Below are positions 1-64,000 of a stretch of DNA of 64,000 nt, piece after piece. Source of the DNA: an uncultured Enterobacterales bacterium. Its GTDB lineage: Bacteria; Pseudomonadota; Gammaproteobacteria; Enterobacterales; Enterobacteriaceae. The position numbers and the translations under genes are program-made. Location of the stretch: NCBI GenBank assembly GCA_946478305.1, contig CAMLBO010000002.1:62001-126000 (forward strand). Direction: 5' to 3'. How positions within the stretch are numbered: position 1 is the first letter of the stretch; every line of letters starts with the position of its first letter. The notes beneath the pieces were generated by a model. The model was not told the origin of the DNA. It saw nothing but the letters and a program-made list of their open reading frames with translations, and searched no databases.

Positions 1-1
1 C

Positions 2-1780
2 CTGCTGTTTATGGGCGATATTGTCGGGCGATTATTCCGCGAGTTTGCCGTGACGCTGGCGGTGGCGATTCTGATCTCCGCCGTGGTCTCACTGACCCTT
101 ACCCCCATGATGTGCGCACGAATGCTCAGCCATGAAGCCCTGCGTAAACAGAACCGTTTTTCCCGGGCATCTAAACGCATGTTCGAGCGCATTATTGCCA
201 CCTACGGGCGCGGCCTGACGATTGTGCTGCGTCATCAGTGGCTGACGCTCGGTGTCGCACTCGGCACGCTGGCGCTCACCGCCCTGCTCTATGTGCTGAT
301 CCCCAAAGGTTTCTTCCCGGTGCAGGATAACGGACTGATTCAGGGAACACTGGTCGCGCCGCAGTCGGTCTCTTTCAGTAATATGGCCAGCCGTCAGCAG
401 CAGGCAGCGGCAGTGATCTTGCAAGATCCCGACGTTGAAAGCCTGACCTCGTTTATCGGTGTTGATGGCACCAATCCGACGCTCAATACCGGCCGGTTAC
501 AAATTACCCTGAAACCGCTCAGTGACCGTAATGACCGGGTAGACACCATTATTCCCCGACTGCAACATACCGTCGCCAGACTGCCGGGCATCGAGCTTTA
601 TCTGCAACCGGTGCAGGACCTGACCATCGATACGCAGGTGGCGCGTACGCAGTATCAGTTCACCCTGCAAACCCTCACCACCGATTCTCTGGGACGCTGG
701 GTGCCACAGTTACTGGATGCACTGCGCGCCCTGCCGCAGTTACAGGATGTCAGTAGCGACTGGCAGGATCAGGGGCTTGAAGCCTATATCAAGGTTGACA
801 GGGATACCGCCAGCCGTCTGGGCATTAGCATGACCGATGTCGATAATGCCCTGTACAACGCCTTCGGCCAGCGGCTGATCTCCACCATTTATACTCAAGC
901 CAACCAGTACCGCGTGGTGCTGGTGCACGATACTGCGCAGACGCCGGGCATGAGCGCCCTGCAGAATATTCGCCTTAATGGCAGCAACGGCAACAGTATT
1001 CCACTCAGCGCCATCGCTCAGTTTGAGCAGCGCAAGACCGAGCTGTCGGTTAATCATCTGGATCAGTTCCTGTCGGCCAGTGTGTCGTTTAACGTCGCGC
1101 CCGGCTATTCACTGGGTGAAGCGGTGGACGCGATCAAACAGGCGCAACAAAATCTGGCCATGCCCGCCGATATCAGCGTGCATTTTCAGGGGGCGACGCT
1201 GGCGTTTGAAGCCGCGCTCGGCAGCACGCTGTGGCTGATTCTGGCCTCTGTGGTGGCGATGTATATTGTGCTTGGTGTGCTTTATGAGAGCTTTATTCAT
1301 CCGGTGACAATCTTGTCAACACTGCCAACGGCGGGCGTCGGTGCATTGCTGGCACTGATGCTGGCTGGCAGCGAGCTGGACGTGATTGCCATCATCGGCA
1401 TCATTTTGCTGATAGGTATCGTGAAGAAAAACGCCATCATGATGATCGACTTCGCCCTGGCCGCTGAACGCGATCAGGGCATGACGCCCTATGAGGCGAT
1501 CTACCAGGCCTGCCTGCTGCGCTTTCGACCGATTTTGATGACCACGCTGGCGGCGCTGCTCGGTGCTTTACCGCTGATGCTCAGCACCGGCGTTGGCGCT
1601 GAGCTACGAAGGCCACTGGGCATCTGTATGGTCGGAGGGTTGATTGTCAGCCAGATACTGACGCTGTTCACCACGCCGGTGATTTACCTGCTGTTTGATA
1701 GGCTGGCACGTCGTATACGCCCCCGCACGGATATTCATCCTGCGCCGACAGTGCCAGAAAATGAGCGGCCGCCGCGATGA
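2..1780 (+). CDS. mdtB: MdtB, RND multidrug efflux subunit (5' truncated by window edge)
   Basis: Inner-membrane resistance-nodulation-division pump protein. In E. coli it works as a heteromultimer with MdtC, the adaptor MdtA and the outer-membrane channel TolC to expel bile salts, novobiocin and similar compounds, driven by protons. The reading frame is open from base 2, so about the last 592 residues of a roughly 1040-residue protein are present, from the middle transmembrane bundle through the second periplasmic loop to the C terminus. The segment [11 protein letters not shown] near the start recurs in mdtC. The stop codon overlaps the mdtC start by 4 bases (ATGA), which indicates translational coupling. 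Confident from length, order and family similarity. Confidence 0.95.
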
Positions 1781-4700
1781 AATTCTTCGCACTGTTTATC
1801 CACCGGCCGGTCGCTACTACGTTGCTGACGCTGGCAATTGTGCTGGCAGGCGTGCTGGGTTTTCGGCTGCTGCCGGTAGCTCCGCTGCCGCAGGTGGACT
1901 ACCCGGTGATCTCAGTCACCGCGACGCTGCCGGGTGCTGACCCTGAAACCATGGCATCGTCGGTCGCCACCCCGCTGGAAAGCACGCTGGGCCGCATCGC
2001 CGGAGTCAATGAGATGACCTCGGTCAGCACCCTCGGCAGTACGCGCATTACGTTGGAATTTGATTTTGACCGTGACATCAACGGCGCCGCGCGCGATGTG
2101 CAAGCGGCGATCAATGCCGCACAAAGCCTGCTGCCCTCCGGCATGCCAAGCCGGCCAACCTACCGTAAAGCCAACCCGTCCGACGCCCCAATCATGATAA
2201 TGACCCTGACGTCGGACACCTACAGTCAGGGGCAGTTATATGATTTTGCCTCAACCCAACTGGCCCAAACCATTTCACAACTGGACGGCGTGGGCGACGT
2301 GACCGTTGGCGGCAGTTCGCTGCCGGCTGTAAGGGTCGACCTCAATCCTGAGGCACTGTTTAATCAGGGGGTGTCGCTGGACGCTGTGCGCACTACCATC
2401 GCCAATGCCAACGTGCGTAAGCCGCAGGGCGCGGTAGAAGATGACAATCAGCACTGGCAGATCCGTACCAACGATGCGCTGAAAACGGCCAAAGATTACG
2501 CGCCGCTGGTGATCCATGTCAGCAATGGCAGTGTTGTCCATTTACGGGACGTGGCTGACGTCAGCGACGGTGTGCAGGATCAGCGTAATGCCGGGCAAAC
2601 GGGGCTTAGAAATGGCGGCGTCAGACCGGCTATTTTGCTGCTGATCCGCCGCAGCGCCGACGCCAATATTATCGCCACCGTTGACCGTATCCGTGCCGAA
2701 CTTCCCCTGCTGCGGGAATCCATTCCAGCCGCGATTAATCTGCAGGTGGCGCAGGACCGCTCCCCAACAATCCGCGCGTCACTGGATGAAGTAGAAACCT
2801 CGCTGAGCATTGCGGTGGCGCTGGTGGTCCTGGTGGTATTTCTGTTTCTGCGCTCAGGACGCGCGACGCTTATTCCGGCAGTGGCGGTCCCGGTGTCGTT
2901 GATTGGCACCTTTGCCGCCATGTACCTGTGCGGTTTTAGTCTGAACAATCTGTCACTGATGGCGCTTACGATTGCCACCGGTTTTGTGGTCGATGACGCT
3001 ATCGTGGTACTGGAGAATATTTCGCGGCATATCGAGGCCGGAATGAAGCCGATGGACGCCGCGTTGCAGGGCGTGAAAGAGGTCGGGTTTACCGTACTGT
3101 CGATGAGCCTGTCGCTGGTAGCGGTGTTTATTCCGTTACTGCTAATGAGCGGCCTGCCAGGAAGATTATTCCGTGAGTTTGCGGTCACGCTGTCGGTGGC
3201 GATAGGTATTTCGCTGCTGGTCTCGCTGACCCTGACCCCCATGATGTGCGCCTGGTTGCTGCGCCCTTCCGCGTTGCCACAGCCGCCGAAAAAGCGCGGC
3301 GTCAGTTCGCTGTTGCTACGTATGCAGCAAGGCTATGGCAGGTCACTGAACTGGGTGCTCAATCATGCGCGCTGGGTCGGCGTAGTGTTGCTGGCAACCA
3401 TCGCCCTGAACGTCTGGCTCTATATCGCCATTCCGAAAACCTTCTTCCCCGAGCAGGATACCGGTCGTCTGATGGGCTACATTCAGGCGGACCAGAGCAT
3501 TTCGTTTCAGGCGATGCGCGGCAAAATGTCGGACTTTATTCGCCTCGTCAGCCAGGACAACGATGTGGCGAACGTGACCGGCTATACCGGCGGTTCACGC
3601 ACCAATAGCGGCATGATGTTTATCTCCCTCAAGCCTTTGTCGGTACGCAAAAGTAATGCGCAAGAGGTGATTGCACGCATCCGCACGGCGGCGTCGCAGG
3701 AAGCCGGTGCCGGGCTTTACCTCTCGGCGGTGCAGGACGTGCGCGTGGGCGGGCGACAGGCCAATGCCAGCTATCAATACACGCTGCTGTCGGACAGTTT
3801 GCAGGACTTACGCCAGTGGGAACCGAAAATTACCACAGCACTGGGTGCCTTGCCGGAACTGGCCGATGTCAGTTCTGATCAACAGGATCAGGGAGCGGAA
3901 ATGCAACTGACCTACGATCGCGCCACCATGGCCCGGCTGGGAATTTCTATTTCAGATGCTAATGCGCTGCTCAACAACGCCTTTGGCCAGCGGCAAATCT
4001 CCACCATTTATCAGCCGCTGAACCAGTACAAAGTCGTGATGGAAGTCGCACCGCAATATACGCAGGATGTCAGTTCGCTCAGTAAAATGTTTATTATCAA
4101 CAACGCAGGTATGTCGATACCGCTCTCTGCTTTCGCTAAATGGCAACCTGCCAACGCGCCTTTACAGGTGAACCATCAGGGCATGTCGGCGGCGGCGACC
4201 GTCTCCTTTAACCTGCCTGAGGGGGGAAGCCTGTCGGAGGCCTCGGCGGCGATTGACCGCACCATGACCCAGCTCGGCGCGCCGTCAACCCTTCACGGGC
4301 AATACGCCGGGACCGCACAGGTGTTTCAGGAGACGCTGAAATCTCAGTTGCTGCTGATTATCGCCGCCATTGCCACTGTGTATATTGTGCTGGGCATACT
4401 GTATGAAAGTTACATTCATCCGCTGACCATTTTGTCGACGCTGCCTTCGGCGGGAGTCGGGGCTCTGCTGGCGCTGGAGCTGTTTGGTGCGCCATTCAGC
4501 CTGATCGCCCTGATTGGTATTATGCTGTTGATAGGTATCGTGAAAAAAAATGCCATTATGATGGTGGACTTCGCCCTTGATGCACAAAGACGCGGGCAAC
4601 TGACCGCCCGCGAGGCCATCTTCCAGGCCTGTCTGCTGCGTTTTCGCCCCATCATGATGACCACGCTGGCCGCCTTGTTTGGCGCATTACCGTTGGTGCT

Positions 4701-4881
4701 GACGTCAGGCGACGGCGCGGAGCTGCGCCAGCCGTTAGGTATCACTATCGTCGGCGGTCTGGTCGTGAGCCAGCTGCTGACGCTTTACACCACGCCGGTG
4801 GTGTACCTGTTCTTTGACCGGTTGCGCAGCCGCTTCAGCCGACAATCAAAACTCACCCCGCTTGCGGACACGGATTTATGA
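1777..4881 (+). CDS. mdtC: MdtC, RND multidrug efflux subunit
   Basis: Full-length RND transporter of 1034 residues, the second pump subunit of the MdtABC-TolC complex. An N-terminal membrane helix (about residues 10-30) is followed by a large periplasmic domain, a six-helix block, a second periplasmic domain and a final helix bundle. It ends with a segment near-identical to the end of MdtB ([17 protein letters not shown]), as expected for the two paralogous subunits. It overlaps mdtB upstream and mdtD downstream by 4 bases each. In E. coli this operon is activated by BaeR and CpxR at the mdtA promoter, which lies outside the window. Confidence 0.96.
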
Positions 4882-6353
4882 CATCACCTTCTGAGATAAC
4901 AGACACTGCACCGCCCGCCCCGTTACCGCCTTCAGTGCGCTGGCAGCTGTGGATCGTGGCCTTCGGCTTTTTCATGCAAGCGCTGGATACCACCATCGTC
5001 AACACAGCCTTACCGTCGATGGCCGCCAGCCTTGGCGAAAACCCACTGCATATGCACAGTGTGGTGGTGGCCTATGTGCTGACCGTGGCGGTGATGTTGC
5101 CCGCCAGCGGCTGGCTGGCGGACCGCGTGGGGGTCAAATGGGTGTTCTTCTCGGCAATTGTCTTATTCACGCTCGGTTCCCTGCTGTGCGCGCAGTCATC
5201 CAGTTTGCAGGAACTGGTGATGTCGCGCGTGGTACAGGGGATTGGCGGCGCAATGATGGTGCCGGTTGGGCGGCTGACGGTGCTGAAGATCGTACCGCGC
5301 AGCGAATATATGGCGGCGATGACCATGGTGACGATCCCCGGTCAGGTCGGCCCGCTGCTCGGCCCCGCGCTCGGTGGTTTTCTGGTGGAGTACGCCAGCT
5401 GGCACTGGATTTTCCTGATTAACTTGCCGGTCGGCCTGGCCGGGGGGATCGCCACGTTAATGATCATGCCTAATTACCAGATGCAGACCCGGCGCTTTGA
5501 TATCAGTGGTTTCATCATGCTGGCGATCGGCATGGCGACCCTGACGCTGGCGTTGGACGGCAGCCGGGGGCTCGGTCTTTCGCCGTGGCAACTGGTGCTG
5601 CTGGTGGCGGTCGGCGTTGCGTCACTCGGTATCTACTGGCTGCACGCGCGCGGTAATCTTTCCGCACTGTTCTCACTGCGCCTGTTCCATACTCCGACGT
5701 TTAAAATTGGTCTGATCGGCAGTTTTCTCGGGCGCATCGGCAGCGGTATGTTGCCGTTTATGACGCCGGTATTCCTGCAACTCGGCATGGGCTTCACGCC
5801 GTTCCACGCCGGCCTGATGATGGTACCGATGGTGATCGGCAGCATGGGCATGAAGCGTGTGGTCGTCAGGCTGGTGAATAAACTCGGTTACCGTCGGGCG
5901 CTGGTCACCGCAACGTTGTTACTGGCGCTCATCACGCTGATCTTCCCGTTCGTGGCGATTTACGGCGCTTACTGGATGATCCCGGTGGTGCTGTTCTTCC
6001 AGGGTATGGTCAATTCGCTGCGCTTCTCGTCAATGAATACGCTGACGCTCAAAGATCTGCCGTCGCGTCTGGCGAGCAGCGGCAACAGTTTGCTGTCGAT
6101 GATCATGCAACTGTCGATGAGCCTCGGGGTCAGCGTGGCCGGAATCTTCCTCGGCCTGTTCGCCCATCAGCAGGTGGTGGCAGGAAGCGCCACCATGCAC
6201 AGCGCCTTCCTTTATTGTTACTTATGCATGACTCTGGTTATCGCCCTGCCCGCCTGGATATTTTCACGCGTGCCCGATGACGGCCTGAAAAATGCCCTGA
6301 TTGACCGCCGCCGCGCACAGGCCGGTTCACCCGACCCAATGAGAAAATCATGA
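4878..6353 (+). CDS. mdtD: MdtD, MFS transporter of the mdt-bae operon
   Basis: Major facilitator superfamily protein of 491 residues with 14-helix DHA2-type hydrophobicity. Motif A is visible as [13 protein letters not shown] near residue 80, and the start carries the [13 protein letters not shown] signature of this family. It is cotranscribed with mdtABC but is not needed for MdtABC-mediated resistance in E. coli; the E. coli protein has been linked to citrate or iron-citrate export, so its substrate here is uncertain. It overlaps mdtC and baeS by 4 bases at either end (ATGA junctions). Confidence 0.93.
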
Positions 6354-7735
6354 GACCTGGAATCACCGCCAAACTGTTTATGGCTATTTTCTTCACCTGC
6401 GGTCTGGTGTTAATCACCATGAACTGGGGCGTGCGGATGAGTTTTGAGCACGGATTTATCGACTATATCCGTCAAAGTAACGAGCAGCGGGTAGAGCTGC
6501 TGGCCGACACATTGCAGGAGCAATACAAGCTGCACGGCAGCTGGGAATTCTTGCAAAAAAACGACAAGTTGATCTATCAGATCATGCGCTCGTTTGAACA
6601 AAATAACGGCAGCAGTCTGCCTCCACAGGGCTGGCGGACTAAGTTCTGGATCCTCGACAGTCACGATCAGCGCATTGGCGGTTCCGATCTCCCCATCCCG
6701 CCGGATATGAAAGGGACACGGCGCGTCATGAACGTCAACGGCGTGAATATTGGCACGGTACTCTCCACCCCTGCCGAACGTTTGACGCGCAACGCTGACA
6801 TCAACTTTGACCGGCAGCAGAACCGCACCAGCTGGATTATCGTCGGCTTTACCGCCCTGCTGGCCGCCGCCGTCACCTGGCTGCTGTCACGCGGCATGTT
6901 GGCGCCAGTCAAAAGGCTGGTTCAGGGGACGCATCAGCTGGCGGCCGGAAATTTCAGTAGTCGGGTGAAAGTGGACAGTCAGGACGAACTCGGCAAACTG
7001 GCGCAAGACTTCAATCAGTTGGCGACAACGCTGGAAAAAAATGAGCAGATGCGGCGCGCCTTTATGGCCGACATCTCCCATGAGCTGCGCACGCCGCTGG
7101 CTGTGCTGAGAGGCGAACTGGAAGCCATGCAGGACGGCGTGCGTAAGATGACGCTCGACTCGCTGGGATCGTTGCAATCGGAAGTCTCTATCCTGACCAA
7201 ACTGGTGGATGATCTTTACCAGCTTTCGCTGTCAGATGCGGGTGCACTGGCCTACCGCAAAGAGGAGATTGATGCCGTACACCTGATTCAACTGGCGGAA
7301 GCCGGGTATCGCGATCGCTTCCAGCAGAAACAGCTGACGCTCAGAAGCACGCTGCCGGAGAAAGTCATGCTATTTGGTGACCCACAGCGCTTATCGCAAC
7401 TGTTCAATAATCTGCTGGAAAACAGCCTGCGCTATACTGATGACGGCGGCGGGCTGGAAATTATTGCCAGTAAACGGGATAAATCGCTGCGCATCGTTTT
7501 TCAGGACACCGCGCCGGGCATCAATAACGAGCAGCTACAGCATATTTTCGAACGTTTTTACCGGGCTGAAGGGTCACGCAACCGCGCCAGCGGGGGTTCC
7601 GGTTTAGGTTTGGCCATTTGTCAGAATATTGTTGAAGCCCACGGCGGGCGGATCAGCGCCAGTCATTCGCCTTCTGGCGGCGTTTGCATCATTATCAGCC
7701 TGCCGCTTTCCATTCCCCTTGGACCGAGAAACTGA
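6350..7735 (+). CDS. baeS: BaeS, envelope-stress sensor histidine kinase
   Basis: Inner-membrane sensor kinase of 461 residues that phosphorylates BaeR in response to envelope damage (indole, tannins and zinc in E. coli). The N-terminal membrane helix (about residues 8-25) is followed by a periplasmic sensor region, a second helix near residues 165-185 and a HAMP domain. The dimerisation domain carries the phospho-accepting histidine at residue 244 in SHELRTP. The ATP-binding domain has an N box ([15 protein letters not shown]) and a GSGLGLA G2 box. Overlaps mdtD and abuts baeR. Confidence 0.95.
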
Positions 7736-8455
7736 ATGAATTCCACTGTGATATCCGGCCCTGCGCCGCTGCAAATTTTGATTGTAGAAGATGAGCCGAA
7801 GCTCGGACAACTACTGGTCGACTATCTTGAGGCGGCCGGTTATGCCACCCAATGGCTCTCCAACGGTAATGATGTCGTCCCCCTGGTGAAAGCGAATCCA
7901 CCAGCGATGATTTTGCTCGATCTCATGCTGCCGGGCAGCAGCGGCCTGAGCATCTGTCGCGATATCCGTCAGTTCTCGGATATCCCGATCATGATGGTCA
8001 CCGCCAAAACCGAAGAGATCGACCGGCTGTTGGGGCTGGAAATTGGCGCAGATGATTATATTTGTAAGCCTTACAGTCCGCGTGAAGTGGTGGCGAGGGT
8101 AAAAGTGATCCTGCGCCGCTGCGTACGCCCGGCCGATAATCCAGCCGACGATTTCGGTTTGCACATTGACGAAGCCTGTTTCCAGGCCAGCTATCAGGGG
8201 CACGAGCTGGATCTGACCCCGGCCGAGTTCCGTCTGCTCAAAACGCTGTCGGTAAAGCCAGGTTATGTCTTCACCCGCGAAGTGCTGCTCAATAATCTCT
8301 ATGACGATTACCGCGTAGTCACCGATCGCACCATTGATAGCCATATTAAGAATTTACGCCGTAAACTAGAGTCTATTGACGGAGATAAGGCCTTTATCCG
8401 CGCTGTTTATGGCGTGGGTTACCGCTGGGAAGCGGAACCGTGCAGGATGCTTTGA
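7736..8455 (+). CDS. baeR: BaeR, OmpR-family response regulator
   Basis: DNA-binding response regulator of 239 residues. The receiver domain has the acidic pocket (EDE near residue 20), the phospho-accepting Asp62 in LLDLMLPG and the conserved Lys in ICKPYSPRE. The C-terminal winged-helix domain contains the transactivation and recognition segments ([26 protein letters not shown]). In E. coli BaeR activates mdtABCD-baeSR, acrD and spy. Its ATG directly follows the baeS TGA. Confidence 0.96.
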
Positions 8456-8616
8456 GGGGGTCGGCACTATGTATAGGTTTGTAAATCAGCCTCAAGTCTG
8501 CCTGACTGATCACACTTTTACAGCTTTACCCTGTTGCCAGAGCGTCATAGTCCTACGAAAAATCTTAGGTTAGCTACACTTACCTCTGGATGAAAACACT
8601 CATTGGAGGAATCGAT

Positions 8617-8958
8617 ATGGCAACGGGTCATTATGATCTTAAAAAAGCGAAGAATGGACAGTTTCACTTTAACCTGAAGGCCGGTAATGGAGAGATCATT
8701 CTCACCAGTGAGATGTATGCCAGCAAAGCTTCGGCAGAAAATGGCATCGCGTCCGTACAAGCAAACTCAACCGACGAAAAACAGTTCGAAGTGAAACCCG
8801 GCAAAGACGGCCAGCACTATTTCGTGTTGAAGGCGAAAAATCACCAGATTATCGGGGTCAGCGAGATGTACACCACGGAGGCTGCAGCCCGTAAAGGCAT
8901 CGCATCCGTGAGTAAAAACGGCCCATCAACGGATATTCGTGACCTGACCGCAAATTAA
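8617..8958 (+). CDS. yegP: YegP, tandem DUF1508 protein
   Basis: Small soluble protein of 113 residues built of two tandem DUF1508 repeats. Each repeat runs roughly G-x-F-x-F-x-L-K-A-x-N-x-x-I-I followed by S-E-M-Y and G-I-A-S-V (about residues 1-55 and 56-105). The function of the family is not established. I chose the ATG at 8617 because a strong GGAGGA lies 6 bases upstream and the E. coli protein begins at the same place; an earlier in-frame ATG at 8590 lacks such a site. In E. coli yegP also lies near the bae/yegQ genes. Confidence 0.9.
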   Translation: MATGHYDLKKAKNGQFHFNLKAGNGEIILTSEMYASKASAENGIASVQANSTDEKQFEVKPGKDGQHYFVLKAKNHQIIGVSEMYTTEAAARKGIASVSKNGPSTDIRDLTAN

Positions 8959-8987
8959 CCGCCCCTGTTTTTCTCACTTCTGCGATG

Positions 8988-9011
8988 TGGGGCTAAATTG
9001 ATCTAGCCCCA
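8988..9011 (+). terminator. Hairpin after yegP, terminator-like without a U tract
   Basis: An 8-bp perfect stem (TGGGGCTA at 8988-8995, TAGCCCCA at 9004-9011) with an 8-base loop lies 30 bases after the yegP stop. No T run follows, so intrinsic termination is uncertain. Confidence 0.4.
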
Positions 9012-9128
9012 ATTAACCCCAAATACCCACACTAACCGGCTGCTTTTTGCCGTTTCAGACGTTACAATTCGGGCCTTTCGTCGCCCCCGATGGGACGGCC
9101 CTGACTTGCTATCAGACTGAGACTCACT

Positions 9129-10511
9129 ATGTTTACTCCGGAATTACTCTCTCCGGCCGGTTCGCTCAAGAACATGCGCTACGCCTTTGCTTACGGTGCG
9201 GACGCAGTGTATGCCGGCCAGCCCCGTTACAGCCTGCGTGTGCGCAATAACGAATTCAACCATCAGAATTTGGCTATCGGTATCAATGAAGCCCACGAAC
9301 TGGGTAAGAAATTCTATGTTGTGGTCAATATCGCTCCGCATAACGCCAAGCTGAAAACATTCCTGCGCGATCTGCAACCCGTGATCGATATGGGGCCTGA
9401 TGCGCTGATCATGTCCGATCCCGGTCTGATTATGATGGTGCGTGAAGCTTTTCCGCAGATGGATATCCATCTGTCGGTACAAGCCAATGCAGTTAACTGG
9501 GCGACGGTAAAATTCTGGCAGCAGATGGGGCTGACGCGGGTCATTTTATCGCGTGAGTTGTCGCTGGACGAGATAGCTGAAATCCGCGCACAGGTACATG
9601 ATATGGAGATTGAGATCTTCGTGCATGGTGCATTATGCATGGCCTATTCTGGCCGCTGCCTGCTCTCCGGGTATATCAATAAACGCGACCCCAATCAGGG
9701 TACCTGCACCAACGCCTGCCGCTGGGAATATAATGTACAGCCCGGCAAAGAGGACGATCTGGGGAATATCGTGCATCAGTATGAGCCGATCCCAGTGCAA
9801 CAGGTTGAGGCCGCTGACGTCCCAGAACCGACCCTCGGCATCGGTCAGCCGACTGATAAAGTCTTTATGCTGGAAGAGGCGATGCGCCCAGGTGAGTACA
9901 TGAGTGCGTTTGAAGATGAACATGGCACTTATATTATGAACTCAAAGGATCTGCGCGCGATTCAGCACGTCGAAACCCTGACCAAAATGGGCGTTCATTC
10001 ACTGAAAATCGAAGGACGCACCAAGTCCTTCTATTACTGCGCCCGCACCGCACAGGTTTATCGTCGCGCTATCGATGACGCCGCCGCCGGAAAGCCCTTT
10101 GACCCGACGCTGCTGACCACGCTGGAAGGATTAGCCCACCGCGGTTACACCGAAGGTTTCCTGCGCCGCCATACGCATGATGCTCAGCAGAACTATGAAT
10201 ACGGTTTTTCAGTCAGCGATCGCCAGCAATTCGTAGGGGAATTCACGGGTAATCGGGTCGATGGTTGGGCCGAAATTGACGTTAAAAACAAATTCAGCGT
10301 GGGCGACAGCGTTGAGATGATGACCCCTAATGGCAATGTACAATTTACGCTCGAAGCGCTGCGCAACAAAAAAGGTCAGCCGATGGATGTTGCGCCAGGT
10401 AATGGCCACATTGTCTATGTTTCGCTGCCGCAAGAGATAAGCCTGGAGTTCGCCATTTTGTTGCGCAATCTGAACGAGACTGATACGCGCAATCCGCATG
10501 CAAAATCCTGA
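9129..10511 (+). CDS. trhP: TrhP (YegQ), tRNA hydroxylation protein, U32 peptidase-like
   Basis: Peptidase-U32-family protein of 460 residues. The E. coli homologue (YegQ/TrhP) is required for prephenate-dependent hydroxylation of U34 to 5-hydroxyuridine in several tRNAs, a step toward cmo5U; it is not a true protease. The cysteine cluster expected to hold an iron-sulfur centre is visible in ALCMAYSGRCLLSG and QGTCTNACRWEY (about residues 169-200). The N terminus MFTPELLSPAG matches the family start exactly. About 7 residues after the mid-protein QVEA segment have no counterpart in the E. coli protein. Confidence 0.94.
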   Translation: MFTPELLSPAGSLKNMRYAFAYGADAVYAGQPRYSLRVRNNEFNHQNLAIGINEAHELGKKFYVVVNIAPHNAKLKTFLRDLQPVIDMGPDALIMSDPGLIMMVREAFPQMDIHLSVQANAVNWATVKFWQQMGLTRVILSRELSLDEIAEIRAQVHDMEIEIFVHGALCMAYSGRCLLSGYINKRDPNQGTCTNACRWEYNVQPGKEDDLGNIVHQYEPIPVQQVEAADVPEPTLGIGQPTDKVFMLEEAMRPGEYMSAFEDEHGTYIMNSKDLRAIQHVETLTKMGVHSLKIEGRTKSFYYCARTAQVYRRAIDDAAAGKPFDPTLLTTLEGLAHRGYTEGFLRRHTHDAQQNYEYGFSVSDRQQFVGEFTGNRVDGWAEIDVKNKFSVGDSVEMMTPNGNVQFTLEALRNKKGQPMDVAPGNGHIVYVSLPQEISLEFAILLRNLNETDTRNPHAKS

Positions 10512-10543
10512 GTAGAATACCCGCCCGGTTTAGCTGTGCAACG

Positions 10544-10567
10544 ACGCCACATTATGTGGCGTTTTTT
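10544..10567 (+). terminator. Intrinsic terminator of trhP
   Basis: A 7-bp stem (CGCCACA at 10545-10551, TGTGGCG at 10555-10561) with a 3-base loop is followed at once by six T residues, 33 bases after the trhP stop. Confidence 0.88.
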
Positions 10568-10596
10568 ATTCTTCTTTTTTTTAAAATAACATCAAA

Positions 10597-10641
10597 AATA
10601 AGAAACCGGTCACATTCACCCCTTCATTGTTTAGTTATTAT
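10597..10641 (+). promoter_or_regulatory. CRP-site and -10 element of the cyaR promoter
   Basis: A CRP-like dyad AATAAGA-N6-TCACATT spans 10597-10616; the right half is perfect and the left half matches 5 of 7. A -10 element TATTAT lies at 10636-10641. The site centre (10606.5) is 41.5 bases from a start at 10648, which is class II CRP-activator geometry. This agrees with the known CRP dependence of E. coli cyaR. Confidence 0.7.
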
Positions 10642-10647
10642 TCTTCG

Positions 10648-10738
10648 GCAAATTAAACGAATGAAAAATAAATTATCGGACCACACTAAGCACCACCTCC
10701 TTGGCCGGCTCAATCTCCCTTGAGCTGGCTTTTCTTTT
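10648..10738 (+). ncRNA. cyaR: CyaR small RNA
   Basis: Homologue of the Hfq-binding sRNA CyaR (RyeE), which in E. coli is transcribed just downstream of yegQ and represses ompX, nadE, luxS and yqaE. The conserved single-stranded seed ACCACCTCCTTGG sits at 10692-10704. It runs into a terminator stem of 10 bp with one G-U pair (10704-10713 with 10720-10729) and a TCTCCC loop, followed by a T-rich tail. The 5' end is placed from the -10 element and CRP-site spacing, giving about 90 nt against 87 in E. coli. The 5' leader differs in sequence from E. coli. Confidence 0.88.
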
Positions 10739-11019
10739 TATATCAATAGATTAATTACGTTCTAACGTTATTCGCCCGCTAAGCCGCAATACTAATAACG
10801 TGATCTGCTAATAGAAGAAATAAACTTACTCGTTAAATAGAATTAAAATTAATAACTGAAGTCGGTTATTTGGAATGATTCCTTTCTGCCTAATTGATTT
10901 GCAGATAATAACGCCACCAATTTCAGCTTCATTACCTGATTATTCCGATAGCCTTGATGCTGGTTTGTCATCTACCTTTACTGGTAAAGTCTGAACCAGG
11001 TTACAGACAGGAGACGTTC

Positions 11020-11931
11020 ATGAAGGAAAGCATGAAAGACACGCCCGATGCGCTGCTGATTTTAAACGGCAAAGGGGCGGGCAATGAGGCACTGCGTGAA
11101 GCGGTTTATAGCTTACGCGCGGAAGGAACCCGCATTGAAGTCCGGACCACATGGGAACATGGTGACGCCGCACGCTATCTGGACGAAGCGGTTGAATTAG
11201 GCTGTGCAACAGTGATCGCTGGCGGCGGTGACGGCACCATCAATGAAGTGGCCACCGCGTTGGTGAATTTGCCCGAAGGTCCCCGCCCGGTGCTGGGCTT
11301 ATTGCCCATGGGTACGGCAAATGATTTTGCCACCAGCTGCGATATTCCGGCCGCGCTGGACCAGGCCCTGCAACTGGCAGTTAAAGGACGTGCCGTCGAT
11401 ATCGATCTGGCCCGCGTTAATGATAAACACTATTTTATTAATATGGCGACCGGCGGTTTTGGGACGCGAATTACCACTGAAACCCCGGAAAAACTCAAGT
11501 CGGCTCTGGGTGGCGTCTCCTATTTCATTCATGGGCTGTTGCGTATGGATACCCTGAAGGCCGACCGCTGTGAAATTACCGGTCCTGACTTTTCCTGGTC
11601 TGGTGAAGCGCTGGTTATCGGTATCGGCAACGGACGTCAGGCTGGTGGTGGTCAGCAAATCTGCCCGGATGCGCTGATTAATGACGGTCTGTTGCAGCTG
11701 CGTCTGCTGACTTCCGAAGAGCTGCTCCCCTCTTTTATCCGCAGCCTGGTGAACAAAGAAGAGAATAAGAATGTGATTTCCGCATCGCTACCCTGGCTGG
11801 AAATCAACGCCCCGCATGAAATGACTTTCAACCTCGACGGCGAGCCTCTGACAGGTACTCATTTCCGCATCGATCTCCTGCCCGATGCCATTCAGTGCCG
11901 CCTGCCACCGCAGTGCCCGGTATTAGGCTAA
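11020..11931 (+). CDS. yegS: YegS, lipid kinase of the diacylglycerol-kinase family
   Basis: Diacylglycerol-kinase-fold enzyme of 303 residues; E. coli YegS phosphorylates phosphatidylglycerol in vitro, and the physiological lipid is uncertain. The nucleotide-binding [10 protein letters not shown] motif (about residues 67-76) and the GTANDFA segment are both present, as is the C-terminal beta-sandwich motif FNLDGEPL. The ATG at 11020 is preferred because AGGAGA stands 7 bases upstream and it matches the E. coli start; an in-frame ATG at 10954 would add 22 unrelated residues. Confidence 0.9.
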
Positions 11932-11946
11932 CGCGAACTCTTTTCC

Positions 11947-11975
11947 TGCTGCTCCCCTGCCAGAGGAGCAGCAGA
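11947..11975 (+). terminator. Stem-loop after yegS
   Basis: A 10-bp perfect stem (CTGCTGCTCC pairing with GGAGCAGCAG) with a 9-base loop begins about 15 bases after the yegS stop. No clear T run follows, so it may be a Rho-assisted terminator or a 3'-end stabiliser. Confidence 0.45.
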
Positions 11976-12131
11976 ACCTCCCCCTCTTATTTCCCCTCTT
12001 TCATCACATTTACGCTACAAACTGTGATCCCTTCCTGCAAAACCCAATATGCATACTTGTATGGTAGTTGTCATTCAGCGTAATTTTCACTCAATGAACT
12101 GAGCCCTGATTTCTGCAAGAAGGTTTGATTG

Positions 12132-13346
12132 ATGAAAATAGTGAATGCTGAAGTATTTGTTACCTGCCCGGGCCGCAATTTCGTCACGCTGAAAATCACG
12201 ACGGACAGCGGCCTGACCGGCATCGGCGATGCCACCCTCAATGGCCGTGAGCTGCCGGTCGCTTCTTACCTGAAAGATCACGTCTGCCCACAGCTGATCG
12301 GCAGAGATGCTCACCAGATCGAAGATATCTGGCAGTTCTTCTACAAAGGAGCCTACTGGCGTCGCGGGCCGGTGACCATGTCGGCTATTTCGGCTGTCGA
12401 TATAGCACTGTGGGACATTAAAGCCAAAGCCACCAATATGCCGCTTTACCAGTTGCTCGGTGGCGCCTCGCGCACCGGCGTGATGGTTTACTGTCACACC
12501 ACCGGCCACTCCATTGATGAAGTGCTGGACGACTACGCCAAACATAAAGAGCTGGGGTTCAAAGCGATCCGCGCCCAATGTGGCGTACCGGGCATGAAAA
12601 CCACGTACGGTATGGCAAAAGGCAAAGGTCTGGCTTACGAGCCTGCGACCAAAGGGATCTGGCCGGAAGAGCAGCTATGGTCGACGGAAAAATACCTCGA
12701 TTTCACGCCAAAACTTTTCGAGGCCGTGCGCAATAAATTTGGCTTTGATGAGCATTTACTGCATGACATGCATCATCGCCTGACGCCGATTGAAGCGGCG
12801 CGTTTTGGCAAAAGCATCGAACAATACCGCCTGTTTTGGATGGAAGATCCGACACCGGCAGAGAATCAGGAGTGCTTCCGCCTGATCCGCCAACATACCG
12901 TGACGCCGATTGCCGTAGGCGAAGTGTTCAACAGCATCTGGGACTGCAAACAGCTGATTGAAGAGCAACTCATCGATTATATCCGCACCACTCTGACCCA
13001 TGCGGGCGGCATTACCGGCATGCGTCGGATTGCGGATTTCGCCTCGTTATACCAGGTTCGTACCGGTTCACATGGCCCCTCTGACCTGTCACCGATTTGT
13101 ATGGCTGCTGCGCTGCACTTTGATCTGTGGGTTCCTAACTTCGGAGTACAGGAGTACATGGGTTATTCCGAACAGATGCTGGAAGTCTTCCCCCATAACT
13201 GGACCTTTAATGATGGTTACATGCACCCGGGCGAAAAACCGGGGCTGGGGATCGAGTTTGACGAAAAACTGGCGGCGAAGTATCCGTACGAGCCGGCGCA
13301 TCTGCCGGTGGCCCGTCTGGAAGACGGCACACTGTGGAACTGGTAA
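12132..13346 (+). CDS. rspA: RspA/ManD-type D-mannonate dehydratase (enolase superfamily)
   Basis: Enolase-superfamily enzyme of 404 residues, the usual RspA/ManD length. Family members dehydrate D-mannonate or D-gluconate to 2-keto-3-deoxygluconate, some with very low activity; E. coli RspA was first named for a starvation-sensing effect. Metal and catalytic motifs are visible: HDMHHRLTP (Asp and His near residues 210-212), WMEDPTPAE (Glu near 236), VGEVFNS (Glu near 262) and [11 protein letters not shown] (His near 312). The ATG at 12132 is chosen over an upstream TTG. rspB follows after 11 bases, so the two form an operon. Exact substrate not determinable from sequence. Confidence 0.88.
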
Positions 13347-13357
13347 GGGAGTCGAAG

Positions 13358-14383
13358 ATGAAAAGCGTCGTCATACAACAGCCGGGAAAACTGGTGATCG
13401 AAGAGCGCCCGCTGCCCCAACCGGCCGCAGGCGAAGTACGGGTCAAAGTCAGCTATGCAGGGATCTGTGGTTCCGATGTGCATATTCATCACGGACACAA
13501 TCCGTTTGCGAAATACCCACGGGTTATCGGACATGAGTTCTTCGGCCACATTGACGGTGTGGGGGCCGGTGTTGATGCCAGTCGAATTGGCGAACGCGTG
13601 GTGGTCGATCCGGTGGTCAGCTGCGGCCACTGCTACCCCTGTTCCATCGGCAGGCCTAACGTATGTAGCGAATTGCAGGTGATCGGCGTTCATCGAGATG
13701 GCGGCTTCAGCGACTATACTTGTGCACCTGCCGCTAACGCTTACGTCGTTCCGCCCACTATCACGGACGAGTTAGCCAGCATGGTGGAGCCTTTTACTAT
13801 CGCGGCCAACATCACTGCATTCCTGCAACCACAACCACAAGATACGGCACTGATTTATGGCGCAGGCCCGATGGGTCTCACGGTTATCCAGGTACTAAAA
13901 GGTGTTTACGGCGTAAACAACGTTATCGTGGCAGATCGTATAGACGATCGTCTGGCGATGGCAAAAGAGAGTGGTGCAGACTGGACCCTCAATAACCAGC
14001 AACAAAGCGTCGCTGATGCTCTGGCAGCGCAAGGTATCCGCCCGACGATCGTTATCGATGCCGCCTGTCATCCGGCGATTTTGCAGGAGGCTATTCTGCT
14101 GGCTTCCCCGGCAGCGCGTATTGGCATGATGGGCTTCTCCGGTGAAGCCAGCAGCATTACCCAGCAAAGTATTACCAGCAAAGAGATTTCCCTGTTTTCA
14201 TCCCGCCTGAACAGCCATCGTTTTCCGCAGGTTATTCAGTGGATGGAGGAGGGGAAAATTGACCCACAAAAACTGGTGACGCACCTGATGCCTGCGCTGG
14301 AAGTCGAAAAAGCCATGGATTTATTTGCCAATGACCAGCGCGCCTGTTGCAAAGTCCTGCTGAAATTCCCGATGAAAGGCTGA
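13358..14383 (+). CDS. rspB: RspB-like zinc-dependent alcohol/polyol dehydrogenase
   Basis: Medium-chain dehydrogenase/reductase of 341 residues, the length of E. coli RspB (339). The catalytic zinc ligands lie in GICGSDVH and GHEFFG, and the structural zinc lobe is CGHCYPC with a fourth Cys in PNVC. The Rossmann glycine motif is GAGPMGL. Adjacent to a mannonate dehydratase, it probably oxidises a sugar acid or polyol, for example an L-gulonate- or idonate-like substrate; that is inference. The ATG at 13358 has AAGGGAG upstream; an in-frame ATG at 13334 lies inside rspA. Confidence 0.88.
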   Translation: MKSVVIQQPGKLVIEERPLPQPAAGEVRVKVSYAGICGSDVHIHHGHNPFAKYPRVIGHEFFGHIDGVGAGVDASRIGERVVVDPVVSCGHCYPCSIGRPNVCSELQVIGVHRDGGFSDYTCAPAANAYVVPPTITDELASMVEPFTIAANITAFLQPQPQDTALIYGAGPMGLTVIQVLKGVYGVNNVIVADRIDDRLAMAKESGADWTLNNQQQSVADALAAQGIRPTIVIDAACHPAILQEAILLASPAARIGMMGFSGEASSITQQSITSKEISLFSSRLNSHRFPQVIQWMEEGKIDPQKLVTHLMPALEVEKAMDLFANDQRACCKVLLKFPMKG

Positions 14384-14524
14384 TCGACAGCCCGTTTGAA
14401 TAAAGAAGGGGTACAACGGGAGGGGTGAATATTCATCCTTCTTCTTTTATTGCCATTAACGCCAGTATTCATATTTATCCTACATCACGCATCACTATTA
14501 TAAATAATATCAGGTGGAGCCTCT

Positions 14525-15814
14525 ATGTTTAAAAACCTACGCTGGGTCATCGTATTCCTGTTATTTCTGGTTTACATGATCAATTACCTCGACCGCGTTG
14601 CGCTGTCGATTACCGTACCGATGATTGAAAAAGAGTTGACCATTAATCCCGAGCAATTCGGCATGATATTTGGCAGTTTCTTCTTCGGTTACGCCATATT
14701 TAACTTTCTCGGTGGTCTGGCGGTGGACAAATTTGGTCCAACCATAGTGATGGGACTGGCCGTTGGCCTCTGGTCAATATTCTGTGGAATGACGGCTATT
14801 GCCACTGGCTTTTATTCCATGCTGATACTGAGGGTTTTATTTGGCATGGCTGAAGGGCCGATATGTGCATCCGCAAATAAAATGATTAACGGCTGGTTCC
14901 CCAAGAAACAGGCTGCGACCGCCATGGGGTTACTCAGTGCTGGCTCACCGTTGGGCGGTGCGGTAGCTGGCCCTATCGTCGGTTATCTGGCCCTCTCATT
15001 TGGCTGGCGACCGGCATTTATGGTTATTGCCTCCATCGGTATCATCTGGATGGTTATCTGGTTCTTCACCGTGGCCGATAATCCGCTAAAAAGTAAACGC
15101 GTCTCGCAAAATGAGCTGCGTTTAATAGAGCAAATGAAGAATGAACATCTGACCAAAGAAGAAGATTTGGCCCAGGCCGCCCATGGTTTGGGTTATTACC
15201 TGCGCCAGCCTATTATTCTGGTCACCGCTTTCGCCTTCTTCTGCTACAACTATATTTTATTCTTCTTCCTCAGCTGGTTCCCGGCTTATTTGGTGCAGGC
15301 TCATGGTCTGAATATTAAAGAAATGAGCCTGACGACGGTGATCCCATGGATAGTCGGCTTTGTTGGGCTGGCACTTGGCGGCATTATTTCTGATAAAATC
15401 TTTAATATTACCGGCCGTTTATTGCTGTCGAGGAAAATAATATTGGTGGTAAGCCTGTTGGCGGCGGCAATCTGTGTCGCTCTGGCCGGTGTCGTGACCA
15501 GCGTCGTGCCTGCCGTTGTGCTGATGTCTATTTCCATCTTCTTCCTGTATACCACCGGCGCGATTTACTGGGCGATTATTCAGGATGTGGTGCATAAATC
15601 ACGCGTCGGTGGTACCAGCGGATTTATCCATCTGATTGGCAGCGTCTCAGGCATTATCGGTCCCGTCGTGACCGGGTTTATCGTGCAGAATACCGGCCGC
15701 TTCGACAGCGCCTTTATCCTTGCTGGTGGCGTCGCCGCACTCGGTGCCATTCTGGTGTTCTTCGTCATTAAACCCCCTAAGCATCTGCCATTGAATGGCG
15801 TCACAGAGTCTTAA
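14525..15814 (+). CDS. MFS transporter, anion:cation symporter (sugar-acid) family
   Basis: Major facilitator of 429 residues with 12 predicted helices, closest in style to the GudP/ExuT/DgoT group that imports hexuronates, glucarate or galactonate with protons. The signature NYLDRVALSITVPMIEKEL near residue 20 and the motif RVLFGMAEGP near residue 100 are typical of this family. It lies 141 bases after rspB on the same strand, so it is likely the importer for the rspAB substrate. A bidirectional terminator follows. Confidence 0.85.
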   Translation: MFKNLRWVIVFLLFLVYMINYLDRVALSITVPMIEKELTINPEQFGMIFGSFFFGYAIFNFLGGLAVDKFGPTIVMGLAVGLWSIFCGMTAIATGFYSMLILRVLFGMAEGPICASANKMINGWFPKKQAATAMGLLSAGSPLGGAVAGPIVGYLALSFGWRPAFMVIASIGIIWMVIWFFTVADNPLKSKRVSQNELRLIEQMKNEHLTKEEDLAQAAHGLGYYLRQPIILVTAFAFFCYNYILFFFLSWFPAYLVQAHGLNIKEMSLTTVIPWIVGFVGLALGGIISDKIFNITGRLLLSRKIILVVSLLAAAICVALAGVVTSVVPAVVLMSISIFFLYTTGAIYWAIIQDVVHKSRVGGTSGFIHLIGSVSGIIGPVVTGFIVQNTGRFDSAFILAGGVAALGAILVFFVIKPPKHLPLNGVTES

Positions 15815-15832
15815 AACACGCTGAACTGACCA

Positions 15833-15866
15833 TAAAAAACGCCTTCTGTTATCAGAAGGCGTTTAT
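15833..15866. terminator. Bidirectional terminator between the MFS gene and the phosphatase gene
   Basis: A perfect 10-bp stem (15839-15848 with 15853-15862) and a TTAT loop. The minus strand ends in TTTTTTAT and the plus strand in a shorter TTTATCTGTTT, so it can serve both convergent genes. Confidence 0.85.
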
Positions 15867-15901
15867 CTGTTTGCGGCTTAAACCTTTTTACTGCTTAGCA
15901 C

Positions 15902-16690
15902 TTACTGCTTACCTTTTTCAACATAGCTCATGTCACCCACCTGACCGACGGTGAATTTGCCGTTTTGATAGGTGATTTTAGTTACGCTGGCGTTTTTCAG
16001 AGGTTCACGCAATTGGTCATCAGGAGCCCAACCTTTGAGCATGGTGAGGATCGCCATGCCATGCGAAACCACTAACACGTTACCGCCACCCGCAGCACTG
16101 ACTTTCCCGGCAATCGTGCGCAACTCATTTTGCATACGGGTACGCACCTGCGCGGCGGTTTCAGTTTGCCCGCTTGGGTCAGTGCTCGCCAGAGTATCCA
16201 TCATCTGGTCCAGTGTGATCTCGCTTTTACCCAGCCCTTTGCCCATGGATTCAAAGTCTTTAAATCCCAGCTTTTTCGCGACGGGCTCCCAGGTCACCGA
16301 TTCCAGCGTTCCTTCAAAGGAGCCAAAGCAGGTTTCACGCAAAGAAGACTCTTCAATAATCGGATTGGATTGTCCGGCAGCCGCCAGCACTAATTTGGCC
16401 GTCTCCCGCGCACGGCCTGAATCACTGGAATAGACGGCGGTAAATGGGACATCTTTCAGTCCCTTGCCTAATTGGCTCGCCACTTCCACTCCGGCAGCAG
16501 TAAGAGGTGTATCCGACCATCCTTGCATGCGATGTGCAGTGTTGAACATGGTTTTACCATGACGGGTGACGTAAAAGGTGACCGTTCCCGGGGCCTGCGC
16601 CACTGGCCCATTACTTTTTTGGTCGGCCTGCACGGGCGAAATACAAAGCGGGGCTAATAATACTAATGCGGCAATCAATTGCTTTTTCAT
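15902..16690 (-). CDS. Exported histidine phosphatase (phosphoglycerate-mutase superfamily)
   Basis: Histidine-phosphatase-superfamily protein of 262 residues. A clear signal peptide ends near SPVQA (about residue 22), so it acts in the periplasm. The phosphohistidine motif is present as VTRHGKTMFN (His near residue 44), followed by GWSDTPLTAAG, the SDSGRARETA block and the second catalytic histidine in VVSHGM. Substrate unknown; relatives are broad-specificity phosphomonoesterases. It follows the porin gene after 24 bases on the minus strand and is probably cotranscribed with it, pairing outer-membrane uptake with periplasmic dephosphorylation (inference). Confidence 0.82.
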   Translation of the reverse strand: MKKQLIAALVLLAPLCISPVQADQKSNGPVAQAPGTVTFYVTRHGKTMFNTAHRMQGWSDTPLTAAGVEVASQLGKGLKDVPFTAVYSSDSGRARETAKLVLAAAGQSNPIIEESSLRETCFGSFEGTLESVTWEPVAKKLGFKDFESMGKGLGKSEITLDQMMDTLASTDPSGQTETAAQVRTRMQNELRTIAGKVSAAGGGNVLVVSHGMAILTMLKGWAPDDQLREPLKNASVTKITYQNGKFTVGQVGDMSYVEKGKQ

Positions 16691-16714
16691 TACGTATTCC
16701 TCTTCATGAATAAA

Positions 16715-18010
16715 TCAGAAAATGTTGAATTTATAATCAATGCGGAATTCATAAGCCATGCTATTGGTCTTTTTAATGATTCCGTTACTGTCTTCAATGG
16801 GGGTGGTGCCGTTATGTTCGAAGGTGCGCCCCGGCCCAGCCAACGTAAAAATAGACAAGTTTTTGAGCGCGGGTGATGAAGGTTTCCATAGCGTATAAAC
16901 GTTAAACTCGCCTTCCTTAACCTGCTGACCTTTATAGTCAAAGAAACCGTAGTGAGTATTTATTCCCACCAGGAAGTCTGGCGTCAGGTTATAACCCATA
17001 TCAAAAGAGATAACTTTTTCTTCATCCCGCATATAATCCAGGCCGGCGTAGGCCATTGAATTAAATGTACCCCGTGAGTTTTTACTCATATGGCGTGGGA
17101 ATTGCCCTATGCCGTCAGTTTTATGCGCCTGCGTATATTCAAAACCCGGTTTAATGATCCAATTACCCGGTTTCCATGTCATATCCACGGCATAATGGTT
17201 GGCACTTGAATCAAAATCTTTTTTACTGGTCCGCATGCTGTCATATTTATCCAGCGTGTCAGTGCTGTAGATTTGCACACCATAAGCCAGCGTTTTATTC
17301 TGTTTCAGGACCAGCTCAAGCCCGTTACGACGTAAATAGTCTTCACTCTCACCGTACAGGTATAACGCTGTAAAATTGTCGGATTTATACTGCAGATCGC
17401 CGGTATAAATAGAATCAATTTGCTTACCGTCACTGGTTAGAAATTGCACTTTATCTGGCGAGTCGCGGTTTGACGATCTGTCGACATACGCCATACGCAG
17501 CCGGTAGGCATCCCAGCTAAGATCACCGCTGACGCCCTGGTAGGTATTGGGGGCGGCGCGCATCGATGTCGTGAGGACACCGAGCTTTAACAGCTTCCAT
17601 CCACCATAAAGGTTGCCGTCAACCCCCGATTCTGAGAATTTTGCTTTACCATAAAGCTGTCCAATTTTGTTAAAGCCACTGGCCTGGCCATTATCATTAT
17701 AAAGAATCCCTCTTGATGCGAAATTATCGGCAGCAGCCAGTTTAATAACACCATAGTAAGAACCATCTACACCGATAAAGTTATTGATATAACCTGATTT
17801 ATAATCCAGGGAAATACCTTGCCCCCAGGCATTGTGAACGTTACGTTTTCCAGTCTCACCTTCATCAAGATACTTCAGAATATTATGGGTCCCCAGCGCC
17901 AGAGAACTGTCCTTAACAAAGCTGGAGTCTTTAATCTCCGCCACAGATGCCGCCGCCCAGGCGGGCAACCCTAATATACCCAAAATAAAACAGTACTTTA
18001 TCTTCCTCAT
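16715..18010 (-). CDS. OprD/OpdB-type outer-membrane porin
   Basis: Outer-membrane channel of 431 residues. It has a signal peptide (MRKIKYCFILGILGLPAWAA, about 20 residues), alternating beta-strand sequence through its length and a C-terminal phenylalanine (YKFNIF) recognised by the Bam machinery. The layout resembles OprD-family channels for small acids, amino acids or chito-oligosaccharides, but it is not a close match to E. coli ChiP and the substrate is unknown. The ATG at 18010 has GGGAG upstream and starts the signal peptide; the reading frame extends 31 codons further upstream without one. A strong hairpin lies in its leader. Confidence 0.78.
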   Translation of the reverse strand: MRKIKYCFILGILGLPAWAAASVAEIKDSSFVKDSSLALGTHNILKYLDEGETGKRNVHNAWGQGISLDYKSGYINNFIGVDGSYYGVIKLAAADNFASRGILYNDNGQASGFNKIGQLYGKAKFSESGVDGNLYGGWKLLKLGVLTTSMRAAPNTYQGVSGDLSWDAYRLRMAYVDRSSNRDSPDKVQFLTSDGKQIDSIYTGDLQYKSDNFTALYLYGESEDYLRRNGLELVLKQNKTLAYGVQIYSTDTLDKYDSMRTSKKDFDSSANHYAVDMTWKPGNWIIKPGFEYTQAHKTDGIGQFPRHMSKNSRGTFNSMAYAGLDYMRDEEKVISFDMGYNLTPDFLVGINTHYGFFDYKGQQVKEGEFNVYTLWKPSSPALKNLSIFTLAGPGRTFEHNGTTPIEDSNGIIKKTNSMAYEFRIDYKFNIF

Positions 18011-18079
18011 AACTTTATCACTCCCTGTAGTTATTTTTAGTTTGTAATCAACGCCTAATCCCAGTGAGTGGATTTTAAA

Positions 18080-18135
18080 AATAAAAAAACCCGAAATGAT
18101 CACATCCTGAAAAATCCGGACGATCTCATTTCGGG
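18080..18135 (-). terminator. Intrinsic terminator inside the porin leader (possible attenuator)
   Basis: A perfect 10-bp stem (CCCGAAATGA at 18090-18099 with TCATTTCGGG at 18126-18135) encloses 26 bases. On the minus strand it is followed by seven T residues, only 70 bases before the porin start codon. No minus-strand gene lies directly upstream that would need it. It could attenuate porin transcription or end a separate short RNA. Confidence 0.6.
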
Positions 18136-18413
18136 TTTTGCCCGACTGAACGGTAACAATCCACTGCGGCGAATATACCTAACCTGAATTTTTATAAACA
18201 CCGATTTGCACTATTTCCGAGCTGTAAATTACAGGAATGAGATATCAATCTCATTTTCTGATTCATGCAGAAAATACCGCCAGAGAGTAACGCACTGAGC
18301 GCGGCTGGCTTCTTTTATACGCGGAATATCAGGGCGCCCAAAAAATCAGGCACTTCCAGCCTGCAGGCGCTAAGATGACTCATCCGCTCACTCTTGCCCG
18401 AAAATGATTTCCG
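18136..18413. other. Intergenic region upstream of the porin gene
   Basis: No supported long reading frame. It holds a perfect 8-bp hairpin (18236-18243 with 18248-18255, loop ATCA). On the minus strand a TATAAA (18190-18195) could be the -10 element of the porin promoter, though no good -35 element is visible. Confidence 0.3.
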
Positions 18414-18515
18414 ATGCAGACAGTGCAAATAGTTTTAGGCGTTATTGTGCCGATCGGCGCGATTGCCGTCCTGGTGATACGCTCCGCGGTGCAAGACGCA
18501 AAAGATGATTATTGA
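18414..18515 (+). CDS. Possible 33-residue single-span membrane peptide
   Basis: A short reading frame encodes a peptide with a continuous hydrophobic stretch (VQIVLGVIVPIGAIAVLVI, about residues 4-22), a basic residue after it and an acidic tail DAKDDY. That is the architecture of small enterobacterial membrane proteins such as KdpF or MgtS, though I do not recognise the sequence. An in-frame TGA lies just upstream, so the ATG at 18414 is the only standard start. No strong ribosome-binding site is visible, which keeps confidence low. Confidence 0.4.
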   Translation: MQTVQIVLGVIVPIGAIAVLVIRSAVQDAKDDY

Positions 18516-18550
18516 ATCAATGGGAAGCAGGCCCCCCATTGACTGTCAAT

Positions 18551-19102
18551 TCACTCTTTTTTGGTGCTCAATATAACGCTCTCAATATCACCGAACATCT
18601 CATCCCACTCCTGCTCGGCGATGTCCATCAAACCGAAGAAACGCAACATAAATGCTCCTTCCGTCGCCAGAAATGCCAGACGGGCTTTTTTACCTTCAAG
18701 CGTAGACAGATCCAGACCCGCAATGCGGCTGCGATACCATTCACGTGAACTTTCCAGATGCTCAGGGGTTTGAATCAGCGTCGCCATCAGCGCCGCGGCC
18801 TTGGCGCTTGAGACCTGATCCGAATTACGGGTCGCCTGCATATGCGCCTGAACTTTTGTGACAGGCGCAGGAGAGTCTCCGGCAATACTATCAAAGACGG
18901 TGTCATAGGCTTTGCCCCAGCGTTCAAACATGGCGTCAATCAGGGCATTTTTATTCCCGAAGCAATACTGCACTCCCCCCTTCGAGATACCCATCGCTTT
19001 TGCCACAGAATCAATGGTTAACCCGGCAGCACCCTGCGTGGCAACGATCTCTTCAGCGGCATCCAGAACCTTATCGCGGTCGATGCTGCGTTGACGTCCC
19101 AT
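18551..19102 (-). CDS. smvR: SmvR-like TetR-family repressor
   Basis: TetR-family regulator of 183 residues. An N-terminal helix-turn-helix (about residues 5-48, including TIDSVAKAMGISKGGVQYCFGNK) is followed by an all-helical ligand-binding domain. It lies divergent to smvA, the arrangement of smvR-smvA in Klebsiella and Salmonella, where SmvR represses the efflux pump and its loss gives chlorhexidine resistance. The ATG at 19102 follows AAAAGG at 9-10 bases; an in-frame TTG at 19120 overlaps the likely operator and is not preferred. Confidence 0.85.
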   Translation of the reverse strand: MGRQRSIDRDKVLDAAEEIVATQGAAGLTIDSVAKAMGISKGGVQYCFGNKNALIDAMFERWGKAYDTVFDSIAGDSPAPVTKVQAHMQATRNSDQVSSAKAAALMATLIQTPEHLESSREWYRSRIAGLDLSTLEGKKARLAFLATEGAFMLRFFGLMDIAEQEWDEMFGDIESVILSTKKE

Positions 19103-19119
19103 AAAAAAAGACCTTTTCA

Positions 19120-19135
19120 ATACATACGTATGGAT
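19120..19135. promoter_or_regulatory. Probable TetR-type operator between smvR and smvA
   Basis: A 10-bp perfect palindrome CATACGTATG at 19123-19132 extends to a 16-bp imperfect dyad with one symmetric mismatch. It sits just upstream of the smvR start and about 90 bases before smvA, where autorepression and pump repression would be expected. Confidence 0.6.
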
Positions 19136-19222
19136 TTATATTATACATAGCACACCATGGCTTAGACATCATGGTGGCAGCATGGCGACTCACCCGAGCC
19201 GCCCTTTTTCAGAGACTCTATT

Positions 19223-20722
19223 ATGCACGCCAATAACCGCTGGCTGATACTGACAATCATCACCAGTACACTGTTTTTAATTATTGTCGATATGACTGTT
19301 TTATATACTGCCCTGCCACGCCTGACGCAGGCACTTGACGCCACGGCATCAGAAAAACTGTGGATCGTGAATGCTTACCCGCTGGTAGTGGCCGGTTTAC
19401 TGCCCGGTGCCGGAATGTTAAGCGACCGTATCGGTCACAAACGCCTCTTTATGGCTGGCCTGCCGGTCTTCGCCCTGGCTTCGCTCTGTGCAGCCTTCTC
19501 ACCCTCGGCTGAGCTATTAATTGCCTCACGCGCTTTCCTGGCTATTGGTGCCGCCATGATGATGCCGGCAACGCTGTCGATTGTTCGCCACGTGTTCACC
19601 GATGAGCGCGAACGCGCGCTGGCTATAGGTATATGGGCTGCCGTAGCATCCGGGGCGGCCGCACTTGGCCCTGTCGTGGGTGGCGTATTACTGGAATATT
19701 TCTGGTGGGGCTCCGTTTTCCTGGTCAACGTGCCGGTCGTTCTGATCGTGATCCCGTTTGCTTGGAAACTTATTCCCGATCGCGGTGGAAATCCTGATCG
19801 CCCGTATGACCTGATAGGTTCCGGACAAGTTATGATCGGGCTGGTTGGCGTGATTTACGCGCTGAAAGAGTTAAGCAAACCGGCATCATTCGTACCCGCA
19901 TTGATCATCGCGGCAACCCTCGGTGTGCTGTTTCTGACCCTGTTTGCCCGCCGGCAAAAAAGGGCCCTCTATCCGATGATCGATTTCTCGCTGTTCCGCA
20001 ATCCGGCCTTTAGCAGCGGCGTTGGCGTGGCGATTATCTCGATGATTGCGCTGATTGGCGTTGAACTGGTGCTGACCCAGCGCTTGCAACTGGTGCTGGG
20101 GTTAAAACCCCTGATGGCGGCGCTGTTCATCTTGCCGATCCCGGTCGCTTCCGCACTGGCTGGCCCTTGGGCAGGAATGATGTTGCCCCGTTTTGGCGAA
20201 CGCCGGATCATCGTGGGTGGCTTCATTCTCACCGCACTGGGTATCAGTTGCCTGGCGATACTGTTTGAAAGCCACATTGCTGTACAACTGGTCTGCCTGT
20301 TTGTTCTCGGACTTGGACTTGGCGGTGCAATCACTGCTGCATCGACGGCCATCATGCTCAATGCTCCTGAAGAAAAAGCGGGTATGGTTGCGGCGATTGA
20401 AGATGTGTCCTGGGAGATGGGCGGCGTGCTGGGAGTGACGCTGCTTGGTGGCCTGATGAGCGCCGTGTATAGTCGCAGTCTGGTGCTGCCGGAAAGCCTC
20501 CCGGCCGGAGACCTGGCCTATGACAGCATTGATGAAGCATTGCGGATTGCTAAGGATATGAACCTGAGCGATGCCACGCTATTAACGCAGCTGGCGCGTT
20601 CGGCCTTCGACCAGGCTTTCCTTGCCGTATTGATCTCTGCGGCGGTGTTAGTCATTGCCACGGTCCTGGTATTGGGCTGCCTGCTACGTAAACGGCTGAA
20701 TGCCCACTCGTTAGCGCGTTAA
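19223..20722 (+). CDS. smvA: SmvA, 14-TM MFS efflux pump for quaternary ammonium compounds and dyes
   Basis: DHA2-family drug:proton antiporter of 499 residues, similar in layout to SmvA/QacA, which export methyl viologen, acriflavine, chlorhexidine and quaternary ammonium biocides. Motif D1 (VDMTVLYTALP, about residues 22-32), motif A (GMLSDRIGHKRLF, near residue 75) and motif C (GAAALGPVVGG, near 150) are visible. It is divergent from smvR. Confidence 0.88.
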   Translation: MHANNRWLILTIITSTLFLIIVDMTVLYTALPRLTQALDATASEKLWIVNAYPLVVAGLLPGAGMLSDRIGHKRLFMAGLPVFALASLCAAFSPSAELLIASRAFLAIGAAMMMPATLSIVRHVFTDERERALAIGIWAAVASGAAALGPVVGGVLLEYFWWGSVFLVNVPVVLIVIPFAWKLIPDRGGNPDRPYDLIGSGQVMIGLVGVIYALKELSKPASFVPALIIAATLGVLFLTLFARRQKRALYPMIDFSLFRNPAFSSGVGVAIISMIALIGVELVLTQRLQLVLGLKPLMAALFILPIPVASALAGPWAGMMLPRFGERRIIVGGFILTALGISCLAILFESHIAVQLVCLFVLGLGLGGAITAASTAIMLNAPEEKAGMVAAIEDVSWEMGGVLGVTLLGGLMSAVYSRSLVLPESLPAGDLAYDSIDEALRIAKDMNLSDATLLTQLARSAFDQAFLAVLISAAVLVIATVLVLGCLLRKRLNAHSLAR

Positions 20723-20729
20723 TTTAATG

Positions 20730-20770
20730 GGTATTCCGCTATTTCCGCGAAGCTTAAATAGCGGAATACC
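20730..20770. terminator. Long hairpin between smvA and a minus-strand gene
   Basis: A perfect 15-bp stem (20730-20744 with 20756-20770) with an 11-base loop lies between convergent genes. There is no immediate T run on either strand, so termination may be Rho-assisted or the hairpin may protect the 3' ends. Confidence 0.6.
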
Positions 20771-20787
20771 TCGGTAAAAAAATCTGC

Positions 20788-21027
20788 TTAACGCTGATTT
20801 TTGCCCATCTCAGAAGACCACTGTGCAATCTGCTCCGGCGATAAAAACTTCAACGTTTCCCTCTCCTGTTCACCCTGCACTTTAACGACGCTGGCGATAC
20901 AGGGGAATTTTTCCGGCATTTGCCTTAGCAGCTCTTGCTCCTGCTGGTCCGGACTTAACGTTTTAGTCCTGAGAAAATCCTCTGACATCCAGGTGCGATA
21001 TTCCCGTTCGTTTTTAAGCAGCTTCAT
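20788..21027 (-). CDS. Uncharacterised 79-residue protein
   Basis: Small soluble protein rich in Glu, Lys and Gln, with no membrane segment or signal peptide. It reads MKLLKNEREYRTWMSEDF at the start, and the end (FLSPEQIAQWSSEM) looks helical. A GGGAGGG stands before the ATG, so translation is credible. I do not recognise a family. It is separated from the GNAT gene upstream on the same strand by 48 bases and may be cotranscribed with it. Confidence 0.6.
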   Translation of the reverse strand: MKLLKNEREYRTWMSEDFLRTKTLSPDQQEQELLRQMPEKFPCIASVVKVQGEQERETLKFLSPEQIAQWSSEMGKNQR

Positions 21028-21075
21028 TAGCCCTCCCGTTCTTAAACATGCAGATATCTGATACTACAGAATATC

Positions 21076-21618
21076 CTATTCCTTATTACTGAGCAGGCCA
21101 AAAATCAGAGAGTCAGAAATTTCATCCCCAACGATCCAGCGCTCTTTGAGCTGCCCCTCAAGCTCAAAGCCCATTCGCATCAGTAACCCCCGTGAACCCA
21201 GATTATCGGGGTGAATATCCGCCTCAAACCTTCTGATATTAAGTTTATCTTGCAGGAAAAGAATAAACGTACTTATCGCTTCACGCATGTAGCCTTTTTT
21301 CTGGGCATCCGTCGCCAGACAATAGCCGATTTCGATACGACGGGAGGCGGCATGATGAGAAAAAGCGATGCACATGCCGATCACTTTTCCACTGGATTTC
21401 TCAACGACGGCCAGTTTGAGATACTCCTTATTGGCCATCGCGGCCATATCGTGACGAATAGCGCTCTCCGCCTCTGCATGAGACTCCCACGCCGTATGGC
21501 TCCAGTAGCGCAACACCACCGGGTCACTCATGATGGAGAACCAATCTGGGATATCTGCAATAGCAAAAGGTCTCAGGTCCAGTCGTTCGGTATGGAGTCG
21601 GATATCTTCATATTTCAT
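21076..21618 (-). CDS. GNAT-family N-acetyltransferase, RimJ/RimL-like
   Basis: Acetyltransferase of 180 residues in the RimJ/RimL/YdaF branch, which use acetyl-CoA to acetylate protein N termini or small amines. The opening TERLDLRPFAIAD and the acetyl-CoA pyrophosphate-binding region EIGYCLATDAQKKGYMREA (about residues 96-114) are diagnostic. LGSRGLLMRMGFELEG is the typical final motif. Substrate cannot be predicted. Confidence 0.82.
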   Translation of the reverse strand: MKYEDIRLHTERLDLRPFAIADIPDWFSIMSDPVVLRYWSHTAWESHAEAESAIRHDMAAMANKEYLKLAVVEKSSGKVIGMCIAFSHHAASRRIEIGYCLATDAQKKGYMREAISTFILFLQDKLNIRRFEADIHPDNLGSRGLLMRMGFELEGQLKERWIVGDEISDSLIFGLLSNKE

Positions 21619-21681
21619 TCAATAACCTGCATTGTGCCCAATCAATGAGGTTTTTAATCCCGATCCCGAGACCTCATCTTA

Positions 21682-22992
21682 TTATCCAAGACCCGGAATA
21701 TTCACTCCGAAAATCTGCAATAGCAACACGATATTCAACGCGATGATCACCACCGTGCCAATCGTTGAAACAATCACCGTCAGGCGGCTATTCACGAACT
21801 CGCCCATGATATCGCGGCGGCGGGTGAACATGACCAATGCAATCATCGGCGCCGGCAGCGCCAGGCTCAGAACAACCTGGCTGTAGACCAGCGCGTCAGT
21901 CGCATTGACCCCCATCGCCACAACAATGAAGGCAGGAACCATGGTCACCAGGCGGCGTACCCATACCGGAATACGAAAACCGACAAAGCCTTGCATAATC
22001 ATCTGCCCGGCCATGGTGCCAACGACAGAGCTGGAAATACCTGAAGCAATCAGTGAGAGCAGGAACACGCCTGCTGCCCCGATGCCAAGTAAGGGTGTCA
22101 ACGTGTGGTAGGCAGTTTCGATTTCAGCCACGTCGCTGTGACCGGCGTGAAATGCGCTCGAAGCCATGATCACCATGGCAATATTCACCATACCGGCCAC
22201 CGTCACTGCAATCACCACTTCAATATTGGAAAAACGCAGCAGTTTGCGGCGCTCCCCCTGATTATTGACCTGAGTGCGATGCTGGGTAAGACCCGAGTGC
22301 AGGAAAATTGCATGCGGCATGACTGTTGCACCGATGATGCCAACTGAGATGGTAAGCGCCTGTGCATCGGGTAACTGCGGCATGATCATGCCCATCCCGG
22401 CGGCGGCCCAATCCACCGGCACAATAAACATCTCTACCAGATAACAGAGTGCAATCACCGCGACCAACCCACCAATCATCAGTTCAAGCGGCCTGAACCC
22501 GCGCTTTTCCACCATCAATAAAGCGTAAGTAATCACCGCCGTTACGCCCATGCCGGCCAGTAACGGCATGTGGAATAACAATGACAGCGCAATCGCTCCG
22601 CCGAGAAACTCGGCCAAATCGGTCGCCATTGCCGCAACCTCACTGACGCCCCACATTCCCCATACCACCGGCTGCGGAAACTGTTCGCGACACATCTCAG
22701 CCAGATTTTTATTGGTGACGATACCCAGCTTAGCCGACAGCGCCTGAAACAGCATGGCAATAAGATTGGCCATCACCACCACCCACAGCAGCGTATAGCC
22801 GTACTTCGAGCCAGCCTGAATATTGGTGGCGAAATTGCCAGGATCCATATAGGCAATCGAGGCGATCACCGCCGGACCAGCAAACAGCAGCGGCGTCATC
22901 ATTCCGCGCTTACGTCCGGAAAGTGCATCGCTAATGGCCGTGTTGGTTCGCTCGGTCAATGAAGAAGAGGGGGTCACTTCACGCATACTCAT
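21682..22992 (-). CDS. mntH: MntH, proton-coupled Mn(II) transporter (Nramp)
   Basis: Nramp-family manganese importer of 436 residues with 11 predicted helices, about 24 residues longer at the N terminus than E. coli MntH. Metal-binding motifs are intact: MDPGNFATN in helix 1 and VMPHAIFLHS in helix 6. It protects against oxidative stress by supplying Mn to superoxide dismutase and other enzymes. An MntR-type operator lies 59 bases upstream of the start codon. Confidence 0.95.
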   Translation of the reverse strand: MSMREVTPSSSLTERTNTAISDALSGRKRGMMTPLLFAGPAVIASIAYMDPGNFATNIQAGSKYGYTLLWVVVMANLIAMLFQALSAKLGIVTNKNLAEMCREQFPQPVVWGMWGVSEVAAMATDLAEFLGGAIALSLLFHMPLLAGMGVTAVITYALLMVEKRGFRPLELMIGGLVAVIALCYLVEMFIVPVDWAAAGMGMIMPQLPDAQALTISVGIIGATVMPHAIFLHSGLTQHRTQVNNQGERRKLLRFSNIEVVIAVTVAGMVNIAMVIMASSAFHAGHSDVAEIETAYHTLTPLLGIGAAGVFLLSLIASGISSSVVGTMAGQMIMQGFVGFRIPVWVRRLVTMVPAFIVVAMGVNATDALVYSQVVLSLALPAPMIALVMFTRRRDIMGEFVNSRLTVIVSTIGTVVIIALNIVLLLQIFGVNIPGLG

Positions 22993-23050
22993 TCTTACCC
23001 TGTGTAATGGAATTATTATTATGTTGTTCGATTTTCACTCGCCAATTATG

Positions 23051-23070
23051 AATATAGCATTGGCTATACT
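23051..23070. promoter_or_regulatory. MntR operator upstream of mntH
   Basis: The dyad TATAGC-ATTG-GCTATA (23053-23068) matches the E. coli MntR box at mntH (ATAGC-N4-GCTAT core) and lies 59-78 bases from the mntH ATG. Manganese-bound MntR would repress mntH here. It also lies 170 bases upstream of the divergent DUF421 gene. Confidence 0.82.
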
Positions 23071-23240
23071 ACATACCGCAAGCTAAGCGTGAGGGCAGAT
23101 TGTTTAATTTTGTTTCAACGGGGGTCTGACGCCACCGTAGGCACAGCCAAAAGTTGCATCAACATGCAAAAAACGTGAAGGAATTAACATTCAATAAAAT
23201 TATGTTATGTTAAGGAGATTCGCACAGGAGCACACACATA

Positions 23241-23894
23241 ATGGAATACTATCTTCTCGTCTTGGCAAAATTCGTCATTGGTTTTTTAATTGTTATTTCA
23301 CATTTGAATTTTTCAGGTAAAACACAATTATCGCAAATGACGCCAGTGGATTTTATAGGTAACTTCGTTTTGGGCGGTATTATTGGCGGCGTAATTTATA
23401 ACGATGTCATTCCTTTATATCAATATGTCATCGTATTGGTGATCGGCGTTATGCTGATATCACTCCTCAACTCGGTGAGCAAACGCTTCTTCCTATTCCG
23501 CTCTTTCGCGATAGGTAATCCAATACCTATCGTAAAGGACGGAAAATTCATCATGGATAACATTTTAAAAAGAAGGAACAAAATCGATATCCTTAACGTC
23601 GCATCGCAGTTGCATGCACAAGGCATTCACTCCTTCCAGAACTTAAAATATGCGCAGATCGAACCTGGAGGCCAAATCACCGCCATCTGTGAAGGCGCTG
23701 AGATGCCGTCAGTCATATTGGTCAAAGATGGTCGAATACGCCACTCAGAGCTTGAAGCGATTGGCAGAGATGAAGCATGGCTACAAGAAAAGATAGCCTC
23801 TCTAAATATAAATAACTTCAATGAGATATTTATTGCCGAATTTTGGCAGGGTGAAATAACGGTAGTCATGGCCGATGGCCAGGTTTGCCGATAA
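23241..23894 (+). CDS. DUF421 (YetF-family) membrane protein
   Basis: Protein of 217 residues. Three N-terminal membrane helices (about residues 5-25, 35-55 and 60-80) are followed by a cytoplasmic DUF421 domain carrying the characteristic IVKDGKF and LKYAQIEPGGQI segments. YetF-type proteins are common in spore formers and enterobacteria, but their biochemical role is not settled. AGGAG lies 10 bases before the ATG. Confidence 0.78.
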   Translation: MEYYLLVLAKFVIGFLIVISHLNFSGKTQLSQMTPVDFIGNFVLGGIIGGVIYNDVIPLYQYVIVLVIGVMLISLLNSVSKRFFLFRSFAIGNPIPIVKDGKFIMDNILKRRNKIDILNVASQLHAQGIHSFQNLKYAQIEPGGQITAICEGAEMPSVILVKDGRIRHSELEAIGRDEAWLQEKIASLNINNFNEIFIAEFWQGEITVVMADGQVCR

Positions 23895-24029
23895 GAGAGA
23901 ATTACCTCGCCGAAACCTGCACCTAGCCGGTTTCGGCATTCATAAACCTCTTGTCTGCCGTCTTTCATCATACCCTCCGCTCCTCATTTTCATGAAAGCC
24001 CCTTCTGCCCTTCCTTCCTATTGCTGCAT

Positions 24030-24056
24030 TAAAGTTTTCTGCCATTCTGCCGAAAA
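24030..24056 (+). promoter_or_regulatory. Sigma-28 (FliA) flagellar class 3 promoter
   Basis: TAAAGTTT at 24030-24037, an 11-base spacer and GCCGAAAA at 24049-24056 match the enterobacterial FliA consensus TAAAGTTT-N11-GCCGATAA at 15 of 16 positions with exact spacing. It lies 62 bases upstream of the next start codon. Confidence 0.85.
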
Positions 24057-24118
24057 TAACACCACAAGGATCACCGTACCCATCAACGCGAAGACGTGAA
24101 AAATAAGGGCTCATCAGG

Positions 24119-25669
24119 ATGACTGTAATATCTCTGGCAGGAAATCAATCTCTCAATACGCTGGTATCTACAACCAAAACGACCGCCGTGACGGCCATTG
24201 CCCAGGAATCACAGGCTACGGCTCCCCAATCCGTTTTAGTGTCATTCGGAAAAGTGGAATCTGTAAACACTAAGCCGGTATACACCATCACCCGCCCTGT
24301 CCCCGTCTGGGAAAAGGCGTCAAGCGACAGCATAAGTAGCAAAATGGCTGGCAACTTTACCTCACAGGCCACTGCGGTACGTTTCCAGGGGCTTGGAGCG
24401 GCGCTGCTTAGCCGCTTCACAAATGACGGCAGCAACTTCTCGCAATCTGTCCGTCAGGCGTCGTCCATCGAGGGTCTGAACCCGGTGAAAAACACCGACA
24501 ACCAGTTCAGCCTGAGCATCAAAACTGCAGGCGGCGCGTTGGTGAATATCACACTTGGCAGCAGTAACGATGCGCTGGGCGTACAAATTGAGGTGACGAA
24601 TGGCAACCTGAGCGAAGCCGAACGTACTGCGCTGGCAAAACTGTCCGATGCCTTCCAGAAAACCATTGATGGCCTGACACAACAACCTCCGCGTCTGGAT
24701 GTGGCCGGGTTAACGAAATTCGACAGCTCAGTGCTTTCCTCCGTTGACCTGCATGCAAAATTAAGCAGCGCGCAAACGCTGGATTTCCACGCTGACAGTA
24801 AGCAGCGTTCGGTTAAATCGACAGGTATCGCTGGTACGGTGAATATCAGCGTGGATATGAGTAAACAAGCGCTCTTAGGGACCGCTACTCAGCAGCAACA
24901 GGCGCTAAACCAGTATCTTAAGCAGATCGACAGCGCAAAGGGTCGCGGCAACGGCAATGAAGCATTAATGGACATGTTCCGGGATGCCTTTAGCGCCCTC
25001 AACAGCAACTATGGCGAAGCGGCCGCTACGCCAAAAAATAGCGCACCCGCCGCCGTTCATTTCTCCCTGAATGGAACGGATAAAAACATGCTGACCGGAC
25101 TGGCAGATTTCAACGCCTCCGTTACGCAAACGCCGGATAACACCATCAATCCGCTGCGCCCGGATGAAGTTGATGCTTTCTATTATCAGATTTCGCAAAA
25201 TACCAGCATCACGGGCAACAGCACCCTGGACCGCGGCATCAGCCAGAAACAGCAGTCCCATCTCGTGGCCAGCTACCATAAGCCCCTGTCGTCTGGGCTT
25301 CAATTGCACCTCACCACGCTGAAAGCTTCACAAAATTACGAGTACACTCAGATAGATGACAAAGCAGAAAGCGCCACGGATATTCAGTACCGTAAAGGCG
25401 CATTAATCAGTGCCACGCTGAACCAGACAGCCAGTACTTCCACGCATGTTTCTAAATACGTGAAAGGATTACTTGAATCCGATACCACCACGCCTGCGCA
25501 GACCACTAAATCAGTCGATCTCCTCGGAACCCTTAAATCGCACTGGCAAAAGGCCAACACCCATAGCTCGTTTGAGGGCTATTTACATCAGTTCAACCTG
25601 CAAGACTTTAGCAGCGTAGTATTACTGCAAACCGACCCGGCACAGCTACGTCAGTCCGCCACGGCGTAA
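24119..25669 (+). CDS. Unrecognised cysteine-free 516-residue protein of the flagellar (sigma-28) regulon
   Basis: I do not recognise the family. The protein has no cysteine, no signal peptide and no membrane helix, and is rich in Ser, Thr, Gln, Asn and Ala. The first 50 residues are low-complexity and Thr/Ser-rich, as in flagellar type III export substrates. Beta-prone stretches (FSLSIKTAGGALVNITLG near residue 130) and a helical Gln-rich block (ATQQQQALNQYLKQID near 260) follow. The only clear promoter is a FliA-type class 3 element 62 bases upstream; AAGGG lies 10 bases before the ATG. Export through the flagellar apparatus and a motility or surface role are inferences. Confidence 0.8.
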   Translation: MTVISLAGNQSLNTLVSTTKTTAVTAIAQESQATAPQSVLVSFGKVESVNTKPVYTITRPVPVWEKASSDSISSKMAGNFTSQATAVRFQGLGAALLSRFTNDGSNFSQSVRQASSIEGLNPVKNTDNQFSLSIKTAGGALVNITLGSSNDALGVQIEVTNGNLSEAERTALAKLSDAFQKTIDGLTQQPPRLDVAGLTKFDSSVLSSVDLHAKLSSAQTLDFHADSKQRSVKSTGIAGTVNISVDMSKQALLGTATQQQQALNQYLKQIDSAKGRGNGNEALMDMFRDAFSALNSNYGEAAATPKNSAPAAVHFSLNGTDKNMLTGLADFNASVTQTPDNTINPLRPDEVDAFYYQISQNTSITGNSTLDRGISQKQQSHLVASYHKPLSSGLQLHLTTLKASQNYEYTQIDDKAESATDIQYRKGALISATLNQTASTSTHVSKYVKGLLESDTTTPAQTTKSVDLLGTLKSHWQKANTHSSFEGYLHQFNLQDFSSVVLLQTDPAQLRQSATA

Positions 25670-25682
25670 ATAAAACTCCAGA

Positions 25683-25735
25683 TGCCTGACACTCTTACTC
25701 AGTAAAATAAGTTTTGCTGAGTAAAAGGTCAGGCA
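25683..25735 (+). terminator. Interrupted long hairpin after the sigma-28 gene
   Basis: Outer arms TGCCTGAC (25683-25690) and GTCAGGCA (25728-25735) pair, and inner arms ACTCAG and CTGAGT pair, leaving an internal loop. It begins 13 bases after the stop codon and has no strong T tract. Confidence 0.5.
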
Positions 25736-25781
25736 ATAAAAAATCATCAAAGTGCGCCTAAGCAACGGCGTACTTCATGCT

Positions 25782-26018
25782 TTATTTATGATCTCTGCGA
25801 TACAGCTCCCACTCATCCATTTTTTCACCACCGGGCAACAAACACTCAGCGCGCGCACCCGCGCTGGTCTGCACGCTTTGTGATTTACCGCCTTTTTCAT
25901 GGCAGTAGACGGAAGCGGGATTCGCCATTCCTATCGTTTTCTGTGAAACCGGGGGTGCCTGATGTTGTACACAGCCCACCAGGACAAATGCCAGCATGGC
26001 AATTAGCAATCTCTTCAT
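25782..26018 (-). CDS. DUF333-type lipoprotein (YoaF/hemolysin-like)
   Basis: Lipoprotein of 78 residues. A lipobox LVGC places the lipidated cysteine at residue 16. The mature part carries the DUF333 motif ANPASVYCHEKGG and then AGARAECLLPGGEKMDEWELYRRDH, the usual pattern of this small-lipoprotein family. Its role is unknown. The ATG at 26018 follows AAAGGAAAG and begins the signal peptide; a longer in-frame start at 26171 would bury the lipobox and is rejected. Confidence 0.85.
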   Translation of the reverse strand: MKRLLIAMLAFVLVGCVQHQAPPVSQKTIGMANPASVYCHEKGGKSQSVQTSAGARAECLLPGGEKMDEWELYRRDHK

Positions 26019-26390
26019 TGTCTTTCCTTTAAAATAGGGGATCCGAATAGCCTGTTTTATAAGGGTAATGGTAGCAGGATGAGTCTGATTGATGGCAAAT
26101 TCTCTATCCACAATCTTACCTTTGCGAGACATATTCCAAATCCAGATACAAATCCCTGTAAATGCATCCAACCTGTTTCTTTGCTGTTAGCGGAGGAATA
26201 AAGTCTCCTGGCTGAGTCACACTTTGAGATTGGAACCTTATGGCGTGATGGAATCTGAAAGCTGCCGCGCATCTGATACCGATGCTATTTGAGCTCTGTG
26301 AACAAGCGAACACCAACCTGATGAAGCAAAACAGAGTGACGCCTCACTCAATGAACTGAAGGTGGGAGCGATAGGGCCGAACAGAGGTAT
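26019..26390. other. Intergenic region without a supported gene
   Basis: Only short unsupported reading frames are present, such as a 40-codon one from 26080 on the plus strand with no ribosome-binding site or family resemblance. I see no repeat, RNA or strong promoter beyond the ribosome-binding site of the adjacent lipoprotein gene. Confidence 0.3.
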
Positions 26391-26418
26391 TAAAAACCCG
26401 CCTGTGTAACAAGGCGGG
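26391..26418 (-). terminator. Intrinsic terminator of yagU
   Basis: A 7-bp GC-rich stem (CCCGCCT at 26397-26403 with AGGCGGG at 26412-26418), followed on the minus strand by five T residues, lies 23 bases after the yagU stop. Confidence 0.82.
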
Positions 26419-26440
26419 CCTGATTCGAAGAGTCAAAGCA

Positions 26441-27004
26441 TTAACGGAACGGTGAATTCAGAGGAACTTCGGCATCGGGTTCATGTGTTATTCGGTTTCT
26501 CAGGTCACGACGGATCATCTCAATCGCCCAGAACCAGAATATATGGCCCAATAATTCAGAAGCATATTCATCAAACGGGATCCCGGATAACGGCGGGGTC
26601 AAACCCAATAGTGGGAAACTGATCCAGTGGACGGCAATGGTTGCAATAACACCCGCCATCGCGCCCTGCCATAATTTCACTTTCGGAAAGATTTCAGCTA
26701 CCAGGCAATAGCCTATCGCGAAGACCAGAGAGAAAATGATGTGGGTAATGTGCACCGGATTAATGATGTGCTCAGAGAAGTGGTAAACGGCCTGAGTTGG
26801 GTCAATACCGAGATAATCTCTTAGAAATAGAAATGGGGGATTAAACGCATCACGTCCACCTGAAAAGGTGCGAGGTGGCAGAGGAACTTCGGCTCCCCAT
26901 TTTACAAATGCAGACATAACACCGGCAACAATACCGACAAACAATGCAACGCCATATCTCCGTCTGTCAGGCATTGTCATGACAAAAAAATCTTTTACTT
27001 TCAT
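26441..27004 (-). CDS. yagU: YagU-family inner-membrane protein (DUF1440)
   Basis: Membrane protein of 187 residues with about four hydrophobic segments. It closely follows E. coli YagU through the family-typical runs [15 protein letters not shown] (near residue 32), [13 protein letters not shown] and a C-terminal [14 protein letters not shown]. coli YagU is linked to acid tolerance; the mechanism is unknown. It is slightly shorter than E. coli YagU in the first periplasmic loop. Confidence 0.88.
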
Positions 27005-27358
27005 AGGTCATCCTTGGTGAGTGAGTTCCACTCAAAGAGTAAAACCTTATCGCGCAATGCCATTGATCCTGATCACATTTTTACGCATTTTGTAAAGTAT
27101 TCAGTAGCTGATTTGAAAATACGAAGGATGTCAGTTCAGGTAGTCGTGCAGACTATTTCCCCAAAATGTGAAGGGAGTCATAAGGGATAGTCAAGGAGAG
27201 ACGATTTTATATAGCAATGAATTATCCTCCGGCAACAGTGATGCCCTATACTCCCTTCAAGCAGAGACAATCAGGATAGGCACTTAGGATTGTCGCTGTA
27301 GGCAGAAAGGGATCCCCCGTTCTGACCTGCAATTACTTTGGAATAGAAGGATTTCATA
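27005..27358. other. Regulatory region between yagU and the chb operon
   Basis: A CRP-like site ATTGA-N6-TCACA lies at 27062-27077, 58 bases from the yagU start and about 280 from chbB, so its target is unclear. A -10-like TATACT at 27248-27253 is the likely chb promoter element; its -35 region is poor, as expected for a ChbR/CRP-activated promoter. I found no convincing NagC box by eye. Confidence 0.35.
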
Positions 27359-27679
27359 ATGGAAAAGAAAGTCATCTATTTGTTTTGTTCCGCGGGAATG
27401 TCTACCTCACTGCTGGTTTCTAAAATGAAGGCGCAGGCTGAAAAATACGAAGTGCCGGTCATTATTGAAGCATTTTCTGAGTCGCTGGCGGCGGAGAAAG
27501 GCGGTGCGGCGGATCTGGTGCTTCTGGGCCCTCAAATTGCCTACAAGCTGGCCGAAATTCAAAAAATATTACCGGGCAAGCCGGTTGAAGTGATTGATTC
27601 TGTCATGTACGGCAAAATCGATGGATTAGGCGTTCTGAAAGCCGCCGTTGCGGCAATCAAAAAAGCAGCAAGTCAGTAG
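27359..27679 (+). CDS. chbB: ChbB, PTS IIB component for N,N'-diacetylchitobiose
   Basis: Phosphotransferase IIB protein of 106 residues. It accepts phosphate from ChbA on Cys10 (in [13 protein letters not shown]) and passes it to the sugar during uptake through ChbC. First gene of chbBCARFG; AAGGA precedes the ATG by 8 bases. The 119-base gap to chbC carries ChiX sRNA-binding sites. Confidence 0.95.
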
Positions 27680-27723
27680 TCATTTTATATTTTTTTTATT
27701 TTATTTTAAAATTGAATATTTAA

Positions 27724-27759
27724 GTCAAAGAGAAAAAACAGTCAAAGAGCGAACTTCAT
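27724..27759 (+). promoter_or_regulatory. Tandem ChiX sRNA-binding sites in the chbB-chbC intergenic RNA
   Basis: GTCAAAGAG occurs twice, at 27724-27732 and 27741-27749. The second copy continues as GTCAAAGAGCGAACTTCAT (27741-27759) and is complementary to 18 consecutive bases of the chiX RNA encoded at about 48903-48920, with a single bulged C. In E. coli and Salmonella the chbBC intergenic RNA acts as a decoy that destroys ChiX when chitobiose is present. The extra short site upstream is unusual. Confidence 0.85.
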
Positions 27760-27798
27760 ACCCTGGCCGTCATAAGGCGGCATTAAAGGAAAATAACA

Positions 27799-29157
27799 AT
27801 GAGCAAAGCCATTGATTCACTTGAGAAGATACTCCTTCCTTTTGCCGTCAAAATAGGTAAACAGCCCCACATCAATGCGATTAAAAATGGTTTCATCAGG
27901 TTAATGCCGTTAACCCTGGCCGGAGCCATGTTTGTTTTAATTAATAACGTATTTCTGAATTTTGGTGATGGTTCTTTCTTTTATTCATTAGGTGTCCGTT
28001 TAGAACCGTCAACCATTGAAGCATTGGCCGGCTTAAAGACCATCGGTGTTAATGTCTACAACGGTACGTTAGGCATTATGTCATTAATGGCGCCTTTCTT
28101 TATAGGCATGGCGCTAGCAGAAGAGCGGAAAGTCGATCCTCTTTCTGCGGGTTTATTAGCCGTGGCGGCCTTTATGACCGTCACGCCATTTAGCGTCGGT
28201 GAGTCTTATGCGGTGGGTGCCAACTGGCTAGGAGGCGCAAATATTATTTCCGGTATGCTTATCGGACTCGTCGTCGCTGAAATGTTTACATTTATTATCC
28301 GCAGAAATTGGGTTATTACGTTGCCAGCCAGTGTCCCTTCCTCTGTCGCACGTTCATTCTCTGCGTTAATTCCCGGCTTTATTATCTTACTCATCTTCGG
28401 GGTAATTTCCTGGTTGCTGGGATTATATGGCAACAACTTCCACCAGATCATTATGGACTCGATCTCCAAACCTTTGGCGTCAATGGGAAGTGTCGTGGGT
28501 TGGGCTTACGTTATTTTCAACTCCCTGCTGTGGTTCTTTGGTGTACATGGTTCTCTGGCGCTAACCGCGTTAGACAGCGGCATTATGACCCCATGGGCAT
28601 TGGAAAACATTGCCTTGTATACCGAATACGGATCTGTAAGTGCGGCGATTGAAGCGGGTAAAACCTTCCACTTCTGGGCCAAACCAATGCTCGACTCCTA
28701 CATCCTGTTGGGAGGTTCCGGGGCAACACTGGGTCTGATTATCGCGATATTCATTGCGTCACGCCGTGCAGATCACCGCCAGGTGGCTAAGCTGGCCCTG
28801 CCGTCAGGTATCTTCCAGATTAATGAACCCATTCTGTTCGGTCTGCCGATTATCATGAACCCAGTGATGTTTATTCCCTTCGTACTGGTTCAGCCCATTT
28901 TGGCGGCGATCACCCTCGCAGCTTACAGCTTGGGCATTATTCCACCGGTGACCAACCTGGCACCGTGGACTATGCCAACCGGGCTCGGTGCATTCTTTAA
29001 CAGTAACGGCAGCATCGCCGCCTTGTTAGTCGCACTATTCAACCTTGGAATCGCCACGCTGGTGTATATGCCTTTCGTTATTCTTTCTAACAAAGCCCAG
29101 GCGATTATCGAAGAAGAAGAAAGCGAAGAAGATATTGCCGCTGCACTGAAATTCTAA
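27799..29157 (+). CDS. chbC: ChbC, PTS IIC permease for N,N'-diacetylchitobiose
   Basis: Membrane component of the chitobiose phosphotransferase system, 452 residues, identical in length to E. coli ChbC. It carries about ten hydrophobic segments and the conserved substrate-region motif [15 protein letters not shown] near residue 340. The acidic tail EEEESEED is typical. A GGAAAA ribosome-binding site lies 7 bases before the ATG. Confidence 0.95.
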
Positions 29158-29220
29158 CCTGACCCGCAGCGGGAAGTGCTCACCTTCCCGCTGCCAAGCG
29201 GTTATCACGGAGAGATAAAA

Positions 29221-29568
29221 ATGATTGATTTAGACAGCATTGTTGAAGCACAGGATGAAATGCAGGAACTCGAAGAAGTGGTGATGGGGTTAATCCTTAA
29301 CTCCGGGCAGGCCCGCAGCCTGGCTTACTCCGCGCTGAGAAAAGCCAAAGAAGGTGATTTTGAACAGGCTAAAGCGCTCATGGATCAGTCCCGCCAGTCC
29401 CTGAATGAAGCGCATCTGGTACAGACCAAACTGATTGAAGATGACATGGGTGAAGGCAAGATGAAGGTCAGTTTGATTTTGGTTCATGCGCAGGACCACC
29501 TGATGACCTCGATGCTGGCTCGTGAACTGATAACAGAACTGATTGAGCTTCACGAAAAAATAAAATAA
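29221..29568 (+). CDS. chbA: ChbA, PTS IIA component for N,N'-diacetylchitobiose
   Basis: Helical IIA protein of 115 residues that relays phosphate from HPr to ChbB. The active histidine is His89 in LILVHAQDHLM, as in E. coli. The ATG at 29221 is chosen because GGAGAG lies about 7 bases upstream and the protein then aligns with E. coli ChbA; an in-frame ATG at 29176 lacks such a site. Confidence 0.94.
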   Translation: MIDLDSIVEAQDEMQELEEVVMGLILNSGQARSLAYSALRKAKEGDFEQAKALMDQSRQSLNEAHLVQTKLIEDDMGEGKMKVSLILVHAQDHLMTSMLARELITELIELHEKIK

Positions 29569-29582
29569 CGTAGGAAGCCATC

Positions 29583-30419
29583 ATGCAGCCACCGGTATTG
29601 AGTATGGAAATCAGGACAGCGCGCGAAAATCAACTCTTCGACGGTCAGAATTTCCACATGTTTATCTACAATAAGGTAGAGAGCATTTCCGGGCTGCATG
29701 AACATGATTACTACGAATTCACAGTGGTACTGACTGGCCGCTATTACCAGACCGTGAATGGCAAAAGAGTCCTGTTGGAGCGAGGAGATTTTGTCTTCAT
29801 TCCATTAGGGTCGAATCATCAAAGTTTCTACGAGTTTGGTGCAACCCGGATACTCAATGTCGGGATCAGCAAAGCATTTTTCGAACAGCAGTATTTGTCT
29901 TTATTACCGCCACAATTTGTTGCCTCTCAGGTATATAAAATAAATCCGGAATTTCTGAATTATATTGAGTCTGTTACGGCCTCACTTAATTTTAGAAACG
30001 GTGAGTTTAACGAATTCCTGGAGATGGTGACCTTTTATATTGTGAACCGATTACGTCATCACCGGGAGTCAGAAGTGACAACGGATGTGCCAGCCTGGCT
30101 GACATCCACCGTAGAAAGGATGCATGATAAATCGCGGTTTGGTGATAAGGCGATATCGAATATGGTCGAATTATCTGGCAAATCACAGGAATACCTGACC
30201 CGTGCTACGCAGCGCCACTATGGTAAAACGCCGATGCAGATCATTAATGAAATCCGTATTGACTTTGCCAAGAAACAGCTGGAGATCACCAATTACTCTG
30301 TAACCGACATTGCTTTTGACTCAGGCTATAGCAGTCCGAGCATGTTTATTAAAAACTTTAAAAAGCTGACCTCCTTTACACCCAATCATTATCGGAAAAA
30401 ATTATTTAGCATTAATTAA
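29583..30419 (+). CDS. chbR: ChbR, AraC-family regulator of the chb operon
   Basis: AraC-family regulator of 278 residues. An N-terminal cupin sensor (about residues 20-130, with LHEHDYYEF) precedes two C-terminal helix-turn-helix units (about residues 180-275, ending in the [23 protein letters not shown] signature). In E. coli ChbR represses chb with NagC without inducer and activates it with monodeacetylated chitobiose-6-phosphate. It lies inside the operon, 14 bases after chbA. Confidence 0.93.
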
Positions 30420-30461
30420 CGCACACTTATTTTTTCATTAATATCGCTGCTTTAATTTGCA

Positions 30462-30478
30462 GTGCAATAAAATTGCAC
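30462..30478 (+). other. Hairpin next to the chbF ribosome-binding site
   Basis: A 7-bp perfect stem (GTGCAAT / ATTGCAC) with a 3-base AAA loop ends one base before the GGGAG ribosome-binding site of chbF. It could tune translation or block readthrough from chbR. Confidence 0.45.
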
Positions 30479-30488
30479 GGGAGAGCCC

Positions 30489-31832
30489 ATGAGCAAAAAA
30501 CTGAAAGTCGTCACAATTGGTGGCGGTAGTAGCTACACGCCAGAATTACTTGAAGGCTTTATTAAACGTTATGATGAATTACCGGTTACTGAATTATGGC
30601 TGGTGGATATTGAAGCAGGGAAAGAGAAGCAGGACATTATTTTTGATCTGTGCCAGCGCATGATTAAACGCGCAGGTGTTCCTATCACCCTGCATAAAAC
30701 ACTGAACCGTCGTGAGGCACTGACAGGTGCAGATTTTGTTACAACACAGCTGCGGGTTGGCCAGCTCAAAGCGCGCGAACTGGATGAACGCATTCCATTA
30801 AGTCACGGTTATCTGGGGCAGGAAACTAACGGCGCCGGGGGCCTGTTCAAAGGCTTACGTACGATCCCTGTGATCTTTGACATCATTAAAGATGTCGAAG
30901 AGATTTGCCCTGACGCGTGGGTGATTAACTTCACTAACCCGGCTGGCATGGTCACAGAAGCAGTATTTCGCCATACCAAATTCAAGAAATTCATTGGCGT
31001 GTGTAACATCCCGGTCGGCATGAAGATGTTTATCCAGGATGTGCTAAAAATTCACCCGCAGGATGATTTGTCGATTGATCTCTTTGGCCTGAACCATATG
31101 GTGTTTATCAAAGATGTCATCGTTAACGGTGAGTCACGTTTTGCTGAGTTGCTGGACGGCGTTGCCTCCGGCACGCTAACGGCAGGTTCGGTAAAAAACA
31201 TCTTCGATTTGCCCTTCAGCGAAGGCCTGATCCGCTCCCTTAACCTGCTGCCTTGCTCCTACCTGCTGTACTACTTTAAGCAAAAAGAGATGCTCGCCAT
31301 CGAAATGGGTGAATACTACAAAGGTGGCGCGCGCGCGACGGTTGTACAGAAAGTGGAAAAACAGCTCTTCGAACTCTACAAAGATCCTGAGCTTAACGTT
31401 AAACCCAAAGAGCTTGAACTGCGTGGCGGAGCCTATTACTCCGATGCCGCCTGTGAAGTGATCAGCGCAATCTACAACGACAAACAAACTGAGCAGTACG
31501 TCAATTTCCCGCATCACGGGCATATTGATAACATTCCAGCCGACTGGGCCATCGAGATGACCTGCACCATCGGACGCAATGGCGCAACGCCACATCCGCG
31601 CCTCACCCACTTTGATGAAAAAGTACTTGGGTTAATCTATACCATCAAAGGGTTTGAGATCGCCGCCAGTGAAGCCGCGTTAAGCGGCAAGCTCAATGAT
31701 GTGCTGCTGGCGCTAAACCTTAGCCCGTTGATTCACTCAGATAAAGATGCCGAGAAACTGGCCCGTGAAATGTTGTTGGCACATGAAGCACTGCTGCCCA
31801 ACTTTGCAGAAACGATTGCCACGTTGAAGTGA
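30489..31832 (+). CDS. chbF: ChbF, 6-phospho-beta-glucosidase (GH4) for chitobiose-6-phosphate
   Basis: Glycoside hydrolase family 4 enzyme of 447 residues that uses NAD+ and a divalent metal. Motifs visible: the NAD-binding [14 protein letters not shown] at the N terminus, NFTNPAG, the metal-binding cysteine in [13 protein letters not shown] and [10 protein letters not shown]. It hydrolyses monodeacetylated chitobiose-6-phosphate after ChbG has removed one acetyl group. Confidence 0.95.
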
Positions 31833-31837
31833 TCTAC

Positions 31838-31860
31838 TGCCTCCCGTAAGGGAGGCATTT
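31838..31860 (+). other. Hairpin between chbF and chbG
   Basis: A perfect 8-bp stem (TGCCTCCC at 31838-31845, GGGAGGCA at 31850-31857) with a GTAA loop, followed by only three T residues. It probably stabilises upstream mRNA or partly terminates before chbG. Confidence 0.55.
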
Positions 31861-31872
31861 GAAGAGGCATTT

Positions 31873-32631
31873 ATGGATAAATTACTGATTGTTAATGCGG
31901 ACGATTTTGGTCTTTGCAAAGCCCAAAACTACGGCATTATTGAAGCCTTCCATCACGGCGTCGTAACCTCCACCACCGCCATGATGAATACCGCAACGGT
32001 AGGACACGCCGCCGAGCTTAGCGCCGCACACCCGGAACTGGCGGTCGGTATGCACTTTGTCCTGACTCTGGGGCGGCCACTGACGCCAATGCCTGGTCTG
32101 GTGCGCAACGACGTATTGGGCAAGTGGATCTGGGAGCAGGCCGAGGCGGAAACCCTGCCATTGGATGAAATTGAGCGTGAGCTGGCATGTCAGTTTGCAC
32201 GCTTTATCGAACTCTTTGGCAGGCCACCCACCCACATCGACAGCCACCATCATGTACATATGATCCCGCAGATTTACCCGCTGGTTGAATCCTTTGCAAA
32301 AGAGAAAGACCTGCCAATGCGTATTGACCGTGATGCGGTCAGAAAAGATAGTATCGTGTTACATGGCGCGCGCAGTACGCAGGGATTCGACAGCGGGTTC
32401 TATGGTGATAACATCACCGAAACCCTCTTCCTGAATACGCTGGAGAAAGCCATCGAGCGGCAGGAAAACTCATTAGAAATCATGTGTCACCCGTCCTTTA
32501 TCGACCACACAATCCTCGCCAGCCAATATTGCTACCCTCGCCTGACTGAACTGGACATTCTGACATCCGCCTCGTTAAAACAGGCTATCAGCGAACGCGG
32601 ATTTAGGCTGGGGTCGTTTAGGGAGTTGTAA
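31873..32631 (+). CDS. chbG: ChbG, chitooligosaccharide monodeacetylase (YdjC family)
   Basis: Carbohydrate deacetylase of 252 residues. It removes one acetyl group from chitobiose-6-phosphate, which produces the inducer for ChbR and the substrate for ChbF. Metal-binding and catalytic motifs are NADDFGLCK (Asp near residues 10-11) and DSHHHVHM near residue 124. The start has GAAGAGG upstream. It closes the operon. Confidence 0.93.
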
Positions 32632-32751
32632 GAGGTTTTATATTAGGAAGGGATAACCATATTTTTAGATATCGTTAATGCTGGTTGATGTTAAGGGAAT
32701 TTAGGATAATTTCAACGCGCTAAAATCAGCCAAACCACTGAATTTCAGGCA

Positions 32752-32775
32752 TAAAAAAGACGCCAGTTGACGTCT
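32752..32775 (-). terminator. Terminator of the argU tRNA gene
   Basis: On the minus strand a 5-bp stem AGACG/CGTCT, extended by weaker inner pairs, is followed by TTTTTTAT. It lies 13 bases after the tRNA CCA end. Confidence 0.72.
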
Positions 32776-32788
32776 GTTTACTTCGAAA

Positions 32789-32865
32789 TGGTACGCCCTA
32801 CAGGGCTCGAACCTGTGACCTACGGCTTAGAAGGCCGTTGCTCTATCCAACTGAGCTAAGGGCGC
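32789..32865 (-). tRNA. argU: tRNA-Arg (UCU anticodon), argU
   Basis: A 77-base cloverleaf on the minus strand with encoded CCA, D loop AGTTGGATAGA, anticodon loop CTTCTAA (anticodon UCU, reading the rare AGA codon) and T loop TTCGAGC. The sequence closely follows E. coli argU. The acceptor stem opens with a G1-U72 wobble pair and has A73 as discriminator, whereas E. coli argU has G1-C72 and G73. In E. coli argU is the DLP12 prophage attachment site; no integrase is found beside it here. Confidence 0.97.
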
Positions 32866-32899
32866 ATTGCAGTCCCTTTTGGGAGCGTTGCGGACTCGG

Positions 32900-32927
32900 A
32901 TTATACGGGCAGACCGCAGTGAGTCAA
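32900..32927 (-). promoter_or_regulatory. Promoter of argU
   Basis: On the minus strand TTGACT (32922-32927), a 16-base spacer and a perfect TATAAT (32900-32905) lie just upstream of the tRNA. A GC-rich stretch starting CCGAG follows the -10, as in stringently controlled tRNA promoters. Confidence 0.9.
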
Positions 32928-33010
32928 TGGCTTTCGACCTCACTGCTTAATGACTGAACGATTTGCTCTGTTTATCCGCCCTGCTGGCTTTGATTCTGCG
33001 TTCCAGAAGA

Positions 33011-33922
33011 CTATTTCTCTGAATTTATGGCCGCAGTGATTACTCGCGCCGATGCCTGATAGGCTATGTTTTCATAGGCAGTCAGCTCAGGTTGCAGGGT
33101 TTGCACTACGCCTCTTTTGCCGATAACGGCAGGCTGGCCGATGTACACCCGCAGATTCTCATCCCATGCGGCGACCGGGTAGACTGTGTTGGCATCCGAC
33201 AGAATGGCATCGACTAAGCGCGCAGTGGCCGTTGCGATACCAAAACTGGTCCAACCCTTACCTTGCAGTATCTCCCAGCCTCCGCCGCGTACGGCGCTGT
33301 CCATTTTGGCCCAGTCGACAGGCGTGTCACCCGCCAGTTCAGCAACCGGCCGACCGCCTAATGTCACGGTGCTCCAGGCCACAAACTGCGACTCGCCGTG
33401 CTCGCCCATGACATAGCCGGTAACGCTTTTCGGGTCGAAACCAAAGAACTCACCGACCACGCGCTTCATGCGGGCAGTATCGAGAGATGTACCGGTGCCG
33501 AAAACCTGCGAATCCGGAAAGCCGCTGGTCTGTTGAATAATCTGGGTTATCACGTCACACGGGTTGGTGATGTTGAGGATCACCCCGCCAAAGCCGCTGG
33601 CAATAAGGCGTGGCACAACTTCACGGACCGCGGCACGCGTCTCAGCCAGCTCCTCCAGACGATCCTCACGTAATAAGGTTTTCGGGCCGACGGCGATGAC
33701 CACTACGTCGGCATCCTGCAGTTCGGCATAGTCATTAGCGATGACCTTAACCCGCGATACGACAAGCGACGCCATATCGCGCAGCTCCAGCGCCTGGCTG
33801 GCGGCCTTTTTCTCATTTTCATCCAGTAAAACAATCACATCGCACAGTCCCTGCGTGACCAGAGAAAAGGCCACATCAGCACCGACATGGCCTGCGCCGA
33901 TAATTCCCACTTTACGTGTCAT
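33011..33922 (-). CDS. L-lactate / L-2-hydroxyacid dehydrogenase (LDH-MDH superfamily)
   Basis: NAD-dependent 2-hydroxyacid dehydrogenase of 303 residues. It has the Rossmann glycine motif IIGAGHVGADVA, the NITNPCDV segment, the catalytic Asp and substrate Arg in SLDTARMKR, and the catalytic His in MGEHGES. The substrate-specificity loop (PKTLLREDR) matches neither the classical Gln102 of LDH nor the Arg102 of MDH, so the natural substrate may be a larger 2-hydroxyacid, as for hydroxyisocaproate dehydrogenases. Divergent from folD; not present at this locus in E. coli. Confidence 0.82.
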   Translation of the reverse strand: MTRKVGIIGAGHVGADVAFSLVTQGLCDVIVLLDENEKKAASQALELRDMASLVVSRVKVIANDYAELQDADVVVIAVGPKTLLREDRLEELAETRAAVREVVPRLIASGFGGVILNITNPCDVITQIIQQTSGFPDSQVFGTGTSLDTARMKRVVGEFFGFDPKSVTGYVMGEHGESQFVAWSTVTLGGRPVAELAGDTPVDWAKMDSAVRGGGWEILQGKGWTSFGIATATARLVDAILSDANTVYPVAAWDENLRVYIGQPAVIGKRGVVQTLQPELTAYENIAYQASARVITAAINSEK

Positions 33923-34102
33923 CCCGCTTTTCCTTATGTTTTCGATTTTACGTTCTCTTAAAATAGCGACATTCTCTGCAAACGTCTGCGCAAACCTGCG
34001 GCAATTTTACTGGCCACGACAATTCAGCGCCTGACAGCGCGCGCTGCTTCTGCCAAAATAGGGCCATCCCCTGCATTTTTTAATTGATGGATTTACTCCC
34101 CG

Positions 34103-34969
34103 ATGTCAGCAAAGATTATTGACGGTAAAACGATTGCGCAGCAGGTCAGAAACGAAGTTGCGGAAAAAGTGAAACAACGACTGGCCACCGGTAAGCGTGC
34201 ACCGGGTTTGGCTGTTGTGCTGGTCGGAGAGAATCCGGCATCGCAGATTTACGTTGCCAGCAAGCGCCGCTCCTGTGAGGAAGTGGGCTTCCTGTCACGC
34301 TCTTATGATTTACCCGCTACCACTACCGAAGGCGAGCTGCTGAAATTAATCAACGAGCTGAATAACGACAGCGCGATTGACGGCATTTTGGTTCAGCTTC
34401 CGCTGCCTGCGGGCATCGACAATGTGAAAGTGCTGGAAAGCATTCATCCGGACAAAGACGTTGACGGCTTCCACCCCTACAATGTCGGCCGCCTGTGCCA
34501 GCGTGCGCCTACCCTGCGCCCTTGTACTCCGCGCGGTATCGTGACGCTATTAGAACGCTATGGCATCGATACTTTCGGTCTGAACGCCGTGGTGATTGGC
34601 GCATCAAACATCGTGGGCCGTCCGATGAGCATGGAACTGCTGCTTGCCGGTTGTACTACCACCGTCACGCACCGCTTTACCAAAAATCTACGCCATCATG
34701 TCGAGAACGCCGATCTGGTGGTGGTTGCGGTCGGTAAACCCGGCTTTATTCCCGGTGAATGGATTAAACCGGGCGCAATCGTGGTGGATGTCGGTATAAA
34801 CCGTCTGGAAAGTGGTAAAGTTGTCGGCGATGTGGAATTTGATGCCGCGGCAGAACGTGCTTCATTTATTACACCGGTGCCGGGCGGCGTAGGCCCGATG
34901 ACGGTCGCGACGCTGATTCAAAATACCTTGCAGGCTTGCGAGGAATATCACGACATCAGCGCCAACTAA
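34103..34969 (+). CDS. folD: FolD, bifunctional methylene-THF dehydrogenase/cyclohydrolase
   Basis: Enzyme of 288 residues that interconverts 5,10-methylene-THF, methenyl-THF and 10-formyl-THF using NADP+. The substrate motif [13 protein letters not shown] (catalytic Lys near residue 56), the nucleotide-binding [10 protein letters not shown] and the C-terminal [12 protein letters not shown] are intact. Nearly colinear with E. coli FolD (also 288 residues). Confidence 0.97.
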
Positions 34970-34997
34970 AAGTCAGTAACAGATAAGTCAGGAAACC

Positions 34998-35219
34998 ATG
35001 GAAACTTTTTTTCTCGAAAAACACCCGCACGTTGAACTGTGCGACCTGCTCAAATTTATGGGCTGGTGTGAAAGCGGCGCAGCGGCTAAAGCCGTGATCG
35101 CTGAAGGTCAGGTGAAGGTCAACGGGCAGGTAGAAACCCGCAAACGTTGTAAAATCCTTGCTGACCAGCAGGTAGAATTTGCCAGCAGCAAGCTGGTGGT
35201 CAAAGCCTCAGCCGAATAA
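34998..35219 (+). CDS. ybcJ: YbcJ, S4-domain RNA-binding protein
   Basis: Small protein of 73 residues made of one S4-like RNA-binding fold (about residues 12-65, with AEGQVKVNGQVETRKRCKI). It closely matches E. coli YbcJ, which sits near folD and cysS there too. A role in RNA or ribosome metabolism is presumed. Confidence 0.93.
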   Translation: METFFLEKHPHVELCDLLKFMGWCESGAAAKAVIAEGQVKVNGQVETRKRCKILADQQVEFASSKLVVKASAE

Positions 35220-35235
35220 ACCCGGTTCTGAGCCA

Positions 35236-35276
35236 TAAAAAAGCGCGGAGGGAATAACCCGACCGCGCTTTTTTTA
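35236..35276. terminator. Bidirectional terminator between ybcJ and cysS
   Basis: An 8-bp stem (AAGCGCGG at 35241-35248 with CCGCGCTT at 35263-35270) is flanked by A and T runs, so it works on both strands for these convergent genes. Confidence 0.9.
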
Positions 35277-35303
35277 TATCGATATTATGGCAAGTAAAAT
35301 AGC

Positions 35304-36695
35304 TTATTTTCGGCGCCAGGTGGTGCCGGTTGGTCCATCTTCCAACACGATCCCCATCTCATTTAGCCGATCACGCGCCTGATCCGCCATGCCCCAGTCT
35401 TTGCTGGCACGGGCGTCGTTACGCTGTTTAATCAGGGCTTCTATCTCAGCCACTTCGCCGTCGTCCTCCGCCTGAGCACCTGACTGCAGGAACTGCTCCG
35501 GATCTTTCTCCAGCAGGCCCAGCACGCAGCCTAACTGGCGCAATTCTGCAGCTAAACCGTTGGCCGCATTCATGTCTTCGGCTTTCAGACGATTGATGTC
35601 GCGCGCCATATCGAACAAGACGGAATAAGCTTCCGACGTGTTGAAATCGTCGTCCATCGCTTCGCGAAACCGCGTTACAAAGGCTTCGCCGCCGGCGGCG
35701 GCTGCATTTGCGTCGGTTCCGCGCAGTGCGGTATAGAGACGCTCCAATGAGGTACGTGCCAGTTTCAGGTTCTCTTCGCTGTAATTCAGCTGACTGCGGT
35801 AATGGCCGGACATCAGGAAGTAGCGCACGCTTTCGGCGTCGTAATATTTCAGGACGTCGCGCACCGTGAAGAAGTTATCCAGCGATTTGGACATTTTTTC
35901 GCGGTCGATCATCACCATACCAGAGTGCATCCAGGTATTGACGTACGGGCCATCGTGGGCACAACTCGACTGAGCGATTTCATTCTCGTGGTGCGGGAAC
36001 ATCAGATCAGAACCGCCGCCGTGAATATCAAAATGTTCGCCAAGCTGTTTGCAGTTCATGGCGGAACATTCGATATGCCAGCCCGGACGGCCTTTTCCCC
36101 ATGGCGAGGTCCAGCTTGGTTCGCCCGGTTTGGACATTTTCCACAACACGAAGTCCATGGGGTTACGTTTGACATCCGCCGCCACTTCAACGCGCGCGCC
36201 GGCCTGTAATTGGTCGAGATCCTGACGCGACAGCAAACCGTAATCCGGATCGCTCTCCACCCAGAACATCACGTCACCATTAGAGGCCACGTAGGCGTGA
36301 TCGCGGTCGATCAGTTTCTGCACAATCTCAATGATCTCCGCGATATGCCCGGTGGCACGCGGTTCAGAATCTGGCGGCAGAATACCCAGCGCGGCGAAAT
36401 CCGCGTGCATCTCAGCAATCATACGATCGGTCAGCGCGGTAAAGGCTTCGCCTCTTTCTGCTGCACGTTTAATGATTTTGTCGTCAATATCGGTGATGTT
36501 ACGTACATACTTGAGGTCATAACCGAGATAACGCAGGTAGCGCGATACAACGTCGAAAGAGACAAATGTGCGACCGTGGCCAATGTGACACAGGTCGTAA
36601 ACGGTGATCCCACACACGTACATACCAACTTTACCGGCATGAATTGGCTTGAATTCCTCTTTTTGGCGACTCAGGGTATTAAAAATCTTCAGCAT
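35304..36695 (-). CDS. cysS: CysS, cysteinyl-tRNA synthetase
   Basis: Class I aminoacyl-tRNA synthetase of 463 residues. The HIGH motif (HIGHGRTF, near residue 36) and KMSKS loop ([10 protein letters not shown], near 268) are intact, as are the zinc-site residues in YVCGITVYD and IECSAMNC. The ATG at 36695 matches the E. coli start MLKIFNTL; the frame runs 12 codons further upstream without a homologous sequence. Confidence 0.97.
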
Positions 36696-36971
36696 CAGGC
36701 TATTCCGTGTGTTGGGCATTGAAAACGTCAATGGTGCTCATAATATAACGAAAAGGCGTTCGCCGAAATGGCATAAGCCGCCGGGCCGACGGATTCACTC
36801 CATCATTATCGTTATAAAGTAACATTAAAATCCCAATGTGGAAGCAGTGTCGCTGTGAAATTGAGCGGATGAAACACCCGGCTGACGCCTGCTTTTGAGT
36901 TGTGGTATAAGAAAAGGCTATAGTAGCGGCTCACACTGAGAGCACACATCAACATAAGCAGGATGATTATT

Positions 36972-37466
36972 ATGGTCACTTTACACACCAATCACGGCGA
37001 CATCGTTATTAAAACCTTCGCAGACAAAGCGCCGGTCACCGTCGAAAACTTCCTGAATTATTGCCGTAAAGGTTTCTACGACAACACCATTTTTCACCGT
37101 GTGATTAACGGTTTCATGATCCAGGGCGGCGGTTTTGAGCCAGGCATGAACCAGAAAAACACTGATGCGCCCATCAAGAATGAAGCAAATAATGGTCTGA
37201 AAAACACCAAAGGCACGCTGGCGATGGCCCGTACCAATGACCCACATTCAGCCACCGGCCAGTTCTTCATCAACGTAACTGACAACGACTTCCTTAACCA
37301 CACTGGCGAAAATGCACAGGGTTGGGGTTACTGCGTGTTTGCAGAAGTGGTTGAAGGTATGGACGTCGTCGATGCGATTAAAGGCGTGAAAACCGGCCGC
37401 AGCGGTATGCATCAAGACGTGCCTAAAGAAGACGTGATCATTAAAAGCGTTACTGTCAGCGAATAA
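36972..37466 (+). CDS. ppiB: PpiB, cytoplasmic peptidyl-prolyl cis-trans isomerase (cyclophilin)
   Basis: Cyclophilin of 164 residues, the exact E. coli length. The catalytic core [13 protein letters not shown] (catalytic Arg near residue 43) and the [13 protein letters not shown] strand are conserved. The ATG at 36972 is preferred over one 9 bases upstream because AGGA then lies at a workable distance and the N terminus matches E. coli MVTFHTNHGD. Confidence 0.96.
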
Positions 37467-37477
37467 CTGACTTTTTG

Positions 37478-38200
37478 ATGACCACGTTTTTTATCGCAGA
37501 TATCCATCTTTGCGCACAGGAACCGGCAATTACTGCCGGTTTTCTGCGTTTTTTACGTGAAGATGCGCCGCAGGCCGATGCACTGTACATTCTCGGCGAT
37601 CTGTTCGAAGCCTGGATTGGCGATGACGATCCGCAGCCGCTGCATGCGGAAATCGCCGCCGCGCTGAATACGCTTCATCAGCAGGGTGTGCCCTGTTTCT
37701 TTATCCACGGTAACCGCGATTTCTTAGTCGGACGGCGCTTTGCCCGCGACAGCCTGATGCAAATTCTGCCCGACACCAAAGTGCTTGAGCTTTACGGCCA
37801 TCGGGTGCTGATCTTGCACGGCGATACGCTCTGTACCGACGATACCGGCTATCAGAAATTCCGCAAGAAAGTCCGCAATCCGCTGATCCAGAAAATTTTC
37901 CTCGCTCTGCCACTGAAATGGCGTCTGGCGATTGCCGCAAAAATGCGTGCCAACAGTAAGGCTTCTAATAGCGGAAAATCGCTGGAGATTATGGATGTCA
38001 ATCCGCAGGCGGTGATTCACGCCATGCAGGAGAACGGCGTCGAATGGATGATCCACGGCCACACCCATCGCCCTGCCATTCACGAGGTGCCGTTAAACGG
38101 CCAGACCGGCCACCGCGCCGTACTGGGTGCCTGGCATGAACAGGGCTCGATGATCAAAGTCAGCGCCGATGGCGTGGAGCTGGTGACCTTCCCGTTCTGA
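37478..38200 (+). CDS. lpxH: LpxH, UDP-2,3-diacylglucosamine pyrophosphatase
   Basis: Calcineurin-like phosphoesterase of 240 residues that makes lipid X in lipid A synthesis at the inner-membrane surface. Metal-binding motifs are FIADIHL (D, H), [24 protein letters not shown] and IHGHTHRP. The ATG at 37478 is 11 bases after the ppiB stop; no strong separate ribosome-binding site is seen, so translation is probably coupled to ppiB. Confidence 0.96.
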
Positions 38201-38233
38201 TCCCTTCGGTTTTAAAAGCCACATAAACCCGCT

Positions 38234-38249
38234 ACGCAATCGTTTTCCT
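38234..38249. promoter_or_regulatory. PurR operator of purEK
   Basis: ACGCAATCGTTTTCCT matches the PurR consensus ACGCAAACGTTTTCNT with one mismatch. It overlaps the expected -35 region of a promoter whose -10 is TATGAT at 38266-38271. In E. coli PurR with hypoxanthine or guanine represses purEK at the same place. Confidence 0.85.
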
Positions 38250-38354
38250 TGCTTTGGGAGCGTGATATGATTTGCGCCCTCTCCGTCAGAAAACTCCGGT
38301 GTAAAATCTCCGGATGCCTGACGACGCTTGTTTAATCACAGGAGCTTTACAGAC

Positions 38355-38864
38355 ATGTCATCCAACGTTACCCCGGCAAAAATCGCCATCGTTATGGGGT
38401 CTAAAAGTGACTGGGCGACCATGCAGTTCGCCGCCGGGGTTCTCACAACGCTGAATATTCCTTTCCATGTCGAAGTTGTTTCCGCTCACCGTACGCCAGA
38501 TAAACTGTTCAGCTTTGCCGAACAGGCGGCTGAAAACGGTCTGGATGTGATTATTGCAGGCGCAGGCGGCGCGGCCCATTTACCGGGCATGATCGCAGCG
38601 AAAACGCTGGTGCCGGTGCTCGGCGTACCGGTGCAAAGCGCCGCGCTGAGCGGTGTGGACAGCCTCTATTCCATCGTCCAGATGCCGCGCGGCATTCCGG
38701 TCGGCACGCTGGCTATCGGTAAAGCAGGAGCGGCCAACGCGGCCCTGCTGGCAGCACAGATTCTGGCGCTGCACGACGCTGAGATTGGTAAAAATCTGGC
38801 AGCGTGGCGTCAGGCACAAACCGATGAAGTGCTGAATAACCCCGATCCGCGGGAGGAAGCATGA
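38355..38864 (+). CDS. purE: PurE, N5-carboxyaminoimidazole ribonucleotide mutase
   Basis: Class I PurE of 169 residues, the E. coli length. It converts N5-CAIR to CAIR in purine synthesis. Motifs: IVMGSKSDW (active-site Ser and Asp), SAHRTPD and [12 protein letters not shown]. The ATG at 38355 is chosen with AGGAG upstream; a TTG 27 bases earlier is not needed. It overlaps purK by 4 bases (ATGA). Confidence 0.97.
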
Positions 38865-39928
38865 AGCCGGTTTGCGTACTCGGAAACGGCCAGTTGGGCA
38901 GAATGCTGCGCCAGGCCGGTGAACCGCTGGGGATCGCGGTTTACCCTGTCGGCCTCGATGCCGAACCGGAAGCCGTGCCCTTTCAGCAAAGCGTGATCAC
39001 CGCTGAAATTGAGCGCTGGCCGGAAACTGCCCTGACCCGTGAACTGGCGACGCACAAAAGTTTTGTGAACCGCGATATCTTTCCGCGTCTGGCCGACCGT
39101 CTGACGCAAAAACAGCTACTCGATCAGCTCGGTTTAGCCACCGCGCCGTGGCAGTTACTGGCAGATGAAAGCGAATGGCCGCAGATCTTCGCACAGCTCG
39201 GCGAGCTGGCGATTGTTAAGCGCCGCGTAGGCGGTTACGACGGCCGTGGTCAGTGGCGTTTGCGCACTGGCGAAGAGAAGACATTACCGGCTGACTGCTA
39301 CGGCGAATGTATCGTCGAGCAAGGCATCAATTTCTCTGGTGAAGTATCGCTGGTGGGCGCGCGCGGCCACGACGGAGTGACCGTATTCTACCCGCTGACC
39401 CATAACCTGCACGAAGACGGCATTCTGCGCACCAGCGTAGCGCTGCCACAACCTGACGCCGCGTTGCAACAGCAAGCTGAAAGCATGTTGTCAGCCATTC
39501 TCAATGAGCTGAATTATGTCGGTGTGATGGCGATGGAGTGTTTTGTCGTCAGCGGAGGTTTGCTGATTAACGAACTGGCACCGCGTGTACACAACAGCGG
39601 GCATTGGACGCAGAACGGGGCATCCTACAGCCAGTTCGAAATGCATCTGCGCGCTATTCTTGGCCTGCCGTTGCCAAAACCAGTGGTCAGTACGCCGTCT
39701 GTGATGGTTAACCTGATTGGCACCGCACTTTCCACCGACTGGCTGAGCCTGCCGCTGGTGAACCTGCACTGGTATGAGAAAGAGGTACGCGAAGGCCGTA
39801 AGGTCGGGCACCTCAATCTGAATGACGCCAGCGCCGGGTTGCTGAAAGAGACGCTGAACGCGTTAGTGCCGATGCTGCCGCCGGAGTACAAAAGCGGTAT
39901 TGCATGGGCGATAAATAAACTCGCTTAA
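38861..39928 (+). CDS. purK: PurK, N5-carboxyaminoimidazole ribonucleotide synthase
   Basis: ATP-grasp enzyme of 355 residues that carboxylates AIR with ATP and bicarbonate. N-terminal [15 protein letters not shown] binds nucleotide; [13 protein letters not shown] and the C-terminal [14 protein letters not shown] are the ATP-grasp motifs. Translationally coupled to purE. Confidence 0.97.
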
Positions 39929-39940
39929 ATCATTCCTCTA

Positions 39941-39959
39941 CCCGCCCAGTTTGGGCGGG
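39941..39959 (+). terminator. Stem-loop after purK
   Basis: A perfect 8-bp GC-rich stem CCCGCCCA/TGGGCGGG with a 3-base loop begins 12 bases after the purK stop. A T-rich stretch follows only after about 10 bases, so terminator function is probable but not certain. Confidence 0.6.
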
Positions 39960-40106
39960 AGCTGACATCCTTTTTATTATTTCCTCCACCGCTGTTTTAG
40001 GGTTTGTAGCAATACTGACGCAAAATTTTAGGGCAAGCGAAGTGATGGGGTTCCCGCAGGGATGCCCCACGCTTTGCTCGCCCCGTGTATTTCGGGCGAA
40101 CAGGCA

Positions 40107-42554
40107 TTATCCGTTATACCCACGAAACAGCGCCCTTCCCCGCAGTAACCGCACGCCCATCCAGCCACCGCATAGCGACAGCAGCAGCGCGCTGACGAGC
40201 GGCACCGACCACCAGAGCACAATATTTGGCTCCCACGGGAAATCAAACACCTTACGTTGCAGTATCCACAGCGCGGCTTCGGCCCCGACGGCAGCGGCGA
40301 TCCCAGCCACCAGCCCGAGCACCGCGAACTCACACCACAGCGTGCTGCGAAGCAATTTTTTACTGGCGCCCAGCGTGCGGTAGACGATCAGCTCCTGACG
40401 GCGCTGACGCATCCCGATCTGAATCTGTGCCAGCAATAACAGACCGCCGCACAACATCACCAGGATCACCATCACCTCCAGTGCCCGGCTCACCTGCTGC
40501 AACACCTGCCCGACCTGTTTAAGGATAGAACCGATATCCAGCAGGCTAAGCGTCGGGAACTGACGGTTAAGCTGGGTAATGGCTTTACCGTCGCCGTGGT
40601 AGCGGAAACTGGTCAGCCAGCTCTGCGGCTGAGCATCCAGCGCGCCCGGCGGGAAGATGAAGTAGAAGTTCGGACGCAGGCTGTCCCAGTCCACCTTACG
40701 CAGGCTGGAGATTTTGGCGCTGAACTCCTGGGTATCACCGCTGAAGGTCAGCGTATCGCCAATCTTCACGCCCAGCCTTCCGGCCAGGCCGTCGTCTATT
40801 GACACTTCACCGGCCTTCGGCGGGCCGTCACCGGCCACCAGCGGATTGTGATCCGGCAGTCCCTGCATCCAGGTCAGGTTCAGCTCACGGTTAACCGCTT
40901 CGCCTGCGGCATCGTCCGGTTTGATGATATCGGTCGCGACCTGCTGATTAATACCCGTCAGGCGCACGCGGACAATCGGGTAGAAGGTCTCAGGTTCGGC
41001 CTGATGCTGGCGCAGGAAGTCGGTCACCTGCGGCACCTGATCTTTGGTGATATTCAGCAGGAAGTAGTTCGGGCTGTCCGGCGGCAGCTGTTGTTCCCAG
41101 CGGTCCAGCAGGTCGCCGCGTAGCACCAACAGCAAGGCCAGCAGCATAAATGACATGGAGAACGCCGCCAGCTGGCTGAGTGTCACCCACGGCTGACGTA
41201 CCAGACGGTTGATCGCCAGACGCAGCGGCAGTTTGCCGACGCTGATACGCCGCAGCAGCAACAGGCTGCCCCAGCCGATGGCGCCGAGCAGTAACGACAG
41301 CACCACCACACCCGCCAGCAGCGACCACAGCAGCGTACTGCCCCCCACCAGCGCGGCCAACAAGCCCACGACAATCACCAGCATCACCGGAATAAACCAA
41401 CGCAGCGGCCAGACATTCGCCACCACGTCGTTACGCAACACGCGCAGTGGCTGTGTTGCCAGCAGTTGCTTATAAGGACGCGCGCCGACCAGCAGCGAAA
41501 TGACCACCAGCGAGCCCATCGACCAGATCCATGGCCAGATGCCGGACGGCGGCAATGCCGACGGTAAAACCGGTGTCAGCATTTTCATCAGCACTGCTTC
41601 AAACAGCAAACCGATAACGCTGCCACAGACTGCCGCCAGCAGCAGAACCGACACCCACTGGCCGATGATCAACCGGCGCAGCGCTTTTTTACCCGCACCG
41701 AGCGTTTTCAGCACCGCCACCAGATCATAGCGGCTGCGGCAGTAATGCCCCATTGCAACGGCAACGGCGGCAATCGACAACATCAGCGTCAGCAAGGCCG
41801 AGAGCAGCAGGAACTGCTGTGAGCGTTGCAAGGATTTACCTAGCGCCCCTTCGGAATCCTCCATGCCGTACCAGCGCTGATCAGGCTTCAGCAGCCCTTT
41901 GATGGCCTCGCCATAGGTATGAATATTTTCAGCCGTTCCGGCAAACATATAGCGATAGGTCAGACGACTGCCCGGCTGAATAGCGCCGGTTTTCGGCACA
42001 TCATCCAGATTCATGAGCAGCCGTGGTGCGGTCTGGAACGGGTTAAACCCGGAATCCGGCTCCTGAATAATTTCACCGGCAATTTTCAGCGTCGCGTCGC
42101 CAACCTCAAGATTGTCACCCACTTTGACATTCAGTAACGCCATCAGGCGCGGCGCGGCCAGCACCGTGCCCGGCTGCGGTTTAACGCCCGGCGGCTGGGT
42201 TTGTAAGTCACCATACAGCGGATAGGCCTGATCGGTCGCTTTGACATCCGCCAGCTGCGGCGGTGTTTCGCCGTCAACAGAACCCGCGAAAGTCATGGTC
42301 ATAAAGCTCAACTGGCGACTGACTTTTAGCCCTTGCTTCTGCGCATCCTGCAACCAGGCTTCGGTGATCGGATGAGCCGAACGCAGCACGCGGTCAGCGG
42401 CGATAAAGTCACGGCTTTGCTGGCTCAACCCTTTCTCCATGCGATCGCTGATGCTACCGAGCGCCAGCACGCAGGCCACCGCCAGCGTCAGCGCCAGCCA
42501 GACAATCAGCAACGAGGGTTGCCGCCACTCACGCCAGAACCAGCGCCAGATCAT
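40107..42554 (-). CDS. ybbP: YbbP, MacB/FtsX-type ABC permease
   Basis: ABC-transporter membrane protein of 815 residues with about ten helices, two FtsX-like domains and large periplasmic loops. It partners with the ATPase YbbA; the pair is reported to work with the periplasmic esterase TesA, possibly extracting hydrophobic molecules from the membrane. C-terminal FtsX core GMRQRRQELIVYRTLGASK is clear. The ATG at 42554 overlaps the ybbA stop (ATGA); a GTG 12 bases upstream is a weaker alternative. Confidence 0.93.
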   Translation of the reverse strand: MIWRWFWREWRQPSLLIVWLALTLAVACVLALGSISDRMEKGLSQQSRDFIAADRVLRSAHPITEAWLQDAQKQGLKVSRQLSFMTMTFAGSVDGETPPQLADVKATDQAYPLYGDLQTQPPGVKPQPGTVLAAPRLMALLNVKVGDNLEVGDATLKIAGEIIQEPDSGFNPFQTAPRLLMNLDDVPKTGAIQPGSRLTYRYMFAGTAENIHTYGEAIKGLLKPDQRWYGMEDSEGALGKSLQRSQQFLLLSALLTLMLSIAAVAVAMGHYCRSRYDLVAVLKTLGAGKKALRRLIIGQWVSVLLLAAVCGSVIGLLFEAVLMKMLTPVLPSALPPSGIWPWIWSMGSLVVISLLVGARPYKQLLATQPLRVLRNDVVANVWPLRWFIPVMLVIVVGLLAALVGGSTLLWSLLAGVVVLSLLLGAIGWGSLLLLRRISVGKLPLRLAINRLVRQPWVTLSQLAAFSMSFMLLALLLVLRGDLLDRWEQQLPPDSPNYFLLNITKDQVPQVTDFLRQHQAEPETFYPIVRVRLTGINQQVATDIIKPDDAAGEAVNRELNLTWMQGLPDHNPLVAGDGPPKAGEVSIDDGLAGRLGVKIGDTLTFSGDTQEFSAKISSLRKVDWDSLRPNFYFIFPPGALDAQPQSWLTSFRYHGDGKAITQLNRQFPTLSLLDIGSILKQVGQVLQQVSRALEVMVILVMLCGGLLLLAQIQIGMRQRRQELIVYRTLGASKKLLRSTLWCEFAVLGLVAGIAAAVGAEAALWILQRKVFDFPWEPNIVLWWSVPLVSALLLSLCGGWMGVRLLRGRALFRGYNG

Positions 42555-43237
42555 GCTTCCTCCCACAATTTTCCATCGCGCAAGCGTAAGCGGCGCTGGC
42601 AGCGTGCTGCCAGTTGCTCATCGTGTGTGACCAGAATCAGCGTAGTCGCAGCATCACGGTTGAGGGAGAACAGCAGATCCACAATGCGCTCGCCGGTGGC
42701 CCGGTCCAGATTGCCAGTCGGTTCGTCGGCAAACAGCAATTTGGGCTTGCCGATAAACGCACGGGCCAGCGCCACGCGCTGCTGTTCGCCGCCGGAAAGC
42801 TGTGCAGGCAGATGATGCTGCCGCTCACCCAGCCCCAGCTGCTGCAGCAACTGCACCGCCTGTGCGCGACTGCTGGCGTCGGACTCACCGCGCAGCAGGG
42901 CAGGTAGTTGTACGTTCTCCAGCGCGTTCAGCGTCGGCACCAGCATGAAAGACTGAAAAACGAAACCGACATTTTTGGCACGCAGAGCCGCCCGGCCCTC
43001 TTCGTTCATTTGCGTCAACGACTGCCCCAGCAGTTTGACATCTCCACCGGTACCATCATCCAAGCCCGCCAGGATACCGAGCAGGGTTGACTTACCCGAA
43101 CCGGATTCACCAATCAACGCGATGGTTTGCGCCGGTTTGACAACCAGCTCCACACCGGAGAGGATAGTTAACTGACTTTCACCCTGACCGACGTGTTTAC
43201 TAAGATGATGAACTTCAAGAACGTTTCCCGCTGGCAT
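42551..43237 (-). CDS. ybbA: YbbA, ABC transporter ATPase
   Basis: MacB/LolD-type ATPase of 228 residues. Walker A GESGSGKST (near residue 43), the LSGGEQQRVALARAF signature, Walker B LLFADEPTGNLD and the switch His in LVTHDEQ are all intact. It energises YbbP. Its 5' end overlaps that of the divergent tesA gene by 33 bases, so both promoters must lie inside the opposite coding sequence, as in E. coli. Confidence 0.95.
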   Translation of the reverse strand: MPAGNVLEVHHLSKHVGQGESQLTILSGVELVVKPAQTIALIGESGSGKSTLLGILAGLDDGTGGDVKLLGQSLTQMNEEGRAALRAKNVGFVFQSFMLVPTLNALENVQLPALLRGESDASSRAQAVQLLQQLGLGERQHHLPAQLSGGEQQRVALARAFIGKPKLLFADEPTGNLDRATGERIVDLLFSLNRDAATTLILVTHDEQLAARCQRRLRLRDGKLWEEA

Positions 43238-43864
43238 CTTCCTTTCCTTTTCCTTGTATCAATGCTGGTCACCGCGACAATGAGCTTTCGTGCCGCAGCC
43301 GCTGATAACTTGCTGATTATCGGTGATAGTCTGAGCGCGGTTTACCGTCTGCCTGTCGACAGTTCGTGGCCGTCGCTGCTCAATAAAAAGTGGCAGAACG
43401 AAGCCGGTAAACCCACTATTATTAATGCCAGCATCAGCGGTGATACCTCCGCACAGGGGCTGGCACGACTGCCTGCGCTGCTCAAGCAGCATCATCCACG
43501 CTGGGTGTTGATTGAACTGGGGGCCAATGACGGTCTGCGCGGTTTTGCGCCACCGGCTATCGCTCAAACGTTGACCCAGATTATTACACGAGTCAAACAG
43601 GCGGACGCCCAGCCCTTATTGATGCAAATCCGCCTGCCGCCAAACTATGGCCGCCGTTATACCGACGCGTTTTATGCGATTTATCCAGCGCTGGCCAAAC
43701 AAAACGACATTCCGCTGGTACCTTTCTTCATGGAACAGGTCGCCGTGAAACCGGAATGGATGCAGGACGACGGTTTGCATCCGGCGCAGGCCGCCCAGTC
43801 GTTTATCGCGGACTGGATGGCAGACAAACTGGCACCGCTGGTCACATCTGCGGCGAAACCCTAA
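43205..43864 (+). CDS. tesA: TesA, periplasmic thioesterase I / lysophospholipase L1
   Basis: SGNH-hydrolase of 219 residues with a signal peptide ending in RAAAA. The catalytic Ser is in IGDSLSA, the oxyanion Gly and Asn in LGANDG, and the Asp-His pair in DDGLHP. The residue after GDSLSA is Val where E. coli and Pseudomonas TesA have Gly (mature Gly14), an unusual change next to the nucleophile. The ATG at 43205 aligns with the E. coli start MMNF. About 11 residues longer than E. coli TesA, partly in the signal peptide. Confidence 0.93.
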   Translation: MMNFKNVSRWHLPFLFLVSMLVTATMSFRAAAADNLLIIGDSLSAVYRLPVDSSWPSLLNKKWQNEAGKPTIINASISGDTSAQGLARLPALLKQHHPRWVLIELGANDGLRGFAPPAIAQTLTQIITRVKQADAQPLLMQIRLPPNYGRRYTDAFYAIYPALAKQNDIPLVPFFMEQVAVKPEWMQDDGLHPAQAAQSFIADWMADKLAPLVTSAAKP

Positions 43865-43909
43865 GTAAACCACAGTCCTGAAAAATAGGGGCTTCTGACA
43901 GGTAAAGTT

Positions 43910-44686
43910 ATGCAAAAAGCAGTATTGATTACCGGCTGCTCCAGCGGCATTGGCCTGGTAGCCGCACAGGATTTACGTAATCGGGGTTATCGCGTTCTGG
44001 CCGCCTGCCGTAAAACGCAGGATATTGAAAACCTGCGTCAGTTGGGGTTTGAAACCATTGAGTTGGATCTGGATGACAAACAAAGCGTAGCTAACGCTGC
44101 CGCAGACGTTCTCACCCTTACCGGTAACCGGCTTTACGGCCTGTTTAATAATGCCGGTTATGGCGTCTACGGCCCGCTGCATACCGTCAGCCGCGAACAG
44201 TTCGAACAGCAATTTTCCACCAACCTGTTCGGCACACATCAACTGACGCAGCTGCTGTTACCGGCCATGCTGGCGCATGGAGAAGGCCGTATCATTCAGA
44301 CCAGCTCAGTGATGGGACTGGTTAGCACGCCGGGTCGCGGCGCGTATGCAGCCAGTAAGTTTGCGCTGGAAGCCTGGTCCGACACGTTACGCATGGAGCT
44401 GCACGGCACGGGTATTCAGGTCAGCCTGATTGAACCCGGTCCGCTCAGCAGCAATTTCACCCAAAACGTCAACCAGTCACAGGCCGATAAACCGGTGAAT
44501 AACCCCGGTATTGCTCAGCGTTTTACCCTGACGCCGGAGGCAGTATTGCCCAAATTACGCCATGCTTTAGAGAGCCCGCAAGCACGGTTACGCTATCCGG
44601 TCACGCTGGTCGCCCACGCGTTATCGGTGCTAAAACGCCTGTTGCCTGGCCGCCTGCTAGACAAAGTGCTGCGTGGTAATAGTTAA
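43910..44686 (+). CDS. ybbO: YbbO, short-chain dehydrogenase/reductase
   Basis: Classical SDR of 258 residues. The cofactor motif TGCSSGIG, NNAGYG, and the catalytic Ser (TSSVMGL) with YAASK (Tyr and Lys) are present. E. coli YbbO reduces aldehydes with NADPH. It lacks the roughly 12 extra N-terminal residues of the E. coli annotation. It lies 45 bases after tesA on the same strand. Confidence 0.92.
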   Translation: MQKAVLITGCSSGIGLVAAQDLRNRGYRVLAACRKTQDIENLRQLGFETIELDLDDKQSVANAAADVLTLTGNRLYGLFNNAGYGVYGPLHTVSREQFEQQFSTNLFGTHQLTQLLLPAMLAHGEGRIIQTSSVMGLVSTPGRGAYAASKFALEAWSDTLRMELHGTGIQVSLIEPGPLSSNFTQNVNQSQADKPVNNPGIAQRFTLTPEAVLPKLRHALESPQARLRYPVTLVAHALSVLKRLLPGRLLDKVLRGNS

Positions 44687-44779
44687 CGCCACGGTTTTCG
44701 GGGGTTGAAGCGGCGAAAGTCGCCCCCATTTAAACCTGTATACTCATGCCGTTGCGTCAGAAATAAGAGAACTTAACTC

Positions 44780-45637
44780 ATGCTTGCACAACCTTCGATT
44801 ATCGATATCAACGAAACTAACCTGCACCAGACGCTGGAACAGTCCATGTCGCTGCCGGTGATGTTCTATTTCTGGTCTGAGCGCAGCCAGCATTGCCTGC
44901 AGCTCGGCCCGATCCTCGAGCGGCTGGCTGCCGAATATGCCGGCCAGTTGATCCTCGCCCGCGTCGACTGCGACGCTGAGCAAGCTATCGCCCAACAGTT
45001 TGGCCTGCGCTCGATTCCCGCGGTCTACCTGTTTAAAGACGGTCAGCCGGTGGATGGCTTCCAGGGACCACAGCCAGAAGAAGTGATCCGTGAACTGTTG
45101 CAGAAAGTTCTGCCGAAAGAGGAAGAGCTGAAAGTGGCTCAGGCACAGGAACTGATTGAAGCAGGCGATCTGACCGCCGCTCTGCCATTGCTGAAAGAGG
45201 CATGGCAGCTTAGCCATCAGCGCAGTGACATCGGCCTGATGCTGGCGGAAGTCCAGATTCAGCTTAATCGCAGTGAAGATGCCGAAGCGGTGCTGGCAAC
45301 CATTCCTTTGCAGGATAAAGATTCCCGTTATCAGGGGCTGGTGGCACAAATTGAACTGCTGAAACAGGCCGCTGATACACCTGAAATCCAACAGTTGCAG
45401 CAACAGCTGCAACAGGAGCCGGAGAACGTAGAACTGGCCGTGAAACTCAGCCTGCAACTGCACGCCGTCGGGCGTAACGAAGAGGCGCTTGAGTTGCTAA
45501 TGCGGCCACTCAAGAAAGATCTCGGTGCAGCAAACGGCACAGCGCGTAAAACGCTGATGGATATTCTGGCCGCACTGGGCACCGGCGACGCGCTGGCCGC
45601 GAAATACCGCCGCCAGCTTTATTCCCTGCTCTACTAA
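44780..45637 (+). CDS. cnoX: CnoX (YbbN), thioredoxin-fold chaperedoxin
   Basis: Protein of 285 residues with an N-terminal thioredoxin domain and C-terminal TPR-like helices (from about residue 120). The usual CxxC is replaced by SQHC (Cys39), so it lacks oxidoreductase activity, as in E. coli CnoX. There it is activated by hypochlorous acid, holds oxidised clients and hands them to GroEL/ES. Confidence 0.94.
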
Positions 45638-45646
45638 TGATCTTCA

Positions 45647-45682
45647 CGCGGTGGCCCCTTATGCGGGTCGCCGCGTTGTTTT
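45647..45682 (+). terminator. Intrinsic terminator of cnoX
   Basis: An 11-bp stem with two G-U pairs (45647-45657 with 45665-45675) and a 7-base loop is followed by TTGTTTT, 9 bases after the stop codon. Confidence 0.82.
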
Positions 45683-45855
45683 CTGCCCCGACTCCCGCTT
45701 TCTGTCCCCTGAACTATCCTTAATCAATACGCCTTAGTGACAAACTGTGCGACAATCCCTGCCGAGCAAAGTTTGTTATTATGCTTACAGGAATCTGTTT
45801 TTGCTGGAAAAACCGGAAAAACACTCAGGACACCGAGTTACAGGAGTTGTATACC

Positions 45856-46764
45856 ATGCTGACCGTAATCCCCATTATTATTGTTCTCGCGCTGTTGGTG
45901 GTATTCGCCGGCGTCAAAATTGTGCCACAGGGTTTCCAGTGGACCGTCGAACGCTTTGGCCGTTATACCAAAACCCTGATGCCGGGCCTGAATCTGGTGG
46001 TGCCGTTCGTTGACCGCGTGGGCCGCAAAATCAACATGATGGAACAGGTGCTGGATATTCCTTCCCAGGAGATCATCTCCCGCGATAACGCCAACGTAGC
46101 TATCGATGCCGTGTGCTTTATTCAGGTTATCGACCCGGCGCGCGCGGCGTATGAAGTGAGTAATCTGGAACAGGCGATCGTCAACCTGACCATGACTAAC
46201 TTCCGTACCGTACTAGGTTCGATGGAACTCGATGAGATGCTCTCACAGCGTGACAACATCAACGCCCGTCTGCTGCATATCGTCGATGAAGCGACCAATC
46301 CATGGGGCGTAAAAATCACCCGTATTGAGATCCGCGACGTCCGTCCACCCGCAGAACTGGTTTCCGCAATGAACGCCCAGATGAAAGCCGAACGTACCAA
46401 GCGTGCCGACATTCTGGAAGCCGAAGGGGTGCGTCAGTCCGCCATTTTACGTGCCGAAGGTGAAAAGCAGTCGCAAATCCTGAAAGCTGAAGGTGAACGT
46501 CAGTCAGCCTTCTTGCAGGCAGAAGCCCGTGAACGTGCCGCCGAAGCGGAAGCTCAGGCGACCAAAATGGTGTCCGAAGCCATAGAGGCAGGCAGCGTTC
46601 ACGCCATCAACTACTTCGTGGCACAGAAATATACCGACGCGCTGACGAAAATCGGCTCGGCCAACAACAGCAAAGTGATCATGATGCCGCTGGATGCCAG
46701 CAGCCTGATGGGCTCGATTGGTGGTATCGCTGAATTACTGAAAGAAACCAAAGGCGGCAAGTAA
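45856..46764 (+). CDS. qmcA: QmcA, SPFH/stomatin-family membrane protein
   Basis: Band-7/SPFH protein of 302 residues. One N-terminal membrane helix (about residues 2-22) precedes the SPFH domain ([16 protein letters not shown]) and a long Ala/Glu-rich coiled coil with repeated [11 protein letters not shown]-type units. It forms cage-like membrane assemblies and partners with NfeD-type YbbJ. The ATG at 45856 has AGGAG at 9 bases and starts the membrane helix; an in-frame ATG at 45781 is rejected. The stop overlaps ybbJ (TAATG). Confidence 0.94.
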
Positions 46765-47228
46765 TGCTGCAACAGCTTATAGCAAGCCCGCACCTTTTCT
46801 GGCTGTCGCTCGGCGGCCTGCTGCTGGCAGCGGAACTGCTCGGTGCGAGCGGTTATTTGCTGTGGAGCGGCATTGCGGCGGCGCTGGTGGGTTTACTGAC
46901 CTGGGTGCTGCCGCTGTCGTGGGAGTGGCAGGGGGTCTGCTTTGCCGTGCTAACCATGGTGGCCGCGTGGCTGTGGTGGCGCTGGCTGACCAGCAGGCAA
47001 AAGTCTGACCCGCAGAACAGTTCACTGAATCAGCGTGGCCAGCAGATGGTCGGTAAGCACGCGACGGTGCTTGAACCCATGAGTAACGGCTACAGCCGTG
47101 TGCGCATCGGCGACAGTACCTGGCGCATTACCAGCACCGCGCCGTTAAGCGTGGGTGATGACGTGATAATCACCCACGTTGAAGGGATCACTTTGCGGGT
47201 TGAGCCGGGGAAGAACAACACCCCGTAA
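46764..47228 (+). CDS. ybbJ: YbbJ, NfeD-like membrane protein
   Basis: NfeD-family protein of 154 residues. Two or three membrane helices (about residues 10-75) are followed by an OB-fold-like domain ([26 protein letters not shown]). It is translationally coupled to qmcA. Its last 41 bases overlap the convergent cueR coding end. Confidence 0.93.
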
Positions 47229-47604
47229 GATTATTGATAATCGGGCACTCTGCCCCTTCATCACCCGGACAAGACTCTGCCAGCGTCAGCAACCGTTGGC
47301 GCATCTCCTTCAGTTCTTCGATATGCTGCGCAATCTCGGCGGCCTTCTCCAGGGTGCGGGCTTTGACGTCCGCACTATGACGCTCAGGATTATGGAACAG
47401 CGCTACCAGCTCCTGACACTCTTCGAGGGTAAAGCCCACCTGACGTGCCTGCCGCAACAGTGTCAGCTCTTCGATATGTTTAGGCGCATAACTGCGGTAG
47501 CCGTTCTCACTGCGCATCGGCGCGGTGACCAGCCCCTTCTCCTCATAAAAACGGATCGCCTTGCTGGTAAGTCCGGTTTTTTTTGCCACATCGCTGATAT
47601 TCAT
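47188..47604 (-). CDS. cueR: CueR, Cu(I)-responsive MerR-family activator
   Basis: MerR-family regulator of 138 residues. An N-terminal winged helix ([20 protein letters not shown]) precedes the dimerisation helix and the metal loop with Cys112 and Cys120 ([12 protein letters not shown]), which bind Cu(I), Ag(I) or Au(I). The C-terminal CC pair is typical. It is divergent from copZ, with the CueR operator between them, and its 3' end overlaps ybbJ by 41 bases. Confidence 0.96.
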
Positions 47605-47612
47605 GTTGCCCC

Positions 47613-47643
47613 TTGACCTTCACCTTGCAGGAAGGTTTATCCT
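47613..47643 (+). promoter_or_regulatory. CueR-controlled promoter of copZ
   Basis: The -35 TTGACC (47613-47618) and -10 TATCCT (47638-47643) are separated by the 19-base spacer typical of MerR-family promoters. The dyad ACCTTC (47616-47621) / GAAGGT (47631-47636) lies between them. This closely resembles the E. coli copA promoter. Confidence 0.93.
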
Positions 47644-47687
47644 ACTGCCTGAATCGAAAAAGGCCAACCGGCTATTATGAGGAAAAT

Positions 47688-47891
47688 ATGATGACTACCA
47701 CCGTTTTGCATCTTGAAGGTTTATCTTGCGGGCACTGTGTGGCCTCTACGCGTAAAGCACTGGAAGCCATACCCGGCACCACTCAGGTTGACGTTGAACT
47801 GAATAAAGCCGTTGTGCAAAGTTCAGCGTCTGCCCAGCAATTGATCGATGCGGTTGAAGAAGCCGGGTACCACGCCACACTGGCATCCTGA
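47688..47891 (+). CDS. copZ: CopZ-type copper chaperone (stand-alone HMA domain)
   Basis: Single heavy-metal-associated domain of 67 residues with the Cu(I)-binding motif GLSCGHC near residue 11. It is the length of a free copper chaperone, not an ATPase fragment: it ends in a stop codon and the following DNA shows no ATPase sequence. GAGGA precedes the ATG at 47688; an in-frame ATG at 47613 falls inside the promoter. The position corresponds to copA in E. coli, but copA is absent here. Confidence 0.88.
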   Translation: MMTTTVLHLEGLSCGHCVASTRKALEAIPGTTQVDVELNKAVVQSSASAQQLIDAVEEAGYHATLAS

Positions 47892-47982
47892 CTTCTCCCC
47901 TAAAAATCAGGACTTTCCCCCTGTTCGCTGAACTGCTGACGCGCTAGCATGTCCCTTCATTCACTGGAGGAGACAATGCCAT

Positions 47983-48792
47983 ATGGGCCATATTTTTTAC
48001 CAGCTTGCCCGCTGGCTGGGTCTGCTTTCGCCTGCTGAATATCACTATCCGGCCATGGACATTCAGCTCCCCGGCGACAGGCATTTACATCTGGTGGGCA
48101 GCATTCACATGGGCACCATGGATATGCAACCGCTGCCCGATATCCTGCTTACTCGCCTGTCTCAGGCTGACGCGCTGATTGTCGAAGCAGACATCAGCGG
48201 TGCTGACTCCCCTTTTGGCCAGACAGATGACCTCTCTCCCCTATCCGAACGCCTGACTGAACAGCAATTTCAGCAGTTCGAAAGTCTGTGCGATGAACTT
48301 GGCACGTCGGTGTACAGCATGAGTCGTCTCCCCTGCTGGCAGGTAGCGCTGATGCTGCAGGCCGGACAGGCACAGAGGCTGGGTCTGCGGGGTGAATACG
48401 GTATTGACTACCAGCTGCTGCAGGCCGCGCGACAGCAACAGAAAAAAGTGATCGAACTCGAAGGTCCGCAGGAGCAACTGGCACTGTTGCAACAGCTGCC
48501 CGAGGATGGCAGAGCGCTGCTCGACGATACCCTGACGCACTGGCATACCAACGCACGCCTGCTGCAAACCATGATCAGCTGGTGGCTGGAGTCTCAGCCA
48601 AGTCAGGCCATGGAGCAACTGCCCAACACCTTCAGCAATGAGTTGTACGATGTGTTGATGCACCAACGTAATCAGCGCTGGAAACAGCAGCTCAACGCCC
48701 TGCCTGCGGGCAAATACGTGGTAGCTGTGGGTGCGCTGCATCTGTATGGCGAAGGAAATCTGCCGGATCTGTTGCTGGAAGGAAAACGTTGA
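47983..48792 (+). CDS. ybaP: YbaP, TraB/GumN-family protein
   Basis: Protein of 269 residues of the TraB/GumN superfamily (metal-dependent protease-like fold). Diagnostic motifs are HLVGSIHMGT near residue 36 (GxxH), LGLRGEYGIDYQLL, LEGPQEQ and a C-terminal VAVGALHLYGEGNLP (GxxH). It matches E. coli YbaP along its whole length. GGAGGAG lies 10 bases before the ATG. Confidence 0.92.
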   Translation: MGHIFYQLARWLGLLSPAEYHYPAMDIQLPGDRHLHLVGSIHMGTMDMQPLPDILLTRLSQADALIVEADISGADSPFGQTDDLSPLSERLTEQQFQQFESLCDELGTSVYSMSRLPCWQVALMLQAGQAQRLGLRGEYGIDYQLLQAARQQQKKVIELEGPQEQLALLQQLPEDGRALLDDTLTHWHTNARLLQTMISWWLESQPSQAMEQLPNTFSNELYDVLMHQRNQRWKQQLNALPAGKYVVAVGALHLYGEGNLPDLLLEGKR

Positions 48793-48873
48793 GGGCGAAT
48801 AACCGCCTCTTCAAATCATTTGTGGCGCCAGCTTTTAACACATCAAGACAGCGCGAAGCATGAAGAAAAAGAT

Positions 48874-48972
48874 AAAAAAATGGCCAATATCGCTATTGGC
48901 CAGTCAAAGAGGAACTTCATTTTATTAGTTATAAGCTTCAGTACTGACTCTTTGCAGGGTGCAGCACCGGCG
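48874..48972 (-). ncRNA. chiX: ChiX (SroB/MicM) small RNA
   Basis: Minus-strand sRNA between ybaP and ybaK, the same location as in E. coli. Its antisense core ATGAAGTTCCTCTTTGAC (48903-48920) matches E. coli ChiX with one change. The terminator is a perfect 9-bp stem TGGCCAATA/TATTGGCCA (48881-48902) followed by seven T residues, identical in sequence to E. coli. The 5' end is uncertain: a weak promoter (TTGCCA at 49002-49007, TAACCT at 48978-48983) suggests a start near 48970, giving a small GGTG/CACC 5' hairpin. ChiX silences chitoporin mRNA and pairs with chbBC RNA. Confidence 0.92.
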
Positions 48973-49185
48973 GCGGTAGGTTAGCAATCTGTGTTGGGTC
49001 TTGGCAACAACCATTCGCTGGACTAGTATTGATGGTCTGCTCAAGAAACAGGCTTTGTTGTTTACTATCAAAAGATTGAGCAAGGTTATTATTTTTTCGC
49101 TAATTAAGTCATCGTGAATACCTGACGCCTTTTAGGGCAACAGACACGGTGACTTTTTTATTGGAATGTTCTGTCGGGAGGGGTC

Positions 49186-49665
49186 ATGACACCAGCGGTT
49201 AATTTATTAGAAAAGAACAAGATAGCCTTTACACTTCATCCTTATGAACACAGCAGCGGCGAGACTCACTTCGGCGATGAGGTGGTAGAAAAACTTGGGC
49301 TGGATGCGCATCAGGTCTACAAAACGTTACTCGTCGCGCTTAACGGTGAGGCAAAGAATCTTGCTGTGGCGGTAACGCCGGTAGCCACTCAGCTGGATCT
49401 AAAAAAAGTCGCCAAAGCACTGGGTGCCAGGAAAGCCGAGATGGCAGATCCGCAGCTTGCGCAGCGCGTCACCGGATATCTGGTAGGCGGGATCAGCCCG
49501 CTGGGGCAGAAAAAACTGTTGCCTACGGTGATTGACACTTCTGCGCAGAATTTTTCCACCCTTTTTGTATCCGGCGGTAAACGCGGGCTTGATATTGAGC
49601 TTGCCGCCAGCGATCTTTGTCAACTGCTCCGGGGAAAGTTTGCTGACATCGCAAAAATCGACTGA
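49186..49665 (+). CDS. ybaK: YbaK, Cys-tRNA(Pro)/Cys-tRNA(Cys) deacylase
   Basis: Prolyl-tRNA editing-family enzyme of 159 residues that hydrolyses Cys-tRNA(Pro). Family motifs [20 protein letters not shown], the catalytic-Lys region [17 protein letters not shown] and [17 protein letters not shown] are conserved. Strong GGGAGGGG upstream of the ATG. ushA, which separates ybaK from fsr in E. coli, is absent; an ERIC element occupies the gap. Confidence 0.95.
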
Positions 49666-49679
49666 CTCAACCCACTACC

Positions 49680-49806
49680 TATACCCAATAGATTTCAAGA
49701 TGCAGGAAGGCGGCAAGCGCGTGAATCCCGATGAGCTGACAAAAGTAAGTGATTCGGGTGATGGAGCGCAGCCAACGCATCTGCGGCTTGAAAGATGAAG
49801 GGATAT
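49680..49806. repeat. ERIC element (copy 1, 127 bp)
   Basis: Starts TATACCCAA and ends GGGATAT. The central part carries the ERIC signatures GTGAATCCC...GAGCTGAC and AAGTAAGTGATTCGGGTGA. Length is exactly 127 bp, the canonical ERIC size. It lies between ybaK and fsr, 24 bases before the fsr start. Confidence 0.93.
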
Positions 49807-49829
49807 TACAATAAGAAAGGCCCGACAGA

Positions 49830-51047
49830 ATGACCGACCGTACTGACATCCCTGCTCCCCCACCGGTGAGCGCGGCGAAACGCACCGCTTTCTCTATTCT
49901 GGCGGCGATAAGCGTCTCACACCTGCTTAATGACATGATCCAGTCGCTGATCCTCGCCATTTACCCGTTGCTGCAAAATGAGTTTTCCCTAAGCTTTACG
50001 CAGATCGGCATGATCACCCTGACCTACCAGATCACCGCCTCATTACTCCAGCCGCTGATTGGTTATTACACCGATAAACATCCGCAGCCCTATTCTTTGC
50101 CGATAGGTATGGGCTTCACCTTGTCTGGCCTGCTGCTGCTCTCCGTCGCGCAGACCTTCCCGCTGGTGCTGCTGGCGGCGGCGTTGGTCGGTACAGGTTC
50201 TTCGGTATTCCACCCTGAATCCTCCCGAGTGGCACGGATGGCCTCCGGCGGACGTCACGGTCTGGCGCAGTCTGTCTTCCAGGTGGGGGGCAACTTCGGC
50301 AGTTCTCTCGGGCCATTATTGGCAGCACTGATTATCGCCCCTTATGGCAAAGGCAACGTGGCGTGGTTCTCACTGGCGGCGCTGCTCGGCATTGTGGTAC
50401 TGCTGCAAATCAGTAAGTGGTACCGCCAGCAACAGCAGATCATCAAAAAACGTGGGCCGGTGCCTAATAATGTGACGGTACTGCCGCGCAAAACCGTGGC
50501 GCTGTCGATGGGCATTTTGCTGGTGCTGGTATTTTCCAAATATTTCTACCTGACCAGCCTGAGCAGCTACTACACCTTCTATCTGATCCACAAATTCGGC
50601 GTGTCGATTCAAAACGCGCAGATTCATCTGTTTGTGTTTCTGTTCGCCGTGGCGGCCGGTACGATTATAGGTGGGCCGATTGGCGATAAGATTGGCCGTA
50701 AATACGTCATTTGGGCATCAATCCTTGGCGTCGCGCCTTTCACGCTAATGCTGCCACACGCCAACCTGATGTGGACCAGCATACTGAGCGTGATCATCGG
50801 GGTGATTCTGGCGTCAGCGTTCTCGGCGATTCTGGTTTTCGCTCAAGAACTAATTCCGGGCAAAGTCGGCATGGTTTCCGGGCTGTTCTTCGGTCTGGCA
50901 TTTGGGATGGGCGGTCTCGGCGCTGCGGTTCTCGGCTACGTAGCTGACCGTACCAGCATCGAGCTGGTCTATCAGATCTGCGCCTTCCTGCCGCTCCTCG
51001 GAATTCTTACGGCATTCCTGCCGAATCTCGAACAGAAACAGTCCTAA
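49830..51047 (+). CDS. fsr: Fsr, fosmidomycin-efflux MFS transporter
   Basis: Major facilitator of 405 residues with 12 helices, closely following E. coli Fsr (fosmidomycin resistance). The motif-A region reads GGPIGDKIGRKYVI near residue 280. An ERIC element immediately upstream probably sits in its 5' leader or promoter. Confidence 0.94.
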   Translation: MTDRTDIPAPPPVSAAKRTAFSILAAISVSHLLNDMIQSLILAIYPLLQNEFSLSFTQIGMITLTYQITASLLQPLIGYYTDKHPQPYSLPIGMGFTLSGLLLLSVAQTFPLVLLAAALVGTGSSVFHPESSRVARMASGGRHGLAQSVFQVGGNFGSSLGPLLAALIIAPYGKGNVAWFSLAALLGIVVLLQISKWYRQQQQIIKKRGPVPNNVTVLPRKTVALSMGILLVLVFSKYFYLTSLSSYYTFYLIHKFGVSIQNAQIHLFVFLFAVAAGTIIGGPIGDKIGRKYVIWASILGVAPFTLMLPHANLMWTSILSVIIGVILASAFSAILVFAQELIPGKVGMVSGLFFGLAFGMGGLGAAVLGYVADRTSIELVYQICAFLPLLGILTAFLPNLEQKQS

Positions 51048-51060
51048 ACCTCCTGCCTTC

Positions 51061-51088
51061 CGCTGCCGATACTGAAGTATCGGCAGCG
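51061..51088 (+). terminator. Stem-loop after fsr
   Basis: A 12-13-bp perfect inverted repeat CGCTGCCGATACT/AGTATCGGCAGCG with a very small loop begins 13 bases after the fsr stop. No T run follows. Confidence 0.6.
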
Positions 51089-51276
51089 CACCCGCCTTAC
51101 CGGATAGAACCTTCGAGTGCTAAACCCTACAAAATATCCCTCCCGGCCGGATTTATATCCAATCTGGTATTTTTGACATTCAGGGCACTTTTTTTTGCAC
51201 ATCAAATCTCGATATACAATAAACTGATTAACAATCTCTTACATATTGGTAAGAAGCATTAATAGAAGGAGTCTGG

Positions 51277-52968
51277 ATGCACAATTCTACGCCCTTGATT
51301 ACCACTATCGTCGGCGGCCTGGTGCTGGCGTTCCTGTTCGGGATGCTTGCCAATCGTCTTAAAATTTCCCCTCTTGTAGGCTATCTGGCCGCCGGCGTGC
51401 TGGCTGGGCCTTTTACGCCGGGCTTTGTCGCAGATACCTCTCTGGCGCCAGAGCTGGCGGAAATTGGTGTCATCCTGCTGATGTTCGGCGTAGGTTTGCA
51501 TTTCTCCCTCAAAGATCTTCTGGCAGTTAAAGCCATTGCAATTCCAGGTGCGGTGATACAAATTGCGGTCGCCACGCTGCTCGGTATTGGTTTGTCGCGG
51601 CTGCTCGGCTGGGATCTGGGTGCGGGTGTGGTGTTCGGTTTATGCCTTTCAACAGCCAGTACCGTGGTGTTGTTGCGCGCACTGGAGGAGCGGCAATTGA
51701 TTGACAGCCAGCGCGGGCAGATTGCCATCGGCTGGCTGATTGTTGAGGATCTGGTGATGGTGCTGGCACTGGTTCTGCTGCCTGCCTTCAGCAATATGAT
51801 TGAAAGCAATCACTCCAGTTTCACCGACCTCGCTCTGGAACTGGTGATCACGCTCGGCAAAGTTGTCGCCTTCGTTACGCTGATGCTGGTGGTTGGCCGT
51901 CGTCTGGTGCCGTGGATTCTGGCCAAAACTGCCAGTACCGGTTCACGCGAACTCTTCACCCTGGCCGTGTTGGCGCTGGCGTTGGGTATCGCTTATGGCG
52001 CCGTCAAACTGTTCGACGTCTCCTTTGCGCTGGGTGCATTCTTTGCAGGGATGGTACTGAACGAGTCAGAACTGAGCCACCGCGCCGCGCACGATACGCT
52101 GCCACTGCGAGACGCCTTCGCGGTGCTGTTCTTTGTGTCGGTCGGCATGTTATTTGACCCGCTGATTATTCTGCATGAGCCGCTGGCGGTACTAGCAACG
52201 CTGGGCATTATCGTGTTCGGCAAGTCCATCGCCGCCTTCCTGCTGGTGAAAACCTTCGGCCACTCACGGCGAACAGCGCTGACCATCTCGGTCAGTCTGG
52301 CGCAAATTGGTGAGTTTGCCTTTATTCTGGCGGGGTTGGGTATCACGCTCGGTTTGCTGTCAGAACATGGCCGTAACCTGGTGCTGGCCGGGGCTATTCT
52401 GTCGATTATGCTCAATCCGCTGCTGTTCAGCCTGCTGGAGCGGTATCTGGTCAAAACGGAAACCATTGAGGATCAGAGTATTGAAGAGGCCGTCGAGGAC
52501 GAGAAACAGATCCCCTTCGATCTCTGTAACCACGCCTTACTGGTTGGATATGGCCGCGTTGGCAGCCTGCTCGGTGAAAAACTCCAGGCCGCCGGGATCC
52601 CACTGGTGGTGATTGAGAATTCCCGCCCACGTGTTGAAGCGCTGCGCGCGCAGGGGATCAGCACCGTGCTCGGTAATGCGGCCAATCAGGAAGTGATGGA
52701 TCTGGCGCGCCTCGACTGCGCACGCTGGTTGCTGGTCACCATTCCCAACGGTTATGAAGCCGGTGAGATTGTCGCCTCTGCCCGCACCAAGCGCCCGAAT
52801 ATTGAGATCATTGCCCGCGCCCACTATGACGACGAAGTGAACTACATCATGGAGCGCGGTGCTAACGAAGTGGTGATGGGGGAACGGGAAATCGCTAACA
52901 GTATGCTGAACATGCTGCACGTGGATACGATGAGCGAGGAGGATAAACGGCCGTTTTGTCCGATTTAA
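51277..52968 (+). CDS. ybaL: YbaL, KefB/CPA2-type cation:proton antiporter
   Basis: Monovalent cation:proton antiporter-2 protein of 563 residues. About 12 helices (residues 5-385) are followed by a cytosolic TrkA-N/RCK nucleotide-binding domain with LLVGYGRVGSLLG near residue 420. E. coli YbaL is uncharacterised in detail; relatives exchange K+ or Na+ for protons. AAGGAG lies 7 bases before the ATG. Confidence 0.93.
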   Translation: MHNSTPLITTIVGGLVLAFLFGMLANRLKISPLVGYLAAGVLAGPFTPGFVADTSLAPELAEIGVILLMFGVGLHFSLKDLLAVKAIAIPGAVIQIAVATLLGIGLSRLLGWDLGAGVVFGLCLSTASTVVLLRALEERQLIDSQRGQIAIGWLIVEDLVMVLALVLLPAFSNMIESNHSSFTDLALELVITLGKVVAFVTLMLVVGRRLVPWILAKTASTGSRELFTLAVLALALGIAYGAVKLFDVSFALGAFFAGMVLNESELSHRAAHDTLPLRDAFAVLFFVSVGMLFDPLIILHEPLAVLATLGIIVFGKSIAAFLLVKTFGHSRRTALTISVSLAQIGEFAFILAGLGITLGLLSEHGRNLVLAGAILSIMLNPLLFSLLERYLVKTETIEDQSIEEAVEDEKQIPFDLCNHALLVGYGRVGSLLGEKLQAAGIPLVVIENSRPRVEALRAQGISTVLGNAANQEVMDLARLDCARWLLVTIPNGYEAGEIVASARTKRPNIEIIARAHYDDEVNYIMERGANEVVMGEREIANSMLNMLHVDTMSEEDKRPFCPI

Positions 52969-53053
52969 GCTCAGATCCATGAATCACATTGCGTTAAAGC
53001 CAACCTCCCCTTTAACAGGGGGAGGTTGATCTTTCGGGGTTCTGCTCCCGCGT

Positions 53054-53551
53054 TTAGTGATGCAACACCACCGTGAAACCTTCCTCTTCAGTTGGCGGCA
53101 CAAAATAACTGCTGATTAAGTCAAATTGCTGATCGGTGGCAGAGAAATCATGCTCACCGGCCTGATTACGAGCACGTAAACGGGATTTGCATACCTCATC
53201 GGCCACCTCCAGATAGTGCAACTGGTGGTCGGCACCTGACTGTTCAACAACGCCCTTCATCCACTGGCGGTTTGCCAGCGTGTTGGCAGGGAAGTCGAGT
53301 ACCACGGACATCCCGGCTTGCAGCAAAGCAATCAAATGCGGTGCCATGGCCTCCCGCAGTTTAGCCGAGCAACGAACATAATCCGCCACGCTGTGCATTT
53401 CCCCGGCATACAGACGCGCCAGCCATTGATCTTCGCTGATAATCACCGTCAGGGGACGTGCGGCAAGACTGGCTGACAAGGTGGATTTACCCGACGCTAT
53501 CTTTCCGCAGAGCAGATGAAGGGTTGGTTTTTCTGTGGCTGGTTGTGTCAT
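53054..53551 (-). CDS. P-loop ATP-binding protein, zeta-toxin/AAA_33 kinase-like
   Basis: Protein of 165 residues with a Walker A motif GKIASGKST near residue 17, a basic helix in the LID region (KSRLRARNQAGEHDF) and the length of small-molecule kinases such as gluconokinase-like or zeta-toxin-like proteins. Substrate unknown. It has no antitoxin-like neighbour. It lies between ybaL and gsk, which are adjacent in E. coli. Confidence 0.75.
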   Translation of the reverse strand: MTQPATEKPTLHLLCGKIASGKSTLSASLAARPLTVIISEDQWLARLYAGEMHSVADYVRCSAKLREAMAPHLIALLQAGMSVVLDFPANTLANRQWMKGVVEQSGADHQLHYLEVADEVCKSRLRARNQAGEHDFSATDQQFDLISSYFVPPTEEEGFTVVLHH

Positions 53552-53892
53552 TGTTTTCCCCGCTGATGATAAGAACCTGCAAATGAGTATCGTAGTACGT
53601 CAGGCCGGAGTAACAAATAAACTTTCGATCTAAAAGCCTGGGCCGCATTCAAAAATGGCGCTGAACGAACGGTGAGAAACGGCGAGCGGGGTTATTGCGA
53701 GCTGGCCCGAACCTAAAGTGAAGGAACCGCAACGCGGCGGCCCTCTTTATAAATAAGAAGTACGGCTATAACTGAAGTGACTGAAACACGGCCATCCCGA
53801 TTCAGCGATAGCGCGCAGTTTAAAGAGCGGGGAGCCCAGAGGGACGAGCAACTGCGTCCCTCCAGTCGGTGTGGGCCGACGCCCCAATAAAC
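53552..53892. other. Gene-free stretch between gsk and the P-loop kinase, probable dispersed-element remnant
   Basis: No supported gene. A perfect 8-bp hairpin (GAGGGACG/CGTCCCTC) lies in the gsk-proximal half, with GTCGG/CCGAC arms beside it. A minus-strand frame reads TPTGGTQLLVPLGSPLF and continues to TSYL before a stop, with no start codon or ribosome-binding site. This resembles short hypothetical frames I recall recurring in enterobacterial genomes, so it may be a repeat; not verified. Confidence 0.35.
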
Positions 53893-55212
53893 TCAACGTT
53901 CCCAATATGACTCTTCCAGACTATCTTCCCGCTCCGGTAACCCGCGCGTTAATCGCGGTGAATGCTGATTCAGTACCTGATAGCTCACGCGGTTCGCGTA
54001 CTTACACACCTGCGCCAGTGAAGAATAGGTCAGGTAGTCGCGGGAGTGCTTACTGGAGTTCGGTACGCTGCTGCGGTGGAATCCGTTGGCGGCGATGTCG
54101 TGCAACAACGCAGACAGAGCACCGTCTCCGGCACCGTTAGTGTTCATGATCTTCTCCGGCCCGCCCATGTAAGGTGCGATGTGCGAATAGATCTTCAACG
54201 GAGTCTGACAGCAGTCACGGCGCATGGCTCGGCTGAACTCATACTGGTTAAATTCGGCAATGGCACCAGGCAGCAGCGGATGATTGGTGGTCCGCTTGAA
54301 CTCTTCTTCGGTGTAACTGGCCATAAACAGACCGTTCGGCCCGGCGGTGCATAAGACCAAATCGACCCACTCCAGCGCTTTATCTGCTGCCATCAGGGGA
54401 TCTTTCAGACCGGTCAGGGCAAAACCTTCGTCTTCATTCATCGCCAGAATAGAGACATTATCGCGCAGGAAGTCACGCCATGCCTGCGGATTCTCAGCGA
54501 TCACAAACTGGGTACCCAGCGTCAGCACCACCGGTACCTGATGCTTTTTGGCATAGGCGATGGCCTGCATGGTGGCTTGTGGCATCGGTTCGCCTTCGCC
54601 GCTGCGCAACAGATAAGAAGTCAGCACCAGCGCTGAGGCACCGGCAATCACCTCTTCAGGTATGCTTTCTTCACGCAAATTGTTCATATGGCCGGGGCTG
54701 ATGGCGAAGGTACGCTCGCCGCTGTCACTGATCAGCGTAAAGCAGCGGCCAATGGCGCCGTCTACACCTTGCAGATAGTTGAGATCCACTCGACTCGAGG
54801 TATTGCACAAATAGCGGTAGGCGTAGCTACCGATCTGCACATGGCTGCACATTACGCCGAGCAGCACCGAGCGATCGTCCGCCAGCACCGAATAGTTGTG
54901 CAGGGTATTACCAATGGTTCCCCCCGCAAACTGATGAGTGATCAACGCCTGGCCCATCAGTTCCTGATAGAGCGCTTCGGCCGTATCGTCGTCAATCACG
55001 CTCGATTCACCGGCTTTAAGGCCATAGCGCGCAACGAAGTCTTCATCTACCCGGGCTTCGATATCCACCATGGTCTGGTCAATACCGACAATATAAGACG
55101 CTCCCGCTTCGCTGTCCGGTTGCATCTCTTGCAACATCGAATCGCGCAATAAAGGGTCACGTGCACTGACCGGGAAATAGTGTTTTGACTTACGTTTACC
55201 AGGAAATTTCAT
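53893..55212 (-). CDS. gsk: Gsk, inosine-guanosine kinase
   Basis: PfkB/ribokinase-family nucleoside kinase of 439 residues (E. coli 434) that phosphorylates guanosine and inosine in purine salvage. The catalytic anion-hole motif NTNGAGDGALSAL near residue 365 and N-terminal IVGIDQTMVDIEA are conserved. An ERIC element lies upstream, between it and hemH. Confidence 0.96.
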   Translation of the reverse strand: MKFPGKRKSKHYFPVSARDPLLRDSMLQEMQPDSEAGASYIVGIDQTMVDIEARVDEDFVARYGLKAGESSVIDDDTAEALYQELMGQALITHQFAGGTIGNTLHNYSVLADDRSVLLGVMCSHVQIGSYAYRYLCNTSSRVDLNYLQGVDGAIGRCFTLISDSGERTFAISPGHMNNLREESIPEEVIAGASALVLTSYLLRSGEGEPMPQATMQAIAYAKKHQVPVVLTLGTQFVIAENPQAWRDFLRDNVSILAMNEDEGFALTGLKDPLMAADKALEWVDLVLCTAGPNGLFMASYTEEEFKRTTNHPLLPGAIAEFNQYEFSRAMRRDCCQTPLKIYSHIAPYMGGPEKIMNTNGAGDGALSALLHDIAANGFHRSSVPNSSKHSRDYLTYSSLAQVCKYANRVSYQVLNQHSPRLTRGLPEREDSLEESYWER

Positions 55213-55258
55213 TGATGTTCTCAGTGATTCAAAAGCGCGAAATATGTCTGTTACTGTT

Positions 55259-55385
55259 TATACCCAAGATGATACGAGGTGCATCAAGGCGGCAAGAGAG
55301 CGTATCCCGATGAGCTCACTCAAGTCAGTGATTCGGGTGAACGAACCTAGCCAACAAAGACGCAACTCGCAGCATGATGGGTATA
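55259..55385. repeat. ERIC element (copy 2, 127 bp)
   Basis: Starts TATACCCAAG and ends GGGTATA, exactly 127 bp. It contains GGCGGCAAGAGAG, ATCCCGATGAGCT and GTGATTCGGGTGAACG, in the same order as copy 1. It lies between the gsk start and the hemH stop, both on the minus strand, so it is probably transcribed in the hemH-gsk region. Confidence 0.93.
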
Positions 55386-55395
55386 GCCGTGCCGG

Positions 55396-56358
55396 TTAGA
55401 AATGCTGAGTAACCAGCTGCTGCAAGAGGTCAATATGCTCGGGTTGATCGTTGAGCGCATCGATGTAGTCGAAGCGTTCACCGCCAGCGTGCATAAAGAT
55501 CTCACGGTTCTCTTCTTTGATCTCTTCCAGCGTCTCCAGGCAGTCTGACGCAAAGCCCGGACACATGATCTGAATATTCTTGATGCCCTGTGCAGGCAGG
55601 CCTTTAAGCGTCTCGTCGGTATAAGGTGTCAACCACGGTTCACGGCCAAAGCGCGACTGGAAGGTCAGCATGATTTTACCGGTCGGCAGACCGAGGGCTT
55701 CAGTCAATGCCTGCGTAGTGTCATGACAACGCTGCTCGTAATCATCTCCCAGCGCAACAAAGCGCTTAGGGATACCGTGGAAGGAGAGGATCAGGCGGTC
55801 CGGCTCGCCCCGTTCGGCGAAGGAGCGCAATACGGTGGCTTTTAATGCTGAGATATAGGCCGGATGTTCAGCGTAGTCGCGGATAAAACTGACTGAAGGT
55901 AGCCGACGCTGATCTTTCAGCACCCGCGCCACACCGTCAAATACGGCAGCACTGGTTGAGCAGGAGTATTGGGGGTAAAGCGGCAGCACCACCATTTTGG
56001 TCACGCCCTGCGCCAGCAGCTTCGAAATCGAATCCTGCATGCTCGGATTCCCGTAGCTCATCGCCAGTTCAACCGGCGTACCCGGCAGGCGTTCGGCCAG
56101 CGCTTTTTGCTGACGACGGCTGAAGACCATCAGCGGTGAGCCCTCTTCCATCCATACGGCTTTGTAGAGTTTGGAGACACGCGTTGAGCGCAGCGGCAAA
56201 ACCACGCCATAAAGGATAGGCAACCAGATTAGCCGGTTGGTGTCGACAACGCGGATATCACTTAAAAACTCAGCCAGATACTTTCTCACGGCCTGCGGCG
56301 TTGGTGCTTCGGGTGTACCGAGATTGACCAGTAATACACCGAATTTCGTCTGCATCAT
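55396..56358 (-). CDS. hemH: HemH, ferrochelatase
   Basis: Class I ferrochelatase of 320 residues that inserts Fe(II) into protoporphyrin IX, the last step of heme synthesis. The catalytic His is in LSFHGIPKR near residue 194. [10 protein letters not shown] and [16 protein letters not shown] are the other conserved blocks. Colinear with E. coli HemH and next to adk, as there. Confidence 0.96.
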
Positions 56359-56525
56359 GCTGAATTTCCTAAATTAAAACGGCCAACCGGCCAGAATGAC
56401 ACGAAGCGACCAAGCAGGGCTTCGACGTAACGCTCCATATTGTAACGAAAATATGCTCAATCGGAACCGATAACAGCCAATGGCAGGAGTAATCAATGAA
56501 AGGAACGGGAAAAAGCACGCTGGAC

Positions 56526-56558
56526 TAAAAATAACAAAGGCGACCGGAGTCGCCTTTG
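56526..56558 (-). terminator. Intrinsic terminator of adk
   Basis: A perfect 10-bp stem CAAAGGCGAC/GTCGCCTTTG (56535-56544 with 56549-56558) and CGGA loop, followed on the minus strand by TTATTTTTA, 28 bases after the adk stop. Confidence 0.88.
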
Positions 56559-56586
56559 TGTTATGCAGTTTTCATACTGAAAATCA

Positions 56587-57306
<720 letters not shown>

Positions 57307-57334
57307 TCAAGGAAGGGGCATTGCGCGAAGCGGC

Positions 57335-58219
57335 TCAGGCCAGTGCTTCCTGACGTTTCACCCGCAAGGTTTGCGATACGACAGCCAGCACGATAATGCA
57401 ACCGCCTATCATCGCCTGCGGGGTCGGAGCTTCGTGTAGAAACAGGTAGATCCACAGCGGTGCCAGCGCCGTTTCCAGCAATAAAAACAGCCCGGCATTG
57501 ACCGGTGAAACAAAGCGGGTGGAGAGTGAAATCAACCCCATCGCCAGTGGCATAATGATCGCGCCTTCAATCGCCAGCCACAGCCACTGGGTGTGCGTGA
57601 GCAGTGGTAAGCCCTGCAGCACGCTGCCACCGGTAAAGGCCACCACGCAGGCTGAGGCCAGAACGCCGCCAATCGAAGGTAAACCGACGGTACCGTTCTC
57701 TACCTTGGAGGCAAAAATAAAGGCCAACGCCATCGATATGGCCGTCGCCAGGGCAAAATAGTTCGCCATGGGATCATGTCCTTCGGCTCTCCCGGTCATA
57801 ACAATTGCCACCCCCAGCATCCCGGCCATCGCCGCCAGCAGTAAACCTTTGTCGATTTTAGTGCCAAAAAACAGCCGTGAAATAATGGCGGAAACAAAGG
57901 GGGTCGAGGAGATGATCACCAGCACAGTAGCAATGCTGCCTCGGTTGAGCGCGTTAACAAAACAGGCGGACGCAATACAGAAGAACAACGTCGACAACGC
58001 ATTCTGACGTGTGATCCAGGGTACACCCAGCACTGCCCGGCTTTTCGGCCAGAACAAGTAAACCAATACCACCAGCCCCCACATGAAGAGGCCGCGCAGC
58101 ATCACGATCATCCAGGAGTCATCGATGCTCATCAGGCGAATAAACACGGAGTCAGTACTCAGGATAATACCGCCCAGAATACCGATCAGGTTGCCATTAA
58201 CGGGGGTAGATTTACTCAT
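57335..58219 (-). CDS. DMT-family (EamA) exporter of the adk-htpG cassette
   Basis: Drug/metabolite transporter of 294 residues with ten predicted helices in two EamA repeats (about residues 10-140 and 150-285, the second ending FLLLETALAPLWIYLFLHE). Such proteins usually export amino acids, nucleobases or related metabolites. Its start overlaps the preceding gene's stop by 4 bases (ATGA). As the last gene of a biosynthetic-looking operon it probably exports the product or an intermediate (inference). Confidence 0.85.
   Translation of the reverse strand: MSKSTPVNGNLIGILGGIILSTDSVFIRLMSIDDSWMIVMLRGLFMWGLVVLVYLFWPKSRAVLGVPWITRQNALSTLFFCIASACFVNALNRGSIATVLVIISSTPFVSAIISRLFFGTKIDKGLLLAAMAGMLGVAIVMTGRAEGHDPMANYFALATAISMALAFIFASKVENGTVGLPSIGGVLASACVVAFTGGSVLQGLPLLTHTQWLWLAIEGAIIMPLAMGLISLSTRFVSPVNAGLFLLLETALAPLWIYLFLHEAPTPQAMIGGCIIVLAVVSQTLRVKRQEALA

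Positions 58220-64000: not shown

Follow-up and report, generated by a model that had tools for sequence, protein, structure and literature searches.

An unnamed family of cysteine-free proteins with a conserved sigma-28-type promoter site in beta- and gammaproteobacteria

A gene for a 516-residue, cysteine-free protein, located in a 64,000-nucleotide stretch of an uncultured Enterobacterales genome (hereafter the window), very probably belongs to the FliA (sigma-28) regulon, as judged from a promoter motif that recurs at fixed spacing before its homologues. The gene (24119–25669, + strand, as are all features below) was defined as an ORF with ATG start and by homologue searches. Its product matched no known family in Pfam, NCBIfam, PHROGs, PADLOC or the PDB sequences, isolated sub-threshold Pfam names being taken as noise, and no description of its family was found in the family databases and literature searched. 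Late-flagellar accessory genes outside flagellar clusters are a known kind.

The promoter, a sigma-28 (FliA) type site TAAAGTTT-N11-GCCGAAAA at 24030–24056, reads TAAAGTTTTCTGCCATTCTGCCGAAAA and carries a single mismatch to TAAAGTTT-N11-GCCGATAA (15/16 positions), with a spacer of exactly N11 and 62 bases between the site and the ATG at 24119. A probable ribosome-binding site, TAAGGG (24104–24109), was read from the sequence nine bases before the ATG. The sequence-only reading had proposed just such a near-consensus site at exact spacing and at this distance from the frame, and re-reading together with scans of the window and the genome bore it out. It is the only site in the window at three or fewer mismatches (shuffling expectation 0.53), and one of only five in the whole 4.87-Mb genome at one mismatch or less. 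Among the other four, one precedes flgM, another precedes the gene of a PdeH/YhjH-like c-di-GMP phosphodiesterase (NF008617), and one lies near flhDC; the window site thus counts among the best FliA-type sites of this genome. In E. coli, flgMN and yhjH are FliA targets (PMC4183435), and the tsr site TAAAGTTTTTCCTTTCCAGGCCGAAAA, which is bound and used by FliA, has a –35 octamer and a GCCGAAAA –10 element identical to those of the window site (PMC4183435). The host genome carries fliA on a contig other than that of the gene (C135, 3629–4291, 283 bits).

Conservation of the site was assessed in 79 non-redundant homologues by scoring N11-spaced sites within 150 bp upstream out of 16 positions, and other ORFs of at least 250 aa from the same loci (n = 320) served as control in an identical scan. 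A score of at least 12/16 was reached by 61 of the 79 homologues and of at least 13/16 by 46, compared to one and none of the 320 control ORFs, respectively, and shuffled upstream DNA attained at least 13/16 in 0.05% of cases. Spacers of 7–10 and 12–15 were far rarer among the homologues (0–6 at ≥13/16). With a single representative per lineage (n = 30), 13 scored at least 13, 20 at least 12 and 25 at least 11. The assignment as an orphan late-flagellar gene had been put forward with the proviso that homologues consistently lacking the motif would speak against it; the opposite was seen, and the assignment is strongly supported by a sigma-28 site kept before homologues of 28–65% identity in many genera and several families. 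A chance match before a gene outside the flagellar regulon could be argued from the facts that a consensus site is a prediction only and that many E. coli FliA sites are silent (PMC4183435), but the fixed spacing and the position conserved against matched controls make this highly improbable.

About seven of the 79 homologues have no clear site of the E. coli consensus, most of them from Oxalobacteraceae and Cupriavidus. In several Oxalobacteraceae copies (L119, L122, L123, L124 and L127, from Massilia/Pseudoduganella), a –10-like box GCCGTTAA stops six bases short of the conserved ATG, a placement at which transcription would start approximately at the start codon and perhaps yield a leaderless mRNA. 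Of 32 carrier genomes, 31 gave a FliA match above cut-off; the remaining one is a poor assembly in which the gene copy is likewise broken. In Enterobacter sp. EA-1 (L072 / L014), the homologue is frame-broken, assembly completeness is 49% and the fliA match is partial. As evidence, the co-occurrence with FliA was rejected as too weak, since nearly all free-living relatives have fliA, including most of those without the gene.

As the sequence-only reading had also stated, the gene lies far from any flagellar cluster in this window, no flagellar gene being recognised among the window ORFs read. It stands alone, flanked on one side by a DUF421 gene and on the other by a small, unrelated lipoprotein-like ORF. 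A flagellar or secretion cluster was discarded as an option after ten neighbouring ORFs that were tested gave matches to metabolic enzymes, TonB receptors, a UvrA-like protein or a regulator, or no match at all. Just 3' of the stop codon lies a strong stem-loop without a T-run (25683–25735; –32.9 kcal/mol, z –7.5) of long, nearly perfect pairing; a search for RNA elements gave no match in Rfam.

The surroundings differ between carriers: in the genus of the host, conservation of the locus is largely confined to the mntH side, in Kosakonia the gene precedes acnB, and elsewhere it adjoins other metabolic genes. In three Kosakonia loci (L053, L054, L064), it lies directly before acnB, which was identified in L053 and is represented by an ORF of the same length in the others; in E. 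coli, the corresponding place before acnB is held by the unrelated yacH. One genome of the host's genus has a locus identical to that of Ewingella americana ATCC 33852, with a homologue only about one-third identical.

Relatives occur in 29 of the 392 genomes assigned by the grouping tool to the host's family; plasmid-borne relatives come from Pantoea, Paraburkholderia and, on a single plasmid, Pseudomonas. The 79 named loci cover Kosakonia, Phytobacter, Pseudescherichia, Pantoea, Erwinia, Ewingella, Cedecea, Rahnella and Rouxiella within the Enterobacterales, and beyond these Pseudomonas, Herbaspirillum, Cupriavidus, Achromobacter, Bordetella, Undibacterium, Duganella/Massilia relatives, Paraburkholderia, Rhodoferax and Luteibacter. 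Homologues hence span Enterobacterales, Pseudomonas, Luteibacter and Burkholderiales, in carriers associated with plants, soil and insects. A search of 50,697 phage records for a phage origin gave no match; a contig of 40.8 kb labelled as viral (L052, IMGVR_UViG_2881168774_000005) carries a 49% identical relative at its end and may represent the bacterial flank of a prophage. In a quick tree with midpoint root, the window protein groups with Rahnella and Rouxiella, beside Herbaspirillum, and apart from a clade of Pantoea, Kosakonia, Cedecea and E. americana. The gene sits at differing places in different genera and appears to be horizontally transferred, with transfer between beta- and gammaproteobacteria as the simplest reading of these sequences.

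At the protein level, an AlphaFold2 model built on 73 family members was confident (pLDDT 86, pTM 0.84), with low confidence restricted to residues 1–51 and a short loop near 300. In the predicted fold, three antiparallel sheets come one after another, each with a helix behind it, and a helical tail closes the chain. The C-terminal domain (residues 318–516; 25070–25666) combines long antiparallel strands and helices, contains a conserved SQNYxY motif and reaches a pLDDT of 93 when modelled alone. Comparison with PDB structures gave no significant match (Foldseek E > 0.05; VIA Z no higher than 8.6 with the whole protein and 6.8 with the C-terminal domain alone), which does not show the fold to be new. 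Porin, actin-capping-protein, TULIP, gasdermin and perforin matches were weak (E > 0.05, Z < 9) and mutually unrelated, and were discarded. The analysis gave no evidence of an enzymatic site, and none of a binding partner or host target.

The frame of 516 codons has none for cysteine, as had been claimed, and 75 of the 79 homologues are cysteine-free over approximately 39,600 residues; two of the remaining four contain one cysteine and the other two have doubtful start calls. Neighbouring ORFs of 400–650 aa contain a mean of 4.9 cysteines, and only 4 of 120 have none. None of the 14 flagellar export substrates of E. coli contains cysteine (0 Cys in 4,135 aa), compared to 32 Cys in 8,563 aa of 31 non-exported flagellar and chemotaxis proteins. 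However, 14 of these 31 are also without cysteine, including Tar, FliF and FliG, so that the feature is expected of an exported protein, yet is neither diagnostic alone nor proof of export.

A second feature is the N terminus (residues 1–51; 24119–24271), which is predicted to be disordered (pLDDT < 50), is rich in Ala, Ser and Thr with few charges, and is a candidate export signal region. Across the family, charged residues make up 6.9% of the first 50 positions vs. 19.8% of the rest, and Ala, Ser, Thr and Pro 53% vs. 34.5%; the Ser/Thr-rich N terminus noted initially is therefore a family trait by composition. By eye, this region shows no hydrophobic stretch, and no cleaved signal is visible. 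A cysteine-free family, a disordered and charge-poor N terminus and the lack of a visible cleaved signal are plausibly compatible with export through the flagellum, and from sequence and model we place the predicted export and a role outside the cell at about even chances. Against export stand the lack of a recognised likeness to known exported proteins and of a recognised chaperone gene beside the gene.

The chief rival to export is a FliA-dependent but cytoplasmic late-flagellar regulator or modulator of motor or chemotaxis, comparable to YcgR or PdeH, in which the absence of cysteine would be incidental. Such a role would fit the globular, confidently folded body of the model and the 14 cysteine-free proteins in the non-exported E. 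coli set, and non-exported orphan genes under FliA control are known in E. coli, e.g., ycgR, yhjH, flxA and yjcZ (PMC4183435). That undescribed chemotaxis modulators exist is illustrated by VF_1491 of Vibrio fischeri, a monocistronic gene of unknown function whose disruption gives a tumbling bias (PMC3948606), the parallel drawn here being one of kind. An absence of cysteine over so many residues of divergent homologues, however, exceeds what is seen in that class, and the disordered, charge-poor N terminus of 50 residues likewise speaks against this reading; we regard a cytoplasmic modulator as a real possibility that falls somewhat short of probable. Alternatively, the protein could share only the timing of the flagellum and leave the cell, or reach the envelope, by another route. 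The horizontal spread of the gene, its position away from flagellar genes and the long antiparallel strands of the C-terminal domain could be read in this way, but no secretion-system gene was recognised among the ten neighbouring ORFs tested and the protein has no recognised signal, which leaves another route rather improbable.

A further hint towards the flagellar context comes from proteins of the DUF5610 type. No member of the window family matched the DUF5610 model (PF18433) above cut-off, and DUF5610 was not mentioned in the literature searched. A core of about 90 residues, comprising a beta meander, a helix and an FD..L.SVDL strand (window residues 125–216; 24491–24766), aligns in hhalign with the region beyond the DUF5610 domain (probability 89, E 2e-6; with only three sequences, probability 36, E 4e-4). 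The DUF5610-type proteins, related only remotely through this core, are cysteine-free as well, and differ from the window family by the DUF5610 domain itself, by their lengths and by their N- and C-terminal parts. Among the DUF5610-type loci from other gammaproteobacterial orders (L138–L156), no translated protein contains cysteine. Many of the genes have a sigma-28-like site 30–66 bases before the start, with the best scores in L154 (15/16), L147 (14/16) and L153 and L156 (13/16), in a set without matched control. These similarities suggest that the DUF5610 proteins are late-flagellar too, and make a common origin of the core together with shared regulation likely. A wider and more tentative reading, to which we give slightly less than even chances, is that both groups form a so far unrecognised superfamily of flagellum-exported, sigma-28-controlled proteins, disseminated in part horizontally across beta- and gammaproteobacteria, which would function extracellularly, whether on surfaces, on hosts or as an accessory component of the filament.

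For the window gene itself, we propose monocistronic transcription by sigma-28 RNA polymerase as a late (class 3) flagellar gene. The sigma-28 regulon is transcribed after FlgM has been exported, hence only with a finished hook-basal body, and expression of the gene would correspondingly begin once this structure is complete and FlgM is out of the cell. The unstructured, charge-poor N-terminal ~50 residues would then provide the signal for flagellar type III export, and the folded part, with its three antiparallel beta-sheet units and the helix after each, would function extracellularly, on the filament or unattached in the surroundings. As a whole, this chain from late transcription through export to an outside role could equally well hold or fail in our estimation.

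In its promoter architecture, the window gene resembles the class 3 members of the E. coli FliA regulon (e.g., tsr, tar, ycgR, yhjH, flxA and fliC), among which orphan positions outside flagellar clusters are likewise known; the E. coli regulon differs in that no DNA-level homologue of the gene was found in 5,426 E. coli genomes. Export of non-structural proteins via the flagellum has been described for YplA of Yersinia and Cia/FlaC of Campylobacter (PMC8306008, PMC5223770). If exported, the window protein would likewise be non-structural cargo of the flagellar apparatus, comparable to these proteins by kind.

A whole unnamed family that extends over many genera and keeps its sigma-28 promoter despite differing gene places was absent from the databases and literature searched. 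Its carriers include motile and genetically tractable members of Kosakonia, Pantoea, Rahnella, Herbaspirillum and Pseudomonas. If these proteins are exported, they would add to the few non-structural ones that pass through the flagellum; if they are not, the family would nonetheless bring a new late component to motility or chemotaxis.
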